Both the position numbers and the translations under genes were made by a program. Positions 1 through 64,000 of a stretch of DNA of 64,000 bases are shown piece by piece (position 1 is the stretch's first letter; the number at the start of each line of letters is the position of its first letter). This DNA comes from Clostridia bacterium. Lineage in GTDB: Bacteria > Bacillota > Clostridia > Oscillospirales > Acutalibacteraceae. The DNA is taken from positions 1-64,000 of the forward strand of contig JAGAJB010000005.1 of assembly GCA_017626295.1 (NCBI GenBank), given 5' to 3'. The notes beneath the pieces are model-generated. The model did no database searches. It saw only the letters and a list, made by a program, of their open reading frames with translations, and had not been told where the DNA came from.

Positions 1-124
1 CATAGTGAAGTTTTTATATGTTGATAAAAGTGAAGTTAAGTTTGTCTTAAGGTCACTTGCGAAGCAAACATCACTGCCCCGCAACATCACTGCGCAGAAA
101 CTTCACTTGCCGTATGGCAAACTT
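1..124. repeat. Array of nonamers joined by short hairpins (intergenic repeat)
   Basis: The nonamer AGTGAAGTT occurs at 4-12 and 29-37. Its reverse-complement forms AACATCACT (67-75 and 83-91) and AACTTCACT (99-107) follow. The copies are separated by small palindromes: TTGCGAAGCAA (57-67), CTGCGCAG (90-97) and TTGCCGTATGGCAA (107-120). No open reading frame of interest is present. The layout (fixed nonamer, variable hairpin) is unlike a CRISPR array and resembles a palindromic intergenic repeat family. No transposase is nearby. Seen directly; its family identity is unknown. Confidence 0.7.
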
Positions 125-182
125 AGTTGGCTCAAGCGCCGCGGTCCCCCCTCCTACGAGTCAAGGCACGCATGAGGGATAG

Positions 183-384
183 GCTTCGCAAATATCTGCT
201 TTGTTGTTTTGCGCGAAGCATTATAATCGGCTTGCCCCGAAGCTCCTAACTCCTAATTCCTCACTCCTAATTAAAATAGCCATCGTAGTTCCGAAATTTG
301 CCACTTGCCATTTCCAATTTGCAATTAAATAAAATCGGCTTTGCCCCGAAATTTTGCATTTTGCATTTTGCATTCTGCATTTAT
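183..384. repeat. Modular intergenic repeats (core plus tandem heptamer tails)
   Basis: GCTTCGC (183-189) and GCGAAGC (213-219) form an inverted repeat. A core beginning ATAATCGGCTTGCCCCGAA follows at about 221-241 and runs into tandem CTCCTAA/TTCCT-like units (243-272). A second block holds module B (294-326, TTGCCACTTGCCATTTCC onward) and module A (331-382), which is the same core followed by repeated TTTTGCA units. Both modules recur, rearranged, in front of ileS at 29287-29385. No gene is seen between 1 and 495. Confidence 0.75.
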
Positions 385-412
385 ATAATTACGCATTATA
401 ATAGTTTTTCCA

Positions 413-441
413 TTGACTTCGGACAGCACTTGTAGTATTAT
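413..441 (+). promoter_or_regulatory. Promoter of the polysaccharide-control operon
   Basis: TTGACT (413-418) and TATTAT (436-441) are separated by 17 bases, a near-consensus housekeeping sigma promoter. It lies just downstream of the repeat modules and about 55 bases before the chosen start of the first gene. Confidence 0.75.
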
Positions 442-495
442 ATATACTGTAAAATTATAAGGGGTAGTATGGGTAAAACTTTTGGGGAGGTAAGT

Positions 496-1218
496 ATGTA
501 CGATATACATTGTCATATATTATACGATGTAGATGACGGCGCAGATACTCTCCCGGAGTCACTAGAAATGGCGGAAATTGCCTGTGCCAGTGGTACAAAA
601 GTGATAGTAGCTACGCCTCACAGCAATATATCCGAAGAAAAACAGAATTTTTGGAATGAAGATTTCAAACGAAAACTTGCTGATGTGCAGAGTGCAATAA
701 ACGATGCCCGAATGCCAATAAAAATTTTACCCGGGCAAGAAATTTTATGTCGCGGAGATTTTATCGAACATTTAAAGTCAGGTAATCTGATTACCCTTAA
801 CGGTTCAAGGTATCCTTTAGTTGAGTTTTCTTTTACAGAACATAGTGAAAGTGTACTGAAAAAACTTCAATTACTTATTGCAGAGGGGTTTGTGCCTGTT
901 GTAGCCCACCCTGAACGGTACGCTTTTGTTACAGAAAATTTTGATTCGCTTTTAAAACTTAAAAAGATGGGGTGCCTTGTTCAACTGAACACAGGCAGTT
1001 TTGAAGGAAAGTTCGGCAGAAAGGCTCACGACCTTGCAGTAAAAATGCTGGGTTTACGCTTGGCAGATGTTGTGGCAAGTGATGGTCACAGTCCGTTTTT
1101 GCGAACGCCCATTCTTGCGGATGCCCATGAATATATAAGCGAGAGGTATTCCACGAATTATGCCGAATTGCTTCTTGCGGAGAATCCTGAGAAAATTCTT
1201 GCAGACAAAAAGATTTAG
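496..1218 (+). CDS. CpsB/YwqE-type PHP-domain tyrosine-protein phosphatase
   Basis: A 240-residue PHP-family metal-dependent phosphatase of the CpsB/CapC/YwqE type, which removes phosphate from the tyrosine cluster of bacterial tyrosine kinases that control capsule or exopolysaccharide assembly. Metal-binding signatures are visible: DIHCHIL near the N-terminus, VATPHS, VAHPERY and ASDGHS. The ATG at 496 is chosen because GGGGAGG sits just before it; an upstream in-frame ATG at 469 has no such site and would add nine unconserved residues. It is the first gene of a tightly spaced operon with two BY-kinases, its expected substrates. Family assignment is confident; the polymer controlled is unknown. 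Confidence 0.9.
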   Translation: MYDIHCHILYDVDDGADTLPESLEMAEIACASGTKVIVATPHSNISEEKQNFWNEDFKRKLADVQSAINDARMPIKILPGQEILCRGDFIEHLKSGNLITLNGSRYPLVEFSFTEHSESVLKKLQLLIAEGFVPVVAHPERYAFVTENFDSLLKLKKMGCLVQLNTGSFEGKFGRKAHDLAVKMLGLRLADVVASDGHSPFLRTPILADAHEYISERYSTNYAELLLAENPEKILADKKI

Positions 1219-1241
1219 ATGTTTTTGGGGAGATTGATGAA

Positions 1242-2060
1242 ATGAGAATATTGAGGTTAGTTGTTTCGTTGATATTTGTAGTCACAACAGCACTCTACGT
1301 ATACTTCTTAGTAGCAGAAAAAATAAAAAGTGACGAAACCGTACCGGTTATTACACTTAAAGAAGAAGTTCTTTTGGTAGATATTGATGCCACCAAAGAG
1401 GATTTGCTTTCAGGTGTTACGGCTTATGATGAAAAGGACGGAGATTTAACAGATAAGGTTATCGTTGAATCTGTTTCTAACTTTATTGAGCCCGGACTTT
1501 GCAGGATTACCTATGCGGTTTGCGACAATAACAGCCACGTCGCTACCGCTACAAGAAAAATCAGATATAATGGTTACACATCACCTAAGTTTACTTTGTC
1601 GGAAGATTTATGTTATTCCCTCTATGAGCGACTTGACCTTTCAAAAGCAATAGGCGCGGTTGACTGTATCGAAGGCGATATTTCCTCAAATATTGTTGTT
1701 TCTTCCGAGGATTACACAAGTTCTATAGAAGGTGTTTTTAATATTCAAGCCACGGTTACTAACAGCAAAGGTGATACCTCAACAATAACAGTTCCTCTTA
1801 TAATTGAAGATTCCAGCCTTTCTGCCCCGACTATTGAACTCAAAGAATTTCTTATTTATTCAAAACCAAATAAGAAAATAAACTTTGAACAATATATTGT
1901 GGGTGCTGAAGATTCCAGAGGAAATGATTTGACTGATGATGTTACTATTGAAACTAACATTGATGTCAGCAAAGAAGGCTCATATACAGTTCATTATTAT
2001 GTTACTGATAAAAACGATGTCAGAGGACACTCGGTTTTAACTGTTATTATAGGTGATTGA
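1242..2060 (+). CDS. Membrane-anchored Ig-like (DUF5011-type) surface protein
   Basis: A 272-residue protein with one N-terminal membrane segment (about residues 4-24) and an outward-facing remainder. It looks like three beta-sandwich units of the DUF5011/bacterial Ig-like type: phrases such as GVTAYDEKDGDLTDKV and YAVCDNNSHVA match the usual D-x-x-D-G-D-L-T pattern and the strand that closes such domains. The third unit runs from about 190 to the end (GNDLTDDV...YYVTDKND). It sits between the phosphatase and the first kinase, 23 bases after the former, so it probably belongs to polysaccharide export or attachment. The exact role is not known. Confidence 0.75.
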   Translation: MRILRLVVSLIFVVTTALYVYFLVAEKIKSDETVPVITLKEEVLLVDIDATKEDLLSGVTAYDEKDGDLTDKVIVESVSNFIEPGLCRITYAVCDNNSHVATATRKIRYNGYTSPKFTLSEDLCYSLYERLDLSKAIGAVDCIEGDISSNIVVSSEDYTSSIEGVFNIQATVTNSKGDTSTITVPLIIEDSSLSAPTIELKEFLIYSKPNKKINFEQYIVGAEDSRGNDLTDDVTIETNIDVSKEGSYTVHYYVTDKNDVRGHSVLTVIIGD

Positions 2061-2064
2061 GATT

Positions 2065-3549
2065 ATGGAAGAAAATAAAATTACATTAGAATGGCATAGC
2101 ATATTCAAAGACGTTATAAAAAACGCATGGATTGTTGTGTTAGCTATACTTATCGGTTTAATGGGTATTTTCATTGTAACAAACAGCGTTTATTCACCCG
2201 AGTATACCTCTGTGGCAACTATTGTTGTTAACGCAAAAGGAAATTCTTCAAGTTCCCTATATGGTGTTTCCGTGGAAATGGCAGAAATTTTTTCAAAAGT
2301 GTTTGTTGACCCCACTATGAAAGAAAAGGCGGCAGCACATCTTGAAAAAGAGTATTTTGACGGCTCCATTGAAGCTAAAGTTTTAACAGATACAAACTTT
2401 GTTGAGTTAAAGGTTACAAGTGACTCGCCACAGACTTCGTATGAACTTTTGACGGCGGTTTTAGAGGTTTATCCCGATTTATCGGCAAGTATCTTTGAAA
2501 ACGCGGTTATAAACGTTATACAGAATCCCTCAATGCCTAAAGCGCCCTCTAACTCGGTTCCGTCAGAAAATAAAACCTCAATTGTTTTAATTTGCGCAGG
2601 TGTTGCGCTTCTTGCAATAGTGGCAATTTCCGTTTTGAGAGATACGGTTAAGAATGAGGCAATATTTAAATCTAAAATCGATTCTAAACTGATTGGTGTC
2701 ATTCCTCACGAAATAAAGAATAAATCTTTAAAAGACCGTATGAATAGGAAAGAAAAAGGTTTGTTCATTGACGGTAACCCGTATATCAGTTTGCGTTTTG
2801 CAGAAAACTTCCATAAAATCGCCGCTAAAATTGAATATATGAAATTAAGAAACGGCGATAAAGTTTTTGCAATTACAAGTGTTGCGGAAAACGAAGGCAA
2901 GTCAACAGTAGCCTCCAATATTGCGGTTTCACTTGCTCACAAAGGTAATAAGGTTATTTTGGTAGACCTTGACGGTAAAAAGCCTGCGCTTTATAAAATT
3001 TTTGGCGCTAAATACATTGAAAAAGCAGAACTCGGTAAACTTTTAAACGGCGAAATTAAACGAAATGAATTCAGACTCAGAAGATATAAAAAGAGTTCAC
3101 TTTCCCTTGCTATAAATGTTAATACATATTCCGATAACCATCTTTGGATAGAAAACGGCGTTGCAGAAAATGTAATTAACGCACTTAAAGAACAGGTTGA
3201 TTATATAATTATTGATACGGCACCCCTTTCAGTTGACTCCACTGTTACGGATATTGCCAAGTTTGTTGACCAGACAATGCTTGTTGTAAGAACGGATAAA
3301 GTAAGAACATCTGCTATAAACGATGCAATTCTTACTGTTAACGAAGTTGGTGGAAATATGGCAGGCTGTATCCTTAATGATGTTTATCCCGATTTTGCGT
3401 TCTTTGGTATTTCGGGTGCAGAGGATAACGGTGGCTATTATTACAGCAAAAACAGATATGGTAAAAATTACAGCAGTTACGGTAAATATGCCGCAACAGT
3501 ACCGACCGATGATTATTCAGACGAAGATTTAAAGGATGTTGAAGACTAA
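2065..3549 (+). CDS. Fused Wzz-like chain-length regulator and BY-kinase (copy 1)
   Basis: A 494-residue fusion. The N-terminal Wzz-type part has two membrane segments (about 25-45 and 170-190) around an extracytoplasmic domain. The C-terminal part is a bacterial tyrosine kinase with Walker A (SVAENEGKSTVAS), A' (VILVDLDGKKP) and Walker B (YIIIDTAP) motifs. It ends in a tyrosine-rich stretch (GYYYSKNRYGKNYSSYG) typical of the autophosphorylated cluster. Many Firmicutes split adaptor and kinase into two proteins; here they are fused. ATG 2065 follows AGGTGATTG; the GTG at 2053 overlaps that site. The next gene overlaps by one base (TAATG). Predicted role: chain length and export of a surface polysaccharide. 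Confidence 0.88.
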   Translation: MEENKITLEWHSIFKDVIKNAWIVVLAILIGLMGIFIVTNSVYSPEYTSVATIVVNAKGNSSSSLYGVSVEMAEIFSKVFVDPTMKEKAAAHLEKEYFDGSIEAKVLTDTNFVELKVTSDSPQTSYELLTAVLEVYPDLSASIFENAVINVIQNPSMPKAPSNSVPSENKTSIVLICAGVALLAIVAISVLRDTVKNEAIFKSKIDSKLIGVIPHEIKNKSLKDRMNRKEKGLFIDGNPYISLRFAENFHKIAAKIEYMKLRNGDKVFAITSVAENEGKSTVASNIAVSLAHKGNKVILVDLDGKKPALYKIFGAKYIEKAELGKLLNGEIKRNEFRLRRYKKSSLSLAINVNTYSDNHLWIENGVAENVINALKEQVDYIIIDTAPLSVDSTVTDIAKFVDQTMLVVRTDKVRTSAINDAILTVNEVGGNMAGCILNDVYPDFAFFGISGAEDNGGYYYSKNRYGKNYSSYGKYAATVPTDDYSDEDLKDVED

Positions 3550-5057
3550 TGAATCAGACGGATAAAAATAAACAAAAATCCGAAGTTGTAAATAGCGGCA
3601 AAATTTTTGTGTATTTCAGCGACTTTTTAAAAGGCTTTAAAAAGTTCTGGTGGGTTATAATAATTGGCGCTGTTCTTGTAGGCGGTTTTAAGTTTTACAA
3701 CGCTCACAGAAATTATGTTCCTGTTTATACATCAAAAGCAACATTTACTGTCAGCACACAGACAAGTACTTCTTCTGTTAACGGTATATCGGCATATTCT
3801 TTCTTTTACGATTCCGCTACAGTTAACCAACTTGTAAAAACATTTCCGTATATTATGAGCAGTAATGTTTTGCGCGACTCTATTTGTGAGGACTTAAATA
3901 TCGAGGCTATACCTGTTAACCTGAAGGTTTCTTCAGATACAGGTTCTAATATGTTTACGTTGATTGCAACAGGCAGAGATCCCCAAATGACTTATGATGT
4001 GCTTCTTTCTGCCGTTGCAAACTATCCGGTTGCGGCAAAATATGTTGTAGGTAATGTTAAACTTAAAATGATTACTACGCCCCACGTGGCTACAACCCCC
4101 TCTAATAGTTCGGATTCCGTAAAACAGGGGTTAAACGGTGTTCTTGTGGGCTCAATGTTAGGTCTTTTATGGATTTTCCTTTATGCATTACAGAGAAAGA
4201 CTATTAAAATCAAAAAGGAAATTACATCACAACTTAACTGTGAGGCTCTCGGCATTATACCTGAGGTTAATTTCAAGAAACATACCAAAGAAATTGACAA
4301 ATCTATTCTGTTTACCAACACCAATGTAGGTAAAAACTTTATGGAATCTTTCCGCGTTCTGAGGAACGTTGTTATCAGTTCGCTTAATGAGGAAGAAAAA
4401 ATAATTATGGGTACAAGTACCGCCCCCGGTGAAGGTAAAACAACCATAATTACTAACTTGGCACTTTCTTTGGGCGCATATGGTAAAAATATACTTCTCG
4501 TGGATGCTGACTTGAGAAACCCCAGTGTAGCAAAACTTCTGGGAATAGATGTTGAATCACTCAAATATACCAAGGAAACTGATGAATACAGAATTGCGGA
4601 ACTTGAAAATTTCAAGATTTCCTTTATGAATATTAAGTCCGATAAAAACTATCATAAATTTATGAACTCGAAGGAAATCAAAAAACTTTTATATTCAGTT
4701 CGTGATGATTATGATTTTGTGCTTGTTGACACACCGCCTTGCGGACTTGTTTCAGATGCGCTTTATGTGGCGCAGGCAGCGGATGCGGCTATTTACGTGG
4801 TTTACCAGGATAGAGTAAGAATTTCAAAAATAAGAAGCGGCCTTGACAGCATTATGTCAACAAACGTTAAGATGCTGGGTTGTCTTATCAACGGTGCAAA
4901 AGACGGTATTACAGGTTACGGGCATAATGACGGCTACGGTTATGGTTACGGCTACGGCTACGGTTATAAATCATACGGTAAATACGGTTATGGTTATGGT
5001 TACGGCTACGGCTATGGCTACGGCGAATCAGGTAAAAAAAGAAAACATAGGCACTAA
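3549..5057 (+). CDS. Fused Wzz-like regulator and BY-kinase with Gly-Tyr tail (copy 2)
   Basis: A 502-residue paralogue of the preceding gene. A membrane segment lies at about 34-52, a periplasm-facing Wzz domain follows, then a second membrane segment at about 195-215 and the kinase with STAPGEGKTTI (Walker A), ILLVDADLRNP (A') and FVLVDTPP (Walker B). The extreme C-terminus is unusual: between about residues 455 and 495 the chain alternates Gly and Tyr, giving 15 tyrosines, and then ends in a basic stretch (KKRKHRH). Its DNA is a run of GGYTAY hexamers. In this family, tyrosine-rich tails are phosphorylated in trans and dephosphorylated by the PHP phosphatase, here encoded upstream. Which kinase phosphorylates which tail cannot be told. 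Confidence 0.88.
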   Translation: MNQTDKNKQKSEVVNSGKIFVYFSDFLKGFKKFWWVIIIGAVLVGGFKFYNAHRNYVPVYTSKATFTVSTQTSTSSVNGISAYSFFYDSATVNQLVKTFPYIMSSNVLRDSICEDLNIEAIPVNLKVSSDTGSNMFTLIATGRDPQMTYDVLLSAVANYPVAAKYVVGNVKLKMITTPHVATTPSNSSDSVKQGLNGVLVGSMLGLLWIFLYALQRKTIKIKKEITSQLNCEALGIIPEVNFKKHTKEIDKSILFTNTNVGKNFMESFRVLRNVVISSLNEEEKIIMGTSTAPGEGKTTIITNLALSLGAYGKNILLVDADLRNPSVAKLLGIDVESLKYTKETDEYRIAELENFKISFMNIKSDKNYHKFMNSKEIKKLLYSVRDDYDFVLVDTPPCGLVSDALYVAQAADAAIYVVYQDRVRISKIRSGLDSIMSTNVKMLGCLINGAKDGITGYGHNDGYGYGYGYGYGYKSYGKYGYGYGYGYGYGYGESGKKRKHRH

Positions 5058-5087
5058 ACAGTTCTGAATTACGAAAGGCGAAGGGTA

Positions 5088-6299
5088 ATGGCAGTAAAAG
5101 AGAATAATGAGCCTAAAATTGAACAAATTCTTCTCGATTTACTGGCAAACACTTTGTTCGGGGCCGGTCGAAAGATAGAAAGCGATACGCTGAAATGGTC
5201 TTTAGTATGGCGTGAGGCGTATGTGCAGGCGGTGACACTTATTGCTTTTTCAGGCGCTTCGCCTGAAAATTGTGATGAAAAATTTATTTCCCTTATCAGA
5301 AACAAATTGCAAAATGATTTGCGTGCGGTTATGCACGTCAATAAAGAGCATATAAGACTTCACAAGATAATGACCGATGCAGGTATTCCTTATGTTATTC
5401 TTAAGGGCGCTGCTTCTGCCGCATACTACCCCGACCCTCTTATGCGTGTCATGGGTGATGTCGATTTTCTCGTGGATAGCGCAGATGTAGAAAAGGCTTG
5501 TAATGCTCTTGAAGAAAAGGGTTTTAAAAGAAACCCGAAAGAACACGAAAAACACATTGTCTATTTTGATGAAAACGGTAATTACGAGATGCATATAACT
5601 CCCGCGGGTGTGCCAAAGGGGGCAGACGGTGATAAGGTCAGAGATTTATTAAAAGATATTATCGCAGATTCTCGTGAATATGAAACGGATTTCGGAATTA
5701 TTCGTGTGCCGTCTGATTTTCATCACGGATTGGTTATTTTGCTTCACACTTGTAGCCATCTTACAAGTGAGGGGATAGGTCTCAGACAGTTGTGTGACTG
5801 GGCAACTTTTGTTTCACACTTTTCTGACGAAAATTTTTGTGAGATTTTTGAAGAAAAACTTAAAAGTGTAGGACTTTGGAAGTTCGCACAGGTTTTAACG
5901 CAAGTTTCAGTTAAATGTTTTGACTGCCCTGGGCATAGTTGGACAGGTGCTGAAGATGTGGTATTAATTGATGGTGTAATAAGAGATATTTTTAAAAATG
6001 GTAATCTGGGACAAAAAAATCCCACAGGTATGCAAGAAAGCCTTTTAATTACGGGTAACGGCAAAAAAGAATCTTTTATAAAACAAATTTTCAGTTCAAT
6101 GAATGAAATTGTTTATTTCTATTGGAATTTTACAAGAAAATTTAAAATATTGTTACCTTTTGGTTGGCTCTATTTCGGCGGAAGATATGTAATCCGTTCG
6201 CTTATGGGTAAACGTCCGAAAATTGACATAAAAAATATAAAGGCCAGGGCTAATACGCGAACTGACCTTTATGATGAACTTGATTTGTTTAAAAACTAA
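5088..6299 (+). CDS. Nucleotidyltransferase-fold protein (NTP_transf_5 family)
   Basis: A 403-residue protein of the uncharacterised nucleotidyltransferase family (PF14907 type). The signature is the stretch VILKGAASAAYYPDPLMR followed by MGDVDFLV at about residues 104-130, with the metal-binding D-x-D of polymerase-beta-like enzymes. Such genes occur repeatedly in capsule and exopolysaccharide clusters, but their reaction is unknown to me. It starts 30 bases after the second kinase behind GAAGGG and ends at a strong hairpin terminator, so it is probably the last gene of the operon. Confidence 0.75.
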   Translation: MAVKENNEPKIEQILLDLLANTLFGAGRKIESDTLKWSLVWREAYVQAVTLIAFSGASPENCDEKFISLIRNKLQNDLRAVMHVNKEHIRLHKIMTDAGIPYVILKGAASAAYYPDPLMRVMGDVDFLVDSADVEKACNALEEKGFKRNPKEHEKHIVYFDENGNYEMHITPAGVPKGADGDKVRDLLKDIIADSREYETDFGIIRVPSDFHHGLVILLHTCSHLTSEGIGLRQLCDWATFVSHFSDENFCEIFEEKLKSVGLWKFAQVLTQVSVKCFDCPGHSWTGAEDVVLIDGVIRDIFKNGNLGQKNPTGMQESLLITGNGKKESFIKQIFSSMNEIVYFYWNFTRKFKILLPFGWLYFGGRYVIRSLMGKRPKIDIKNIKARANTRTDLYDELDLFKN

Positions 6300-6336
6300 A
6301 AAGGTTCGGTACACAAAACAATGTACCGAACCTTTT
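6299..6336. terminator. Bidirectional hairpin terminator
   Basis: A 15-bp stem of AAAAGGTTCGGTACA and its complement with an 8-base loop, flanked by A and T runs. It serves the polysaccharide operon on one strand and rhaD on the other. Confidence 0.85.
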
Positions 6337-6346
6337 ATATTTTTAA

Positions 6347-7171
6347 TTATAAATTAAGAAAATCTTTTCTGCACTGGTCCTGAAGTGAAAATCTTTCAAC
6401 AATTGCCCAAAGGTTTTCGTCTGTGATAGTGTTGATTCTCTTTCCGCTTGCAGTAGCGAGCATATAAAGTATAGCAGCCTTTTCAACAGTTTCAATAAGA
6501 CCAAATGCTTCGTCCATATTGTCGCCTGCGCCGTAGATACCGTGAAGACCCCATACTACAAGGCGGTAGTCTTTCATTTTTTCGGCAGTTGCTTCACCGA
6601 TTTCATTGTTACCGCAAACCATCCAGGGAAGAACACCGATACCGTCAGGGAAAACAACGATACATTCCGTACACATTTCCCAGAGTGTATGAGTGAATTT
6701 CTTTTCATCAAGTTCGTGAATGTGGTTCATGGCAAGTGTGTATGTGGGGTGAGAGTGCATAATAACTCTGTTATTAGGATTAACTCTGAGTCTTGCAATG
6801 TGACTCATAAGGTGAGCAGGGAGTTCGGAAGTGAATTTACCGCCATCGTTGTAGCCCCAAAGAAGTTCTGCAGTTGTGCCGTCTTTTGCAATACGGATAA
6901 TGCCTAAGTTGCTTTCGGGGTCAAATTCGACATTCTTAAAATATTTACCCGTACCTGTTACGATAAAGATTTTACCGATAAGTTCTGTTGCGTCAAAACC
7001 TGTGGGGATTTCGCGGATAACATTGTTAAGGTCGAGATATTCTGCAACCTGTTCTTCTTCAAGCATATAACTGATGTTACCGCCGTTTCTTTCGTCCCAA
7101 CCTAAACGGTACATATTAGCGGTTGCTTTTTTCATTTCGTCCACAAAGGGCGCATTTAAAATGTTTTTCAT
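6347..7171 (-). CDS. rhaD: L-rhamnulose-1-phosphate aldolase
   Basis: A 274-residue class II aldolase that splits L-rhamnulose 1-phosphate into dihydroxyacetone phosphate and L-lactaldehyde. Visible family features are RLGWDERNGGNIS near residue 22, the zinc-binding MHSHPTYTLA stretch at about 140, and WGLHGIYGAG in the C-terminal half. Length matches E. coli RhaD. Its start overlaps the end of rhaA by four bases, so the two are co-translated. No rhamnulokinase lies in this window, so rhaB must be elsewhere. Confidence 0.93.
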   Translation of the reverse strand: MKNILNAPFVDEMKKATANMYRLGWDERNGGNISYMLEEEQVAEYLDLNNVIREIPTGFDATELIGKIFIVTGTGKYFKNVEFDPESNLGIIRIAKDGTTAELLWGYNDGGKFTSELPAHLMSHIARLRVNPNNRVIMHSHPTYTLAMNHIHELDEKKFTHTLWEMCTECIVVFPDGIGVLPWMVCGNNEIGEATAEKMKDYRLVVWGLHGIYGAGDNMDEAFGLIETVEKAAILYMLATASGKRINTITDENLWAIVERFSLQDQCRKDFLNL

Positions 7172-8409
7172 ACTCTTTTCACCAAAACCTTTTCTTCATA
7201 TTCTTTGATTTGAGAAAGATAATCCTTTTCAATACCCTCTCTTACAAGGTATTCTGCCCAAATATCGCCGAAAGGTGCAGTTTTTATTTCCTCTTGCAAG
7301 CACATAAGGGCAGTAAAGTCGTTATCATTCTGAAGTTTTTTCATTTCGTCAGCGGGTAAAAGAAGCGCGTTAAGAAGTGCCTTCTGCACGTTTCTTACAC
7401 CTGTTACCCAAGCGGAAAGTCTGTTTATTGAAGCGTCAAAATAGTCGGTTGCGATGAATACTCTGGCAAGAGCATCGTTGCAAACAATTTCTTTTGCGAT
7501 TTCCTTAGTTTCATCGTCTAATATAACAACGTGGTCTGAATCCCAACGCACACCGCGTGTAACGTGGAGGGCAATTTTTTCGTTAAAAAGAAGCAACGAA
7601 GAAATTTTATCGGAAACAAGTTCGGTGGGGTGGTAGTGACCGTTGTCCATAAGGGGAGTAATGCCTTTTTGCGTTGAATATGAGAGGCAGAATTCCGCAG
7701 AGCCGACGGTATAACTTTCAAGCCCGATACCGAAAACTTTGGATTCAAGTGTTACGTAAACCTTGCTTTTGTCGTAAGGTGTGCTGAGGATTTCATCAAG
7801 AGATTTTTTGAAACGCGCTCTCGGAGCGAATCTGTCAGCAGGAATATCCTTATATCCGTCGGGAATCCAGATATTCATAACACAGGGAACGCCTGTTTCC
7901 TCAGCAAAATATTCTGAAATTTTAAGGCATTGAATACCGTGGTTAACCCAGAATTTACGCACTTCCTCATCGGGAGAAGAAAGAGTAAGGTTGTCACGAA
8001 CCATTGCGTGAGAAAAATATGTGGGGTTAAAATCAATACCCATATTACGCTCTTTTGCAAAATCCACCCATTTTTTGAAGTGCTTGGGTTGAAGTGCGTC
8101 TCTGTCGGCAAATTCACCGTCATCAAAAATTGCGTAACTTGCGTGAAGGTTAAGTTTCTTTTTACCGGGAATAAGGGAGAAAGCCTTGTCAATATCAGCC
8201 ATAAGTTCCTCGGGGGTAGTTGCTTTACCGGGGTAATTACCCGTGGTCTGAATACCGCCCGAAAGACTTGCACGGCTGTCAAAACCGGTAACATCATCAC
8301 CTTGCCAGCAGTGAATTGAAATAGTTACATCCTTGAGTTTGTCGAGTGCTTTTTCAGTATTAACCCCAAGGTCTGCATATATTTTTTTAGCCTCATCGTA
8401 TCTTGACAT
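7168..8409 (-). CDS. rhaA: L-rhamnose isomerase
   Basis: A 413-residue L-rhamnose isomerase that converts L-rhamnose to L-rhamnulose with a divalent metal. Diagnostic stretches include SIHCWQGDDVTGFD near residue 31, LNLHASYAI, GIDFNPTYFSH and MDNGHYHPTE. Length is as usual (about 410-420). It is the first gene of a two-gene operon with rhaD and has a near-perfect promoter. No AraC-type regulator is encoded next to it. The substrate could be supplied by the GH78 rhamnosidase at 24059-26428. Confidence 0.95.
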   Translation of the reverse strand: MSRYDEAKKIYADLGVNTEKALDKLKDVTISIHCWQGDDVTGFDSRASLSGGIQTTGNYPGKATTPEELMADIDKAFSLIPGKKKLNLHASYAIFDDGEFADRDALQPKHFKKWVDFAKERNMGIDFNPTYFSHAMVRDNLTLSSPDEEVRKFWVNHGIQCLKISEYFAEETGVPCVMNIWIPDGYKDIPADRFAPRARFKKSLDEILSTPYDKSKVYVTLESKVFGIGLESYTVGSAEFCLSYSTQKGITPLMDNGHYHPTELVSDKISSLLLFNEKIALHVTRGVRWDSDHVVILDDETKEIAKEIVCNDALARVFIATDYFDASINRLSAWVTGVRNVQKALLNALLLPADEMKKLQNDNDFTALMCLQEEIKTAPFGDIWAEYLVREGIEKDYLSQIKEYEEKVLVKRV

Positions 8410-8455
8410 AAATTGACCTCATTTCTGATTTAAGATGAGAAAAACAATCAAGATA

Positions 8456-8484
8456 AGTATAACTTTCATTGCTTTAAAAGTCAA
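8456..8484 (-). promoter_or_regulatory. Promoter of rhaA-rhaD
   Basis: Read on the minus strand: TTGACT (8479-8484) and TATACT (8456-8461) with a 17-base spacer, about 50 bases before the rhaA start. Confidence 0.75.
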
Positions 8485-8566
8485 TGAAACAGAGTAACAA
8501 AAATGTAAAAAAGTCATATTATGCTTTATAAAACTGTTCTTTTTCAGTATATAAGGGGTCGATTAT

Positions 8567-9652
8567 ATGACAAAAACAATTTTACCTGTTTCCTTCTTTT
8601 TCGGTGCTAATAACAATACAAAGTATTGTTCGCTTTTTGATGATTTATACAGTCCTTACGAAAAGGGAAAACACCTTATACTTAAAGGGGGACCCGGTAC
8701 GGGTAAGTCAACTTTAATGAAAAAAGTTGCAGAAAAACTTGAAAATAACGGCTACTGTATTGAAAGGGGTTATTGCAGTGCAGACCCCAATTCCCTCGAT
8801 ATTGTTCTAGCACCGGAGTTAAATTTTTCTATTATAGACGGTACTTCGCCCCACACTTTTGACCCGACACTTCCGGGAGTGAGCGAACACATTATAGATT
8901 TAGGAACTTCGTGGGACAGAAAATACCTTAATGAACATATAAAAGAAATCGGTGAACTTACGAAAGCCAATAAAGACCAACACAAAAAAGTAGCCGATTT
9001 TATGAAAGTCGCATCCCAAATAGAAATGCAAAGTGTTTTGATTTGCAATAATTTTACAGACGAAGAAAAGGTTGAAAGGTACGCAAAACGCCTTGCAAAC
9101 AGGCTTATACCAACTAAAAAGGGAGAGGAAAAAGGAAAAGTTCATAAACGTTTTCTTTCGGCTGTTTCGCCCGACGGCATTGTTGTGCAGTATGACAGCG
9201 TAGTTGCCCTTGCTGAGAATATAGTAACTATTGAGGATGAGTACGGCGCAGTTTCACCGTATATAGCAGAATATTTATGTAAATATGCAGTTGAAAACGG
9301 CTACGATGTGTACGCCTGTTACTGCCCCCTGTTTCCCCGATTTAAAACAGAACACATCATAATACCCGAATTAAAGGTAGCGTTATTTACGGAGAACAGT
9401 TACCATTATTCCATTGATGAAACAAGTACGCGAGTCCACGCTTCAAGATTCTATGATAAGACTGCTTTTGCCAAAAATAAAGAAAAACTTGCGTTTTATA
9501 AAAAAGCCAAAAAAGAACTTATAGACGAAGCAGTGCGAAAACTTTCTATTGCGAAAGATATACACGACAGACTTGAAGATTACTATATAAAAGCCACCGA
9601 TTTCAATGTGATAAATGATATAGGCGAGAAGATTTTGAAATCAATTACCTGA
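8567..9652 (+). CDS. P-loop ATPase of unknown role (PRK06851-like)
   Basis: A 361-residue P-loop NTPase. The Walker A motif LKGGPGTGKST lies at about residues 39-49, preceded by the family-typical region with FFGANN and YCSLFDDLY. A central charged, probably helical part (about 130-200) contains many Lys and Glu. It resembles the uncharacterised Firmicutes ATPases labelled PRK06851; I recognise no partner or substrate. The start follows AAGGGG. It stands alone, divergent from the rhamnose operon and convergent with tatD, and shares a terminator with the latter. Confidence 0.65.
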   Translation: MTKTILPVSFFFGANNNTKYCSLFDDLYSPYEKGKHLILKGGPGTGKSTLMKKVAEKLENNGYCIERGYCSADPNSLDIVLAPELNFSIIDGTSPHTFDPTLPGVSEHIIDLGTSWDRKYLNEHIKEIGELTKANKDQHKKVADFMKVASQIEMQSVLICNNFTDEEKVERYAKRLANRLIPTKKGEEKGKVHKRFLSAVSPDGIVVQYDSVVALAENIVTIEDEYGAVSPYIAEYLCKYAVENGYDVYACYCPLFPRFKTEHIIIPELKVALFTENSYHYSIDETSTRVHASRFYDKTAFAKNKEKLAFYKKAKKELIDEAVRKLSIAKDIHDRLEDYYIKATDFNVINDIGEKILKSIT

Positions 9653-9668
9653 GATGAGTTGTTGCATA

Positions 9669-9701
9669 AAATAAAGCAGGTAAATTTTACCTGCTTTATT
9701 T
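9669..9701. terminator. Bidirectional hairpin terminator
   Basis: An AATAAAGCAGGTAA stem with its complement across a short loop, followed by a T run. It overlaps the tatD stop codon and ends both the ATPase gene and the metG-tatD operon. Confidence 0.8.
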
Positions 9702-10466
9702 CTTTATATCAAATAACTTTTTCGTGTTCTCTGCCGTAACATCAAGTACGGTTTGGGGGTCTACCCCTTTTATTTCCGCAATTTTTTCTGCAATGTAGGA
9801 AATGTAGGTGGAATTATTTCTTTTTCCCCGCATTGGCACAGGCGCCATATAAGGACAGTCCGTTTCTAAAAGAAGTCGGTCTAAGGGTAGCATTTCCGCC
9901 ACTTCGACGGCTTTTCGCGCATTTTTAAATGTAACTGCACCGCCCAGGCCTATATACATACCGAGTTTCAAAACTTCTTTTGCGGTTTCAACACTACCGG
10001 AAAAACAGTGAAGCACACCTTCGGGTTTATGCTTTTTTAATATTTCCAAAGTGTCGTTATGGGCTTCGCGGTCGTGGACTATTATGGGTAGATTTAATTC
10101 TTTTGCAAGCACTATTTGATTTTCAAACATTTCTTTTTGCTGTGACTTAGTATCCTGTCGCCAATAGTAATCAAGACCTATTTCGCCTATTGCTACGCAT
10201 TTTTCGTTTTTTGCAAGATTACTGAGAGTATCTGTATAATCCGCTTCTACGGTTTCAACTTCTTCGGGGTGAACACCGCAGGCGGCATATATAAAGGGAT
10301 ACTTTTTTGCAAGTTCAAGGGAGAAAACGGAACTTTCTATATCTGCACCGCAGTTTATAACACCGCAAACGCCCGACTCCCTAAGGGAGCCGAGCATAAT
10401 TTCGCGGTCATCATTAAATGATTTATCTGTATAGTGTGCGTGTGAATCGAAAATATTACTGTACAT
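9696..10466 (-). CDS. tatD: TatD-family metal-dependent deoxyribonuclease
   Basis: A 256-residue TatD/YcfH family hydrolase, an amidohydrolase-fold nuclease. Metal-ligand stretches are visible: FDSHAHYTD at the N-terminus, GEIGLDYYW, IVHDREA, HCFSGS and LETDCPYMAP. Length is standard. It begins two bases after the metG stop, the widespread metG-tatD arrangement in Firmicutes. Exact cellular substrate is not fixed by sequence. Confidence 0.93.
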   Translation of the reverse strand: MYSNIFDSHAHYTDKSFNDDREIMLGSLRESGVCGVINCGADIESSVFSLELAKKYPFIYAACGVHPEEVETVEADYTDTLSNLAKNEKCVAIGEIGLDYYWRQDTKSQQKEMFENQIVLAKELNLPIIVHDREAHNDTLEILKKHKPEGVLHCFSGSVETAKEVLKLGMYIGLGGAVTFKNARKAVEVAEMLPLDRLLLETDCPYMAPVPMRGKRNNSTYISYIAEKIAEIKGVDPQTVLDVTAENTKKLFDIKK

Positions 10467-10468
10467 AA

Positions 10469-12397
10469 TTAACTTAACTGTGTACCTGCGGGGAGTCCGT
10501 CAACAAATGCAACTTTAACGTCGTCCTCGGTGATTTCGCCTGCAAGAATCATACCGTGGCTTTCAACACCGCAAAGAGTTCTCGGTGCAAGGTTTGCAAC
10601 AACTATAACCTTTTTGCCGATAAGGTCTTCGGGGCTGTACCATTTAGCAATACCCGAAGCAACCGTACGGGGTGTTTTTGTGCCGTCGTTAAGTGTAAGT
10701 TCAAGAAGTTTCTTTGCGCGTTTAATGGGTTTGCAGTCCACAACTTCACATACGCGAAGTTCAACTTTTGCAAAATCATCGTAAACGATTTCTGCAAGAC
10801 CTTCGATTTCAGGTTCTTCCTCTTCAATTTTGGGAAGAGATGCTTCGATTTCTTCAAGGGTCTTTTCTACATCAAGACGGGAGAAAAGGGGAGTTGCAGT
10901 GCCTACGTTGTCACCTGCTTTAATTGCGCCGAAGTTTTCAAGAGATTCGAGAGTGTTAATATCTGTACCGATTTGTTCAAGAATCTTGTCGCTTGTGTCG
11001 GGCATAAAGGGTTTGAGAAGAACTGCAATGAAACGGATACCCTCAAGAAGATTATAAAGAACAGTACCGAGTCTTTCTTTCTTTTCCTCGTCCTTTGCAA
11101 GAGCCCAGGGCATTGTTTCGTCAATATATTTATTGCAACGCTTTGCAAGGTCCATTACCTTAGAAATTGCATCACTTACTTTATAAGTGTCAAGAAGTTT
11201 TGCAACCTCGGGAAGAGTGCTTAGTGCAAGATTTTTAAGTTCGTTGTCTATATCTTCTGTTGCAGCAGGAGCCTGAATAACACCGCCGAAATATTTGTTG
11301 TTCATAGCAACTGTGCGGTTTACAAGGTTGCCGAGTGTGTTTGCAAGGTCCGAGTTGAAACGCTCGATAATTGTTTCGTAGGTTATTGTGCCGTCCTGTG
11401 CGTGAGGCATTTCGGAAAGAAGGTAGTAACGAACTGCGTCGATACCGAAACGGTCGCAAAGGTCGTCTGCGTAAATAACATTACCGCGAGATTTACTCAT
11501 TTTGTCGTTACCTGAAAGAAGCCAGGGATGACCGAAAACCTGTTTCGGAAGAGGCTCACCGAGAGCCATAAGCATAATGGGCCAATAAATAGTGTGGAAT
11601 CGTAAAATATCTTTACCGATAATGTGAACATCAGCAGGCCAGTATTTTTTATACATTTCGGACTGATTGTCGGGGTCGTAGCCGAGACCTGTAATGTAGT
11701 TTAAAAGTGCATCAACCCAAACGTAAATAACGTGTTTTTCATCACCGGGGAAAGGGATACCCCATTTGAATGTTGAACGGGAAATGCATAAATCCTGAAG
11801 ACCGGGTTTGATGAAGTTGTTTATCATTTCCTTTTTACGGCTTTCCGGATAGATAAAGTTAGGATTACTTTCGATATATTCTTCAAGTTGTTTCTGGTAT
11901 TTGCTCATTTTGAAGAAATATGCTTCTTCTTTTTCCTTACGGACTTCTCTGCCACAGTCGGGACATTTGCCGTCTACAAGTTGAGAATCTGTGAAGAAAC
12001 TTTCACAGGGAACGCAGTACCAACCTTCATATTCGCTTTTGTAAACATCGCCTTTATCGATGAGTTTTTTGAAAATTTTCTGAACGGATGCTTCATGTTC
12101 TGCATCGGTGGTACGGATGAATTTATCATAAGTTGTGTTAAGGCAGTCGCAAATATCTTTAATTTCGCCTGCAACTTTATCAACATATTCTTTGGGTGAA
12201 ATACCTGCAGCAGCAGCGTATTCCTCTATTTTTTGACCGTGTTCGTCTGTACCTGTCTGAAAGAAAACGTCATAGCCCTGCATTCGTTTAAACCTTGCCA
12301 AAGCATCGGAAAGAACGATTTCGTAAGAGTTTCCGATATGGGGTTTACGCGAAGTGTACGCAATAGCAGTTGTGATGTAATAAGGCTTTTTGCTCAT
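10469..12397 (-). CDS. metG: Methionyl-tRNA synthetase
   Basis: A 642-residue class I synthetase. It has HIGN at residues 20-23 (the HIGH signature), a zinc knuckle (CVPCESFF...CPDCGRE) around 130-150, and KMSKSRGN near 300. A C-terminal tRNA-binding/EMAP-like domain follows (about 535-642, FAKVELRVCEVVDCK). This is the long, dimerising form of MetG. The start is preceded by AAGGAG. A hairpin lies between this gene and the upstream GH2 gene; no T-box leader is visible in the short upstream gap. Confidence 0.96.
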   Translation of the reverse strand: MSKKPYYITTAIAYTSRKPHIGNSYEIVLSDALARFKRMQGYDVFFQTGTDEHGQKIEEYAAAAGISPKEYVDKVAGEIKDICDCLNTTYDKFIRTTDAEHEASVQKIFKKLIDKGDVYKSEYEGWYCVPCESFFTDSQLVDGKCPDCGREVRKEKEEAYFFKMSKYQKQLEEYIESNPNFIYPESRKKEMINNFIKPGLQDLCISRSTFKWGIPFPGDEKHVIYVWVDALLNYITGLGYDPDNQSEMYKKYWPADVHIIGKDILRFHTIYWPIMLMALGEPLPKQVFGHPWLLSGNDKMSKSRGNVIYADDLCDRFGIDAVRYYLLSEMPHAQDGTITYETIIERFNSDLANTLGNLVNRTVAMNNKYFGGVIQAPAATEDIDNELKNLALSTLPEVAKLLDTYKVSDAISKVMDLAKRCNKYIDETMPWALAKDEEKKERLGTVLYNLLEGIRFIAVLLKPFMPDTSDKILEQIGTDINTLESLENFGAIKAGDNVGTATPLFSRLDVEKTLEEIEASLPKIEEEEPEIEGLAEIVYDDFAKVELRVCEVVDCKPIKRAKKLLELTLNDGTKTPRTVASGIAKWYSPEDLIGKKVIVVANLAPRTLCGVESHGMILAGEITEDDVKVAFVDGLPAGTQLS

Positions 12398-12431
12398 TTT
12401 CTTATCTCCTTATATCTATGGTTTATAGTTT

Positions 12432-12457
12432 ACCACCTCTCGAATGAGAGAGGTGGT
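12432..12457. terminator. Hairpin between GH2 gene and metG
   Basis: A perfect 10-bp stem (ACCACCTCTC with its complement) with a six-base loop. On the minus strand, the sense strand of both neighbouring genes, it is not followed by a T run, so it may be a processing or attenuation element and not a true terminator. Confidence 0.45.
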
Positions 12458-12469
12458 ATTATTATAGTA

Positions 12470-14830
12470 TTATTCACTCTTTAAGTCAAGTTTAACCTTC
12501 TCTATGCCTTTAGCATCAATGGTTACGGATATATTACCTTTTTCACCGTTTGTTCTTATCCAGAAGGCTCTGTCACCGCCGATAAGGGGGAATTCGGAAG
12601 GACCGATTACGGTTGCAGGACCTTTAACAGTAACTTTAACTGCTGAGTCAGCAAAAGGAACGCGGTTTCCGTTCTGGTCGCGGGCGATAATCTGAATTCT
12701 TGTAGCATCGTATGTGTCACCCTCACGCAGAGTGTCAGCGTCTGCTTTAACATCAAGGTGAAGTTCTGTAACTGCAGTTCTTACAACGGTTGCAACACAT
12801 TCACCGTTAATATAACCCTCGAAAGCGTAGGTTATCTGTTCGTTACCCCAACCGCCGATATATTTTGTAACAATATCAAACATTCTGCCGAAGGGAATTT
12901 TACCAACAACCATAGCGGCGCCGGCTTTTAAGAATTTTGAGGGGGGGAGTTTCCATTGTTTAGTCTGTGCGGCAATAAGTGTATCTGTAAGAAGTGCCGC
13001 AGCCTTGGGGTCAAGACCGTCATCTACAGTAAGGGCATCACCGATAAAGTCTGATGCTATCATCGGGGGATGAGGAAGATTTTTGAATTTTGAACTGTCG
13101 GGGTATATTGTGCTTGTGTATTTACCGTTTTTATAAAGTTTAACATAATCACAGTTTGTGAATACCCAAACGTCACCGATAGTTCCGCCGGGATGTTCAC
13201 CAATATCCATTGCCGAAGAAACTTCAAGGAAAGGTGTCTTATCCTGCTGTGAACGGTAGATTGCCGCACCGAGTTTCGGTACACGGAACATATCCGTCAC
13301 ACCGTGGTAGCAAATTCTGTCACCGCTACCGAAGTCTTTGTGGGTGTTGTAGTCAGCCATACACCAACCGATAGCACCGCTTGTGCGCTTGTTACCGTAG
13401 GCAGAGTTAAGAACTCTTGTGTGTCTGAGGGCGTGTTCTGTTCGTACACCCTCTTTATCAAAACTCTTTGTGGGGAACATATGGCCGTTGTGTTCCGTTA
13501 CAAGATAGGGTGCTTTGAGAGATTTTGTAACAAGTGCAGGGGGCAAAAGATTTATAGCGCCACCGGAATGTATAAAGTCATTCATCGTGTAAACGTCTTC
13601 AAGAAGATGGCTGAAAGGCATATTTCTTACGCCGCCTGTCTGACGGGTGTTGTCAAGTTCTCTTGCGACGCGGTTTGTTTCCTCGTAAAATTCGTCACAG
13701 TCAAGACCTTCGTTAACGCGGACACCCCAAAGGATAACACAGGGGTGGTTTCTGTCACGGAGTACCATTCTGCGAACGTTATCAAGGCAGATTTCACGCC
13801 ATTCACCTTCACCGAGATACTGCCAGGAGGGCATTTCGGTAAATACAAGCAAACCGATTTCGTCGCAACGGTCAAGGAAATGGATACTGTCGGGATAATG
13901 AGAGGTTCTTACAAGGTTTACGCCTAATTCGTATTTAAGAAGGTCTGCGTCTGCTCTCTGTACGTTCTTGGGCATTGCATAGCCGACATAAGGATAACTC
14001 TGATGTCTGTTAAGACCTCTTATTTTTATCTTTTTGCCGTTAAGGTAGAAACCGTCCTGCATAAAACGGCATTCTCTGAAACCAAAGCGAACGGAAAGTT
14101 CGTCGCTGTCATCAAGTTTAATATAAATAGTATAGAGATGGGGATTTTCTGTATCCCATAATTCAACATCGGATACAGCCCATTTTGCATTGATTACTTT
14201 ACCGCTGAAATCGGTGCTTTTTTCGCCTATTTTCTTATCACCGTCGAAAAGTGAGAAAGTAAGTTTTCCCTTAGTGCTTTCGGAAAGGGTAACGTCAATA
14301 TCAAGCACTTTTTTAGGCTGAAGAACGCTGAGAGTTCTTACAAATGCGTTGTCAATGTAAACTTCGCTTACTTCTTCAATCCATACTTCACGGTAAATAC
14401 CGCCGTAAACAAGGTAGTCAACAACGTTGCCGAAAGGGGGAATTTCGTTGCGTTCAGAGGAGTCGAGTTCCACTACAAGAACATTGCCTTTTGACTTAAT
14501 ATCGTCGGTAATATCAAAACTGAAACGGTTGTATGCACCTTTGTATTCGCCGATGAATTTATCGTTAAGGTAAACTTTGGAATAAACAGCCGCACCCTCA
14601 AAATGAAGAATGTAGCGTTTGCCTTTGGCTTTCTTTAAATCAAAGGTTTTACGGTAGCAACTGACGAACTGATATGATTTTTCGTCAAAATAATTTAAAG
14701 GTAATTCTTTGTTAGCGTGAGGAATATCGACTGTGAGGAATTTACTGTCGTTATAATCCTTTTTTATCATTTCTTCTGAAAATACGGGAGAGTACTTCCA
14801 ACCGAAGTTAAGAGCATGTGCAGTTCGCAT
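12470..14830 (-). CDS. Glycoside hydrolase family 2 protein (beta-galactosidase/glucuronidase-like)
   Basis: A 786-residue GH2 enzyme without signal peptide. Domain order: jelly-roll sugar-binding domain (about 1-155), Ig-like domain (155-255), TIM barrel (about 255-560), then extra Ig-like domains including a DUF4982-type C-terminus. The acid/base is E374 in WGVRVNEG and the nucleophile E446 in VTEHNGH. The usual GNE motif reads V-N-E, so substrate preference may differ from LacZ. It lies downstream of cca but has its own promoter. Predicted: hydrolysis of a beta-galactoside or beta-glucuronide inside the cell. Confidence 0.85.
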   Translation of the reverse strand: MRTAHALNFGWKYSPVFSEEMIKKDYNDSKFLTVDIPHANKELPLNYFDEKSYQFVSCYRKTFDLKKAKGKRYILHFEGAAVYSKVYLNDKFIGEYKGAYNRFSFDITDDIKSKGNVLVVELDSSERNEIPPFGNVVDYLVYGGIYREVWIEEVSEVYIDNAFVRTLSVLQPKKVLDIDVTLSESTKGKLTFSLFDGDKKIGEKSTDFSGKVINAKWAVSDVELWDTENPHLYTIYIKLDDSDELSVRFGFRECRFMQDGFYLNGKKIKIRGLNRHQSYPYVGYAMPKNVQRADADLLKYELGVNLVRTSHYPDSIHFLDRCDEIGLLVFTEMPSWQYLGEGEWREICLDNVRRMVLRDRNHPCVILWGVRVNEGLDCDEFYEETNRVARELDNTRQTGGVRNMPFSHLLEDVYTMNDFIHSGGAINLLPPALVTKSLKAPYLVTEHNGHMFPTKSFDKEGVRTEHALRHTRVLNSAYGNKRTSGAIGWCMADYNTHKDFGSGDRICYHGVTDMFRVPKLGAAIYRSQQDKTPFLEVSSAMDIGEHPGGTIGDVWVFTNCDYVKLYKNGKYTSTIYPDSSKFKNLPHPPMIASDFIGDALTVDDGLDPKAAALLTDTLIAAQTKQWKLPPSKFLKAGAAMVVGKIPFGRMFDIVTKYIGGWGNEQITYAFEGYINGECVATVVRTAVTELHLDVKADADTLREGDTYDATRIQIIARDQNGNRVPFADSAVKVTVKGPATVIGPSEFPLIGGDRAFWIRTNGEKGNISVTIDAKGIEKVKLDLKSE

Positions 14831-14869
14831 TCATACCACCCTTTTCTTAAATTATTCATAGTTATAATT

Positions 14870-14898
14870 ATTTTATACTATTATAATAAGTATGTCAA
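14870..14898 (-). promoter_or_regulatory. Promoter of the GH2 gene, inside the cca 3' end
   Basis: Minus strand: TTGACA (14893-14898) lies within the last codons of cca and TAAAAT (14870-14875) follows after 17 bases. This lets the glycosidase be expressed apart from cca. Confidence 0.65.
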
Positions 14899-16197
14899 TA
14901 AATGGCTTTTTGTATTTTCAACTTTTCCCTCAATTACCGCGTCAAGAAGAGTGTCAAGCCTTTTTCCTATTTCTTCACCTGAAAAACCTTGCTTCAAAAG
15001 GTCGCTGCCTGTAACGGCAAGGTCTTTTAAAGTGCAACATTCATTGTTTTCTTCAATTTCCCTAAGCCACTTCAATGTCTGTGTAGTACCTGCGGATATA
15101 TCGCGGTATTTTTCGCTTAAAGCACCGCGGTCACTTTTTTTAATGGTTAATAGTGTTCTTATGTCTTCAGGAGTTTTGTTTTTTAAGTGATGTTTTAATT
15201 CCGTCTTAGATTCAGGTGGCTCAAAGTCATGGTTCCCCACAAGGAAAGATACCCTGTTTACCGTCTTTTTATCGAATTTCAGTCGGGTGAGAATATCCTT
15301 TGCCATTTCTCCGCCTACACCTGCGTGGTTTTTAAAAGTGCTGTTGCCTTTTTCGTTTAATGCGTGGGTAGGAACTTTGCCTAAATCGTGTAAAAGCATA
15401 GTAAGACGGAGAGTTTTTTCTTGGGGGATGGTATCAACCGTGTGGCAGATATGCTCCCAGACATCGTACGCGTGCTTTTCGCCATACTGTTTGAAATTAA
15501 CCGCAGGTGCAATTTCGGGTATAAAAACCGACAAAACATCGGAATATTCCATAAGCACGTTGAAAGCGTTTTTACCGCAAACGAGTTTTGTGAGTTCTGC
15601 GGAAATTCTTTCCACGGATATGTTTTTTAATAAATCTTTGTTTTTGTGTATGGAAACAGCGGTTTCCTTTTCTATTTCAAAACCTAAAACGGCAGAAAAC
15701 CGTAAAGCGCGCATTATCCTCAAGCCGTCCTCGTTGAAACGCTTGTCGGGATTTCCGACTGTTTTTACTATACTATTATATATATCGTCTTGTCCGCCGT
15801 ATAAATCCACAATACCGGTGCGTTTGTTGTAGGCGAGAGCATTAACCGTAAAATCACGCCTTGCAAGGTCGTCTTTTAAATCAGGTGTAAATTTTACGCT
15901 TTCGGGGTGGCGGTTGTCACCGTATTCGCCGTCAATTCTGAATGTAGTAATTTCAAAAGGCTTGTGATTTATTATAACGGTTAATGTTCCGTGTTTTAAA
16001 CCTGTGTCAACAGTTTTGAAATCTTTAAAGAGTTCTTGTGTTTCGTAGGGTTTGGCGGAGGTAGTAATATCCCAGTCTCCCGGCGTAATACCCATTACGC
16101 TGTCGCGCACTGCTCCGCCTACGCAATAGGCTTCGTAACCTGCACTTTCAAGTATGTCAATTATTTGTGTAACTTCGGCAGGTATTTTTATTTCCAT
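14881..16197 (-). CDS. cca: CCA tRNA nucleotidyltransferase
   Basis: A 438-residue class II CCA-adding enzyme with an HD domain. The head contains CVGGAVRDSVMG and the metal-binding GDWDITTSA (residues about 25-45), then RRDFTVNALAYN and the RRLR-like EDGLRIMRALRFS. An HD domain with LLHDLGKV appears at about 265. It adds or repairs the 3' CCA of tRNAs. Length fits Firmicutes enzymes carrying an HD domain. The start is preceded by AAGGGTGG and a good promoter. Confidence 0.93.
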   Translation of the reverse strand: MEIKIPAEVTQIIDILESAGYEAYCVGGAVRDSVMGITPGDWDITTSAKPYETQELFKDFKTVDTGLKHGTLTVIINHKPFEITTFRIDGEYGDNRHPESVKFTPDLKDDLARRDFTVNALAYNKRTGIVDLYGGQDDIYNSIVKTVGNPDKRFNEDGLRIMRALRFSAVLGFEIEKETAVSIHKNKDLLKNISVERISAELTKLVCGKNAFNVLMEYSDVLSVFIPEIAPAVNFKQYGEKHAYDVWEHICHTVDTIPQEKTLRLTMLLHDLGKVPTHALNEKGNSTFKNHAGVGGEMAKDILTRLKFDKKTVNRVSFLVGNHDFEPPESKTELKHHLKNKTPEDIRTLLTIKKSDRGALSEKYRDISAGTTQTLKWLREIEENNECCTLKDLAVTGSDLLKQGFSGEEIGKRLDTLLDAVIEGKVENTKSHLLTYLL

Positions 16198-16227
16198 TTT
16201 TTAACACCACCCTTTTATTTTACTTAT

Positions 16228-16256
16228 ATTATGTGCTTTTGGAGGCTGAGTGTCAA
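16228..16256 (-). promoter_or_regulatory. Promoter of cca
   Basis: Minus strand: TTGACA (16251-16256), 17-base spacer, CATAAT (16228-16233), about 30 bases before the cca start. Confidence 0.65.
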
Positions 16257-16452
16257 TAAAAATTACAAAATGATAGAAATTTATGGGTAAAAACACCTGT
16301 AAATGTTACAGTTTGTAATTTCTGCAAAATTAACAAAAGAACTTAGAAAACACTTGTGGCATTTTCGAAAAAAAGCACTAAATATGGGGGTTGTATAAAT
16401 TTTATGTTCAAAACATTTGTGAAAAGTAACTAAAATTGTTTTTTTATTTTAT

Positions 16453-16480
16453 TTGACTTTTTAAAAATGCTGAGTATAAT
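16453..16480 (+). promoter_or_regulatory. Promoter of the G5/3D protein leader
   Basis: TTGACT (16453-16458) and TATAAT (16475-16480) with a 16-base spacer. Transcription would begin near 16487, leaving a leader of roughly 165 bases. The AT-rich stretch between this and the cca promoter (16257-16452) shows nothing else I can name. Confidence 0.75.
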
Positions 16481-16486
16481 ACCCCT

Positions 16487-16654
16487 TGCCATAGGATAAC
16501 AGCGGCATTTTTGCCGACAGTATTGTATCGAACCCAGGCAATTCGGTACGCTATTGTTGACAAAACTGCCTACAACGGTAACTTTTCGGAACCCCTATAT
16601 AAAGGAGTGGGGGATGTCAATTCTGAAAGTTACTTGTCTAAGGAGATTTATACC
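16487..16654 (+). promoter_or_regulatory. Structured 5' leader, candidate riboswitch of unknown class
   Basis: The leader folds by eye into CGGCA-loop-TGCCG (16502-16516) and an eight-pair stem GTATCGAA/TTCGGTAC with loop CCCAGGCAA (about 16525-16549). The strands AGGCA and TGCCT could pair over a longer distance. A CCCC...GGGG stem follows close to the ribosome binding site. Genes of this G5/3D family are often under c-di-AMP (ydaO) riboswitches, but I do not see that consensus here. The structure is observed by eye; the ligand is unknown. Confidence 0.4.
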
Positions 16655-17914
16655 ATGACAGTCAGAAAAATAGGCGAGACGGCAGTGTCTTCACCGCTTA
16701 AAAGAGTTGCTCTTTTGGTTATGGCGGTTTTGTTCTTCGTTTCAGTCACAGCCTTCGCCGTGCCGCCCGTAATGTACGATGTTACTATTTATGACGGCGA
16801 ATCAGTCGTTGTTGTTACAACTGCTGAAACCGATGCTCAGAAAGTTCTTGAAAAAGCAGGAATTACAGTTAACGAAGCATACGGTGATAGCGTCAGTTAC
16901 GCTAATTTCACAGGTGAAGACGGCAGCGCAATTATCATCAGAAGAGGTGTCAAAGTCAATATTGTAAGTTTTGACGGCACTTCACATACCATTTATACTT
17001 CGGGTACAGTCAGCGACGCTATAAACACCGCAGGCATCACACTTCCCAAGGGTACTGCTTTAAACTATGCAGCAGAAGACCTCCTCGAAGAAGGTATGAC
17101 AATCGAGATTTACGATATTTTCAATATTGTAATCACAGTTGACGGAAAAACAGTTAAAGAGGCTGTTTCAGGTCAGACAGTAGCAGATGCTATTTCAGCC
17201 GCAGGCATAATTCTTGACGGTGAAGATTTTACGGAGCCCTCTCTTGAAACTGCCCTTAAAGACGGCATCAATATTGCTGTTTACAGAGTTAATGTGGAAC
17301 AGCGTACAGAAAACGAAGTTGTAGAGTACGAAACAGAGTATTCTTATAACGACTCTCTTTACAGGGAAGACAAAAAAGTTCTTAAAGACGGTGTAAACGG
17401 TGCCAAGACAATTGTTTACGAAGACCGCTATGTTAACGGCGAACTTATCGCAACAACAGTTAAGGACGAAAGTATTGTTTCGGAACCTGTAAACAAACTT
17501 ATTGAGGTTGGCACAAAAGTCAGAAAGAATGCAATGCCTTCATCAATTCCTGTAGGAAAACCCATCAGCGAAATGGCAGTTCCCTCATACCTTACAATAG
17601 GATCTGACGGTATTCCTACAACTTATTCATCAGTTATCAATGCAAAAGCCACTGCATACTGCATTCCCGGCGGTACAACATCCACCGGTAAGCGTGCGCA
17701 GACAGGTTATATCGCAGTTGACCCCAAAGAAATTCCGTACGGTACCGAAATGTATATCGTTTCAGCAGACGGCAGATACGTTTACGGTTATTGTATCGCA
17801 GCGGATACAGGTAGTTACATCTACGATGTTGACTGGACAGTTGACTTGTTTATGAACTCCGAAGCACAGTGTGTTAACTGGGGCAGACGCGACGTTATAA
17901 TTTACGTTCTTTGA
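16655..17914 (+). CDS. G5 and 3D domain cell-wall protein (YabE/YocH-like)
   Basis: A 419-residue exported protein with an N-terminal signal or anchor segment (about 15-35). It has two or three DUF348 ubiquitin-like repeats (about 40-210), a G5 domain (about 213-290, sugar/peptidoglycan binding) and a C-terminal 3D domain (about 328-419). The three aspartates of the 3D domain are D356, D384 and D397. This is the architecture of Rpf-like or YabE-type cell-wall hydrolases that act on peptidoglycan during growth or spore outgrowth. ATG 16655 follows AAGGAG; an upstream TTG in frame lies in the structured leader and is not used. Confidence 0.88.
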   Translation: MTVRKIGETAVSSPLKRVALLVMAVLFFVSVTAFAVPPVMYDVTIYDGESVVVVTTAETDAQKVLEKAGITVNEAYGDSVSYANFTGEDGSAIIIRRGVKVNIVSFDGTSHTIYTSGTVSDAINTAGITLPKGTALNYAAEDLLEEGMTIEIYDIFNIVITVDGKTVKEAVSGQTVADAISAAGIILDGEDFTEPSLETALKDGINIAVYRVNVEQRTENEVVEYETEYSYNDSLYREDKKVLKDGVNGAKTIVYEDRYVNGELIATTVKDESIVSEPVNKLIEVGTKVRKNAMPSSIPVGKPISEMAVPSYLTIGSDGIPTTYSSVINAKATAYCIPGGTTSTGKRAQTGYIAVDPKEIPYGTEMYIVSADGRYVYGYCIAADTGSYIYDVDWTVDLFMNSEAQCVNWGRRDVIIYVL

Positions 17915-17918
17915 TGAC

Positions 17919-17960
17919 AAAGACTCTGAAAGAAAAAAACTTTCAGAGTCTTTATTTTTT
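17919..17960. terminator. Bidirectional hairpin terminator
   Basis: A 14-bp stem AAAGACTCTGAAAG with its complement across a poly-A loop, followed by a T run. It ends the G5/3D gene and overlaps the comF stop. Confidence 0.85.
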
Positions 17961-18662
17961 ATTATTAGCTATACAGGCAGTAATACATCTTACTTCCGCT
18001 GCGCCGTTGATTAAAAGTGTTTTTGCACATTCATCTAAAGTTGCGCCTGTTGTTTTAACATCGTCGCATATAAGAATACGTTTGCCGGTTATATCGGTTT
18101 GGGTGTTTTCTTTTAAACCGATAGCACCTAAAAGATTACCGCTGCGCATAGATTGATTCAGCGAGTGTTGGGGTGCGGTTTCAAAATTCTTTTCGAGAAT
18201 TTCAAAAAACGGTACACCGATTTCTTTTGAAAGACTTTTTGCAATAAGTTGTGCTTGATTATAGCCGCGCTTTTTCAGTTCTTTTTTGTGGGCAGGTACA
18301 AAAGTGCATATATCAAAGTCCAATTCGCCGTACCGTTCTTGAAAAGTTTTTGCCATATCTTTTGCAAGGGTTTCAGCCATATTTTTATTGTTGTGAAATT
18401 TCAGCAAACCTATTGCCTTTTTTAGTGCGCCGTCATAATAGTACGGGGCACAAACACTCATATAATATCCGGCTTTGCCTTTACAGGTACAGTCGGATTT
18501 TTTGCATCCGCATTTCAGACATATATCGCCGTCAATAGTGAAAATTTCATTTTTACATTTTTCGCATACTTCTTTGCGAATATCTGTAATACTTTCACAA
18601 AATCTGCACCGCTTTGTAAAAAGTACCGAAAGAAGTATATCTTTGATTTTTTGAAATTCCAT
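17952..18662 (-). CDS. comFC: ComF family phosphoribosyltransferase-like protein
   Basis: A 236-residue ComFC-type protein. An N-terminal zinc-finger region carries several cysteine pairs (CRFC, CEKC, CLKCGCKKSDCTC) at about 20-60. The C-terminal phosphoribosyltransferase fold has the ILICDDVKTTGAT motif at about 190-203. In competent bacteria ComFC takes part in DNA uptake; in others its job is less clear. Its ATG overlaps the recD2 stop (TAATG), so the two genes are translationally coupled, a common clostridial arrangement. Confidence 0.88.
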   Translation of the reverse strand: MEFQKIKDILLSVLFTKRCRFCESITDIRKEVCEKCKNEIFTIDGDICLKCGCKKSDCTCKGKAGYYMSVCAPYYYDGALKKAIGLLKFHNNKNMAETLAKDMAKTFQERYGELDFDICTFVPAHKKELKKRGYNQAQLIAKSLSKEIGVPFFEILEKNFETAPQHSLNQSMRSGNLLGAIGLKENTQTDITGKRILICDDVKTTGATLDECAKTLLINGAAEVRCITACIANNKK

Positions 18663-20863
18663 TATATATCAACCTTTAAAAAATGGGAAAGTGCAGAGTA
18701 ACGTTTTGATTTGCGGTCATTTTGAGTCATAGCGTCAATCATTTGCGCACTGCCGACGGTTACCAGCAAATCTTTTGCTCTGGTTACTGCGGTGTATAAA
18801 AGGTTTCTGTAAGCGAGATTCGGAACGATGTTTATTGCAGGGATAATAACTGCTTTAAATTCACTGCCTTGACTTTTATGTACCGTAACTGCGTATGCAA
18901 GTTCAAGTTCGCTTAAATATTCGCCGGGAATTATTGCCTCTCTGCCGTCAAAATTTACTGTTACAAGTGACGTTTTAGTGTCAATAGCAGTAAGTATACC
19001 TATATCTCCGTTGAAAATTCCCGTACCTTTTTCCGTGGGGCTTTCCCATTCGATATTATAATTGTTTTTAATCTGCATTATTTTGTCGCCTACGCGGAAA
19101 ACTTTGCCTGCAACAATTATTTCGCTTTTGCCCTTTTCGGCGGGATTAAGGGCATTTTGTAAGAGTTTATTAAGGTTTTGCGTTCCTGTTTCGCCTTTTT
19201 TAGAGGGACATATAACCTGAATATCGGAGAAAGCATCCCATTTGTATGCTTTGGGTAATCTTTCACAGCAAAGTTCCACAACAGTTTGAGATGTCATAAA
19301 CGATGAGGGTCTTTCCATATGAAAGAAATCTTTTCCGTCATTTTTTAAGTCGGGAGTTTCACCGTTTACGATTTTGTGGGCGTTTGTTATGATTTTGCTT
19401 TCGAGAGCCTGTCGGAACACTTGCGAAAGGCAAACAACAGGAAGCATATCGGAAAGTATTAAGTCTTGAAGTACGTTTCCTGCACCTACAGGGGGGAGTT
19501 GGTCGCTGTCGCCTACAAGTATAAGACGGCAGCCTAAGGGCAGTGCTTCAAGAAGACTTGCGAAAAGGTGAATGTCAATCATTGAAAGTTCATCAAGAAT
19601 CAATGCATTACATTCCAATGGGTTTGAAGCATCGCGGCGGAAAACGGGTCTGTCATCTTCATCCCACTCAACTTCAAGAAGTCGGTGAATTGTTTTTGCT
19701 TCCATTCCCGTAACTTCGCTCATACGCTTTGCGGCTCTGCCTGTGGGGGCGGCAAGGGCAATATCCAGATTCTGCCGTTGGAATATATTTATAATACCCT
19801 TTATGGTTGTGGTTTTACCTGTACCGGGACCGCCTGTTAAAACGAGTAGACCCTTTTTTGCGGCAGTTGCTATTGCAAGGCGTTGCTGAGTTTCGTATTT
19901 AATGTTGTTTTGCTGTTCTATGTAATCTATCCAGTCGGCAAGTTGGGGTGCACCGGGTGGGGGAAAGCCTGCAACAATGCCGATTCTTTCGGCAATTTTC
20001 TTTTCTGCTAAGTAGGCAGAGGGCAGAAACACGAATTCTTTACCGTCTATTTCACAGGCTTTGAGTTGCGCGGTGGAAACGAGTTTATCAATGGCAATAT
20101 CAATTTCGTCCTGTGTGACTTCCAATAAATCAGCCGAGGGTTTTAACAGTTTATCACGGGGGATACAGGTGTGACCTCTGTTTGCGGAGTTATACCGCAT
20201 AACGTGAAGTATACCTTCGCTGATTCTGAAATCGGGAAGAGGTTTCTTTTCAAGTTTACTTTCTATACTTTCAGCACGCTCAAAACTTATACCTAACCCT
20301 AAAGAGCATAAGTAATAGGGGTTTTCCTCAATTTTTTCTACTGCGTGAATACCTAGTTTTTTGAAAATTCTTATACATTCCGAGGGCGAAAAGCCGTATT
20401 TTTCAAGTCCAAGCATTACAGTACGCATAGCATACTGGCGTTTGAATTCCTCGCCGATATTTTTGGCCTGTTCCTCAGATATACCTTTAATTGATGAAAG
20501 GCGTTCGGGGTCGTTTTCTAAAATATCAAGAGTATCGGAGCCGAACTTTTCAATAATTGCCATTGCTTTTTTCGGACCTATACCCCGTATAACGCCTGAT
20601 GCGAGATATTTATAAATCTGTTCGGAAGTTTCGGGCATACAACGGGAGAAGGCAGACACTTTGAATTGCCTACCGAAAGATGGGTGTGTTGTATACGTAC
20701 CTGTAAGATTTACGGTTTCGCCGGCGTTTACTCCGGGCATAACACCAACGGCAGTGAGATAATCGTTATCGACGGATATATCGAGAACCGTAAAACCGTT
20801 TGAATCGTTTTGAAAAGTGACTTCTTCAACTACACCTGTTATTTGTACTTCCTCATAATTCAT
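18662..20863 (-). CDS. recD2: RecD2-type SF1 DNA helicase
   Basis: A 733-residue RecD2 helicase. An N-terminal OB-like part and helix-hairpin-helix region (about 90-200, GVIRGIGPKKA and SSIKGISEEQA) precede the SF1 core. The core has Walker A LTGGPGTGKTTT at about 340, LILDELSMID (motif II) and late motifs ending in VTVHKSQGSEF and LYTAVTRA. It unwinds DNA 5' to 3' in repair without RecBC. ATG 20863 is chosen because AGGAG lies eight bases before it; the GTG 18 bases upstream overlaps that site. Confidence 0.93.
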   Translation of the reverse strand: MNYEEVQITGVVEEVTFQNDSNGFTVLDISVDNDYLTAVGVMPGVNAGETVNLTGTYTTHPSFGRQFKVSAFSRCMPETSEQIYKYLASGVIRGIGPKKAMAIIEKFGSDTLDILENDPERLSSIKGISEEQAKNIGEEFKRQYAMRTVMLGLEKYGFSPSECIRIFKKLGIHAVEKIEENPYYLCSLGLGISFERAESIESKLEKKPLPDFRISEGILHVMRYNSANRGHTCIPRDKLLKPSADLLEVTQDEIDIAIDKLVSTAQLKACEIDGKEFVFLPSAYLAEKKIAERIGIVAGFPPPGAPQLADWIDYIEQQNNIKYETQQRLAIATAAKKGLLVLTGGPGTGKTTTIKGIINIFQRQNLDIALAAPTGRAAKRMSEVTGMEAKTIHRLLEVEWDEDDRPVFRRDASNPLECNALILDELSMIDIHLFASLLEALPLGCRLILVGDSDQLPPVGAGNVLQDLILSDMLPVVCLSQVFRQALESKIITNAHKIVNGETPDLKNDGKDFFHMERPSSFMTSQTVVELCCERLPKAYKWDAFSDIQVICPSKKGETGTQNLNKLLQNALNPAEKGKSEIIVAGKVFRVGDKIMQIKNNYNIEWESPTEKGTGIFNGDIGILTAIDTKTSLVTVNFDGREAIIPGEYLSELELAYAVTVHKSQGSEFKAVIIPAINIVPNLAYRNLLYTAVTRAKDLLVTVGSAQMIDAMTQNDRKSKRYSALSHFLKVDI

Positions 20864-20945
20864 AAACTTCGCTCCTGTCACTTGTATTGTATCATACTAT
20901 AAAAATAATTGCGATATTTTTGGTACATATTTTTTTCTTTTAAAA

Positions 20946-20974
20946 TTGAAAAGTAACCGCTTGTATGATAATAT
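20946..20974 (+). promoter_or_regulatory. Promoter of the lacZ-GH78 operon
   Basis: TTGAAA (20946-20951), 17-base spacer, TAATAT (20969-20974). Short palindromes such as GTATCATAC just upstream could be operator half-sites. Confidence 0.55.
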
Positions 20975-21007
20975 GTAACTGATATTATGTTCTACGGAGG
21001 AACCTAT

Positions 21008-24000
21008 ATGAAATACATTCTTGATAAGGCGAATCATTCAACGTTTAAGATGATTGAGGCAGGGCGTCTTGCTCCCAGAGCGTACGCAATACCCCACAGT
21101 AAAAAGGACTCTGCTGAGAAAGCATACTATAAAACCGAACGTTACAACAGCGATATTGTAACCGTTCTTTCAGGTGAATGGGATTTTAAATATTATAAGA
21201 AAAAATCAAAATTACCTGCAACTCTTGATACGTCAAGGGTAAAGTTTGATTCTGTAAATATTCCGTCAACGTGGCAGAGAACAGGTTATGAAGAACCTGT
21301 TTATCTTAACTGCCCCTACGGTTTTGACCCCAGAACTATGGGACTTCCTAAGGGTGAGGGTGTAAAGCCCCCCGAACTTCCCGAAGATTTTTCCTGCGGT
21401 ATTTACCGTAAATTTATTGATATTGATAACAAGAATAAAAATTATATTCTTACGTTCCTCGGTGTTTCACCTTGTATAGATTTATACATAAACGGCATTT
21501 TCGTAGGTTACGGCGAAGGTTCTCATAACTCTTACGAATTCGATGTTACCGAATTTCTTAAAGAGGGCGAAAACGAAATTATTGCCGTTGTTTACAAATG
21601 GTGTACGGGTACATATCTCGAAGCACAGGATATGTTCAGAGAAAACGGTATTTTCCGCGACGTGCTTCTTTACTCATATGAAAAAACCTATATTAACGAT
21701 TTTGAGGCTGTTGCCCATAAAAAAGGCAAGAAGTATGACCTTGATATTAAGGCAGAGGTAAAGGGCGCATTAAAAGGTGCTACCGTGAAAGCAGTTCTTT
21801 GCGATAACGGTGAAGTTTTGGCAGAAGAGGTTTGTGAAGCTTCCAAAAACAGCGAAATTACTTTCAAAAAACTCAGTGTACAGGAATGGAATGCAGAAAT
21901 ACCGAAACTTTATGAACTCTACATCACCCTTTACAAAGGTGACAGTGAAGTTATGACAATTCGTCAGTACGTAGGTTTTAAAAATATTGAAATAAAAGAT
22001 GCAGTTTTCTATTTCAACGGTAAGAAAATTAAACTTAAAGGTGTAAATCACCACGATACCCACGAAACAAAGGGTTATGCCGAGGATTTTAACGACCTTG
22101 AAAAAGACGTTAAACTTATGAAAGAGTTTAACGTTAACTGCGTGCGCACCTCTCACTATCCTCCCGACCCCTTCTTCCTTGAACTTTGTGACCATTACGG
22201 ACTTTATGTTGTTGACGAAGCGGATATTGAAACACACGGTATTTGGGATTTAGGCTGTGAGGGCGGTACTATCAGCCACGATTTGAAATGGGCACCCAGA
22301 TATATGGACAGAGTAAGAAGGATGTATTTCCGCGACAGAACTCATCCGTCAATTATTATGTGGAGTTTGGGTAACGAATCCTGGGGTTTTAAATGCCACG
22401 ATAAATGCTACAAAATGCTCAAGGATCTGGGAACAGATATTCCCGTTCATTATGAGGGCGTTTCACCCACAAAACGTTATCATTATGATGTTTATTCCGA
22501 GATGTATACCCATCAGGATGATTTAATTAAAATTCGCGAGGGCAAACGCGGTAAACAGTATAAGGAAGTTCCTTTCTACCTTTGCGAATATTGTCACGCA
22601 ATGGGTGTCGGCCCCGGTGCTCTTGAAGAATATATGCAGATATTCTATTCTGACGACATCTTTATGGGCGGCTGTATCTGGGAGTGGGCTGATCACTCGG
22701 TTCTTCACGAGGGAACAGATAAATATAAATACCAGTACACCTACGGCGGTGACCACGGCGAAAAACTTCACGACGGTTGCTTCTGTGTTGACGGTCTTTT
22801 CTATCCCGACCGCACACCTCACACAGGCGCTTATAATATGAAGGTTGCTTACCGTCCCGTAAGAGCAACTAAACTTTCGGGTAACAAACTTACACTTCTC
22901 AATACAAACAGATTTCTTTCCTCTTCCGGTATTGAGGTTTATTGGGAGTGCCAGGAAAACGGCGAAACAGTTGCTTGCGGTTCATTTGCAACAAATATCG
23001 CCCCCGAAAAAGAATGTTCTTATAAACTCGATTTACCCAAGGTGAATTACGATAAAAACACATATCTTAATCTTATTTATCTTAAAGGCGATTTTGAAGT
23101 TGCAACGGAACAACTTACACTTTCCGAAGCACCTTTCATTCAGCCGTCGCTTGAAATGGGTAAAGTTTCAATAACTTCAGACTCTGAAGTTATTACGGTA
23201 AAATATCCTGACGGCGCTATTGAATTTTCAGAGGAAACAGGCGAAATGCTCTCGTACAAAGCGGGTGGAGTTTCTGTTCTTAATAAAGAGCCTGTTTCAC
23301 ATAAAGGTTTCCTTCTTAATTTTACAAGAGCCTATGTGGATAATGACAGACACATTATGGAAGAGTGGGAGTCACACAATCTCTCAAATCTCAGCATTGT
23401 ACTTGAAGATTTAAGTGCAGAAGTAAAATCGGGCGTTGCATCTGTAAGCGAGTATTTCACCGTTTTCGGTAAAGAAGATGCTCTTTTCAACGCAAGCGTG
23501 CTTTACATAATCGGCGCAAACGGCGTGGTGGATATTGAAGTTGCAGTTGCTCCTGCAGAAGGCAGCAAAGAAAAACTTTACAATATTCCCAGACTTGGTC
23601 TTACATTTGAAGCAGATAAAAAATTCAATGAAATCGAATATTTCGGCAGAGGCGAAAAAGAAAACTACAACGATTTCAATATGCACGCACCTGTAGGTCT
23701 TTACAGTGCTAAAGTTAAAGATGAACACGAACCCTATATACGTCCTCAGGATAACTCCAACCACTCTGACGTTTCATACCTTAAACTCAAGAGTGCAAAC
23801 GGCGAAGAAATTCTCATTTATTCCGATAAGAAATTCAACTTCAACGTTCATAACTATACACAGGACACTCTTCATAAAGCAAATCACAGGGAAGATGTTA
23901 TTGATGAGAAAACAACCTTTGTAACTATTGACGGTTACACAAAAGGTACGGGTACAGGCAGTTGCGGTCCTGCAACACTTCCTAAGTACTCTATTGACGC

Positions 24001-24049
24001 ATCAAAGGAACTCACCTTTAACTTTGTAATTGCACCTTCAAAAAAGTGA
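21008..24049 (+). CDS. lacZ: Beta-galactosidase, GH2 (LacZ type)
   Basis: A 1013-residue five-domain LacZ-type enzyme, close in length to E. coli LacZ (1024). The acid/base is E457 in SLGNESWG and the nucleophile E527 in LCEYCHAMG. The VNHHDTH and RTSHYPPDP stretches of the active site are intact, and a C-terminal beta-sandwich (bgal_small_N type, about 735-1010) is present. It lacks a signal peptide, so it acts in the cytoplasm. ATG 21008 follows CGGAGG; the earlier ATG at 20987 lies upstream of this site. Ten bases separate it from the GH78 fusion gene, so both probably attack the same imported oligosaccharide. Confidence 0.92.
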   Translation: MKYILDKANHSTFKMIEAGRLAPRAYAIPHSKKDSAEKAYYKTERYNSDIVTVLSGEWDFKYYKKKSKLPATLDTSRVKFDSVNIPSTWQRTGYEEPVYLNCPYGFDPRTMGLPKGEGVKPPELPEDFSCGIYRKFIDIDNKNKNYILTFLGVSPCIDLYINGIFVGYGEGSHNSYEFDVTEFLKEGENEIIAVVYKWCTGTYLEAQDMFRENGIFRDVLLYSYEKTYINDFEAVAHKKGKKYDLDIKAEVKGALKGATVKAVLCDNGEVLAEEVCEASKNSEITFKKLSVQEWNAEIPKLYELYITLYKGDSEVMTIRQYVGFKNIEIKDAVFYFNGKKIKLKGVNHHDTHETKGYAEDFNDLEKDVKLMKEFNVNCVRTSHYPPDPFFLELCDHYGLYVVDEADIETHGIWDLGCEGGTISHDLKWAPRYMDRVRRMYFRDRTHPSIIMWSLGNESWGFKCHDKCYKMLKDLGTDIPVHYEGVSPTKRYHYDVYSEMYTHQDDLIKIREGKRGKQYKEVPFYLCEYCHAMGVGPGALEEYMQIFYSDDIFMGGCIWEWADHSVLHEGTDKYKYQYTYGGDHGEKLHDGCFCVDGLFYPDRTPHTGAYNMKVAYRPVRATKLSGNKLTLLNTNRFLSSSGIEVYWECQENGETVACGSFATNIAPEKECSYKLDLPKVNYDKNTYLNLIYLKGDFEVATEQLTLSEAPFIQPSLEMGKVSITSDSEVITVKYPDGAIEFSEETGEMLSYKAGGVSVLNKEPVSHKGFLLNFTRAYVDNDRHIMEEWESHNLSNLSIVLEDLSAEVKSGVASVSEYFTVFGKEDALFNASVLYIIGANGVVDIEVAVAPAEGSKEKLYNIPRLGLTFEADKKFNEIEYFGRGEKENYNDFNMHAPVGLYSAKVKDEHEPYIRPQDNSNHSDVSYLKLKSANGEEILIYSDKKFNFNVHNYTQDTLHKANHREDVIDEKTTFVTIDGYTKGTGTGSCGPATLPKYSIDASKELTFNFVIAPSKK

Positions 24050-24058
24050 GGATAATTT

Positions 24059-26428
24059 ATGGAACCAAGGCACGTAAAAGTTTCTTTTAACGATAAACTT
24101 TTTAGGGAAATCATTGCACTCCGCCGCGAAGTTTTTTGCGGCGAGTGCGGTGAAAAACCGCAGTATATTAAAGATAACCGCGATGAAAACGCAATTCATA
24201 TAGCCTGTCTTATAGACAAAACGGTTATCGGTTGCGGCAGTATTTACGATAACGGAAACGGCGAGTTTGAACTTTCAAAAATTGCCGTTAAAAAGCATTA
24301 CAGAAAATTCGGAGTAGGCACAAAAATAGCAGAGTCTCTTAAAAATTATGCAAAAGAGCAAAACGTCAGCAGGTTTGTTGCCGAATTACCTGTTGATGTA
24401 TTAGAATTTTTTGAAAAAATCGGTATGCCCAAAACGGGTGTACCCGTTTCAAAAAACGGTAAAAAGTATATAAAATGCGAAGAAAACCTTGTTTTTGACG
24501 GTGCACAGTGGGTGCAGTTCGGCGGAGAATGTCAGGCTGTTATTGTCCGACAGGATTTTGAGGTTTCTAAAAAAGAATCAGCAGAACTTTTCGTCACAGG
24601 TCTCGGTTTTTGCGAAATTTACATTAACGGAAAAAGTATCAGCGACAGAGTATTGGCACCCGCCTGGACCAATTATGTGAAATCTGCTACGGAAACTATG
24701 TGTTATCCCATATTCGATACTATGACAAACAGAATTCTTTACGAAAGAATTGATGTTTCAAGGTTTCTCAAAAAAGGGAAAAACACAATTGTATTTCACA
24801 TCGGCGGCGGTTGGTTCGCTCAAAGGGAATGTCCCAATGAAGGTGTCAAGCCCTACGGCGATTTGTTGCTTTGTTTTAAACTTCAGTCAGGCGGTAAAGT
24901 TCTTGTTTCAAGCGGTAAAGACACAAAATACAGAAAGTCCTTTGTAACACGCGCTAACCTTTATTACGGTGAGGACCACGACGCACGCCTTAGAGGTTAC
25001 AATTTTTCCGATACGTCTTATGACTTTGAAAACTGGGAAAATGCGGATATAGTGAAAGCACCTCTTTCGGTACTTCAGGAACAAACTTGCCCCCCTGATA
25101 AAATTATCAGAAAGTTACAACCCAAATGCATTTTCAAAAAAGGCGATTTTGCAATTTATGACATCGGAGAAAATGTGGCAGGCTATCCTGTGGTTGAATT
25201 CATTGAAGATGCATATACAGGTGAAAGTTGCGTGCTTCGTTTTGCGGAAGAACTTACCGAAGAGGGTTGTCTTAATTTCCATTCTGCCGGCGGTGAGTTC
25301 CGTATGCAGAAAGATACATATATCCACGATAATATTTGTAACGAGTATTATCCGCATTTCACCTGGCACGGTGGAAGATATTTTGACGTTCTCGGCAGAG
25401 TCCGTGTGAAAGAATACAGAGTAGTTCATACGGATATTAAACCCATAGTGAAGTTTAAATCATCCAATGAAACTCTCCAATGGATTTTTGATGCGTATAT
25501 GAGAACGCAGATGCAAAATATCCATTGTTGCGTTCCCTCCGACTGCCCTCACAGAGAGCGTTTAGGTTATACAGGCGACGGTCAACTTACCGTTAATTCG
25601 GTTATGACTTGCTTTGATGCAGAGGGTCTTTACCGCAAATGGTTACAGGATATTGCCGACTGTCAGGATATATACAGCGGTCACGTTCAGCATACTGCAC
25701 CCTTTTACGGCGGTGGCGGCGGCCCCGGCGGTTGGGGCGGTGCAATGGTAATTGTGCCCTATGCTTTCTATAAACATTACGGTGATAAGGAGATAATAGA
25801 AAAATATTATCCCAATATGCTGATGTACTTTGATTATCTTGAAGAACACAGTGAAAACGGTCTTGTTGTCAGGGAGGAAGTCGGCGGTTGGTGCTTAGGT
25901 GATTGGTGTTCACCTGAGGACAGAAACCTTATTCCCGAACCTTTTGTAAATACATATTTCTATCTTAAAACTCTTTCTATGGCTATTGAAATTTCGGAAG
26001 TTTTAGGTAAACCTGCAAAGGAACTTAAAACCCGATATGAAAAAGTCAAGAAGGCTTTTCTTGATAAATATTATGACAAAAAGACAGGTACTTTCTGTGG
26101 GTCTGCAGAAGCGTGCGACGCTTACGGATATGACCTTGGTTTCGGTAACGAAAAAACTCTTAAGGCTATTGTGGATAAATACACAAAACTCGGAGAGTTT
26201 GACACAGGTATTTTCGGAACAGATATTCTTATACGTACACTGTGCGAAAACGGTCATAAAGACTTGGCGTTTAATCTTCTTACCTCAGAAAAAGAAAATA
26301 CTTTCTATAATATGAAAAAGCAAGGCGCTACGACTCTTTGGGAAAATTGGAACGGAGCATATTCCCACAGTCATCCCATGTTCGGTGCTGTTGTTGAGTA
26401 TATAGTTAAATACTTTAATGAAGCATAA
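24059..26428 (+). CDS. GNAT acetyltransferase fused to GH78 alpha-L-rhamnosidase
   Basis: A 789-residue two-part protein. Residues 1 to about 142 form a complete GNAT N-acetyltransferase with the acetyl-CoA loop RKFGVG (82-87) after LSKIAVKKHY, and the closing region FFEKIGMPKTGVP. From about 150 on it is a GH78 alpha-L-rhamnosidase: N-terminal beta-sandwiches, then an alpha/alpha barrel with the general-acid motif RERLGYTGDGQ (E500) and the second catalytic glutamate in TLWENWNG (E762). The reading frame is open through the junction and no internal ribosome site is evident there. No signal peptide. I know of GH78 proteins with carbohydrate-binding additions but not with a GNAT; the acetyl acceptor is unknown. 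Confidence 0.85.
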   Translation: MEPRHVKVSFNDKLFREIIALRREVFCGECGEKPQYIKDNRDENAIHIACLIDKTVIGCGSIYDNGNGEFELSKIAVKKHYRKFGVGTKIAESLKNYAKEQNVSRFVAELPVDVLEFFEKIGMPKTGVPVSKNGKKYIKCEENLVFDGAQWVQFGGECQAVIVRQDFEVSKKESAELFVTGLGFCEIYINGKSISDRVLAPAWTNYVKSATETMCYPIFDTMTNRILYERIDVSRFLKKGKNTIVFHIGGGWFAQRECPNEGVKPYGDLLLCFKLQSGGKVLVSSGKDTKYRKSFVTRANLYYGEDHDARLRGYNFSDTSYDFENWENADIVKAPLSVLQEQTCPPDKIIRKLQPKCIFKKGDFAIYDIGENVAGYPVVEFIEDAYTGESCVLRFAEELTEEGCLNFHSAGGEFRMQKDTYIHDNICNEYYPHFTWHGGRYFDVLGRVRVKEYRVVHTDIKPIVKFKSSNETLQWIFDAYMRTQMQNIHCCVPSDCPHRERLGYTGDGQLTVNSVMTCFDAEGLYRKWLQDIADCQDIYSGHVQHTAPFYGGGGGPGGWGGAMVIVPYAFYKHYGDKEIIEKYYPNMLMYFDYLEEHSENGLVVREEVGGWCLGDWCSPEDRNLIPEPFVNTYFYLKTLSMAIEISEVLGKPAKELKTRYEKVKKAFLDKYYDKKTGTFCGSAEACDAYGYDLGFGNEKTLKAIVDKYTKLGEFDTGIFGTDILIRTLCENGHKDLAFNLLTSEKENTFYNMKKQGATTLWENWNGAYSHSHPMFGAVVEYIVKYFNEA

Positions 26429-26432
26429 ATAA

Positions 26433-26462
26433 GTGACCCCCACAAAATGTTGTGGGGGTCAC
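26433..26462. terminator. Bidirectional hairpin terminator
   Basis: A 13-bp GC-rich stem GTGACCCCCACAA with its complement and a four-base loop, between the GH78 gene and the malic enzyme gene. Confidence 0.75.
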
Positions 26463-26469
26463 GAGTGTT

Positions 26470-27639
26470 TTATCTTATTACGCCGCTTTCTATGGCGGAT
26501 TTCTTTACTGCCTCTGCTATTTCAAAAGCAACGCTTCTGTCAAGGGCAGAGGGAATGATGTTCTCTTCATTCAGTTCGTTTTCGGGTATGTGGTTTGCAA
26601 GGGCGTATGCCGCGGCGAGTTTCATTTCTTCTGTTATTGAAGTTGCACCGCAGTCAAGAGCGCCTCTGAATATACCGGGAAAAACAAGAACGTTGTTTAT
26701 CTGGTTGGGGAAGTCGGAACGCCCCGTTCCCACAACTCTTGCACCTGCGTTTTTCGCTTTGTCGGGCATAATTTCGGGAGTGGGGTTAGCCATTGCAAAG
26801 ACAATTGCATCGGAATTCATAGTTTTAACCATTTCTTCCGAAAGAATGTCCGGTGCGGAAACACCTACGAAAACGTCGGCATTTTTAATTGCAATGCGGA
26901 GATCGCCTTGAAGTTTTTCGGGGTTTGTGATTTTTGCAAGGTTTTGCCTTTCTTCGCCTAAAAGTTCATCGTTTTCGTCTATAATACCGCGCTTGTCAAC
27001 AAGCACCATATTTTCAGCACCTGCCGCAATAAGCATTTTTGAAATTGCAGTACCTGCAGCGCCTAAACCGTTTACAACGATTTTAACTTCCTTTATGTTC
27101 TTTTTTACAACGCGAAGAGCGTTAAGTACACCTGCAAGTACCACAACTGCAGTGCCGTGCTGGTCATCGTGAAAAATGGGAATGTCACAACATTCTTTAA
27201 GTTTCTTTTCTATTTCAAAACATCTTGGGGCGGCAATATCCTCAAGGTTTATTCCGCCGAAACTTCCCGAAAGAAGATAAATCGTCCGTACAATTTCATC
27301 AACGTCCTTTGATTTAATGCAAAGGGGGAAAGCGTCAACATCTGCAAACTTTTTAAAAAGAGCGCATTTGCCTTCCATAACGGGCATACCCGCTTCGGGA
27401 CCTATATCGCCAAGACCCAGAACTGCCGTGCCGTCTGTTACAACTGCCACAAGATTATTACGGCGGGTAAGTTCAAAGGATTTATTTACATCATCCTTTA
27501 TAACCATACAAGCCTCAGCAACACCGGGGGTGTATGCGAGAGACATATCTTCCCTCGTTTCAACAGGACAGCGGGCAATAACTTCGATTTTGCCGTTCCA
27601 TTCGTAATGTTTTTTTAAAGAAGTTTCTCTGATATTCAT
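26470..27639 (-). CDS. NAD(P)-dependent malic enzyme
   Basis: A 389-residue short-type malic enzyme that oxidatively decarboxylates malate to pyruvate. Visible signatures are [12 protein letters not shown], the [16 protein letters not shown] metal site, [12 protein letters not shown], and the Rossmann motif [11 protein letters not shown]. Length fits the bacterial MaeA/YtsJ group without a phosphotransacetylase tail. It starts one base after prfB ends and ends at the shared terminator. Coenzyme preference cannot be read with confidence. Confidence 0.93.
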
Positions 27640-27640
27640 T

Positions 27641-28750
27641 TTATTCCTGATTTGCCTGCATTTTAAGGTATGCGTTTATGAAGCCGTCAATATCGCCGTC
27701 CATAACTGCGTTGATGTTGCCGTTTTCAAAATTTGTTCTGTGGTCTTTTGCAAGGGTATAGGGCATAAATACGTATGAACGAATCTGACTGCCCCAGGCA
27801 ATTTCTTTCTGCACACCCTTAATATCGCTGATTTTATCAAGATGCTCGCGCTCTTTGATTTCAATAAGTTTGGATTTAAGCATACGCATAGCAACTTCAC
27901 GGTTCTGATGCTGACTGCGCTCTACCTGACAGGAGCATACAATACCTGTGGGGATATGCGTAAGACGAACAGCGGAAGATGTTTTATTAACTTTCTGACC
28001 GCCTGCACCTGAAGAACGGTAAACGTCCATTTTAATGTCTTCGGGTGCGATTTCAACTTCGATGCTGTCGTCAATTTCGGGCATAACTTCAAGAGAAGCA
28101 AATGAAGTGTGGCGTCTGCCTGAAGCGTCAAAGGGTGAAACACGAACAAGTCTGTGAATACCGCTTTCACTCTTCATATAACCGTATGCGTTTTCACCTT
28201 CAATAAGGATAACCGCGGATTTAAGACCTGCTTCATCGCCGTCAAGGTAGTCAAGAGTTGAAACCTTGAAACCGTGGCGTTCACCCCAACGGTTGTACAT
28301 ACGGAAAAGCATCTGAGCCCAGTCCTGAGCCTCTGTTCCGCCTGCGCCTGCGTGGAAAGTGAGAATAGCGTTATTTTTATCGTATTCGCCTGTGAGAAGT
28401 GTGGAAAGAGTCATAGCATCAAGTGATGAGATGAATGTATCAACACTTTCTCTGCATTCGTCGAAAAGACTTTCGTCCTCTTCTTCATTGGCGAGTTCAA
28501 TAAGTGTGAGCGTGTCGTCAAATGATGCGGTAAGGTCATCATAAGCCTTTATTCTGTTTTTAAGCGAAGCCATATGCTGAGTAAGTTTTTGTGAACGCTG
28601 AATATCATCCCAAAAGCCGTCTTTTGCACTTTCGGCTTCAAGTTCTTCAACTTCCTCTTTCATTTTCTGAAGACCGAGGGCTTCCGCAAGGTCTTTTAAC
28701 TTGTCTTCGTATGAAGCGAGTTCAAGTCTTAATTCTTCAAATTGAAGCAT
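27641..28750 (-). CDS. prfB: Peptide chain release factor 2
   Basis: A 369-residue RF2. The stop-codon recognition tripeptide SPF lies in VSPFDASGRR and the GGQ tip in SSGAGGQKVNK, so it reads UAA and UGA and triggers peptide release. The frame is open from ATG 28750 with no internal UGA near codon 25, so the programmed +1 frameshift that autoregulates many prfB genes is absent. AAAGGAA precedes the start. The malic enzyme gene follows after one base. Confidence 0.94.
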   Translation of the reverse strand: MLQFEELRLELASYEDKLKDLAEALGLQKMKEEVEELEAESAKDGFWDDIQRSQKLTQHMASLKNRIKAYDDLTASFDDTLTLIELANEEEDESLFDECRESVDTFISSLDAMTLSTLLTGEYDKNNAILTFHAGAGGTEAQDWAQMLFRMYNRWGERHGFKVSTLDYLDGDEAGLKSAVILIEGENAYGYMKSESGIHRLVRVSPFDASGRRHTSFASLEVMPEIDDSIEVEIAPEDIKMDVYRSSGAGGQKVNKTSSAVRLTHIPTGIVCSCQVERSQHQNREVAMRMLKSKLIEIKEREHLDKISDIKGVQKEIAWGSQIRSYVFMPYTLAKDHRTNFENGNINAVMDGDIDGFINAYLKMQANQE

Positions 28751-28901
28751 AAATATATTTCCTTTCAGTATGAATGTGGTATTGATATTGTTATTTTTAA
28801 TAATTAACGCATAATAACACCTTATTACATATTTTTACAAATAAATATTATACCCTAATATCTCTTTTATGTAAAGAATAAGTTTATGTTTTTTGAAAAA
28901 T

Positions 28902-28940
28902 AAAAAGTTTGACTATTGGTAACCAATAGTTGAACTTTTT
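28902..28940. other. Long inverted repeat upstream of prfB and ileS
   Basis: An 18-base arm beginning AAAAAGTTTGACTATTGG pairs with its partner (28923-28940) with one mismatch and a three-base loop. It lies between the divergent prfB and ileS genes, and could end stray transcription in both directions or bind a regulator. Confidence 0.5.
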
Positions 28941-29015
28941 GCAAAGTCAAACAAGATACAAACCAAACTTTATATAGAAGGTTGCAAAAAGCGGGAAAAG
29001 TAACTAATAAAACAC

Positions 29016-29044
29016 TTGCAATATTTGGTTTTTCGTGATATTAT
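29016..29044 (+). promoter_or_regulatory. Promoter of the ileS T-box leader
   Basis: TTGCAA (29016-29021), 17-base spacer, TATTAT (29039-29044) with an upstream TG-like extension. Start of transcription near 29051. Confidence 0.7.
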
Positions 29045-29050
29045 AGTTTC

Positions 29051-29286
29051 TGTATGAAAAGGCATTGACGGAGACAGTAGTTCTTTTGCTGAAAAAAGCG
29101 AGTCGGGGACGGTGTAAGCCCGATATGAAGCGAAGATGTCGAACATCACTCCTGAGCCGAGGGCTGAAGTAACAGTAGGTCTTTCCGGTTGCCCACCGTT
29201 ATCGGGGCGGCGTATGACGGTACGCTTGTATTATGGGTGGTTAACAAAGCAAGTCTTTGTCCTGTATACAGGGCGAAGGCTTTTTT
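29051..29286 (+). ncRNA. T-box leader sensing uncharged tRNA-Ile
   Basis: A classical T-box riboswitch. A stem I region (from about 29060) includes the AGTA-like GACAGTAG, and the likely specifier is AUC at 29145-29147 (isoleucine). The T-box bulge TGGT sits in GGGTGGTTAACAAAG, where ACAAAG/CTTTGT forms the antiterminator (29235-29262). The competing terminator pairs 29251-29264 with 29269-29282 around TATA and ends in T6. When uncharged tRNA-Ile binds, the antiterminator forms and ileS is read. Downstream gene identity supports the specifier. Confidence 0.9.
29251..29286 (+). terminator. T-box regulated terminator of ileS
   Basis: A 14-pair stem (with G-U pairs) around a TATA loop followed by six T residues; it is mutually exclusive with the antiterminator helix. 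Confidence 0.88.
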
Positions 29287-29385
29287 AATGCAAAATTCAA
29301 AATGCAAAATGCAAGATTTCGGGGCAAGCCGATTATTATAGGCAAATCACTAAATTGCCGCTTGCCGTTTGCAATTTGCAAATTT
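29287..29385. repeat. Copy of the intergenic repeat modules in the ileS leader
   Basis: Module A occurs here in inverse orientation (29287-29340: GCAAAAT units, then a core reading TTTCGGGGCAAGCCGATTAT). Module B is in the same orientation as at the window start (29352-29385: TTGCCGCTTGCCGTTTGC onward). The pair lies between the T-box terminator and the ileS ribosome binding site, so it is transcribed in the ileS mRNA only. Confidence 0.8.
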
Positions 29386-29403
29386 ATTTCGGAGGTAAAG
29401 TCA

Positions 29404-32400
29404 ATGTACGATCCTATTTCCCCCAACGTTAATTTCGTCGAACAGGAAAAGAAAATCGAAAAATTCTGGCGTGACGAAAAAATCTTTGAAAAAAGTATTG
29501 AGGAGAGAAAAGACGGTACTCCTTATGTTTTCTATGACGGTCCGCCTACTGCTAACGGCAAACCTCATATCGGTCACGTTTTAACTCGTGTTATTAAAGA
29601 TATGATTCCCCGTTACCGTACAATGAAAGGTTGTATGGTTCCCAGAAAAGCAGGTTGGGATACTCACGGTCTTCCCGTTGAACTTGAAGTTGAAAAACTT
29701 CTCGGTCTTGACGGTAAAGAACAGATTGAAGAATACGGTCTTGAACCCTTTATTGACCATTGTAAAGAAAGCGTTTGGAAATACAAAGGTATGTGGGAGG
29801 ATTTCTCATTTACAGTTGGTTTCTGGGCTGATATGGATAAACCTTACGTAACATATCACAACGATTTCATTGAGTCTGAATGGTGGGCATTAAAGCAGAT
29901 TTACGAAAAAAATCTTCTTTACAAAGGTTTCAAAATCGTTCCTTACTGTCCCCGTTGCGGAACACCTCTTTCTTCTCACGAAGTTGCACAGGGTTATAAA
30001 CTCGTTAAAGAGCGTTCAGCAGTTGTTCGTTTTAAAGTTACAGGCGAAGACGCATACTTCCTTGCCTGGACAACAACTCCCTGGACACTTCCCTCTAACG
30101 TTGCACTTTGCGTAAACCCCGATGATATTTACTGCAAAGTAAAAGCAGCAGACGGTATGACATACTATATGGCAGAGGCACTTCTTGATAAAGTTCTCGG
30201 AAAACTCGCAACAGAAGATGCGCCTGCATACGAAGTGCTTGAAAGTTTCAAGGGTATTGACCTTGAATACAAAGAGTACGAACCTCTCTTTGATTATGTT
30301 AAACCTATCTGTGAAAAACAGAATAAAAAAGGTTTCTTCATTACAGCAGATAACTATGTTACAATGACAGACGGTACAGGTATCGTTCACATCGCTCCCG
30401 CATTCGGTGAGGACGACGCAAAAGTCGGCAGAAGATATGACCTTCCCTTCGTTCAACTTGTTGACGGTAAGGGTGAAATGGCTGAGCCCACACCTTATGC
30501 AGGTACATTCGTTAAGGATGCTGATAAGTTCGTTCTTATTGACCTTGAAAAAGCAGGACTTCTTTTCGATGCTCCCAAGTTCGAGCACGAATATCCGCAC
30601 TGCTGGAGATGTAACACTCCCCTTATTTACTACGCAAGAGAATCCTGGTTTATTAAGATGACAGAGGTTAAAGATGACCTTATCAGAAACAATAATACTA
30701 TCAACTGGATTCCCGAAAGCATCGGTAAAGGCCGTTTCGGCGACTGGCTCCAGAATGTACAGGATTGGGGTATTTCCCGTAACCGTTATTGGGGTACACC
30801 TCTTAACATCTGGGAATGCGAATGCGGTCACCGTCATTCTGTCGGCTCTATTGAGGAACTTAAATCAATGAGCGATAACTGTCCCGACGAAATTGAACTT
30901 CACCGTCCTTACATCGATAAGGTTACCCTAAAATGTCCCGAATGCGGTAAGCAAATGCACAGAGTTCCCGAAGTTATCGACTGTTGGTTTGACTCAGGCG
31001 CAATGCCTTTTGCACAGCATCACTATCCCTTTGAGAATAAAGATCTTTTCGAGTCACAGTTCCCCGCAGACTTCATTTCAGAAGCAGTTGACCAGACTCG
31101 CGGATGGTTCTATTCACTTCTTGCTATTTCAACGCTTATCTTTAATAAAGCACCTTATAAGAACGTTATCGTTCTCGGTCACGTTCAGGACGAAAACGGT
31201 CAGAAAATGAGTAAATCCAAGGGCAACGCAGTTGACCCCTTCGATGCACTTCAGAGTTACGGTGCAGATGCTATCCGTTGGTATTTCTATACTAACTCAG
31301 CACCCTGGCTTCCCAACCGTTTCCACGGTAAAGCCGTTGTTGAAGGTCAGCGTAAGTTTATGGGTACTCTTTGGAATACTTATGCGTTCTATGTACTCTA
31401 CGCAAATATTGATAAGTTTGACCCCACAAAATATAATCTCAACGATTGCAAACTTACGGTTATGGATAAGTGGCTTCTTTCCAAACTTAACTCCATGGTT
31501 AAAACCGTTGACAATAACCTTGCTAACTACCGTATTCCCGAAGCAGCAAAGGCTCTTCAGGAGTTTACAGACGAAATGAGTAACTGGTATGTTCGTCGCG
31601 GCAGAGAGCGTTATTGGGTACAGGGCGAAACTGAAGATAAAACAGCGGCATATATGACTCTTTATACTGCCCTTGTTACAACAGCAAAGACAGCGGCTCC
31701 CATGATTCCCTTTATGGCAGAATCTATTTACAGAAACCTTGTATGCAATGTTGATAAATCTGCCCCCGAAAGCGTACATCTTTGCATGTTCCCCGAAGTA
31801 GAGGAAGACAGAATTGATGTTGAACTCGAAAAGAATATGGACGAGGTTGTAAATATCGTTGTTCTCGGCAGAGCAGCAAGAAACGGCTCAAATATGAAAA
31901 ACCGTCAGCCCTTAAGCACTATGTACGTACAGTGCGACAAGAAAGTTGAAGGCTATTTCACCGATATTATCCGTGACGAACTTAACATTAAGAACGTTGA
32001 TTTCGTTGAGGATGCTTCAAGTTTCGTTTCATATATCTTCAAACCTCAACTTCGTACACTCGGTCCCAAGTACGGTAAACAGTTAGGCGAAATCAGAGAG
32101 GCGCTTTCTACTCTCGATTCTTCTGCAAAAGCAACTCTTGACGCAGACGGAAAACTCGTTCTCAATCTTGCAAGCGGTGATGTTGAACTTACTGCTGAAG
32201 ATATTCTTCTTGAAACAAAGCAGAAAGAGGGCGTGTTCACAGTTTCCGACAGGGGAGTTACTGTTGCACTTGATACTGAACTTACACCTGAACTTATTGA
32301 AGAAGGTTTCGTTAAGGAACTTATCAGTAAGATTCAGACAATGAGAAAAGATTCTGACTTCAATGTTATGGACAGAATCAACGTTACTTTAACAGGTAAC

Positions 32401-32550
32401 GAAAAACTCTTCGACCTTGCAAAGAAAAATGAAGCAACAATTTCCACAGTTGTTCTTTCTGATTCTATTGTTGCGGGCGACGAGGGTGAAAATGCTAAAA
32501 AATGGGACATCAACGGCGAAAGCGTTGTTATTTCAGTAGAAAAAGTTTAA
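29404..32550 (+). CDS. ileS: Isoleucyl-tRNA synthetase, eukaryote-like (type 2) form
   Basis: A 1048-residue class I synthetase. HIGH lies at residues 55-58 in GKPHIGHVLTR and KMSKSKGN around 600. The sequence GWDTHGLPVE (instead of GWDCHGLPIE) and the overall length point to the IleS2/eukaryote-like clade, whose members are often mupirocin-insensitive. The CP1 editing domain and zinc-type cysteine sets (CPRCGTP, CPECGKQ) are present. ATG 29404 follows CGGAGG; translation reading further upstream would enter the repeat. Expression is governed by the T-box. Confidence 0.95.
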   Translation: MYDPISPNVNFVEQEKKIEKFWRDEKIFEKSIEERKDGTPYVFYDGPPTANGKPHIGHVLTRVIKDMIPRYRTMKGCMVPRKAGWDTHGLPVELEVEKLLGLDGKEQIEEYGLEPFIDHCKESVWKYKGMWEDFSFTVGFWADMDKPYVTYHNDFIESEWWALKQIYEKNLLYKGFKIVPYCPRCGTPLSSHEVAQGYKLVKERSAVVRFKVTGEDAYFLAWTTTPWTLPSNVALCVNPDDIYCKVKAADGMTYYMAEALLDKVLGKLATEDAPAYEVLESFKGIDLEYKEYEPLFDYVKPICEKQNKKGFFITADNYVTMTDGTGIVHIAPAFGEDDAKVGRRYDLPFVQLVDGKGEMAEPTPYAGTFVKDADKFVLIDLEKAGLLFDAPKFEHEYPHCWRCNTPLIYYARESWFIKMTEVKDDLIRNNNTINWIPESIGKGRFGDWLQNVQDWGISRNRYWGTPLNIWECECGHRHSVGSIEELKSMSDNCPDEIELHRPYIDKVTLKCPECGKQMHRVPEVIDCWFDSGAMPFAQHHYPFENKDLFESQFPADFISEAVDQTRGWFYSLLAISTLIFNKAPYKNVIVLGHVQDENGQKMSKSKGNAVDPFDALQSYGADAIRWYFYTNSAPWLPNRFHGKAVVEGQRKFMGTLWNTYAFYVLYANIDKFDPTKYNLNDCKLTVMDKWLLSKLNSMVKTVDNNLANYRIPEAAKALQEFTDEMSNWYVRRGRERYWVQGETEDKTAAYMTLYTALVTTAKTAAPMIPFMAESIYRNLVCNVDKSAPESVHLCMFPEVEEDRIDVELEKNMDEVVNIVVLGRAARNGSNMKNRQPLSTMYVQCDKKVEGYFTDIIRDELNIKNVDFVEDASSFVSYIFKPQLRTLGPKYGKQLGEIREALSTLDSSAKATLDADGKLVLNLASGDVELTAEDILLETKQKEGVFTVSDRGVTVALDTELTPELIEEGFVKELISKIQTMRKDSDFNVMDRINVTLTGNEKLFDLAKKNEATISTVVLSDSIVAGDEGENAKKWDINGESVVISVEKV

Positions 32551-32559
32551 TAAAAGAAA

Positions 32560-32594
32560 AAGGCAATGCGGAAATAATCTGCATTGCCTTTTTT
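32560..32594 (+). terminator. Terminator after ileS
   Basis: AAGGCAATGC and its complement around an 11-base loop, followed by T6. Confidence 0.85.
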
Positions 32595-32613
32595 AGAGTG
32601 AACACATCACTCT
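32595..32613. other. Inverted repeat in front of glmS
   Basis: AGAGTG-AACACAT-CACTCT, immediately after the ileS terminator and about 65 bases before glmS. Possibly an operator or short leader hairpin. There is no glmS ribozyme-like sequence in this gap. Confidence 0.35.
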
Positions 32614-32678
32614 ATGTATATTTCTCCCTTTTTAAAGATAAACTATTAAAAGTAAATCTTTTCAAAGGGAGCGTTTTT

Positions 32679-34508
32679 ATGTGCGGAATTATAGGAAAAA
32701 CAGGGATAAATAATGTTGTTCCCGAACTTATAAACGGACTCAAGAGTCTTGAATACCGCGGGTACGATTCATCGGGAATTGCGGTTATAAATAACGGAAA
32801 AATCGGACGGTTCAGAGCATCGGGAAAAATCAGCGAGTTAGAAAAAGAATTAGAAAAATACAGACCCGAAAGCGAAATCGGTATAGGACATACAAGATGG
32901 GCGACACACGGAAGTCCCACAAAAGAAAATGCACACCCGCACGTCAGCCCCAACGGTAAGTTTGCCCTTGTGCATAACGGAATTATTGAAAATGCAGAGG
33001 AAATAAAGAAAACACTTTTACCGCCCGACAGAGAGTACTCATCAAAAACAGATACGGAAGTTGCGGTTCATCTTTTGGAAAAATACTATGACGGCGACCC
33101 TGTAAAAGCAATTGTTTCTGCCTGTAAAGAGATTAAGGGTTCTTATGCCTTCGGTATTTTGTGTGAAGATTTCCCGAACACTCTTTTTGCAGTTGCAAGC
33201 GCAAGTCCGTTAGTTGCCGTAAAAGGCGAAAAGGAGAGTTATATCGCTTCGGATTTATGTGCCGTTAGGGAGAAAGCGGATTTGGTTTACAGGTTAACAG
33301 AGGGTGAAATATGTTCTATTGAACATAATGAAATTAAATTTTTTGATTCTGAGGGGAAGGAAATTGAAAAAAGTGCTGACAAAATAAGTGTTGACGCTCA
33401 GGACCTTGATAAAGGCGAGTATGAGCATTTTATGATAAAGGAAATTATGCAACAACCTCAGGCAGTCCGTAATACTATTGAGTCACTTGTTTCAAAGGGG
33501 AAGATAATACTTCCCGAGGTTTCAATAACAAAAGGATTTTTTAAAAATGAAATAAGCGAAATCGTAATTGTTGCCTGCGGGTCTGCGTACCATACAGGTC
33601 TTGTAGGAAAAAACGTTATTGAACCTTTGTGTAAAGTTCCCTGTAACGTTCACATTGCATCGGAATTCAGATATTCCGAACCCCTTGTTAATGAAAATAC
33701 TTTGGCGGTGTTTATCAGTCAAAGCGGTGAAACTGCCGATACTTTGGCTGCGTTGCGACTTGCTAAAAAATGCGGTGCGCAAGTGCTTTCCGTAGTCAAT
33801 GTCGAAGGCAGTGCCATTGCAGAAGAAAGCGACAATGTAATTTACACTAAAGCAGGCAGGGAAATTGCCGTTGCAACAACAAAAGCATACAGTGCGCAAC
33901 TTATTGCACTGTATGCCTTGGGGATTTTTATAGCAAAACAAAGGGGTAAAATCACGTCAGAGCAAGAAAGAAACTTCGTTGAGGAAATGAAACGGTTACC
34001 GCAAAAAATCGGCGAAACATTAGAATTAGTAAACGAAGACGTAAAGAAACTTGCAAAAGAAATTTTTCAAAGTCCCGATATTTTTTATATCGGCAGACTT
34101 TCCGATTATGCCACCGCTTCTGAAGGCTCTTTGAAAATGAAAGAAATCACCTATATAAATTCACAGGTGTATGCCGCAGGAGAACTGAAACACGGAACTA
34201 TTTCCCTTATAAACGAGGGTACACCTGTTGTGGCGATAGCCTCCCAATGCGGAATTTTCAGTAAAACTTTAAGCAATATGGCAGAGGTTTCCGCAAGGGG
34301 TGCAAAGGTAATAGCAGTAACAGACGAAGAACTTAGAGGTGATGTTACCGATGCGGATGAAATTATAACCGTAAAAAATACCTTAAAAGAATTTAAAAGT
34401 TCACTTCTTGTTCTTCCGCTGCAACTTTTAAGTTACTACACCGCAAAACTTCGCGGTTGTAATATTGATAAACCCAAAAATCTGGCAAAAAGTGTGACGG
34501 TGGAGTAG
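32679..34508 (+). CDS. glmS: Glutamine-fructose-6-phosphate aminotransferase
   Basis: A 609-residue GlmS that makes glucosamine 6-phosphate from fructose 6-phosphate and glutamine, the first step to UDP-GlcNAc. The N-terminal glutaminase starts MCGIIG (catalytic C2 after Met removal) with RGYDSSG and HTRWATHG. Two SIS sugar-isomerase domains follow (about 285-600), ending PKNLAKSVTVE as in the family. ATG 32679 is fixed by this conserved start and by AAAGGGAG ahead of it. It converges with the ECF gene three bases away. Confidence 0.96.
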   Translation: MCGIIGKTGINNVVPELINGLKSLEYRGYDSSGIAVINNGKIGRFRASGKISELEKELEKYRPESEIGIGHTRWATHGSPTKENAHPHVSPNGKFALVHNGIIENAEEIKKTLLPPDREYSSKTDTEVAVHLLEKYYDGDPVKAIVSACKEIKGSYAFGILCEDFPNTLFAVASASPLVAVKGEKESYIASDLCAVREKADLVYRLTEGEICSIEHNEIKFFDSEGKEIEKSADKISVDAQDLDKGEYEHFMIKEIMQQPQAVRNTIESLVSKGKIILPEVSITKGFFKNEISEIVIVACGSAYHTGLVGKNVIEPLCKVPCNVHIASEFRYSEPLVNENTLAVFISQSGETADTLAALRLAKKCGAQVLSVVNVEGSAIAEESDNVIYTKAGREIAVATTKAYSAQLIALYALGIFIAKQRGKITSEQERNFVEEMKRLPQKIGETLELVNEDVKKLAKEIFQSPDIFYIGRLSDYATASEGSLKMKEITYINSQVYAAGELKHGTISLINEGTPVVAIASQCGIFSKTLSNMAEVSARGAKVIAVTDEELRGDVTDADEIITVKNTLKEFKSSLLVLPLQLLSYYTAKLRGCNIDKPKNLAKSVTVE

Positions 34509-34511
34509 AGA

Positions 34512-35054
34512 TTACACCTGCCTTCGCGGCATAAGATGGGTTCTCTTTAAAACGAGCATTATTGCAGGTATCAGAGTGAACTGCAAAACAAGTCCGGGTA
34601 TTGCGTTTACAAAACCTTTTGTTAAAAACAGGGCAAAGGAAAAACCTTCGTCGCCCAGACCCAGCATAAAGACTTGTGCAACACCCCATACAATTCTGCC
34701 TGCTAACATAGTAATAACAAGGCATTTGTATAAGGATTTTATGCAGTGCCAACGTGATTTTTCAAAAAGTAAGCCCGCGAAAATACCGTACGTAAGCAGT
34801 TCAAACGCCATACCTATTGCGTTCGGGTAAAGTACGGGCATACCGAAAAGCAACGAGCGAATAATGGGCAAACAAAAACCAACAACACCGCCGTACTGCC
34901 AACCGCAGATTAAACCGCACAATAAAACCGGAATGTGCATAGGTAAAAGCATATTTCCTATTTTGGGTATTTGACCTGTGAAAAACGGCAAAACCAGTCC
35001 TAAACAAAAAAGCATTGCAGAAATCACAAGAAGTTTAATTTTATCTTTTTTCAT
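34512..35054 (-). CDS. ECF transporter S component (pfam12822 type)
   Basis: A 180-residue, almost wholly hydrophobic protein with about six membrane segments. The stretch NMLLPMHIPVLLCGLICGW with the following GFCLPIIRSLLFGMP is characteristic of substrate-binding S components of energy-coupling factor vitamin transporters. The shared EcfA/EcfT module is not in the window. The substrate cannot be assigned; no vitamin-sensing riboswitch (folate, thiamine, preQ1) was recognised upstream. The start follows GGGAGTG. Confidence 0.8.
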   Translation of the reverse strand: MKKDKIKLLVISAMLFCLGLVLPFFTGQIPKIGNMLLPMHIPVLLCGLICGWQYGGVVGFCLPIIRSLLFGMPVLYPNAIGMAFELLTYGIFAGLLFEKSRWHCIKSLYKCLVITMLAGRIVWGVAQVFMLGLGDEGFSFALFLTKGFVNAIPGLVLQFTLIPAIMLVLKRTHLMPRRQV

Positions 35055-35131
35055 ATATTCACTCCCGTCGACTATATTATAATTTTATCAAAAAAACTTA
35101 CTTTTTTCAACAGTTTGTGAAAACAGTTTTT

Positions 35132-35189
35132 CGGCAGTTGCAACAAACAGAATGACCTCTGTTTGTTACAGTTGCCGTTTTTTATTTTT
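35132..35189 (+). terminator. Strong plus-strand terminator hairpin without an evident gene
   Basis: About 20 pairs (CGGCAGTTGCAACAAACAGA with a near-complement) around a six-base loop, followed by T6-A-T5. It lies in the gap between the divergent ECF and GDPD genes, where no plus-strand gene ends. Confidence 0.65.
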
Positions 35190-35193
35190 AGGT

Positions 35194-35222
35194 TTGTTTT
35201 TAGCCGCTTAATAAGGTATAAT
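35194..35222 (+). promoter_or_regulatory. Promoter of the GDPD-GH35-MFS operon
   Basis: TTGTTT (35194-35199), 17-base spacer, TATAAT (35217-35222), right after the orphan hairpin. Confidence 0.55.
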
Positions 35223-35262
35223 CAAAATGAGTTTTAAGATTTATTTTTGGGGTGAATTTTAC

Positions 35263-36039
35263 TTGAAAAAGAAAATAATAATCAAAGTAATATGCATTTT
35301 CCTCATAATATCCCTTCTTTTTGGAGCAATAGTTATGGTAAGATATAACAAGTTAAACGAGTATAAAACAAAACCAATCAAAATAACCGATAGTTTTACA
35401 TATACCGCACATACAGGCTGTCTTGGTACTGCGGATAATTCTCTCGAATCTATTGCCGTCGGAGCAGAAAACGGCGCACAGATAGTTGAATTTGACGTTC
35501 GGTATTATGACAAAAATCCCGTACTTGCCCACGATGAGCCGAAAGGTGACGAAGTTACCTTGAAAGAGGCTTTTTTAAAGGTCAAGGAATACGAAGATTT
35601 AAAAGTCAATGTAGATATAAAAAGCACTGAATATCTGGAGAAAGTTCAGATTACAGCGGAAGAAACAGGTGTTTCAGACAGGATTTTTTTCACGGGCATT
35701 GAAGAAAGCGATGTTGAAGTTGTAAAGGAAGCTTGTCCCGATATAGAGTATTATCTCAATGTGGATGTTCTGTCACCGAGAAAACAAACCGAAGAATATC
35801 TTCTTTCGCTTGTAGAGAAAGTTAAATCTTGCGGTGCGGTGGGTATCAACTTTAATAAAGATAACGCCACCGAAGAACTTGTGGATATATTTCACGAAAA
35901 CGGTTTACTTGTTTCAATCTGGACTGTAAACGATACTGTGGATATTTACAGAATCCTTTCATACGGACCCGATAACATAACCACAAGGCATCCCGATAAA
36001 TTAAGGGAAGCCTTGAAAGAAATAAATTACAGCAAATAA
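35263..36039 (+). CDS. Membrane-anchored glycerophosphodiester phosphodiesterase-like protein
   Basis: A 258-residue GDPD-fold protein with an N-terminal membrane segment (about 5-27), so the TIM barrel faces outside. The canonical start HRG...PENT is altered: H50 is followed by Thr (AHTGCLG) and the PENT position reads ADNSLES. The E-x-D pair (E76, D78) and LAHDE (H90) are kept. It may therefore act on an unusual phosphodiester or be weakened. The TTG at 35263 is chosen because GGGGTG precedes it and it gives a clean KKK-plus-hydrophobic leader. GH35 follows after 19 bases. Confidence 0.78.
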   Translation: MKKKIIIKVICIFLIISLLFGAIVMVRYNKLNEYKTKPIKITDSFTYTAHTGCLGTADNSLESIAVGAENGAQIVEFDVRYYDKNPVLAHDEPKGDEVTLKEAFLKVKEYEDLKVNVDIKSTEYLEKVQITAEETGVSDRIFFTGIEESDVEVVKEACPDIEYYLNVDVLSPRKQTEEYLLSLVEKVKSCGAVGINFNKDNATEELVDIFHENGLLVSIWTVNDTVDIYRILSYGPDNITTRHPDKLREALKEINYSK

Positions 36040-36058
36040 CAGGCAAGGAGTACATATT

Positions 36059-37813
36059 ATGCTTGAAATGAAAAACAGGAAGTTTTATATGGACGGTGAA
36101 GAATTTCATATTTATTCGGGTGCAATGCACTATTTCAGAATACCCGAAGAATATTGGGAAGACAGACTCTTAAAACTTCGCGCAGCAGGACTTAATACGG
36201 TGGAAACTTATGTACCCTGGAATTACCACGAGCCGAAAAAGGGGCAGTTTAATTTCGAGGGCATGTTTGATATTGAAAGATTCATTAAAACTGCTCAGGA
36301 TTTAGGACTTTATGTAATAGTTCGTCCCGGCCCTTATATATGCGCCGAGTGGGATTTCGGCGGACTTCCTGCCTGGCTTCTTAAAGATAAAAACGTAAGA
36401 CTTCGTTGTTGGGATAAAACGTATATAAAAGCAGTTGAGGACTTTTTCAAAGTTCTTATTCCGAAACTCGTTCCCTACCTTGAAACAAACGGCGGTAAAA
36501 TTATTGCTATGCAGGTTGAAAATGAGTATGGCTCATTCGGTAGGGATAAAAAATACCTCTATTGGCTTCGTGACCTTATGAGAGATTTGGGCGTTGATAT
36601 TCAACTCTTCACTTCCGACGGTGAGGACAGATATTTCTTCTCAGGGGGCGGAATTCCTGAAGAGTGGATGGTTGCAAACTTCGGCGGATATAATGAAAAC
36701 CGCTTTGATGACTTGAAACTTCTGCAACCCGACAAGCCCCTTATGTGCGGTGAGCATTGGTGCGGATGGTTTGACCGTTGGGGTACAAGTCACCATACGG
36801 ATAATGCGGAGGAAACTCTGGGCAGAAGTCTTGACGGATTCTTTAAGGAAGATGCAAACTTCAACCTCTATATGTTCCACGGAGGTACTAACTTTGGCTT
36901 TTCCTCCGGTGCAAATTACTATGACAATTATTGTCCCACAACCACAAGTTATGATTACGGTGCACCTCTTAACGAATACGGCGGATATACCGATAAATAT
37001 TTTGTGCTGAGAGACCGTATGCAAAAACAGTTGGGAAAAGAACTTCCGGAACTTCCTCCCGACACAAAAACACAAAAAATCGGAAAAGTTAATTTTACTG
37101 AATTTGCAGATTTCAGAAAAGTGTATAAGAAATTTGCCGTTCATAAAAAATCACATATACCGCACTATATGGAGCATTACGGACAAAACAGCGGACTTAT
37201 CCTTTACAGTACAACATTAAAGGGAAATTACCGCGACTCAAAACTTAATGCTTTCGGTGTTCACGATATAGCATACGTCTACATAAACGGTGAACTCAAA
37301 CATATTTATGACCGCACAAAACTTAAAGGCAAAGAACTTTTTGAAGAAAGTTTTTCTGTTCCCATAGATGCATTTAACGGTGAAGTTAAAATAGATATTA
37401 TTGTGCAGGCTCTCGGCAGAATCAACTATGCCCGCAGAATTTACGACAGAAAAGGCCTTGATGAAATATATATAGAAGGTCAGGCAATAGTTGACTGGGA
37501 CGTTTACTGTATGGAACTTGACGTTGCTCCCGAAATACCCTACAAAAAAGCCCACAAAGAATTCCCATGTTTCTTAAAGGGTACGTTTAAAGCGGAAGAA
37601 AAACAGGATACTTTCGTTGATATGCGCGGTTTCGGGAATGCAGTGGTTTATGTTAACGGTTTTAATTTAGGAAGATTTATAAAAGGCGGACCACAGTACA
37701 CACTGTATCTTCCCGGAACACTTCTTAAAGAAGAAAACGAAATCGTAGTTCTTGAACTTCAGAATACGAATAAAAAATCTGTTACACTTACAGATATACC
37801 CATATTCAAATAA
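36059..37813 (+). CDS. Beta-galactosidase, GH35
   Basis: A 584-residue GH35 enzyme. The TIM barrel (about 1-330) has YSGAMHYFRIP, GLNTVETYVPWNYHEP and VRPGPYICAEWDFGGLP; the acid/base is E156 in VENEYGSFG and the nucleophile E232 in CGEHWCGWFD. Two beta-sandwich domains make up the rest. No signal peptide, so an intracellular exo-beta-galactosidase is expected. ATG 36059 follows AAGGAG. It is the middle gene of an operon with a GDPD-like protein and a sugar transporter, suggesting uptake and cleavage of a galactoside. Confidence 0.93.
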   Translation: MLEMKNRKFYMDGEEFHIYSGAMHYFRIPEEYWEDRLLKLRAAGLNTVETYVPWNYHEPKKGQFNFEGMFDIERFIKTAQDLGLYVIVRPGPYICAEWDFGGLPAWLLKDKNVRLRCWDKTYIKAVEDFFKVLIPKLVPYLETNGGKIIAMQVENEYGSFGRDKKYLYWLRDLMRDLGVDIQLFTSDGEDRYFFSGGGIPEEWMVANFGGYNENRFDDLKLLQPDKPLMCGEHWCGWFDRWGTSHHTDNAEETLGRSLDGFFKEDANFNLYMFHGGTNFGFSSGANYYDNYCPTTTSYDYGAPLNEYGGYTDKYFVLRDRMQKQLGKELPELPPDTKTQKIGKVNFTEFADFRKVYKKFAVHKKSHIPHYMEHYGQNSGLILYSTTLKGNYRDSKLNAFGVHDIAYVYINGELKHIYDRTKLKGKELFEESFSVPIDAFNGEVKIDIIVQALGRINYARRIYDRKGLDEIYIEGQAIVDWDVYCMELDVAPEIPYKKAHKEFPCFLKGTFKAEEKQDTFVDMRGFGNAVVYVNGFNLGRFIKGGPQYTLYLPGTLLKEENEIVVLELQNTNKKSVTLTDIPIFK

Positions 37814-37834
37814 AACAGGAATGCAGGTGGAGTT

Positions 37835-40165
37835 TTGGAAATTATAAATAAGATTAAAGATGCAATACAGGAAGTAAAACTTTATTGGAATCAGCCCCGA
37901 CCCGGTGAGTATGTTCCCTATAAAGAAGTCATTATGCTTTCAGTGGGTTGGATGGCTCTTTGTATGTCAATTCAGTGGACAATCGGCTTTGGTGTAGGTA
38001 ACCAATTTACCGGTATGACCTTGGGAATGAACAATAACCAACTTCTTGTAATGAGTTATGTATGTCAGGCGATAGGTTATGTTTTGACCCCTCTTAACGC
38101 GTGGATAGTTGATAATCTTCGCAGTAAAGACGGTAAATACAGAGTTTACATAAAACTCGCATTGCCCGCAATGGTGCTTACACTTTTATCCCTGTGGCTT
38201 CCTTATGAACAGGTGCGTGATGCACATCAACCCTTTACCCAATATATAATGATAGCAATGCTTTTTGTTATGGGTCAGGTTCAGGGTTATGTTCAAAGTT
38301 GGGTATCAACAGGTGTTACAAATATGGTGCACGTTATGACACCCAATACACAGGAACGCACAAAAATAATGGCGATAACAAGTATTATTTATTCGTTGGG
38401 TTATTCTATAAATAATATTTATTATCCGTTAATGGTTGACGTTCTCTGCGAAAACGGAAATAAATACACAATGACATATTTCCGCGGTGCGTATACACCT
38501 GTGGCATTCCTTATGATATTTGTAATGCTCGCTTATTTCGGCACAAAGGAAAGGCTTGTTCTTCCTAAGAGTCGTATTACAAAAATGAGTTTTGCAAGTT
38601 CAATGCGTGCCGTTGCAGGTAATAAAATATTCTGGATTAAGTGCGCAGACGGTTGGAACAACTTCCTTGAAGGTGCAAAGGGCGACATCTGGAACTGGCT
38701 CGTTTACCGTGCACATATTATGAAAAGTACCACGTACGGTCTTTTGAACACCATATCCTATAACGCTAATTTCTGGGGAATGCTGTTTTCACCGATACTT
38801 ATTAAGAAATTCGGCAAAAAGAAAATTAAAATTTTCAAGAATATAATACAAATCTTCCTTGTAGCATCGTATTTCTTGTTCTATAAGAGTCCCCTTGCAG
38901 GTGTCGGTTTGTTTATTGTTTACACTCTTGACAGGTTTGTAGATACGTATAACGTTATTGACAGCGCAATTGAATCGGATATGCGCGATAATCAGCAGTA
39001 CCTTATAGGCGAGCGTGTTGACGGTGCATTCGGCTTCGTTTCCACATACGCAGGCGGTGCAATTAACGCGGTTACAAGTCTGTTTATCCCTTGGGTGTAT
39101 AAGAAAAAAGGCTTTGACGGTAACGATTACTCGGTTCTTGATGTTTATATAAATTATGACGAGAGTTTACCGCTTTCAAAACAGACCAAAAACCCCAACT
39201 GCGTTTTATATTCCCTTATGGATACTTTGCTCGTTATCTCCATAATTGGTGCGGCGGTGGACGTTCTGCCTTGGTTCTTGTACGATATTTCCGAAACGGG
39301 TCAGAAATCTATGATTCGTGCTATAAGAATAAGAACGTTGGTTGAAGATGCCGATAGCGAGGAGAGAGAAGACTCAACCTATATTGAGGGTTGTGAAGCA
39401 ATATTTAAGGCGAAGAAATATTTCGGTGCCGAAAAGGACACAACTTCAAAAGATATATTAAAGAAAGCAAAGGCTTTGCCTAAGAATACGGAAAGCGAAA
39501 AAGAACTTCGCCGTGAGGCTATTAAAAATGCCAAGAAACGTCTTGAAGAAGCAGCGGAACACAACGAGGAAATTGAAATTGCAGAGTTTGTTATGCACGA
39601 ACTTAACCGTTTTAATAATGATTTCGGCAGAAAGCAAATAGAACTTTGTAAACTTATCACTTCCGGTGGACCGCAGAATTTCTTCAGTTGTGCTCAAGAG
39701 GCGCAGGAAATGGCAAATGCCTTGCCTGTTACAGACGATAAGGAAGAACGCACCTGGAGAAAACAGGAAATCAGAAATGCACGCGCTCTTGTGAAATCTG
39801 AAAAACTTGCCAAGAAGTATTATCCCGACGGCATAGTTCCTTTTGATAACCGGGAGTACGAAGATGCATATAATATGCCCGATGATACAAAAGAACAGTC
39901 TAAACTTCGCAGAAAAGCAATGCGCGCAGCAAGTAAAAAACGCGATATTTACAGTAATGTTGCCGCACCGTATCTTTCGGCATTAAGAACGCTTGAACTT
40001 TGCAAAGGTTATGAAGATCTTGATGCCCTCACAGCGGATTACGATAAAGTTGTGAAAGACCGCAACGACCGTCTTGAAGCAGAGCGCAAGGAACAGGAAA
40101 AACTGAACGAAGAGCGTAATTTTGACCGTAAAAGTAAAGAAGCAAGCAAAAAACTCAGAAAGTAA
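37835..40165 (+). CDS. MFS/GPH-type sugar transporter with repetitive cytoplasmic tail
   Basis: A 776-residue protein. Residues 30 to about 485 resemble a glycoside-pentoside-hexuronide:cation symporter with about 12 membrane segments; DNLRSKDGKYRVYIK fits the loop-2 signature. The remaining 290 residues are a charged cytoplasmic tail holding three diverged repeats of about 43 residues, each ending in a segment like ALPxxTxxEKxLRRxAIRNA (545-569, 627-652, 678-702). The final 35 residues are predicted coiled coil. Normal family length is 450-500. The start is TTG 37835 after GGTGGAG. It probably imports the substrate of the GH35 enzyme. Confidence 0.8.
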   Translation: MEIINKIKDAIQEVKLYWNQPRPGEYVPYKEVIMLSVGWMALCMSIQWTIGFGVGNQFTGMTLGMNNNQLLVMSYVCQAIGYVLTPLNAWIVDNLRSKDGKYRVYIKLALPAMVLTLLSLWLPYEQVRDAHQPFTQYIMIAMLFVMGQVQGYVQSWVSTGVTNMVHVMTPNTQERTKIMAITSIIYSLGYSINNIYYPLMVDVLCENGNKYTMTYFRGAYTPVAFLMIFVMLAYFGTKERLVLPKSRITKMSFASSMRAVAGNKIFWIKCADGWNNFLEGAKGDIWNWLVYRAHIMKSTTYGLLNTISYNANFWGMLFSPILIKKFGKKKIKIFKNIIQIFLVASYFLFYKSPLAGVGLFIVYTLDRFVDTYNVIDSAIESDMRDNQQYLIGERVDGAFGFVSTYAGGAINAVTSLFIPWVYKKKGFDGNDYSVLDVYINYDESLPLSKQTKNPNCVLYSLMDTLLVISIIGAAVDVLPWFLYDISETGQKSMIRAIRIRTLVEDADSEEREDSTYIEGCEAIFKAKKYFGAEKDTTSKDILKKAKALPKNTESEKELRREAIKNAKKRLEEAAEHNEEIEIAEFVMHELNRFNNDFGRKQIELCKLITSGGPQNFFSCAQEAQEMANALPVTDDKEERTWRKQEIRNARALVKSEKLAKKYYPDGIVPFDNREYEDAYNMPDDTKEQSKLRRKAMRAASKKRDIYSNVAAPYLSALRTLELCKGYEDLDALTADYDKVVKDRNDRLEAERKEQEKLNEERNFDRKSKEASKKLRK

Positions 40166-40170
40166 AAAAG

Positions 40171-40206
40171 AAAGTATTCAGAACCGACTCGGTCCTGAAT
40201 ACTTTT
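40171..40206. terminator. Bidirectional hairpin terminator
   Basis: AAAGTATTCAG...CTGAATACTTT with additional inner pairing ACCGA/TCGGT, followed by a T run. Between the transporter and the convergent two-component locus. Confidence 0.8.
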
Positions 40207-40207
40207 T

Positions 40208-40579
40208 TCATTTTTCCAACTCATCTGTTAACCGTAATATTTCGGGTGCGATTATTTCACGTCTGCGTTTGGTTATCTTTTTATATGCAGGGTAGGCGAG
40301 GGATAGCGTTATAATTCCCAATATTCCTACAACAACACCTAAGGCAAAAAAGTCAGTCCACATAAGAACGCAACACAGCCCCACACCTAAAAGGAGTGTT
40401 CCCGCTATACCGAGAATAAGTGCAACTATTACACCGGGTGTTTCTGCGCTTTTATCTAATTTCCTGAGAAGTTCCATTTTATCGGCGGTTTCTTCCTTGG
40501 GTAAATATTTTTTTCTTATTTTTTTAATTTCGTCCTGTTGTGTAGCGGAGTATGTATATTGAAATTCGTTATTATTCAT
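40208..40579 (-). CDS. Small two-segment membrane protein (paralogue of 42393-42755)
   Basis: A 123-residue protein with a charged N-terminal part (TATQQDEIKKIRKKY-like), two membrane segments (about 50-70 and 75-98) and a basic C-terminal helix (YPAYKKITKRRREI). It is a clear, diverged paralogue of the protein encoded on the other side of the two-component system: both contain a QDE/QKIRxxY start, a G-rich membrane pair, and YPxYK(K/R)I. Proteins of this type are sometimes labelled dihydropteridine reductase in databases, which the sequence does not support. The ATG at 40579 follows GGAGGG. Confidence 0.65.
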   Translation of the reverse strand: MNNNEFQYTYSATQQDEIKKIRKKYLPKEETADKMELLRKLDKSAETPGVIVALILGIAGTLLLGVGLCCVLMWTDFFALGVVVGILGIITLSLAYPAYKKITKRRREIIAPEILRLTDELEK

Positions 40580-40595
40580 TTGAGTATCCCTCCGG

Positions 40596-41657
40596 TCAAG
40601 TGTTTTTAGGAATTTTAACCTTAAATGTACTGCCCACACCTACGGCACTTGTAACGCTGACTTCTCCGCCGGTAATGTCAATTATTCGTTTAACTAAGGC
40701 AAGACCTAAACCGTTACCCTTTGTTGCGTGTGAAGTGTCACCCTGATAAAATTTTTCAAAGATATGTTTGCCTGTTTCGGCAGTCATTCCGCAACCGGTA
40801 TCTGAAACGGTTACGGTTGCATATTCAGAGTCTTCGGAAAGGGAAACAGAAACTTTTCCGCCCATATCCGTGAACTTAAAGGCATTTGATAAAAGATTGT
40901 TCCATACAATTGAAAGAAGTTCGCTGTCTGCAGAGATAGTTATATCCTCAGGGATGTCCGTAGAAATTTCCATCTCTTTTTCTTCCCAGACACTTTCAAA
41001 TTGCAATAAACTTTCGCATAACTGTTCACTTAAATTGTATGAATCTGCACGGGGGAAAATCTGCTGATTTTCGAGGCGGTTGAGTTTTAAAATATTTGTT
41101 ATAAGTTCCGCAAGATGTTTTGAAGAATGGGTGATATTTTTAGCATATTCAAGCCTTTCTTCTTCGGTTAAATCGGGGTTTTGCAAAAGTGTACCGTAGT
41201 TTCCGATTACCGCAAGGGGAGTTTTCATTTCGTGTGAAACGTTTGAAATGAAGTCGGTTTTTAATGTTTCAACACCCGATAATTCTTCGGTCATTGTGTT
41301 TATTGAGGTCATAATATCCGCAAAATTCGGGTTTACCCCTGCGGTGTTGAGTCTGACTTCAAAATCACCTGTTGTTATTTTATTTAAGGCGTTTTTTATT
41401 TGTTTAACAGGGCGGTCTACGGTTATTTTTCGTCTGATTATATCAAAAATTGTGAAAAGCGCCGTAATGAACAGAATGTTTATAAAAGTAGTTCTCGCGG
41501 CGAATTCAATCTGTTCCCTTGTAAGATTTAAATCATCTATAAAACCGCTGAAAAACAAAAGGAATGAACAGGAAACAACAAAACCGAAAAGTATGAAGAA
41601 AAAGATGTATGAAAAAATTGCCGTGCGAAGACCTTTGTTAATAGGTTTTTTCTTCAT
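40596..41657 (-). CDS. Sensor histidine kinase
   Basis: A 353-residue membrane sensor kinase. Two membrane segments (about 13-38 and 57-74) enclose a very short extracellular loop, so the signal is likely sensed in the membrane. A HAMP linker (about 75-130) leads to a HisKA domain with H142 in ISNVSHEMKTP. The ATPase domain has N-box NNLLSNAFKF, G1 DTGCGM and G2 GNGLGLAL. Its ATG overlaps the response regulator stop by four bases. Short-loop kinases of this kind often answer cell-envelope stress, which is inference. Confidence 0.93.
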   Translation of the reverse strand: MKKKPINKGLRTAIFSYIFFFILFGFVVSCSFLLFFSGFIDDLNLTREQIEFAARTTFINILFITALFTIFDIIRRKITVDRPVKQIKNALNKITTGDFEVRLNTAGVNPNFADIMTSINTMTEELSGVETLKTDFISNVSHEMKTPLAVIGNYGTLLQNPDLTEEERLEYAKNITHSSKHLAELITNILKLNRLENQQIFPRADSYNLSEQLCESLLQFESVWEEKEMEISTDIPEDITISADSELLSIVWNNLLSNAFKFTDMGGKVSVSLSEDSEYATVTVSDTGCGMTAETGKHIFEKFYQGDTSHATKGNGLGLALVKRIIDITGGEVSVTSAVGVGSTFKVKIPKNT

Positions 41658-42325
41658 TTTATCACCGCCTTGTAGCCTAAACCGTGGACGGTAACAATTT
41701 CAAAATCTTTGCATTCGGAAACTTTACCGCGTAATTTCGTTATATAAACGTCAACTGTACGTGTTCCGGAATCGGAATCAGCATTCCAGAATTCATCCAT
41801 AAGTTGCGTTCTGGTAAAAGTTTTTTTAGGGTAAGAAAGGAGTTTATATAAAAGGTTAAATTCGCGGATGGTGAGGGGGATTTCCTCGTCTTTAAGGTAA
41901 GCGGTACGCTCATCCATATCCATTTTGAAATCGCCCACCGTCAGAATTTTGCTTGATGCAATTTTTGCACGTCTTAAAAGTGCGCCCATACGCAAAAGAA
42001 GTTCGTCCAAATCAATGGGTTTTGTCATAAAATCATCTATACCTACGCGGTAACCCTGCTGTTTTGCGGCAAAATCTTCCCTTGCGGTCATAAAAATTAT
42101 GGGTATATCATTGTTGAGCGAACGCACTGTTTTTACGAATTCAAATCCGTCAATGTCGGGCATCATAATATCGGAGATTATAAGGTCAAAAACATTTTCG
42201 TACAAAGCGTCGAAAGCCTCATCTGCATTGAGGCAACCCACTGTGTCATATCCGTTATTTTTAAGAAATACGCAGACTGATTTGTTAAGTTTTTTATCGT
42301 CTTCTACAACCAATATTTTAAACAC
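41654..42325 (-). CDS. OmpR/PhoB-type response regulator
   Basis: A 223-residue regulator: receiver domain (1-115) with acidic pocket VVEDD, phospho-acceptor D52 in LIISDIMMPD and K104 region (TKPID), then a winged-helix DNA-binding domain (about 125-223) ending in VRGVGYK-like VHGLGYK. The partner kinase is translationally coupled. GTG 42325 is chosen since TTGGAG lies eight bases upstream; a GTG three codons earlier sits on top of that site. Confidence 0.92.
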   Translation of the reverse strand: MFKILVVEDDKKLNKSVCVFLKNNGYDTVGCLNADEAFDALYENVFDLIISDIMMPDIDGFEFVKTVRSLNNDIPIIFMTAREDFAAKQQGYRVGIDDFMTKPIDLDELLLRMGALLRRAKIASSKILTVGDFKMDMDERTAYLKDEEIPLTIREFNLLYKLLSYPKKTFTRTQLMDEFWNADSDSGTRTVDVYITKLRGKVSECKDFEIVTVHGLGYKAVIK

Positions 42326-42392
42326 AACTATCACTCCAACATTTTTTAAAAATATTATAACAGAAATATTAAAGATTTGTTTATGTTATTTT

Positions 42393-42755
42393 TTATTTCA
42401 TAATATTGTCACTTAAAGCGATTATTTTATCTGCATATTTTTTACGGCGTGCGGAGAGGATTCTTTTATAAATAGGATAGTTGATGATTGCCCACACCAT
42501 ACCGATAACACCGATAACTACACCGAGGACAGTTGTTTCCTGAAGACCCAATGTTGCGCCTATATCCGTCATAACAAGACTCATACCGCTGCCCATAACA
42601 ATTGCACCGAGCGTGCCGAAAATATAAGCAAACACATTTGCAGGTTTGTTTACTTTTTTGTGAAGTTTTTTAAGTTCGTCAAGACCTGTGCTTTCTGTTT
42701 CTGTGTACTGTGTGCGGATTTTTTGTACGAGAAATTCTTTGTCGTTTTTGTTCAT
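42393..42755 (-). CDS. Small two-segment membrane protein
   Basis: A 120-residue protein with a conserved soluble start (VQKIRTQYTE), two membrane segments with the unusually Gly/Met-rich GTLGAIVMGSGMSLVMTDIG sequence and YPIYKRILSARRKKYADKI at the end. This family is common in Clostridia and often carries the database label dihydropteridine reductase without visible basis. It precedes the response regulator gene on the same strand and may be part of the envelope response that the two-component system controls. Confidence 0.65.
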   Translation of the reverse strand: MNKNDKEFLVQKIRTQYTETESTGLDELKKLHKKVNKPANVFAYIFGTLGAIVMGSGMSLVMTDIGATLGLQETTVLGVVIGVIGMVWAIINYPIYKRILSARRKKYADKIIALSDNIMK

Positions 42756-42850
42756 TGAAATTACCTCTTTCGTTTTTTATTTTGTGACTGTATTTTAATT
42801 TTTAAATGTTTTTGATTTTTTTCGGAAATGTTTTTGAAATGTTAATTATA

Positions 42851-42890
42851 AAAATCCCCTTGATTTTTCTTTGTGAAAAACCAAGGGGGT
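42851..42890 (-). terminator. Terminator after nadE
   Basis: On the minus strand CCCCTTG-rich arm and its complement CAAGGGG, with A/T pairs nearer the loop, then ATTTTTAT. Confidence 0.7.
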
Positions 42891-42901
42891 ATAGATTTTA
42901 T

Positions 42902-43639
42902 TTACGGTTCGTAATGGAATACAGGCATAAGTTGAAGTTTGAATTGATTTATCCTGTGTAAACGGTCTATTTTTGCTTTGATTTCTTCGTCCTCGCAAAC
43001 ACCCTCGCGTATATATCTGTCCAGCGTTGCGTATGTGAAACCTAAATTATCTTCGTCGGTTTTACCGCAAAGACCGTCAATGGGCACTTTTTCCACAAAT
43101 TTCTCAGGTAGAGCCAAGGCTCTGCCTATTGCTTTAACTTCTTGTACCGTAAGCATGGAAAGTGGCGAAAAATCACCTACGCTGTCGCCGTAGCGTGTGG
43201 AATAACCTACCCAGTCCTCAGAAAGATTGCAGGTGTTAGCCACTCTGCCGTTAACACTTTGTGAAACTGCGTAAACCGTTGCCATTCTCAGCCTCGGGGG
43301 AAGGTTTGTGGTGGCTTGTGTGTTAATTTCCACACCGCTTTTCTCCAATTCCTTCATAAGTCCGTTGTATGCATCGTTTATGTTTACGGTGTAGTATTTA
43401 ATATCTAAAAATTCACATAAGGAAATACTTACATCAATATCAAACTGCTCACCTTTAGGCATAAGAACGCCGACTACATTTTCTTTGCCTAAGGCTTCAA
43501 CTAAAAGCGCTGCCACAACAGAACTGTCCTTGCCGCCTGAAATACCTACAACACCTTTACAGCCTTTGCCGTTAAATTCAAACCACTCTCTGATCCATTT
43601 TACTATATCATTTTTTACTTTAAGAGCATCGAAAACCAA
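42902..43639 (-). CDS. nadE: NH3-dependent NAD+ synthetase
   Basis: A 245-residue NAD synthetase that amidates nicotinic acid adenine dinucleotide using ammonia. The ATP-pyrophosphatase P-loop GISGGKDSS is at about 33-41; NLSEDWVGYSTRYGD and LCGKTDEDNLGF are in place. It lacks the nitrilase-type glutaminase domain. The start is taken as TTG 43639, eight bases after AAGGAG; the GTG three codons earlier lies inside that site. It is single, divergent from galT. Confidence 0.93.
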   Translation of the reverse strand: MVFDALKVKNDIVKWIREWFEFNGKGCKGVVGISGGKDSSVVAALLVEALGKENVVGVLMPKGEQFDIDVSISLCEFLDIKYYTVNINDAYNGLMKELEKSGVEINTQATTNLPPRLRMATVYAVSQSVNGRVANTCNLSEDWVGYSTRYGDSVGDFSPLSMLTVQEVKAIGRALALPEKFVEKVPIDGLCGKTDEDNLGFTYATLDRYIREGVCEDEEIKAKIDRLHRINQFKLQLMPVFHYEP

Positions 43640-43708
43640 AAAACTCACTCCTTTGGGTTTATTTTATCCGTTTTATATGTAATTTTCAATATTTTTTCAA
43701 TAAATATC

Positions 43709-43738
43709 TTGAAACCCAGCAGTAAAAAATTATATAAT
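43709..43738 (+). promoter_or_regulatory. Promoter of galT-GH36
   Basis: TTGAAA (43709-43714), 18-base spacer, TATAAT (43733-43738), about 37 bases before galT. Confidence 0.65.
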
Positions 43739-43775
43739 TACAATGATATATTATTAACATTGTGGGGGATAAACA

Positions 43776-45275
43776 ATGACAGTAAGTTCGGCGATTAAGT
43801 CACTGGTAAAATATGCCGAAAAAGAGGGGCTTATTGAAGCACTTGATGAAAGATGGGCAATTAACAGAATACTTGAAATTCTCGGTATGGACAGTATCGA
43901 AACAGATGCGGAAGTTTTTGAAGACGTTAAGTTAGAAGAACTTCTTAAAATTTTACTTGACTATGCCTGTGAGAACGGAATTTGCGAAGATTCGGTAGTA
44001 TACCGCGATTTGCTTGATACTAAAATAATGGGTGTTCTTACACCTAGACCCTCTCAGGTTATCTCGAAGTTTAATGCTCTTTATGCTGAAAGTCCTGAGA
44101 AAGCAACCGAGTATTATTACCACCTTTCAAGAAAATCGGATTATATAAGAGAATACCGTGTAAAAAATGATATTAAATGGGTAACAACTACCGATTACGG
44201 TGATATTGATATTACAATAAACCTTTCAAAACCCGAAAAAGACCCCAAGGCTATTGCGGCGGCACTTAAAATGAAACAGAGTTCGTATCCACTCTGTTTA
44301 CTTTGCCCCGAAAATGAGGGTTATGCAGGTAGGGTAAACCACCCTGCAAGGCAGAATCACCGTATCATCCCCGTGGATTTAAACGGCGAAGAATGGTGCT
44401 TGCAGTATTCACCTTACGTTTATTATAACGAGCACAGTATAGTTTTTAATTCAAAACACGTGCCTATGAAAATCAGCGAAGACGGTTTCAGACGCCTTTT
44501 TGCTTTTGTAAAAAAAGTACCTCATTACTTTGTAGGCTCTAATGCGGATTTACCCATTGTCGGCGGTTCCGTTCTTACCCACGACCACTTCCAGGGCGGT
44601 AACTATACTTTTGCAATGACAAAGGCTGAAATCGAAACCCCTGTGGTGTTCAAAGATTTCTCCGATATAGAAGCAGGTATTATTAAATGGCCTATGTCAG
44701 TTCTTCGTCTTAAAGGTGACGATACAGACAGAATTTGCACCCTTGCAGGTAAAATTCTTGCAAAATGGCGTTCTTATACTGATGAAGAGGCTTTCATATT
44801 CGCTGAAACCGACGGTGTTCCCCACAACACAATAACACCCATTGCACGTTTCAGAAACGGTAAATATGAACTTGACCTTGTTTTGAGAAATAATATTACC
44901 ACCGAAGAATATCCCGACGGCGTGTATCACCCCCACCCCGAACACCACCATATTAAAAAAGAAAATATAGGTCTTATTGAGGTTATGGGTCTTGCAGTTC
45001 TTCCTGCACGTCTTAAAACAGAAATGGCACTTCTTGAAAATGCCCTTGTAAACGGGGAAGATATTTCAAGCGACGAAAGAATTGCAAAGCATACACAATG
45101 GGCAGAAAAAATTAAGGAAAATAACAACATTACACCCGAAAATTGCGGAAAAATCATTCGTGATGAAATCGGCAAGGTTTTTGCGGATATACTCAGCCAA
45201 TGCGGTGTGTTTGAAAGAACCGAAAACGGCAAAAAGCAGTTCCTTAAATTTATTGAATACGTAAACAATAACTGA
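43776..45275 (+). CDS. galT: UTP-hexose-1-phosphate uridylyltransferase (class II GalT)
   Basis: A 499-residue GalT of the Firmicutes class II type, exchanging UDP between glucose 1-phosphate and galactose 1-phosphate in the Leloir pathway. Active-site region VLTHDHFQGGNYTFAM at about 269-284 and the early SSYPLCLLCPENEGYAGR stretch are diagnostic. The start follows GTGGGGG. It is joined to the alpha-galactosidase gene 16 bases downstream, so galactose freed from alpha-galactosides can be converted at once. galK and galE are not in the window. Confidence 0.95.
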   Translation: MTVSSAIKSLVKYAEKEGLIEALDERWAINRILEILGMDSIETDAEVFEDVKLEELLKILLDYACENGICEDSVVYRDLLDTKIMGVLTPRPSQVISKFNALYAESPEKATEYYYHLSRKSDYIREYRVKNDIKWVTTTDYGDIDITINLSKPEKDPKAIAAALKMKQSSYPLCLLCPENEGYAGRVNHPARQNHRIIPVDLNGEEWCLQYSPYVYYNEHSIVFNSKHVPMKISEDGFRRLFAFVKKVPHYFVGSNADLPIVGGSVLTHDHFQGGNYTFAMTKAEIETPVVFKDFSDIEAGIIKWPMSVLRLKGDDTDRICTLAGKILAKWRSYTDEEAFIFAETDGVPHNTITPIARFRNGKYELDLVLRNNITTEEYPDGVYHPHPEHHHIKKENIGLIEVMGLAVLPARLKTEMALLENALVNGEDISSDERIAKHTQWAEKIKENNNITPENCGKIIRDEIGKVFADILSQCGVFERTENGKKQFLKFIEYVNNN

Positions 45276-45291
45276 ACAGAGGAGTTTATTT

Positions 45292-46998
45292 ATGTTTGAA
45301 AAAATCAGATCTGAATTTTTAATCGGTAAAGCCCTTGTTAAACAAAATGCTTTAGACGGCAGAGCATTTTCATTGGATTTTAAACAGACAAAGGACAGCA
45401 TAAAAGGTATTCTTACTGCAAAGTGCGACCTTGATATGAAGTCATTTGAAATAGAATGTGAAAAAGATTTTGAGGATGACGATTTATTCTTCGCGAACGG
45501 TTATCAGGCTTGGACAACATCCCGCGAGTTTTCAAAGGACGATAAGTTCGACGGACTTATTAAAGCGGCAAATATCACAAAGTTTGTAAAGCATTTTGCA
45601 GGTCTTTCGGGTGACTATCATTTTGAAAGTTACGGCGAAGAGGGTAAATTCCACTCTTATACATACTGCTATTTCCGCGAAAAAGGCGAAAGAGAAATTA
45701 AACTTTACGGTTCAAGAAGTGAACGCAACGGTTTTACGATTTTTGCCGTAGATATGAAAAATGATAAATTCATTATAAGAAAAGATGTTGAGGGGCTTCA
45801 CCTTAAAGCAGGTCAGGTTTACGAGATTTTTGACATCGCAATTATCGAAGGCGATATGGACGATGTTATGGATAAGTATTTCTTTGACTTTGTAGGCTGT
45901 AAGAAACCCGAAATCAAACATCTTTCCGGTTATACTTCCTGGTACAACTATTTCCAGAATATCAGTGAAGAAATTATTATCCGCGACCTTAACGGACTTG
46001 ACAGAGCAAGCGAAGAAGTTAACATCTTCCAGGTTGACGACGGCTATCAGCAGGCTGTTGGTGACTGGCTCCTTACGGATGAGAAAAAGTTCCCCAAGGG
46101 AATGAAATACATTGCAGACGAAATTCATAAGAAAGGCTATAAAGCAGGTATCTGGCTTGCACCTTTCAGCGCACAGGTTTCATCTAAAATCGCGAAAGAA
46201 CATCCCGACTGGCTCTTAAGACACAACAGAAACGGCAAAAAAATGCTCGGTTGTCAAGGTTGGGGCGGTGCTTATACCTTAGATATTTATAACGAGGAAG
46301 TTCGCGCATATATTATGGAAGTGTTCGACACAGTTCTCAACGTATGGGGCTTCGATATGGTTAAACTTGACTTCCTTTACAGCCAGTGCATTGAGCCCAG
46401 AAACGGCAAAACCCGTGGCGAAATTATGTGCGACGGCGTTGACCTCTTGCGTGAGGCTTGCGGTGATAAATGGATTCTCGGTTGCGGTGTGCCCATCGGT
46501 GCTTGTATGGGTATATTTGACGCTTGCCGTATCAGTTGCGACGCAAGTAAAAACTGGAAGTTTAAGTTAGATAAAGGTGTTGACGTAAACGCTCTGGTTG
46601 CTTCTATCAGAATAAATTGTGAAAATCCCTCATCACAGAATGCCATTATTAACACCGTATTCCGTAACCATCTTGACGGAAGAGCCTTCTGTAACGACCC
46701 CGATGTATTTTTCCTTCGTGATATAAATATAAACTACACCTGGGAGCAGAAAGTCCTTCACGGTAAAATCAACAGCATTTGCGGTAATGTTCTTTTCGTT
46801 TCCGACAATGCAGGGGATTTTGATGATGAAAGAATCGGCTATCTCAAAGATTTCTTTAAAGATAAAGATTACAAAGTAAGACTTGCTGAATATGAGGACG
46901 AAGATGTTATCCGCCTTGACTTTACGGAAAACGGCGAAGATAAGAGTCTTAAATTCAACCTTAAAACAGGCGAAAGTAATGTTTTTGAAGTCCTTTAA
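45292..46998 (+). CDS. Alpha-galactosidase-like glycosidase, GH36
   Basis: A 568-residue clan GH-D enzyme. An N-terminal beta-sandwich (about 1-200) precedes a TIM barrel with YTSWYNYF, NIFQVDDGYQ, GIWLAPF, nucleophile D360 in VKLDFLY and acid/base D417 in CRISCDAS. Shorter than classical melibiases (about 720) because the C-terminal beta-domain is small. No signal peptide. Second gene after galT, which supports a galactoside-releasing role. Confidence 0.9.
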   Translation: MFEKIRSEFLIGKALVKQNALDGRAFSLDFKQTKDSIKGILTAKCDLDMKSFEIECEKDFEDDDLFFANGYQAWTTSREFSKDDKFDGLIKAANITKFVKHFAGLSGDYHFESYGEEGKFHSYTYCYFREKGEREIKLYGSRSERNGFTIFAVDMKNDKFIIRKDVEGLHLKAGQVYEIFDIAIIEGDMDDVMDKYFFDFVGCKKPEIKHLSGYTSWYNYFQNISEEIIIRDLNGLDRASEEVNIFQVDDGYQQAVGDWLLTDEKKFPKGMKYIADEIHKKGYKAGIWLAPFSAQVSSKIAKEHPDWLLRHNRNGKKMLGCQGWGGAYTLDIYNEEVRAYIMEVFDTVLNVWGFDMVKLDFLYSQCIEPRNGKTRGEIMCDGVDLLREACGDKWILGCGVPIGACMGIFDACRISCDASKNWKFKLDKGVDVNALVASIRINCENPSSQNAIINTVFRNHLDGRAFCNDPDVFFLRDININYTWEQKVLHGKINSICGNVLFVSDNAGDFDDERIGYLKDFFKDKDYKVRLAEYEDEDVIRLDFTENGEDKSLKFNLKTGESNVFEVL

Positions 46999-47002
46999 TA
47001 AA

Positions 47003-47042
47003 AAAATCACCACAGATTCGTTTTTGAATCTGTGGTGATTTT
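47003..47042. terminator. Bidirectional hairpin terminator
   Basis: A perfect 17-bp stem AAAATCACCACAGATTC with its complement and a T-rich loop, between convergent GH36 and symporter genes. Confidence 0.88.
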
Positions 47043-47051
47043 GTTTTACTT

Positions 47052-48407
47052 TTAAACCTTAATAACTCCTGTAGTTTCAAGAATTGAGAAAATGAGAATT
47101 GCAACGATACATACGGGAGCGATGTATTTGATAACAATTGTAAAGAGTGTTTTGCGTTTGAATTTGCCACTCAGTTCAATTTCTTCAATAAGTGCCTTGG
47201 GTTTTATAACATAACCTACGAGGATGCAGGTAACGAGTGCTACTATGGGCATAAGAACGCTGTTGCTGATGAAATCGAAGAAATCAAGGAAAGCCATACC
47301 GAAAACGGTAACATCGCTTAATACACCGTAACCGAGGCAAGAGGGGAGACCTAAAGCAACACAACCTGCAAATACGCCGATACAGGTTGCTTTTCTGCTC
47401 CAACCGAACTTATCCATAAATATGGAAACAACGGTTTCCATAAGTGAAATTGAAGATGTGAGGGCTGCGAAAAGTACCAATATGAAGAATACAGTACCGA
47501 TAATTGAACCGCCGGGCATACTCTCAAACACTTTGGGAAGTGTTACAAACATAAGTCCGGGACCTTTGCCGAGAGCAGATTCATCACCGCCTGAGAAAGC
47601 GAAAACAGCGGGGATAATCATAAGACCTGCAAAGAATGCGATACCTGTATCAAAAAGTTCTATCTGTTTAACTGATGACTCAAGGTTAACGTCCTTTTTC
47701 ATATATGAGCCGTAGGTAATCATAATACCCATAGCAAGCGACATTGAGTAGAAAAGTTGCCCCATTGCCGCAAGAACGGTTGTTCCTGAGAATTTAGAAA
47801 AATCGGGAGTGATGTAATAAAGCAAACCGTCAATTGCACCGGGCATAAATAAAGAATATACTGCAATGAATACGGTTAAAACCACAAGAACGGGCATCAT
47901 TATCTTGCTGACTTTTTCAATACCTTTTTCAACACCGAAAAGAACGACTAACGCGGTAAGTGCAAGGTAAATCAAAAACCAACCGATAGGCTCTGTGGGC
48001 GCGCTGATGAAGTTATCGAAAAAGCCGTCCTGTGCCGCTTCAGCCATATTACCTGTAACAAATACGGAGAGATACTTAATAATCCAACCGCCGATTACGG
48101 AATAGTAGGGCAAGATGATTATGGGGACTAACGACGCGATAATACCTGTGAAGGCAAATCTTTTATCGAGTTTCTTGTAAGCACCGATAGCGCTTAAACC
48201 TGTTTTTCTGCCGATTGCAATTTCAGCACACATAAGTGCAAAACCGAAAGTCAATGCAAGCACAAGATAAACGAGTAAGAAAATACCGCCGCCGTGCTGT
48301 GCGGCAAGGTAGGGGAAACGCCAGATGTTTCCCAAGCCAACCGCAGAACCTGCGGTAGCAAGAACGAAACCGAGTTTACCGGTAAAACTACTTCTTTTTT
48401 CAGCCAT
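47052..48407 (-). CDS. Sodium-dependent SNF-family amino acid transporter
   Basis: A 451-residue neurotransmitter:sodium symporter family protein with about 11-12 membrane segments. The sodium-site segment GFVLATAGSAVGLGNIWRFPYLAAQ at the N-terminus (described here in part as AGSAVGLGNIWRFPY) is the family hallmark and includes the residues that bind sodium and substrate. Substrate is probably an amino acid; which one is not evident. Stands alone, convergent with GH36. Confidence 0.9.
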   Translation of the reverse strand: MAEKRSSFTGKLGFVLATAGSAVGLGNIWRFPYLAAQHGGGIFLLVYLVLALTFGFALMCAEIAIGRKTGLSAIGAYKKLDKRFAFTGIIASLVPIIILPYYSVIGGWIIKYLSVFVTGNMAEAAQDGFFDNFISAPTEPIGWFLIYLALTALVVLFGVEKGIEKVSKIMMPVLVVLTVFIAVYSLFMPGAIDGLLYYITPDFSKFSGTTVLAAMGQLFYSMSLAMGIMITYGSYMKKDVNLESSVKQIELFDTGIAFFAGLMIIPAVFAFSGGDESALGKGPGLMFVTLPKVFESMPGGSIIGTVFFILVLFAALTSSISLMETVVSIFMDKFGWSRKATCIGVFAGCVALGLPSCLGYGVLSDVTVFGMAFLDFFDFISNSVLMPIVALVTCILVGYVIKPKALIEEIELSGKFKRKTLFTIVIKYIAPVCIVAILIFSILETTGVIKV

Positions 48408-48505
48408 ATTATACCTCTTTATTTTTAAATCTTGTCTTTTTAAGTGACTGTGACATTATCGCACATAAATAAACAAAATACAAGATAAATATTAAATTTG
48501 GAAAA

Positions 48506-48543
48506 TAAAAACAGAGATTCATTTATTTGAATGAATCTCTGTT
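48506..48543 (-). terminator. Terminator of the lemA-TPM operon
   Basis: AACAGAGATTCAT and its complement with a short loop, followed on the minus strand by TTTTTATTTT. Confidence 0.8.
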
Positions 48544-48553
48544 AAGTGTTTAA

Positions 48554-49456
48554 TCAGAAACCTCCGCCTGCGCCACCGCCGCCGGAACTGCCTCCGCCAC
48601 CACGGAAACCGCCACCGCCGCCGAAACCACCGCCGCCAAAGCCGCCTCCGTGACCGCCACGCCCGCCTCTGCCACCTCTGAAGAGGTTGAACAGAATGGT
48701 AGTAAGGATTATTTTGCGGTTTCTTAAATAATTTTGACGGTATATAATTGCCGTATTTGTTCCGTTCTTTTTATCATAACTCAGTAATCGTAAGTATTTG
48801 ATAAATTGGAATAACATTACAAACAAAATCAGAATAAAGGGAGAACAGAGAATAAACAAAGTACGAAAAATATCTCCCTCTGACAGTTCTATTTCTTCAT
48901 ATGAAACGGAATTTGAATAAGGATTTAACTGTTCATAATCTTCTAAAGGTTCAAGTCCGTATTCTTCTGTACGCACTTCGTTAACAATTGAATTGAAAAG
49001 TAATAGTGTGCCTTTGTCAAATTCGTTGTTTCGGTAAGAGGGCATTGCGTAGGTATCCCGCAGTTGACCTAATCGGGTATCAGTTAAAGTGCCTTCAAGA
49101 CCGTAGCCTGTGGTTATCCACATTTCCCGATCGCCTACACTGAGCACAATAAGAACACCGTTATCACTTTCTTCATCACCTATGCCCCAGTCACGAAAAG
49201 TTTCAACGGCATAGTCTGAAATCTCCTCGCCCTCAAGGCTGTTTACGGTTAAAACTACAACCTGTGCGCCTGTATGTCTTTCTAAATCAACGGCAGTTGA
49301 AAGAATCTGCGATTCTGTTTCGTCCGAAAGGACGTCGGCATAGTCGTTTACATAAAATATATCCGTATGTGACGGCGCCGCGCCTAAAAGGAAGGGGCAT
49401 AAAAAGACAACACAAAGAATTGAGAGGAAACCGACACGTTTTCTTCCCTTTGTCAT
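48554..49456 (-). CDS. TPM-domain (YgcG-like) secreted/membrane protein
   Basis: A 300-residue protein with a signal peptide (about 1-28), a TPM (TLP18.3/Psb32/MOLO-1) domain at about 35-155 (VNDYADVLSD, GAQVVVLTVNSLEGEEISDYA, NGVLIVLSVGDREMWI), one membrane segment near 200-220 and a Gly/Phe-rich tail with repeated GGGFGGG. This matches the YgcG family, usually adjacent to lemA as here. Its function is not established; a membrane-quality-control or phosphatase-like role has been proposed for TPM domains. ATG 49456 follows AGGTGA, one base after the lemA stop. Confidence 0.85.
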   Translation of the reverse strand: MTKGRKRVGFLSILCVVFLCPFLLGAAPSHTDIFYVNDYADVLSDETESQILSTAVDLERHTGAQVVVLTVNSLEGEEISDYAVETFRDWGIGDEESDNGVLIVLSVGDREMWITTGYGLEGTLTDTRLGQLRDTYAMPSYRNNEFDKGTLLLFNSIVNEVRTEEYGLEPLEDYEQLNPYSNSVSYEEIELSEGDIFRTLFILCSPFILILFVMLFQFIKYLRLLSYDKKNGTNTAIIYRQNYLRNRKIILTTILFNLFRGGRGGRGGHGGGFGGGGFGGGGGFRGGGGSSGGGGAGGGF

Positions 49457-49457
49457 A

Positions 49458-50036
49458 TTATTCACCTAAAGCCGCACCTACGTCGGGAACAGTAAGGGAT
49501 TCCTCGTCCGCTTCAAAATATTCAGCCTTTTCAAAACCGAAGATACTTGCTGCAATACTGCCGGGGAAACGAATAACTTTGTTGTTATAATCTTTAACCG
49601 CGTCGTTATAATCTTTTCTTGCAACGGCAATACGGTTTTCGCTTCCTTCAAGTTCATCCATAAGTGCAATGTAAGTTGCGTCCGATTTTAATTCGGGATA
49701 GTTTTCAACAATTACGTTAATGCCCTGTAAAGCGGTGTCAAGTTGAGCATCAGCCTCAGCCTTGTCTTCTACTGTGTTCGCGTTTACAAGTGCTGTTCTT
49801 GCTTCAAGAACTTTGTCAAAAACTTCCGTTTCGTGAGATGCAAAACTCTTTACTGTGGAAACAACGTTGGGGATAAGGTCTGCTCTGCGCTGAAGGTAAG
49901 TGTCAATATTTGACTCAGCGCTTTCAACGGTTTCGCGACCTGTTACAAGGCCGTTGTAACTGCTCATAAGAGTACCGCCGATAATGACGATAACGGCTAC
50001 AATGGCTATAATAATTACAGTTTTTTTGTTTTTCAT
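49458..50036 (-). CDS. lemA: LemA family membrane protein
   Basis: A 192-residue LemA protein: short N-terminal membrane anchor (about 7-25) followed by a long helical bundle with NGLVTGRETVESAESNIDT-like opening, the LQRRADLIPNVVSTVK stretch and NDAVKDYNNKVIRFPGSIAA near the end, all typical of the family. Cellular function unknown. Co-transcribed with the TPM protein, a widespread gene pair. Confidence 0.92.
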   Translation of the reverse strand: MKNKKTVIIIAIVAVIVIIGGTLMSSYNGLVTGRETVESAESNIDTYLQRRADLIPNVVSTVKSFASHETEVFDKVLEARTALVNANTVEDKAEADAQLDTALQGINVIVENYPELKSDATYIALMDELEGSENRIAVARKDYNDAVKDYNNKVIRFPGSIAASIFGFEKAEYFEADEESLTVPDVGAALGE

Positions 50037-50114
50037 TTTTTAAAAATTCCTTTCAAAATTTATAAATGCCACCATAATTATTTTGCTTGGTATTTATTAA
50101 AAAATTGTGACTTT

Positions 50115-51434
50115 TTAATTATATTTCGGTAAATAATCACCGTGGGCAACAATAAGGTCATCAACCATTTTCTTAATGGTATCAATATCAAGTTCACTGC
50201 CTGTGTGGGGGTCAAGCATTGCCGCTTGATAAATATGCTCGAGTTTTTTTGTTTTTGCGGCTTCTATGGTAAGAAGTTGAACATTGATATTTGTCATATT
50301 CATAGCGGCACACTGAACGGGTAATGCACCTACTGAGCAGGGGTGAACACCGTTACCGTTAATAAGGCAGGGAACTTCAACGCAAGCCTCCTGCGGTAAG
50401 TTTGAAATAAGGTGGTTGGTGTTAAGTACGTTACCGCCGATTTGATAGGGCGTGCTTGTAACAATTGCTTCCATAATGTGAGAAGCGTATTCGTTTGATC
50501 GGTTATGTTCTTTTACGCCGTTTTTGAGCATATCCGCATAGTCTTTTTTCCAGCCTTCAATCTGATTTACGCAACGTCTGGGATATTCATCAAGGGGAAT
50601 ATTATATTTTTCTATAAGTTCGGGGTATTTGCTCTTGATGTAGAACATATTGTATTCTGCGTTGTGCTCGCTTGATTCTGTGCAGTAGTAACCGAAGTTT
50701 TTGATGTATTCGTAGCGCACTTTATTTTTGAAATCCGGGTCTGCAATTTTTTCATCAATTTTAGACTTGATTTCGGGGTAAAGGTCAACGCCGTTCTTGT
50801 CTTTGATTTCAAGGAGCCAAGCCATATGGTTGATACCTGCAATAAGTTCTTTTCTGCCCTCAAGTTTATCTTCCATACCCAGTTCTCTGAAAAGGTCAAG
50901 GGAGCAAGTCTGAACGCTGTGGCAAAGACCGAGAGTTTTAACACCTGTGTATCTCTGCATATATCCCGAAAGCATTGCCATGGGGTTGGTGTAGTTAAGG
51001 AAAAGTGCATCGGGGCAAACTTCTTCCATATCACGTGCGAAATCTTCAAGTACGGGGATTGTACGTAAAGCACGCATAATTCCGCCTATGCCGAGAGTAT
51101 CACCGATAGTCTGACGAAGACCGTATTTTTTCGGAACTTCAAAGTCAATTATGGTACAGGGGTCATAAAGACCGACCTGAATAGCATCAACAACGAAATC
51201 TGCACCGCGAAGAGCATCTTTGCGGTTTTCAACGCCTAAATAACACTCAACTTTACCGTAACCGCCTTTTGCCTGACGAATTGCTTCGATAATTGTACGG
51301 CTTTCTTCAAGACGCTGACCGTCAATATCGTAAAGGGCGAAAGTACTGTCTCTTAAAGCCTCTGTACACATACAGTCGCCGATAACGTTACGGGCAAAAA
51401 CGGTGCTGCCTGCACCCATAAATGTAATTTTCAT
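50115..51434 (-). CDS. Alpha-galactosidase/6-phospho-glucosidase family GH4
   Basis: A 439-residue GH4 enzyme of the NAD+- and Mn2+-dependent redox-elimination type. N-terminal Rossmann motif FMGAGSTVFA, NYTNPMAM, metal ligands C171 and H172 in GLCHSVQ, and H203 in INHMAW are visible. The metal-site Cys-His-Ser combination favours the alpha-galactosidase (MelA) subgroup. ATG 51434 is chosen; AAAGGA lies nine bases upstream, whereas the ATG three codons earlier abuts it. Divergent from the sodium:solute symporter. Confidence 0.88.
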   Translation of the reverse strand: MKITFMGAGSTVFARNVIGDCMCTEALRDSTFALYDIDGQRLEESRTIIEAIRQAKGGYGKVECYLGVENRKDALRGADFVVDAIQVGLYDPCTIIDFEVPKKYGLRQTIGDTLGIGGIMRALRTIPVLEDFARDMEEVCPDALFLNYTNPMAMLSGYMQRYTGVKTLGLCHSVQTCSLDLFRELGMEDKLEGRKELIAGINHMAWLLEIKDKNGVDLYPEIKSKIDEKIADPDFKNKVRYEYIKNFGYYCTESSEHNAEYNMFYIKSKYPELIEKYNIPLDEYPRRCVNQIEGWKKDYADMLKNGVKEHNRSNEYASHIMEAIVTSTPYQIGGNVLNTNHLISNLPQEACVEVPCLINGNGVHPCSVGALPVQCAAMNMTNINVQLLTIEAAKTKKLEHIYQAAMLDPHTGSELDIDTIKKMVDDLIVAHGDYLPKYN

Positions 51435-51536
51435 AATGATCATTCCTTTTGGGGTGAAATACTAACAGTTTTCTGTTGATTTCATAATAATTTATTTTTT
51501 GAATAAATTCAATGTTGATAATATATAAAATTTTTA

Positions 51537-51565
51537 TTGAATATTTATACAGAATATGGTATTAT
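51537..51565 (+). promoter_or_regulatory. Promoter of the solute:sodium symporter operon
   Basis: TTGAAT (51537-51542), 17-base spacer, TATTAT (51560-51565). Close upstream lies the palindrome GAATAAATTC (51501-51510), a possible operator shared with the divergent GH4 gene. Confidence 0.6.
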
Positions 51566-51596
51566 ATTGGATATATTTTTCTATAAGGAGAAGGTT

Positions 51597-53153
51597 ATGG
51601 GTACTAATACAATACTTATATTGATTACAATCGTTGTATACTTAGCCGGAATGGTTACGATTGGCGCAATATTTACAAGAAAAAATAAAAATACTGCTGA
51701 CTTTTATCTTGGCGGCAGAAAGTTAGGACCTTTTGTTACAGCAATGAGTGCAGAAGCGTCCGATATGAGCAGTTGGCTTCTTATGGGGCTTCCCGGTGTT
51801 GCTCTTATAGCAGGTCTTGCTGAAGCATCTTGGACTGCTATCGGTTTAGCAATAGGTACATATATTAACTGGCTTATTGTTGCTAAGAGAATTCGTGTAT
51901 ATTCCAGTAAATTGAATGCTGTTACCGTTCCTGAATTTTTTTCGAAACGTTTCGGTGACAATGCAGGCATACTTAAGACCATTGCAGCAATCATTATTAT
52001 AATTTTCTTTATTCCGTATACTGCATCAGGTTTTTCTGCTTGCGGAAAACTGTTTGAATCTATTTTCGGAATCCCCTATCTTACCGCAATGATAGTAAGC
52101 GGTATTGTTATAGTTATCTATACTGCGCTCGGCGGTTTTCTTGCAGCATCAACCACTGACTTTATTCAGTCTATTGTTATGACCATAGCGCTTGTAGTCG
52201 TTTTAGGTTTCGGCATTAACTATGCAGGTGGTTGGGAACAGGTTTGCCGGAATGCGGAAAGTCTTCCCGGTTACCTTAATCTTACAAGTACACATGCTGC
52301 AAGCAGCATAAGCGAAGCAATTGCAGGTAATTCAGGTAGCAAGCCTTACAGCGCTCTTACTATTGCTTCACTTCTTGCTTGGGGCTTAGGCTATTTTGGT
52401 ATGCCTCATATTCTTCTCAGATTTATGGCTATTGAAAAAGTTGAAAAAATCAAACTCGCAAGAAGAGTTGCTTCTGTGTGGGTAGTTATTTCAATGGCAG
52501 TTGCAATTGTTATCGGTATCGTTGGCTACGGCGCAGTTAAGAGTGGTGCAGTCAGCGGTATTCAGGATAGCGAAAGGATTATTATTGAACTTGCAAAAGT
52601 TATAAGCGGTGAAGGTTGGATTTTGGCAATTGTCGCAGGTCTTATCCTCGCAGGTATCCTTGCTGCAACAATGTCAACTGCGGACTCTCAGTTGTTAGCG
52701 GCTTCTTCAAGCGTATCTGAAGATATTATGACTGCGTTTAAGGTTAAAATCAGCGATAAAAAGAAAATGCTTGTTGCAAGATGTTCTGTTGTAGTTATTG
52801 CAATTATCGCTATGTTTATTGCTAAAGATCCCAACAGCAATGTTTTCCGAATAGTTTCATTTGCTTGGGCAGGCTTCGGTGCCACATTTGGTCCTGTTGT
52901 GCTTTTCGCATTGTTCTATAAGAGAACAAATAAATGGGGTGCGCTCGCAGGTATGGTAAGCGGTGCGGTTATGGTATTCCTTTGGAAGTTTGTAATCAGT
53001 GGCTTAGGCGGTGCGTTTGCAATTTACGAACTCCTTCCTGCATTCATCGTTTCATCTATATTTATTTTAGTATTTTCTCATATTACCGCTGCTCCTTCAA
53101 AAGAAGTTATAGATACCTTTGAAGAAGTTAAAGCAGGTAAAATTGAAGGCTAA
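51597..53153 (+). CDS. Sodium:solute symporter (PutP-type, SSS family)
   Basis: A 518-residue transporter with about 13 membrane segments. The opening DFYLGGRKLGPFVTAMSA, the SWLLMGLPG segment and GLILAGILAATMSTADSQLL are typical of the sodium-binding core of the solute:sodium symporter family; closest to proline symporters. The annotation as proline carrier is by family only, and the genes downstream suggest a sugar or polyol could be the substrate. ATG 51597 follows AAGGAG. Confidence 0.85.
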   Translation: MGTNTILILITIVVYLAGMVTIGAIFTRKNKNTADFYLGGRKLGPFVTAMSAEASDMSSWLLMGLPGVALIAGLAEASWTAIGLAIGTYINWLIVAKRIRVYSSKLNAVTVPEFFSKRFGDNAGILKTIAAIIIIIFFIPYTASGFSACGKLFESIFGIPYLTAMIVSGIVIVIYTALGGFLAASTTDFIQSIVMTIALVVVLGFGINYAGGWEQVCRNAESLPGYLNLTSTHAASSISEAIAGNSGSKPYSALTIASLLAWGLGYFGMPHILLRFMAIEKVEKIKLARRVASVWVVISMAVAIVIGIVGYGAVKSGAVSGIQDSERIIIELAKVISGEGWILAIVAGLILAGILAATMSTADSQLLAASSSVSEDIMTAFKVKISDKKKMLVARCSVVVIAIIAMFIAKDPNSNVFRIVSFAWAGFGATFGPVVLFALFYKRTNKWGALAGMVSGAVMVFLWKFVISGLGGAFAIYELLPAFIVSSIFILVFSHITAAPSKEVIDTFEEVKAGKIEG

Positions 53154-53162
53154 ATAAGTTTT

Positions 53163-53195
53163 GCGGTATGTTCTTTTTGGGACATACCGCTTTTT
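53163..53195 (+). terminator. Terminator between symporter and SGNH hydrolase genes
   Basis: GCGGTATGT and its complement around a ten-base loop, then TTTTT. The SGNH gene starts 15 bases on, so read-through probably feeds it. Confidence 0.7.
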
Positions 53196-53209
53196 AAAAA
53201 GGTGATTAT

Positions 53210-53866
53210 ATGTTAAATCTTAAAGAAAACGATATAATTCTTTTTCAGGGTGACTCAATAACCGACGGTAACCGTGGCAGAAATTCCGACCTTAATCACG
53301 TTCACGGACACGGCTATCAGTATATTATTGCGGCAGAACTTACTGCTGACAATTTAGATAAAAACGTAGAATTTATAAACAGGGGAATAAGCGGTAACAG
53401 AATAGCCGACCTCTACGGCAGATGGGCAGAGGACTGCCTTAATTTAAAACCCACAATACTCAGCATACTGGTCGGTGTAAATGATATTGTTTTTAATTGG
53501 GAGCATAAGTCGGGTTCTGACCCCGAAAGATACGAGAAAATATACCGCTATCTTCTGGATGAAGTGAAAAAACAGAATCCCGATACACTTATTGTAATTA
53601 TGGAACCTTTTTTCGGAGAGAAAAAGGAGGAAGAACTCAATACATTCTTTAAAGAGAATATAGGCGGTTATGCTGCGGCGGCCAAGAAAATTGCCGAAGA
53701 ATACGGAGCAGTATTCGTACCTCTTCAGGATATGATAGATTCTTATAAAGAAAAAACGGATATTTATAATATTCTTTGGGATGGTATACACCCCACAACT
53801 TGCGGACACGAACTTATTGCAAGGCGTTGGAAAGAATGTGTTAAGCCCGCCCTGGAAAACAGATAA
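53210..53866 (+). CDS. SGNH/GDSL-family hydrolase
   Basis: A 218-residue SGNH esterase-type protein. Block I FQGDSITDGNR (Ser16), block II GISGNRIADL (Gly), block III VGVNDI (Asn) and block V WDGIHPTTCG (Asp-x-x-His) give a complete catalytic set. No signal peptide, so it probably removes acyl (for example acetyl) groups from oligosaccharides inside the cell. Fourteen bases before the GH127 gene, in keeping with deacylation followed by glycosidase action. Confidence 0.88.
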   Translation: MLNLKENDIILFQGDSITDGNRGRNSDLNHVHGHGYQYIIAAELTADNLDKNVEFINRGISGNRIADLYGRWAEDCLNLKPTILSILVGVNDIVFNWEHKSGSDPERYEKIYRYLLDEVKKQNPDTLIVIMEPFFGEKKEEELNTFFKENIGGYAAAAKKIAEEYGAVFVPLQDMIDSYKEKTDIYNILWDGIHPTTCGHELIARRWKECVKPALENR

Positions 53867-53880
53867 TAGGAGCAAAATTT

Positions 53881-55692
53881 ATGAAAGATATAAGTTATAA
53901 AAACGTAAAAATAACAGACGGCTTCTGGAAAATAAAACAGGATATGATAAACGGCGTTACTCTTAAATCCGTGTATGACAGGTTTGAGGAAACCCACCGT
54001 TTTTCTGCTCTTGACTGCACCTGGAAAGAGGGTGACCCAAATGCACCACACGTGTTCTGGGATTCGGATATTGCAAAATGGCTTGAGGGTCTCGCATACA
54101 GCCTTAGTTTTTATAAAAATGATGAGTTGGAAAAAATCGCCGACGAATCTATTGAAAAGATTATAAAAAACAGGGATGAAAACGGTTACTTCAACAGTCA
54201 TTTTTTAGTTATGGGTGAGCGTTTTACAGACCGCAGCGAACACGAACTTTACTGTGCGGGTCACCTTATGGAAGCGGCTGTTGCGTACTACAACGCCACA
54301 GGTAAAAGAACACTTCTTGACGCAATGTGCAAGTATGCCGATTACATTGAAAAAGTTTTCGTTAAAGATAAGTCTGCCTCTTTCGTAACACCGGGACATC
54401 CCGAAATTGAACTTGCCCTTGTAAAACTTTATGAGGTAACGGGGGAGAAACGCTATCTTGAACTTTCAAAGTTCTTTATTGATAACCACGGCGCAAACGA
54501 TATTGACAAAAACTTATATCGCGGTTGTAACGGTGATTATAATCAAGATGACCGACCTTTAAGAGAACGTGAAACTGCCGACGGACACTGCGTAAGAGCA
54601 CTGTATCTTTTCTGCGGTATGGCGGATATTGCGTATCTTTATAATGATAAGGAACTTTTTGAAGCCGCCGAGCGTTTATTTATGAATATCGTAAATAAAC
54701 GTATGTATATTACGGGTGCTACGGGTAGCACTTGCCACGGTGAAGCCTTTACGGTGGATTACGATTTACCCAACAGAGATGCTTATGCTGAAACTTGCGC
54801 CTCCATTGCTCTGGCATTTTTTGCAAAGCGTATGCCTAAACTGAATATTGATTCAAAATATGCCGATGCAGTTGAAAAAGTTATGTATAACGGTATTCTT
54901 TCGGGTATTTCTATGGACGGCAAAGGCTTTTTCTATGAAAATCCTCTGGAAATTGACCCCGATTTCAATGACGTGAATATCTGTACCGATGGCGGAAAGC
55001 GTTTCCCTATAACACAGCGTAAAGAGGTTTTTGACTGCTCCTGCTGTCCTCCCAATGTTATACGCTTTATCGCTTCAATAGGTGATTATATTTATTCATA
55101 TACCGACGATACTTTGTTTGTTCATCAGTACATAGCGTCACAAACGGAAAACGAGGGTATGAAAATTACACAAATTACCGATTACCCCACAACAAACGAA
55201 ATAAAATTCGTAATTGAAAATAATTCTAAAAAATACATTGCACTGAGAATTCCCGCTTGGTGCAAGAAGTTTGAAGTAAATAAACCCTATACCCTTAAAA
55301 ATGGCTATGCTTATATTGAAACTGCAGTTAATGATGAAATAAATCTTTCTTTAGATATGCCTGTTACGTTCGTTTCGGCAAATAAAAGGGTGCATTCCGC
55401 AGCAGGTCGCGTAGCGGTTATGCGCGGTCCTGTTGTATACTGCCTTGAGGGTGTTGATAACGGTAAAGACCTTAAATCCGTAAGAGTTGATATTAAAGGA
55501 GAAACTGAAATTTCCAATAAGGAATTTTTAGTTCCCAATATCACTGCAAAAGGTTATAAAGAACCCGAAAATGACGCTCTTTACTTTGATGCAACAGAAG
55601 AGTATATTGAAACAGACCTTAAATTTATCCCGTATTACGCATACGCCAACCGTGGCGAAACGGAAATGCTTGTGTGGGTTTTGAAAAAATAA
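53881..55692 (+). CDS. Beta-L-arabinofuranosidase, GH127
   Basis: A 603-residue GH127 enzyme like Bifidobacterium HypBA1. By alignment to that enzyme E288 (CHGEAF) is the acid/base; E304, C306 (AETCAS), C388 and C389 (DCSCCPPN) form the zinc site, with C388 the likely nucleophile. The alpha/alpha barrel occupies most of the chain and a beta domain the end. Substrates would be beta-linked L-arabinofuranosides from plant glycoproteins or pectin. No signal peptide. Confidence 0.93.
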   Translation: MKDISYKNVKITDGFWKIKQDMINGVTLKSVYDRFEETHRFSALDCTWKEGDPNAPHVFWDSDIAKWLEGLAYSLSFYKNDELEKIADESIEKIIKNRDENGYFNSHFLVMGERFTDRSEHELYCAGHLMEAAVAYYNATGKRTLLDAMCKYADYIEKVFVKDKSASFVTPGHPEIELALVKLYEVTGEKRYLELSKFFIDNHGANDIDKNLYRGCNGDYNQDDRPLRERETADGHCVRALYLFCGMADIAYLYNDKELFEAAERLFMNIVNKRMYITGATGSTCHGEAFTVDYDLPNRDAYAETCASIALAFFAKRMPKLNIDSKYADAVEKVMYNGILSGISMDGKGFFYENPLEIDPDFNDVNICTDGGKRFPITQRKEVFDCSCCPPNVIRFIASIGDYIYSYTDDTLFVHQYIASQTENEGMKITQITDYPTTNEIKFVIENNSKKYIALRIPAWCKKFEVNKPYTLKNGYAYIETAVNDEINLSLDMPVTFVSANKRVHSAAGRVAVMRGPVVYCLEGVDNGKDLKSVRVDIKGETEISNKEFLVPNITAKGYKEPENDALYFDATEEYIETDLKFIPYYAYANRGETEMLVWVLKK

Positions 55693-55736
55693 AAAAACAG
55701 TTGCCAAGTTCAGTAATGTACCTGGCAACTGTTTTT
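55693..55736. terminator. Bidirectional hairpin terminator
   Basis: AAAAACAGTTGCCA with its complement around a 16-base loop; ends GH127 and the anti-sigma gene. Confidence 0.85.
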
Positions 55737-55741
55737 ATATG

Positions 55742-56518
55742 TTATTGTATTGTTGCGATTTCTTTATCGTAGTTTACTGTGACTTTGTGCTTAAATCCCA
55801 GTGCTTTGAGTGCGCCTTGAGTAGTGTAGTTATCAAGTACGAATTCCCCGTCGTATATGGTAAACATAGGAATATTACCGGGAAGTTCTTCTTCGTTTTC
55901 AAGTGCAACAAGAAGATTCACATCACTTCCGTCTGCTTTCAAAGTGCATTTTTCTGCATCTAAATTATATTTTGCTCCGTTTAAAGTGATTACAGCCGTA
56001 GTTTCTGTTTGCCATTGTGTTGTAGCACCAAGTTCCTCAAGAATTGCGGTAAAGGGAAGTAAAGTGTAATTTTTTGTTTTATCAAAATTAACATAATATT
56101 CGGGAGCAATATCTTTTCCGTTTACTAAAAGAACTTGCTTGTGGTAATAGTTAGTTTCAATTGTGGGTACGGAATATGCCACATAGTTTCCGGTTTCATT
56201 TGCACTCTCTTTTTGCGAATTTAATATTTCCACTAAATCAGAAGAGGGTTGGGAAACATCAACAGAGGCAGTTTCGGGGGCGTAGTTGTTTGAAAGGCTG
56301 ACATTGGTTGTATCGTGGGGGATATTTTGAAGACCGATTCCCGCGCTTACACTCAAAACAATAATCGCAGCGCACAATACTGCTGTTGAAACTGTTAATT
56401 TTCTCGATTTAACTGTACTGTTTACGGAATGTGACTGTATTTTTGCATTAAGTCGGGTTTCTAAATAAGGGTCGGGTTTTATTTGGTTTAAACTGTTTTT
56501 TAAATCTTTTTTATTCAT
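55742..56518 (-). CDS. Membrane anti-sigma factor-like protein with stalk (copper amine oxidase N-terminal) domain
   Basis: A 258-residue protein: short cytoplasmic part (about 1-40), one membrane segment (about 43-62), a Ser/Asn-rich linker, and an extracytoplasmic Cu_amine_oxidN1-type domain (about 125-258, with VLLVNGKDI, LLPFTAILEELGA and TAVITLNGAKYNL). The short cytoplasmic piece would hold the sigma factor, the outer domain would sense. Its ATG overlaps the sigma gene end by eight bases. Anti-sigma role is inferred from gene order. Confidence 0.8.
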   Translation of the reverse strand: MNKKDLKNSLNQIKPDPYLETRLNAKIQSHSVNSTVKSRKLTVSTAVLCAAIIVLSVSAGIGLQNIPHDTTNVSLSNNYAPETASVDVSQPSSDLVEILNSQKESANETGNYVAYSVPTIETNYYHKQVLLVNGKDIAPEYYVNFDKTKNYTLLPFTAILEELGATTQWQTETTAVITLNGAKYNLDAEKCTLKADGSDVNLLVALENEEELPGNIPMFTIYDGEFVLDNYTTQGALKALGFKHKVTVNYDKEIATIQ

Positions 56519-56993
56519 TGTTGTAATCCTCCAATTGTATTTTTAATAATTCTCTGCTTCGTTTTAATCGCATCTTAACTGCCGATTTACTTATTTTCAG
56601 TATTTTTGCAATTTCAGTTACAGAGTAATCATTGTAATAATAAAGAATTACGGCGGATTTGTATTTTTCGGGGAGAGCAATAACCTGCTTGATAATATCA
56701 ATATGTAAATCTTTGCTATCGTCGTCTGCCTGGATTTGTATATCATCAATATCCGTGTTTTTTCGGTTGGGTGATTTTAAAAGATTTATACATTTATTCT
56801 GTGTTGTTCTTATGAGCCACGCTTTTTCGTGTTCGTCGTTATTAAACTTTGGAGTGTTGTGTAAAAGAGTAACAAAAACATCCTGTAAAATATCTTCCGT
56901 ATCATCCTGATTTCCAAGATATACAAATGCGATTCTGTATAACATTTCGCCGTATTTGTTGTATATTGTTTTGAAGTCCGTATTTTTATCCAT
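56511..56993 (-). CDS. ECF-type RNA polymerase sigma factor
   Basis: A 160-residue extracytoplasmic-function sigma factor. Region 2 spans about 10-75 (LYRIAFVYLGNQDDTEDILQ-like) and region 4 about 100-155 (LPEKYKSAVILYYYNDYS, then a helix-turn-helix). It directs RNA polymerase to its own regulon. Coupled to the membrane anti-sigma gene just downstream. The gene begins after AGGAGAG. Target promoters are not identified. Confidence 0.92.
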   Translation of the reverse strand: MDKNTDFKTIYNKYGEMLYRIAFVYLGNQDDTEDILQDVFVTLLHNTPKFNNDEHEKAWLIRTTQNKCINLLKSPNRKNTDIDDIQIQADDDSKDLHIDIIKQVIALPEKYKSAVILYYYNDYSVTEIAKILKISKSAVKMRLKRSRELLKIQLEDYNNE

Positions 56994-57051
56994 AAACGCT
57001 CTCCTTTCACTAATAAAACAATCGGGCGAAACATTCGGTCACAAATATTAT

Positions 57052-57091
57052 AACAAAACCTCTGGCTTTTTTATAGTCAGAGGTTTTTGTT
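57052..57091. terminator. Terminator overlapping the Rieske-FAD stop codon
   Basis: AACAAAACCTCTG and CAGAGGTTTTTGTT around a T-rich loop; effective on the minus strand after the oxidoreductase. Confidence 0.75.
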
Positions 57092-58382
57092 ATATATCCC
57101 CATTGGCAGGGTTATCTAAAAGTTTGCCGTTTTCCGTAAACCGTGAGCCGTGGCAAGGGCAGTCCCAACTGTGTTCTTCTTTGTTCCATTTAAGAGCGCA
57201 ACCTAAATGGGGGCATCTCTTTGCGGTGGGAGTTAAAAGATTTACTACCGATTCAAAACCGTTTACCAAAAGTTGGGGTTTTAAAATGCTTCTTTGGGGA
57301 TTGAATGCGAAAGCATATGGATTCTCTTTGTCGGTTATAATATCGCTTAAAATCATAGCGCTAACCATTGAGCCTGTCATTCCCCATTTGTTAAAACCGC
57401 TTGCAACATATAAATTTTGAGCGTTATTAAAATATTCGCCTATATAGGGTATACTGTCAAGGCTCATACAGTCCTGCGTCGCCCAGAAAGCCACTTCTTT
57501 CGCCTGTGGGTAGTTGATGCGTCTGAATTCTCTCAGTTCAGCCCAATTACCGCCTTTTTTACCTGTTCGGTGACTGCCGCCACCTAAAATCAGCAAATTT
57601 TCGTGATTTCTGAATGAAAGACCTTTATCGCTTTCATCAACATACATACCCTTAACATCAGGGACATTTTCCAAAGCGATAACGTAAGAACGGTGTTGAT
57701 AAAGTTTTATAAAATATCCGCCGTGGTTATTTATAAAGGGGAAGTGGGTGGCAATAACAGCCTTTTCAAATGTGATTTTACAGTTGTCGGTAACCGCTTC
57801 GTTTTCTGATATTTTTCTTACAAAGGTGTTCTCATAAACTTCAAGATTCTCCGCTATTTTCGATATGAATTTCAGCGGATGAAACTGTGCCTGGTTTTTT
57901 ACACGCACCGCACCGACTGTTGACAACGGTAACGGCAAATGTTCAATAAAATCTGCGTCACAACCGATTTTTTCTAAAGTTTTAAGTTCGCTTTCCAATA
58001 CTTTTCGGTCGTTTAAAGAGTAAACATAATTATCCTTTTTCCCGTAATCGCAGTGGATTTTTGCAGATAATTTCTCGTATTCTTTTAAGGCTGAAAGGTT
58101 GGCTTCGTAATATGCCTTTGTCACGTCATAACCGTAACTTTTAAAAATTTTATCGTAGCATAAACCGTGTTGTAAGGTTATTTTAGCGGTAGTGTTTGCA
58201 GTAGTTTTGTTGCAGATTCTGTCTTTTTCAACAATAATACATTCTGCACCTTTTTCGGTTAAAAAGTGTGCGGTAAGTAACCCCGCTATACCGCCTCCGA
58301 TAATGAGTACGTCGGTTTTTATATCCTTTTCGAGTTTCGCGAATTGAGGCAATTCCGCAGTTTTCTTCCATATTGATTCCAT
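57090..58382 (-). CDS. FAD-dependent oxidoreductase with C-terminal Rieske domain
   Basis: A 430-residue protein. The N-terminal DAO-type FAD domain has IIGGGIAGLLTAHFL (about 27-41) and closes with LYVASGFNKWGMTGS. The C-terminal Rieske [2Fe-2S] domain (about 385-430) has CPHLGC and CPCHGSRF, the full CxH...CxxH ligand set. Such fusions occur in Firmicutes as putative stress or amino-acid oxidases; the substrate is unknown. It starts one base after the short acidic gene. Confidence 0.88.
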   Translation of the reverse strand: MESIWKKTAELPQFAKLEKDIKTDVLIIGGGIAGLLTAHFLTEKGAECIIVEKDRICNKTTANTTAKITLQHGLCYDKIFKSYGYDVTKAYYEANLSALKEYEKLSAKIHCDYGKKDNYVYSLNDRKVLESELKTLEKIGCDADFIEHLPLPLSTVGAVRVKNQAQFHPLKFISKIAENLEVYENTFVRKISENEAVTDNCKITFEKAVIATHFPFINNHGGYFIKLYQHRSYVIALENVPDVKGMYVDESDKGLSFRNHENLLILGGGSHRTGKKGGNWAELREFRRINYPQAKEVAFWATQDCMSLDSIPYIGEYFNNAQNLYVASGFNKWGMTGSMVSAMILSDIITDKENPYAFAFNPQRSILKPQLLVNGFESVVNLLTPTAKRCPHLGCALKWNKEEHSWDCPCHGSRFTENGKLLDNPANGDI

Positions 58383-58383
58383 A

Positions 58384-58515
58384 TTATAAATCCTGCATAT
58401 CCGCCGCAGTTAAATCGAAATCGTTTTCAATGTTATCACGGGCAAGGTCTGTGTCTATTTCGGGGTAAACTTCCGATATAGGTTTTTCCTGAGTGTGTTT
58501 CCTTTCTTCTGACAT
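58384..58515 (-). CDS. Small acidic protein of unknown function
   Basis: A 43-residue hydrophilic protein, rich in Glu and Asp (VYPEIDTDLARDNIENDFD), without membrane segment. ATG 58515 is chosen because GAGGTG lies just upstream. It is coupled to the Rieske oxidoreductase (one-base gap), so it may be a partner or regulator of it. I recognise no family. Confidence 0.55.
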   Translation of the reverse strand: MSEERKHTQEKPISEVYPEIDTDLARDNIENDFDLTAADMQDL

Positions 58516-58559
58516 TTCTTTCACCTCAGAAATATTCTTGCCGTTAAAATCAAAAATAT

Positions 58560-58607
58560 AAAAAATGTTCCTCATAAAAAATGCTTTGATTTTTTACAAG
58601 GAACTTT
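58560..58607 (-). terminator. Terminator after hppA
   Basis: On the minus strand AAAGTTCCT pairs with AGGAAC; inner A/T pairs extend it and six T residues follow. Confidence 0.65.
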
Positions 58608-58613
58608 AATTTA

Positions 58614-60692
58614 TTAAAGAATACTGAAGTTAATAACAAGGGCAGCAAAAACAATTGAAACCATTGAAAGAAGTTTTATAAGAATGTTTATTGAGGGGCC
58701 GGAAGTATCTTTGAAGGGGTCGCCTACAGTGTCGCCTACAACAGCGGCTTTGTGGCAGGAAGAACCTTTACCGCCGTGTGTTCCGCTTTCAATATATTTC
58801 TTTGCGTTATCCCAGGCACCGCCGGAGTTTGACATAAATACTGCCATAAGGAAGCCTGTTGCGGTAGCACCTGCAAGCATACCTACAACACCTGTGCAAC
58901 CTAAAACTATTCCCACTGCAACAGGAACAACTATTGCAACAACTGTGGGTAAAACCATTTCTTTAAGGCTCGCTTTTGTGCAAAGGTCAACGCATTTAGC
59001 GTAGTCGGGGTCAGCCTTGCCGTCCATAAGACCTGTTATTTCGCGGAACTGACGGCGTACTTCTTTAACAACGCTCTGTGCCGCTTTGCCTACGGATTCC
59101 ATTGTAAGTGCCGCAAACACAAAGGGAAGGCAAGCGCCTATAAATAAACCGATAAGAACTGTGGGATTCATAAGGCTTAAATCAGCAATTTTCTCTGCAC
59201 CGCCGGGAATGGATTTTACTTTATCGATATATGAAGCCATAAGAGCGAGTGCTGTAAGTGCCGCTGAACCGATAGCAAAACCTTTGCCTGTTGCAGCAGT
59301 AGTATTGCCTAAAGAGTCGAGAGCATCAGTTCTCTGTCTTACTTCTTTTTCGAGGCCTGTCATTTCTGCAATACCGCCCGCATTATCGGCAACAGGGCCG
59401 TAAGCGTCTGTTGCAAGGGTGATACCGAGAGTTGAAAGCATTCCCACGGCTGCAAGGGATATACCGTAAAGTCCCATAGCACCGCCACCGGAAACAAAAT
59501 AGGAAACAAGAACGCAAACAGAAACAATGACTATCGGTAAAGCCGTTGAAAGCATACCGAGAGAAAGACCGCTGATTATAATGGTAGCAGAGCCTGTTTC
59601 GGAAGAGTCTGAAAGTTTGCGTGTGGGTTTATAAGTATCGGAAGTAAAGTATTCCGTTGCCTGACCGATGAAAACACCTGCAAAAAGACCTGCAAGAATT
59701 GCAAAGTACATAGTCCAGTTTTCTTTACCGAGGATAAAGTAAACAAGGGGAAGAGCAATAACTGCAATAAGAATAGCGGAGAAATTTGTACCTTTGCTTA
59801 AAGCCTTTAATAAATCTTTCTGGCTTGCGCCTTCTTTTGTGCGAACTAAGAAAGTACCGATTATTGAGCAAACAATACCTAAAGAAGCGAGAATAAGGGG
59901 TAAAGCCATAGCCTTCATACTACCGCCGAAAGCCGCAACACCTAAAGCGGAGGCTGAAAGAATAGAGCCAACGTAAGACTCGTAAAGGTCAGCGCCCATA
60001 CCTGCTACGTCGCCTACATTATCACCAACATTGTCGGCAATAACCGCAGGGTTTCTGGGGTCGTCTTCGGGTATACCTGCTTCAACTTTACCAACAAGGT
60101 CAGCACCTACATCAGCGGCTTTTGTGAATATACCGCCACCTACACGGGCAAAGAGTGCCATTGAGGAAGCACCCATACCGAATGTGAGCATAGCGCTTGT
60201 TATATCCGTAGGGGAAAGATTAAACACATATTTCAAAAGGAAAAACCAAATTGAAATATCGAGAAGTCCTAAACCGACAACGGTGAAGCCCATAACAGAG
60301 CCTGCGGAGAAAGCAACACGCAAACCGCGGTTAAGACCTTCACGGCAAGCGTTAGCAGTACGGGCATTTGAAGCGGTGGCAATTTTCATACCGACAAAAC
60401 CCGAAAGTGCCGAGAAAAAACCGCCTGTAATAAATGCAAAGGGGACATATGGAGTAAGAAGACCTAAAATAGCCATAACACTCAAAATTACGAAAAGTAC
60501 CGAGAAGAAAATCGCAACAATAATGTACTGGCGTTTAAGGAATGCATTTGCACCCATACGAATAGATTTTGAGATTTTCTTCATTTTGTCTGTGCCCTCG
60601 GAAAATTTCAAAACTTTTTTCGCGGTGAATATTGCAAATAAAAGGGCAATAACAGAGCCGATGAAAGTAAACAAGATTAAATAATTATCCAT
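58614..60692 (-). CDS. hppA: Membrane-bound pyrophosphatase (H+ or Na+ pumping)
   Basis: A 692-residue ion-pumping pyrophosphatase with about 16 membrane segments. The substrate-binding motif GADLVGKVEAGIPEDDP followed by DNVGDNVGDVAGM is intact. The K+-dependence site reads NTTAATGKG, with Ala where K+-independent enzymes have Lys, so a K+-dependent enzyme is expected; such enzymes in gut anaerobes often pump Na+. It couples PPi hydrolysis to an ion gradient, possibly used by the sodium symporters in this window. A strong promoter precedes it. Confidence 0.95.
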   Translation of the reverse strand: MDNYLILFTFIGSVIALLFAIFTAKKVLKFSEGTDKMKKISKSIRMGANAFLKRQYIIVAIFFSVLFVILSVMAILGLLTPYVPFAFITGGFFSALSGFVGMKIATASNARTANACREGLNRGLRVAFSAGSVMGFTVVGLGLLDISIWFFLLKYVFNLSPTDITSAMLTFGMGASSMALFARVGGGIFTKAADVGADLVGKVEAGIPEDDPRNPAVIADNVGDNVGDVAGMGADLYESYVGSILSASALGVAAFGGSMKAMALPLILASLGIVCSIIGTFLVRTKEGASQKDLLKALSKGTNFSAILIAVIALPLVYFILGKENWTMYFAILAGLFAGVFIGQATEYFTSDTYKPTRKLSDSSETGSATIIISGLSLGMLSTALPIVIVSVCVLVSYFVSGGGAMGLYGISLAAVGMLSTLGITLATDAYGPVADNAGGIAEMTGLEKEVRQRTDALDSLGNTTAATGKGFAIGSAALTALALMASYIDKVKSIPGGAEKIADLSLMNPTVLIGLFIGACLPFVFAALTMESVGKAAQSVVKEVRRQFREITGLMDGKADPDYAKCVDLCTKASLKEMVLPTVVAIVVPVAVGIVLGCTGVVGMLAGATATGFLMAVFMSNSGGAWDNAKKYIESGTHGGKGSSCHKAAVVGDTVGDPFKDTSGPSINILIKLLSMVSIVFAALVINFSIL

Positions 60693-60757
60693 AATAACTC
60701 CTTCCGTAGATAATAAAATACTATAATAAATTTAGTTTACATTATATTGGAATAAAA

Positions 60758-60786
60758 ATTATATGACCTATGTTTTATGTTGTCAA
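60758..60786 (-). promoter_or_regulatory. Promoter of hppA
   Basis: Minus strand: TTGACA (60781-60786), 17-base spacer, TATAAT (60758-60763); consensus on both hexamers, about 65 bases before the start. Confidence 0.85.
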
Positions 60787-60865
60787 GAGAATTGATAACT
60801 AATTTTCGTATGGTTGGTTTTTGACAATTTTATATAATTTGTGTAAATTTCTGCGAAAAATAAGG

Positions 60866-60902
60866 AAAACGCCTTTTAAACTTAAAGTCAAAGGCGTTTT
60901 TT
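60866..60902. terminator. Bidirectional hairpin terminator
   Basis: AAAACGCCTTT with its complement around a 13-base loop, downstream of the ADP-ribosylglycohydrolase gene. Confidence 0.75.
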
Positions 60903-60913
60903 GATGATTTTAA

Positions 60914-62275
60914 TTAAATTTTTATATGTTTTATTGTTTTATCTATAAGGTCTGAAATTTTAACAGTACCCACACCGAATATTGAAGTATGAAGCGTATC
61001 TTCGAGGGGTTTAGTCCACACTTCATCAATGTTTTTAATACCGTTTCTCATACCTAAAACAGAGCCCACAGTAGCACCGTTGCAGTCTGTATCGAAAGCA
61101 GGCTGAACAGCCATACAAATTGACTTACCGAAATCACCTTCGCCGTAAAGCAAAGCGGCGGCAACTATCATAGCATTCGGAATTGTATGGCACCATCCGT
61201 AACCTGTGTGTTCATCAAAAAGACTGTGGATTTTTTTGCAACAATCGTCGTATGAAACTCCGTTTTTGTAATCGGCAATTACATTTGTTATTGCTTCGTA
61301 AAGTCTTGATGTGTAGGGGATTTCAGAAAGACCCCCAAGAATAATATCTTCAATATTATCGGTAACTGCGGCGCAAGCGAGCATAGCGGAAACCCACATT
61401 TCGCCGTAAATACCGTTTTTAACGTGTGAAATACTTGCATCGCGGAAAGCCATTTCAGCTGCAAGTTCGGGGTTGCCGGGGTTAATATAACCGAAGTAAT
61501 CGCCGCGAATCTGTGCGCCTATCCACTCTCTGTAAGGGTTTTTGTACATAGCGGAGTACGGTGGCTCAAAGCCGTTTATAAAATTATAAAAAGCCACTCT
61601 TTCAGCGGTAAAATAGGCATCTTTACTTTGATATTTCGTCCAGGATTTTGCAACGTCCGAGGGTTTAAAATCTCTGCCGTAGTTCTCAATTATAAGCTGA
61701 GCCATTACAACATAGTTTGTGTCGTCGTCAACAGGCATACCGTGTACTGTATCTGCGTAGCATTTATTACGAAGTCCGAATTTATAGGTTTCACACATTT
61801 CTTCGGTAATATCAGTACTGAGAATGTATCTTTTCAAAGGGTAATTACCGCTGTTTTTCAGTAACGGAAGAAATTCTTCGGTTCTTATACCCTCCACAGG
61901 TTTACCTAAAAGACAACCGCAAATTCTGCCCGTCCAGGCACCTGCGATTTTATCCTTTAATAATTCTTCATTAAAAGGCTTTTTATTGAAATTATGCTCT
62001 TTTCTTAAGGTTTTAATTTCTTCTAACTCAGAAGGTTCACTATACATATAATCGGCTGTTTCTTCAGAGTTTGAAACTGCTTCAAAAATAACATCACTTA
62101 ATTTATTTTTTACTTCGCTTCGGGGAAGATTTATAACCGCATCAAAAACATCTTTGTATTTTTCAACGTCAAGACCTTCGTCGATGCATTGCTGATACTC
62201 AACTACAAGGTCATTGCAGTAAAAATCCCATTCGCCTAAGTCTGAAAATTTCTGTTTAATACTTTTTTTATACAT
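60914..62275 (-). CDS. ADP-ribosylglycohydrolase family protein
   Basis: A 453-residue protein with an ADP-ribosylglycohydrolase (DraG-like) fold from about residue 108. The opening KIAGAWTGRICGCLLGKPVEG, the metal ligands in MPVDDDTNY and the C-terminal FDTDCNGATVGS are in place. About 105 N-terminal residues precede the fold. Family members remove ADP-ribose from proteins or act on small ADP-ribosyl compounds; which applies is unknown. ATG 62275 follows AGGTG; the TTG six codons upstream has no clear site. Confidence 0.88.
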   Translation of the reverse strand: MYKKSIKQKFSDLGEWDFYCNDLVVEYQQCIDEGLDVEKYKDVFDAVINLPRSEVKNKLSDVIFEAVSNSEETADYMYSEPSELEEIKTLRKEHNFNKKPFNEELLKDKIAGAWTGRICGCLLGKPVEGIRTEEFLPLLKNSGNYPLKRYILSTDITEEMCETYKFGLRNKCYADTVHGMPVDDDTNYVVMAQLIIENYGRDFKPSDVAKSWTKYQSKDAYFTAERVAFYNFINGFEPPYSAMYKNPYREWIGAQIRGDYFGYINPGNPELAAEMAFRDASISHVKNGIYGEMWVSAMLACAAVTDNIEDIILGGLSEIPYTSRLYEAITNVIADYKNGVSYDDCCKKIHSLFDEHTGYGWCHTIPNAMIVAAALLYGEGDFGKSICMAVQPAFDTDCNGATVGSVLGMRNGIKNIDEVWTKPLEDTLHTSIFGVGTVKISDLIDKTIKHIKI

Positions 62276-62387
62276 ATCGGACACCTGTTTCAAAAAATGT
62301 TGTATTTGAAATATTTAAGTTAATAAACTCATTTTAGCAGTAGCGAGAACAGATTTCAACAGGTTTTTGTTACTGATTTTTTATTTG

Positions 62388-62416
62388 TTGACTTAATAGA
62401 AATATCGTGGTATTTT
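62388..62416 (+). promoter_or_regulatory. Promoter of the last gene
   Basis: TTGACT (62388-62393), 17-base spacer, TATTTT (62411-62416), about 36 bases before the start. Confidence 0.6.
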
Positions 62417-62451
62417 TAGTTTGTAATATAATTTGTAATGGGGGTAAATTT

Positions 62452-63849
62452 ATGAAAAAAGCAATAAAAATAATTATTTGTGTTGCCCTTGCCGTAATCG
62501 TTGCGGTTTTAGGCGTTTTTTCACCGTATCTGTTAAGTTTTGTTGAATACGACAAAGATTTTGATATAACGCAAGGTGAGAGTGTTTTGAGTGATTATAC
62601 AGAGATAGCAGTATCAAAGGACGGTTTGTTGACCACTAATATTGAACTCAGTGAAAATGATTGCGGTTGGTTTAATTATTACGGTCTTGAATATACAGCA
62701 GATTGCTACATAAAAGTTACACTTTATTATTCTGCAGGTATTGAAGATAAAAAAGAAGATTTCTTTTTGGAACCCACTGAACAGAAAAAGACCTTTTATT
62801 CTTTTGTGGATAATGCGATAGAAGGGAAAAAAGGCAATAAAGTTAAATCCCTTACTGTTCAGACACTGACAAAGGGAAAAGAAAATATAAAAATATACGG
62901 CTTCTCGGTGTTTAACAGAGAAATTCCGGAACAGGAAATATATATTGAGTCCGAAAACCTTAAACTCGGTATTGATTTACTTTGGGGCGGTGCGTTAAGT
63001 TACCTTGAGGATACGGATTCAAATGTGCAGGCAGTTTCAGTTGACGGCAAAATAAAGGTTGATTCAAATGCAGAAGAGCGCTATAACGCAAAGTCCGTAA
63101 ATGATAACGTTAACCTTATTAACCGAAATGACACCGGCAGACTTGTTCAGCAGTCTTATTACGGCACATTGGAATACGACCACGGTGTTTATATGGATAA
63201 CGATTGGCGTTATAATCCCGTGCAGGGCGGTAATCAGTTCAACGATGCAAGTAAAATTGTTGACTTAAAAGTAAATGAGGACAGTATTTACATTAAATGC
63301 AGACCTCTTGACTGGGCGAAGGAAAAAGAATTTATCACCCCTTCATATATGGAGGCAACCTATTCTTTTGAAAACGGTATGGTTCACGCAAAGTGCCGAT
63401 TTGTAGATTTTTCGGGTTATCCCGAGGCGGAAAGCACCCAGGAGATTCCTGCATTTTACTGCATAGAGCCTTTTAATAATTTTGTTTATTACCCGGGGGA
63501 TAAGCCTTGGACAAACGGCGAACTTAAAAGCGAGCCCGACCTTATTTTCTGGCCCGATGCAAATTATCCCACATTCCGTTCAAAAGAAAATTGGGCGGCT
63601 TTTACAGGTGAATTTGAGGATAGTTTCGGTATAGGTCTTTACGTGCCTGACGAAGAGTCTTTCCTTGCAGGTATATTTGACAGAGAAAACACCGATGAAG
63701 AAGACCCTTCAAGAGATGCTCCCACATCGTATATTGCCGTAACAAAAACAAGAATATTTAAAAGTTTTGACCCTTACGAATATGAATACTACCTTGCAAC
63801 AGGCGATTCACAGGAAATAAGAGATACTTTTAAAAATATAGGTAAATAA
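62452..63849 (+). CDS. Membrane-anchored protein of unknown function, beta-sandwich like
   Basis: A 465-residue protein with an N-terminal membrane anchor (about 4-30) and a large outer part. The first 120 residues look like a carbohydrate-binding-type beta-sandwich; the rest contains aromatic-rich strands (LLWGGALSYLEDTDS, DHGVYMDNDWRYNPVQGG, EIPAFYCIEPFNNFVYYPG) of the kind seen in sugar-binding or epimerase/lyase-like folds. No catalytic motif is recognised. ATG 62452 follows GGGGG. It is monocistronic, ending at a hairpin. Confidence 0.6.
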   Translation: MKKAIKIIICVALAVIVAVLGVFSPYLLSFVEYDKDFDITQGESVLSDYTEIAVSKDGLLTTNIELSENDCGWFNYYGLEYTADCYIKVTLYYSAGIEDKKEDFFLEPTEQKKTFYSFVDNAIEGKKGNKVKSLTVQTLTKGKENIKIYGFSVFNREIPEQEIYIESENLKLGIDLLWGGALSYLEDTDSNVQAVSVDGKIKVDSNAEERYNAKSVNDNVNLINRNDTGRLVQQSYYGTLEYDHGVYMDNDWRYNPVQGGNQFNDASKIVDLKVNEDSIYIKCRPLDWAKEKEFITPSYMEATYSFENGMVHAKCRFVDFSGYPEAESTQEIPAFYCIEPFNNFVYYPGDKPWTNGELKSEPDLIFWPDANYPTFRSKENWAAFTGEFEDSFGIGLYVPDEESFLAGIFDRENTDEEDPSRDAPTSYIAVTKTRIFKSFDPYEYEYYLATGDSQEIRDTFKNIGK

Positions 63850-63856
63850 AAATGTC

Positions 63857-63906
63857 GAGTGCGTTTGTTTTCGTAAGATTATAAACGCACTCAAAAAAAT
63901 TTTTTA
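63857..63906 (+). terminator. Hairpin terminator after the last gene
   Basis: GAGTGCGTTT and its complement around a 16-base loop, followed by an A tract then T6; moderate strength. Confidence 0.65.
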
Positions 63907-63925
63907 CAAAATTTTCTAAAAAATA

Positions 63926-63954
63926 TTGACAAAAGTGAAATAAGTGGGTACAAT
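63926..63954 (+). promoter_or_regulatory. Strong promoter at the window end
   Basis: TTGACA (63926-63931), 17-base spacer, TACAAT (63949-63954). The gene it drives lies beyond the window. Confidence 0.85.
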
Positions 63955-63960
63955 GATAGA

Positions 63961-63978
63961 GGTTAGCGAATGCTAACT
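63961..63978 (+). promoter_or_regulatory. Palindromic operator over the transcription start
   Basis: AGTTAGC-type arms: GGTTAGC-GAAT-GCTAACT, centred on the predicted start of transcription of the promoter just upstream, so a bound repressor would block initiation. The shape is reminiscent of metal-regulator (for example iron-responsive DtxR-like) sites, but that is a guess. Confidence 0.6.
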
Positions 63979-64000
63979 CATATTTTGCAACTTGAAGTTA

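Follow-up and report, generated by a model that had tools for sequence, protein, structure and literature searches.

A GNAT domain fused to a GH78 rhamnosidase in one bacterial family and probably non-catalytic in one of its genera

Introduction

In the 64,000-nucleotide stretch of DNA analysed here (the window) one reading frame joins an acetyltransferase-like domain of the GNAT superfamily to a glycoside hydrolase of family GH78, which raises the question of whether the fusion is real and, if so, what such a domain may do for a rhamnosidase. An earlier note on this locus took the GNAT domain for complete and acetyl-CoA-binding and the GH78 part for catalytically intact, regarded their pairing as new, and suggested that an amino-sugar product or the protein itself might be acetylated. 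These suggestions were followed up by profile searches, residue comparisons and trees. Below, the "window genus" is the genus of the genome that contains the window.

Results

One gene in one frame

The frame runs from ATG to stop over 789 codons and has no internal stops (Table 1). AGGA, a ribosome-site-like stretch read directly from the DNA, overlaps the stop codon of the preceding GH2 gene 6 nt 5' of this ATG. Pfam recognised both parts: Acetyltransf_1 matched residues 29-122 (E 3.5e-10; score 40.6 bits, cut-off 20.7), and all three GH78 domains scored above their curated cut-offs. No hydrophobic leader was seen by eye at the N-terminus, so the protein is probably cytoplasmic.

Table 1. 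Coordinates of the fusion gene, its parts and adjoining features in the window
Feature	Position	Strand	Remark
GH2 gene, LacZ-type beta-galactosidase-like	20987..24049	+	upstream of fusion gene
GNAT-GH78 fusion gene, 789 aa	24059..26428	+	ORF, Pfam, conserved fusion
GNAT domain, residues 9-141	24083..24481	+	SACOL1063/YjcF-like by descent; here probably pseudo-acetyltransferase
P-loop-like motif A RKFGVG, residues 82-87	24302..24319	+	
Phe118 codon, column of putative catalytic Tyr	24410..24412	+	
Bac_rhamnosid_N domain, residues 173-349	24575..25105	+	Pfam
Bac_rhamnosid concanavalin-like domain, residues 365-447	25151..25399	+	Pfam
Bac_rhamnosid6H catalytic domain, residues 465-784	25451..26410	+	Pfam, E 5.7e-69
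Glu500 codon, aligned with general acid Glu636 of SaRha78A	25556..25558	+	
Glu762 codon, aligned with general base Glu895 of SaRha78A	26342..26344	+	
Perfect inverted repeat, 13-base arms, 4-base loop	26433..26462	+	just behind fusion stop codon; read directly

It could be supposed that a frameshift or an assembly error had joined two neighbouring genes. One homologue search covered 60 relatives and included 22 genomes of the window genus. Full-length orthologues with 58-79% identity were found in 16 other genomes of the genus, and all of them align without gap or stop across 24470-24510 (residues 138-151), where a break of the frame had been envisaged. Two further genomes of the genus have a copy: that of G003 is divided between two contigs, and that of G011 is deeper, with 47% identity. 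Counting the window's own genome, the fusion is present in 19 of these 22 genomes. The remaining three have a GNAT remnant (G016), no match (G010) and one weak match (G019, E 3e-4). Six fusion-bearing members of the genus (L015-L020) are without 14 GNAT residues at about positions 25-38.

Among 398 sampled genomes of the family the same uninterrupted fusion was registered in at least 29, belonging to 9 genera (E <= 1e-100; a gene was counted as fused if its match started at query residue 38 or earlier), and G380 and G103 of this sample carry worn versions. This conservation refutes a sequencing or assembly error, the probability of which is practically nil, and equally disposes of the objection that relatives might all have the two domains as separate genes; the earlier note was right that both lie in one frame. 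No fusion was found outside the family among the scored hits of the order, class and phylum samples. In the order (394 genomes, E <= 1e-120) matches from outside the family start at query residue 121 or later, and in the class (391 genomes) and phylum (398 genomes), searched with L061, whose GNAT ends near residue 147, they start at residue 154 or later. Counts at all four levels are lower bounds, with at most two candidates scored per genome, and the genome sets overlap, so that rarer fusions may exist elsewhere. The N-terminal extensions of L094 and L098 were considered as possible fusions outside the family and rejected, as Pfam finds no GNAT there. The 14 named relative contigs come from MAGs, and for seven the label gives the gut of water buffalo, water deer, cattle, goat or sheep as the source. 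Both domains are covered on 11 of the 14; L044 is truncated by the contig edge, and no GNAT is present in L045 and L046.

Rhamnosidase part

The catalytic glutamates of the GH78 part, called intact in the earlier note, are indeed conserved. In the alignment Glu500 and Glu762 correspond to Glu636 and Glu895 of SaRha78A, which are the general acid and the general base according to excerpts of PMC7263609. Glu500 occurs in all 86 rows, and Glu762 in all 83 rows reaching that position. With SaRha78A (3W5M/3W5N) and 6I60 the window protein shares the same GH78 domains, these acid/base residues and the other aligned sugar-site residues but one Trp, which is replaced by Tyr504 in 86/86 rows; the acid motif is also one residue shorter than in SaRha78A, and on the alignment these two features may mark a distinct GH78 subfamily. 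Unlike SaRha78A and 6I60, the window protein has an N-terminal GNAT added and ends right after the six-hairpin domain.

The C-terminal beta domain PF17390 is common in GH78 and is not catalytic. In the window protein it gave no hit at E up to 1, and only 3 residues follow residue 786 both here and in other window-genus rows. Roughly 50-88 residues after the six-hairpin domain are missing from the window genus (except G011), from g42 and from the GNAT-less L046 and L049, whereas all other complete GH78 rows have 43 or more residues there. Judging from this alignment, the sub-clade seems to have lost its C-terminal domain.

A probable single gain and several losses

The GH78 tree (86 domains, 647 columns, quick method with SH-aLRT support only) was built from fetched loci with BLAST E <= 1e-100, excluding same-contig copies and the split G003 gene. 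All 40 full fusions, three partial ones (L070, L076, L086) and five GNAT-less rows fell into one clade with SH-aLRT 100, the GNAT-less rows forming two groups, L046+L049 and L062+L064+L069. The 38 rows outside this clade were called GNAT-less from the start position of their matches, and a Pfam check of four GNAT-less rows, taken from these or from the clade (L094, L098, L025, L100), found no GNAT. A topology separating fused and partial rows from GNAT-less ones was rejected (p-AU 2e-12; 53 rows, with L076 excluded and 6 of the 38 outside rows used). In the GNAT tree, drawn from 66 rows, few forks are well supported, and two switches between the fused and the unfused state are required. The GH78 tree is most simply read as one gain, after which GNAT was lost completely twice and eroded in part three times; several independent gains are less likely, and the conservation of the fusion within one family is best explained by a single event. 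The remnant in G016 is real: the GH78 frame of this genome (L127) starts within the stop codon of the GH2 gene preceding it, which leaves no hidden GNAT between them. GNAT-less lineages keep their GH78 residues, so not every GH78 of the clade can strictly depend on the GNAT domain.

Descent and lost residues of the GNAT domain

By profile match the window GNAT is a member of the GNAT superfamily by descent. For the GNAT part of the family profile, and for canonical GNATs of the group, the best solved relatives were SACOL1063 and YjcF, then 3efa and ElaA. With the window GNAT alone as a query YjcF came first, weakly (E 3.7e-5), and the best NCBIfam model was TIGR04045, below its cut-off, which counts against the reading preferred below. 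The window GNAT has the whole domain length in common with the SACOL1063/YjcF/ElaA-type proteins. It differs from them in being fused to GH78 and, with its genus, in being without Gln30, Arg61, Tyr118, His137 and Met140.

These differences were estimated by setting the GNATs of 18 window-genus rows against those of 23 other fused and 24 standalone-type rows (22 standalone and 2 fused to PyrK). The standalone set was collected with a canonical fused GNAT as a query from the best 30 loci only and therefore leans towards canonical residues. A 69-residue fragment (L145) was dropped, and L147, a likely fusion cut by a contig edge, entered neither set and is placed among the fused rows of the tree. 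G011 (L023), the deeper member of the genus, keeps the Tyr; it was counted among the 23 other fused and not among the 18. In the column of Tyr118 this residue occupies 24/24 standalone-type and 23/23 other fused rows against 0/18 in the window genus, and the window itself, with Phe118, is without the conserved Tyr of the FYEK-type motif. Gln30, Arg61 and Met140 are found in all 47 comparison rows and in none of the 18; the same contrast, less complete, holds for Glu37 (43/47 against 0/18), His137 (39/47 against 0/18) and Gln111 (44/47 against 1/18). The cofactor loop and core are better held in the genus (Arg82 in 16/18, Gly87 in 17/18, Phe117 in 18/18). FY stands at the Tyr118 column in five solved-chain alignments (SACOL1063 twice, YjcF, 3efa and ElaA), and the canonical EQG, R-G-K-G-L-G and FY stretches are found in L005, a standalone GNAT encoded by the window's own genome.

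Two members of other genera of the family, L132 (31-1275, +) and L134 (1492-2685, -), have a second kind of GNAT fusion, with a GNAT of the same group attached C-terminally to a PyrK-like protein. These partners have DHODB Fe-S binding and NAD-binding domains and are unrelated to GH78.

Thus, the domain called complete in the earlier note has its whole length, but residues conserved in its subfamily are missing. RKFGVG, cited there as the acetyl-CoA-binding sequence, is present and fits motif A ([QR]xxGx[GA]), which is intact in 10/18 genus and 19/23 other fused rows; its persistence in the window and in these 10 members counts against a non-catalytic reading. Standalone GNATs keep the motif in 15/23 cases, and since their first Gly varies as well, an intact motif A is a poor marker of activity. 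For the same reason loss of motif A was dropped as a mark of a dead GNAT.

A working bifunctional enzyme, with GH78 cleaving rhamnosides and the GNAT adding acetyl groups to a substrate or product that bears an amine or to the protein itself, would agree with the intact motif A of the window, with the Acetyltransf_1 match above cut-off, with dN/dS under 1 (see below) and with an active glycosidase-linked GNAT that serves hydrolysis in RmNag (excerpts of PMC4680927). Against it, 18/18 members lack the presumed catalytic Tyr along with other residues of the subfamily, L015-L020 have a gap of 14 residues, and two lineages that kept GH78 lost GNAT altogether, so that we regard this possibility as rather unlikely. 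With the columns of Tyr118, Gln30, Arg61, His137 and Met140 replaced in all 18 rows, an active acetyltransferase is, on this comparison, improbable for the window protein, and nothing found in this analysis points to a role in acetylating an amino-sugar product. Some GNATs work without this Tyr, so loss of catalysis is not proven. Fused GNATs of the sister genera keep the subfamily residues and may be active acetyltransferases.

Rates and selection

Branch lengths of both parts were estimated on the GH78 topology (39 rows, L071 excluded as incomplete, rooted on L061). The GNAT/GH78 ratio was 7.9 on the stem and 2.7 in the crown of the window genus against 1.26 outside this clade and its stem. 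For g156 the stem and crown values were 1.6 and 2.2, and for g42 2.5 and 0.9. A high rate is not by itself a sign of lost catalysis, because g156 with its fast crown and g42 with its long stem both keep the Tyr. Pairwise dN/dS (Nei-Gojobori; non-independent pairs with more than 77% GH78 identity, saturated values removed) was 0.08-0.38 for GNAT against 0.04-0.09 for GH78 in the window genus, 0.11-0.34 against 0.08-0.10 in g156, and about equal in g42 (0.04-0.12 and 0.05-0.12). With 18/18 genus copies open through GNAT, the domain in the window genus is freed but not neutral: it stays in frame under weaker purifying selection.

These data also bear on the possibility that the GNAT is a fading relic, functionless and carried until deleted, as has already happened in other lineages. 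Fast evolution of the domain within the window genus, its partly eroded state in L070, L076 and L086 and its absence from L046/L049 and L062/L064/L069, all within the fused clade, are what such decay would look like. However, the frame is open in every genus copy, GNAT dN/dS is well under 1, and Ser61 (17/18) and Glu71 (18/18) are newly fixed in the window genus, which suggests a new constraint and is consistent with a role that has changed, not vanished. We consider a relic unlikely.

Neighbouring genes

The GH2 gene lies 9 bp upstream on the same strand, and the best models for its product are of LacZ-type beta-galactosidase, with scores under NCBIfam cut-offs. In 11 of 16 extended loci a GH2 homologue directly precedes GH78, whether GNAT is present or not, and the two genes seem to form a conserved unit. 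A connection between the state of the GNAT and the GH2 neighbour was looked for by eye, and none was seen: GH2-adjacent loci include canonical, eroded and absent GNATs. In two g42 genomes an alanyl-tRNA-editing-like gene (L112:5197-6351, -; L125:8536-9687, -) replaces GH2 upstream of the fusion; the L112 gene has tRNA_SAD and DHHA1 domains, and its L125 counterpart has a similar start. The inverted repeat behind the fusion gene sits between two convergent genes and looks like a terminator.

Discussion

Glycosidase-GNAT fusions are already known as a kind, in GH3 (excerpts of PMC4680927 and PMC5063960) and GH84 (excerpts of PMC3919268), so the novelty claimed for the pairing does not extend to glycosidases in general. 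For GH78 itself no paper on such a fusion was found in the open-licence PMC literature, judged mostly from titles and abstract starts. One parallel is RmNag. Excerpts of PMC4680927 describe it as a fungal GH3 beta-N-acetylglucosaminidase with tandem C-terminal GNATs, in which the substitution Y842A abolished transacetylation, while domain C, with Phe for the catalytic Tyr as in the window protein, holds AcCoA tightly and is taken as non-catalytic; the full-length protein dimerises through its GNAT region. RmNag differs from the window protein in its GH family, its fungal origin and its two C-terminal GNATs, one of them active. Human O-GlcNAcase (GH84), according to excerpts of PMC3919268, also has an acetyltransferase-like domain that is unlikely to be a classical acetyltransferase, but it belongs to another GH family and has another domain order. 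Candida Ngs1 likewise combines GH3-like and GNAT domains in one chain; excerpts of PMC5063960 present it as a sugar sensor with histone acetylation, and no such role is suggested for the window protein.

Based on these data we consider it fairly probable that the window protein is a GH78 alpha-L-rhamnosidase with a non-catalytic GNAT of SACOL1063/YjcF-like descent, structural or acetyl-CoA-binding. Its GH78 part would act on plant oligosaccharides taken up by the cell and cleave off their terminal L-rhamnose, jointly with the LacZ-type GH2 enzyme encoded in the same direction. A burst of change in the window genus has removed from the GNAT residues otherwise invariant in the comparison sets, including the putative proton-donating Tyr, and this part would no longer transfer acetyl groups. 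It may survive as a non-catalytic domain that serves stability, dimerisation or acetyl-CoA-binding regulation, and by analogy with domain C of RmNag it most probably serves as a platform without catalysis, perhaps still able to bind CoA.

A more elaborate history, in which the ancestral GNAT-GH78 was a true two-step enzyme of one family of gut bacteria and the window-genus GNAT turned in one burst into an acetyl-CoA-binding regulator, is quite doubtful. Were it true, the ancestral GNAT would have acetylated an amine-bearing partner or substrate of rhamnoside breakdown, and the present regulator would couple rhamnoside cleavage to the acetyl-CoA level of the cell.

With the fusion described here, GH78 joins the list of glycosidases with a built-in GNAT. 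One family offers a natural series in which the same rhamnosidase bears a canonical GNAT, a pseudo-GNAT, remnants of one or no GNAT. The use of a pseudo-acetyltransferase to a glycosidase, which is also asked for human O-GlcNAcase, thereby becomes testable with small bacterial proteins.
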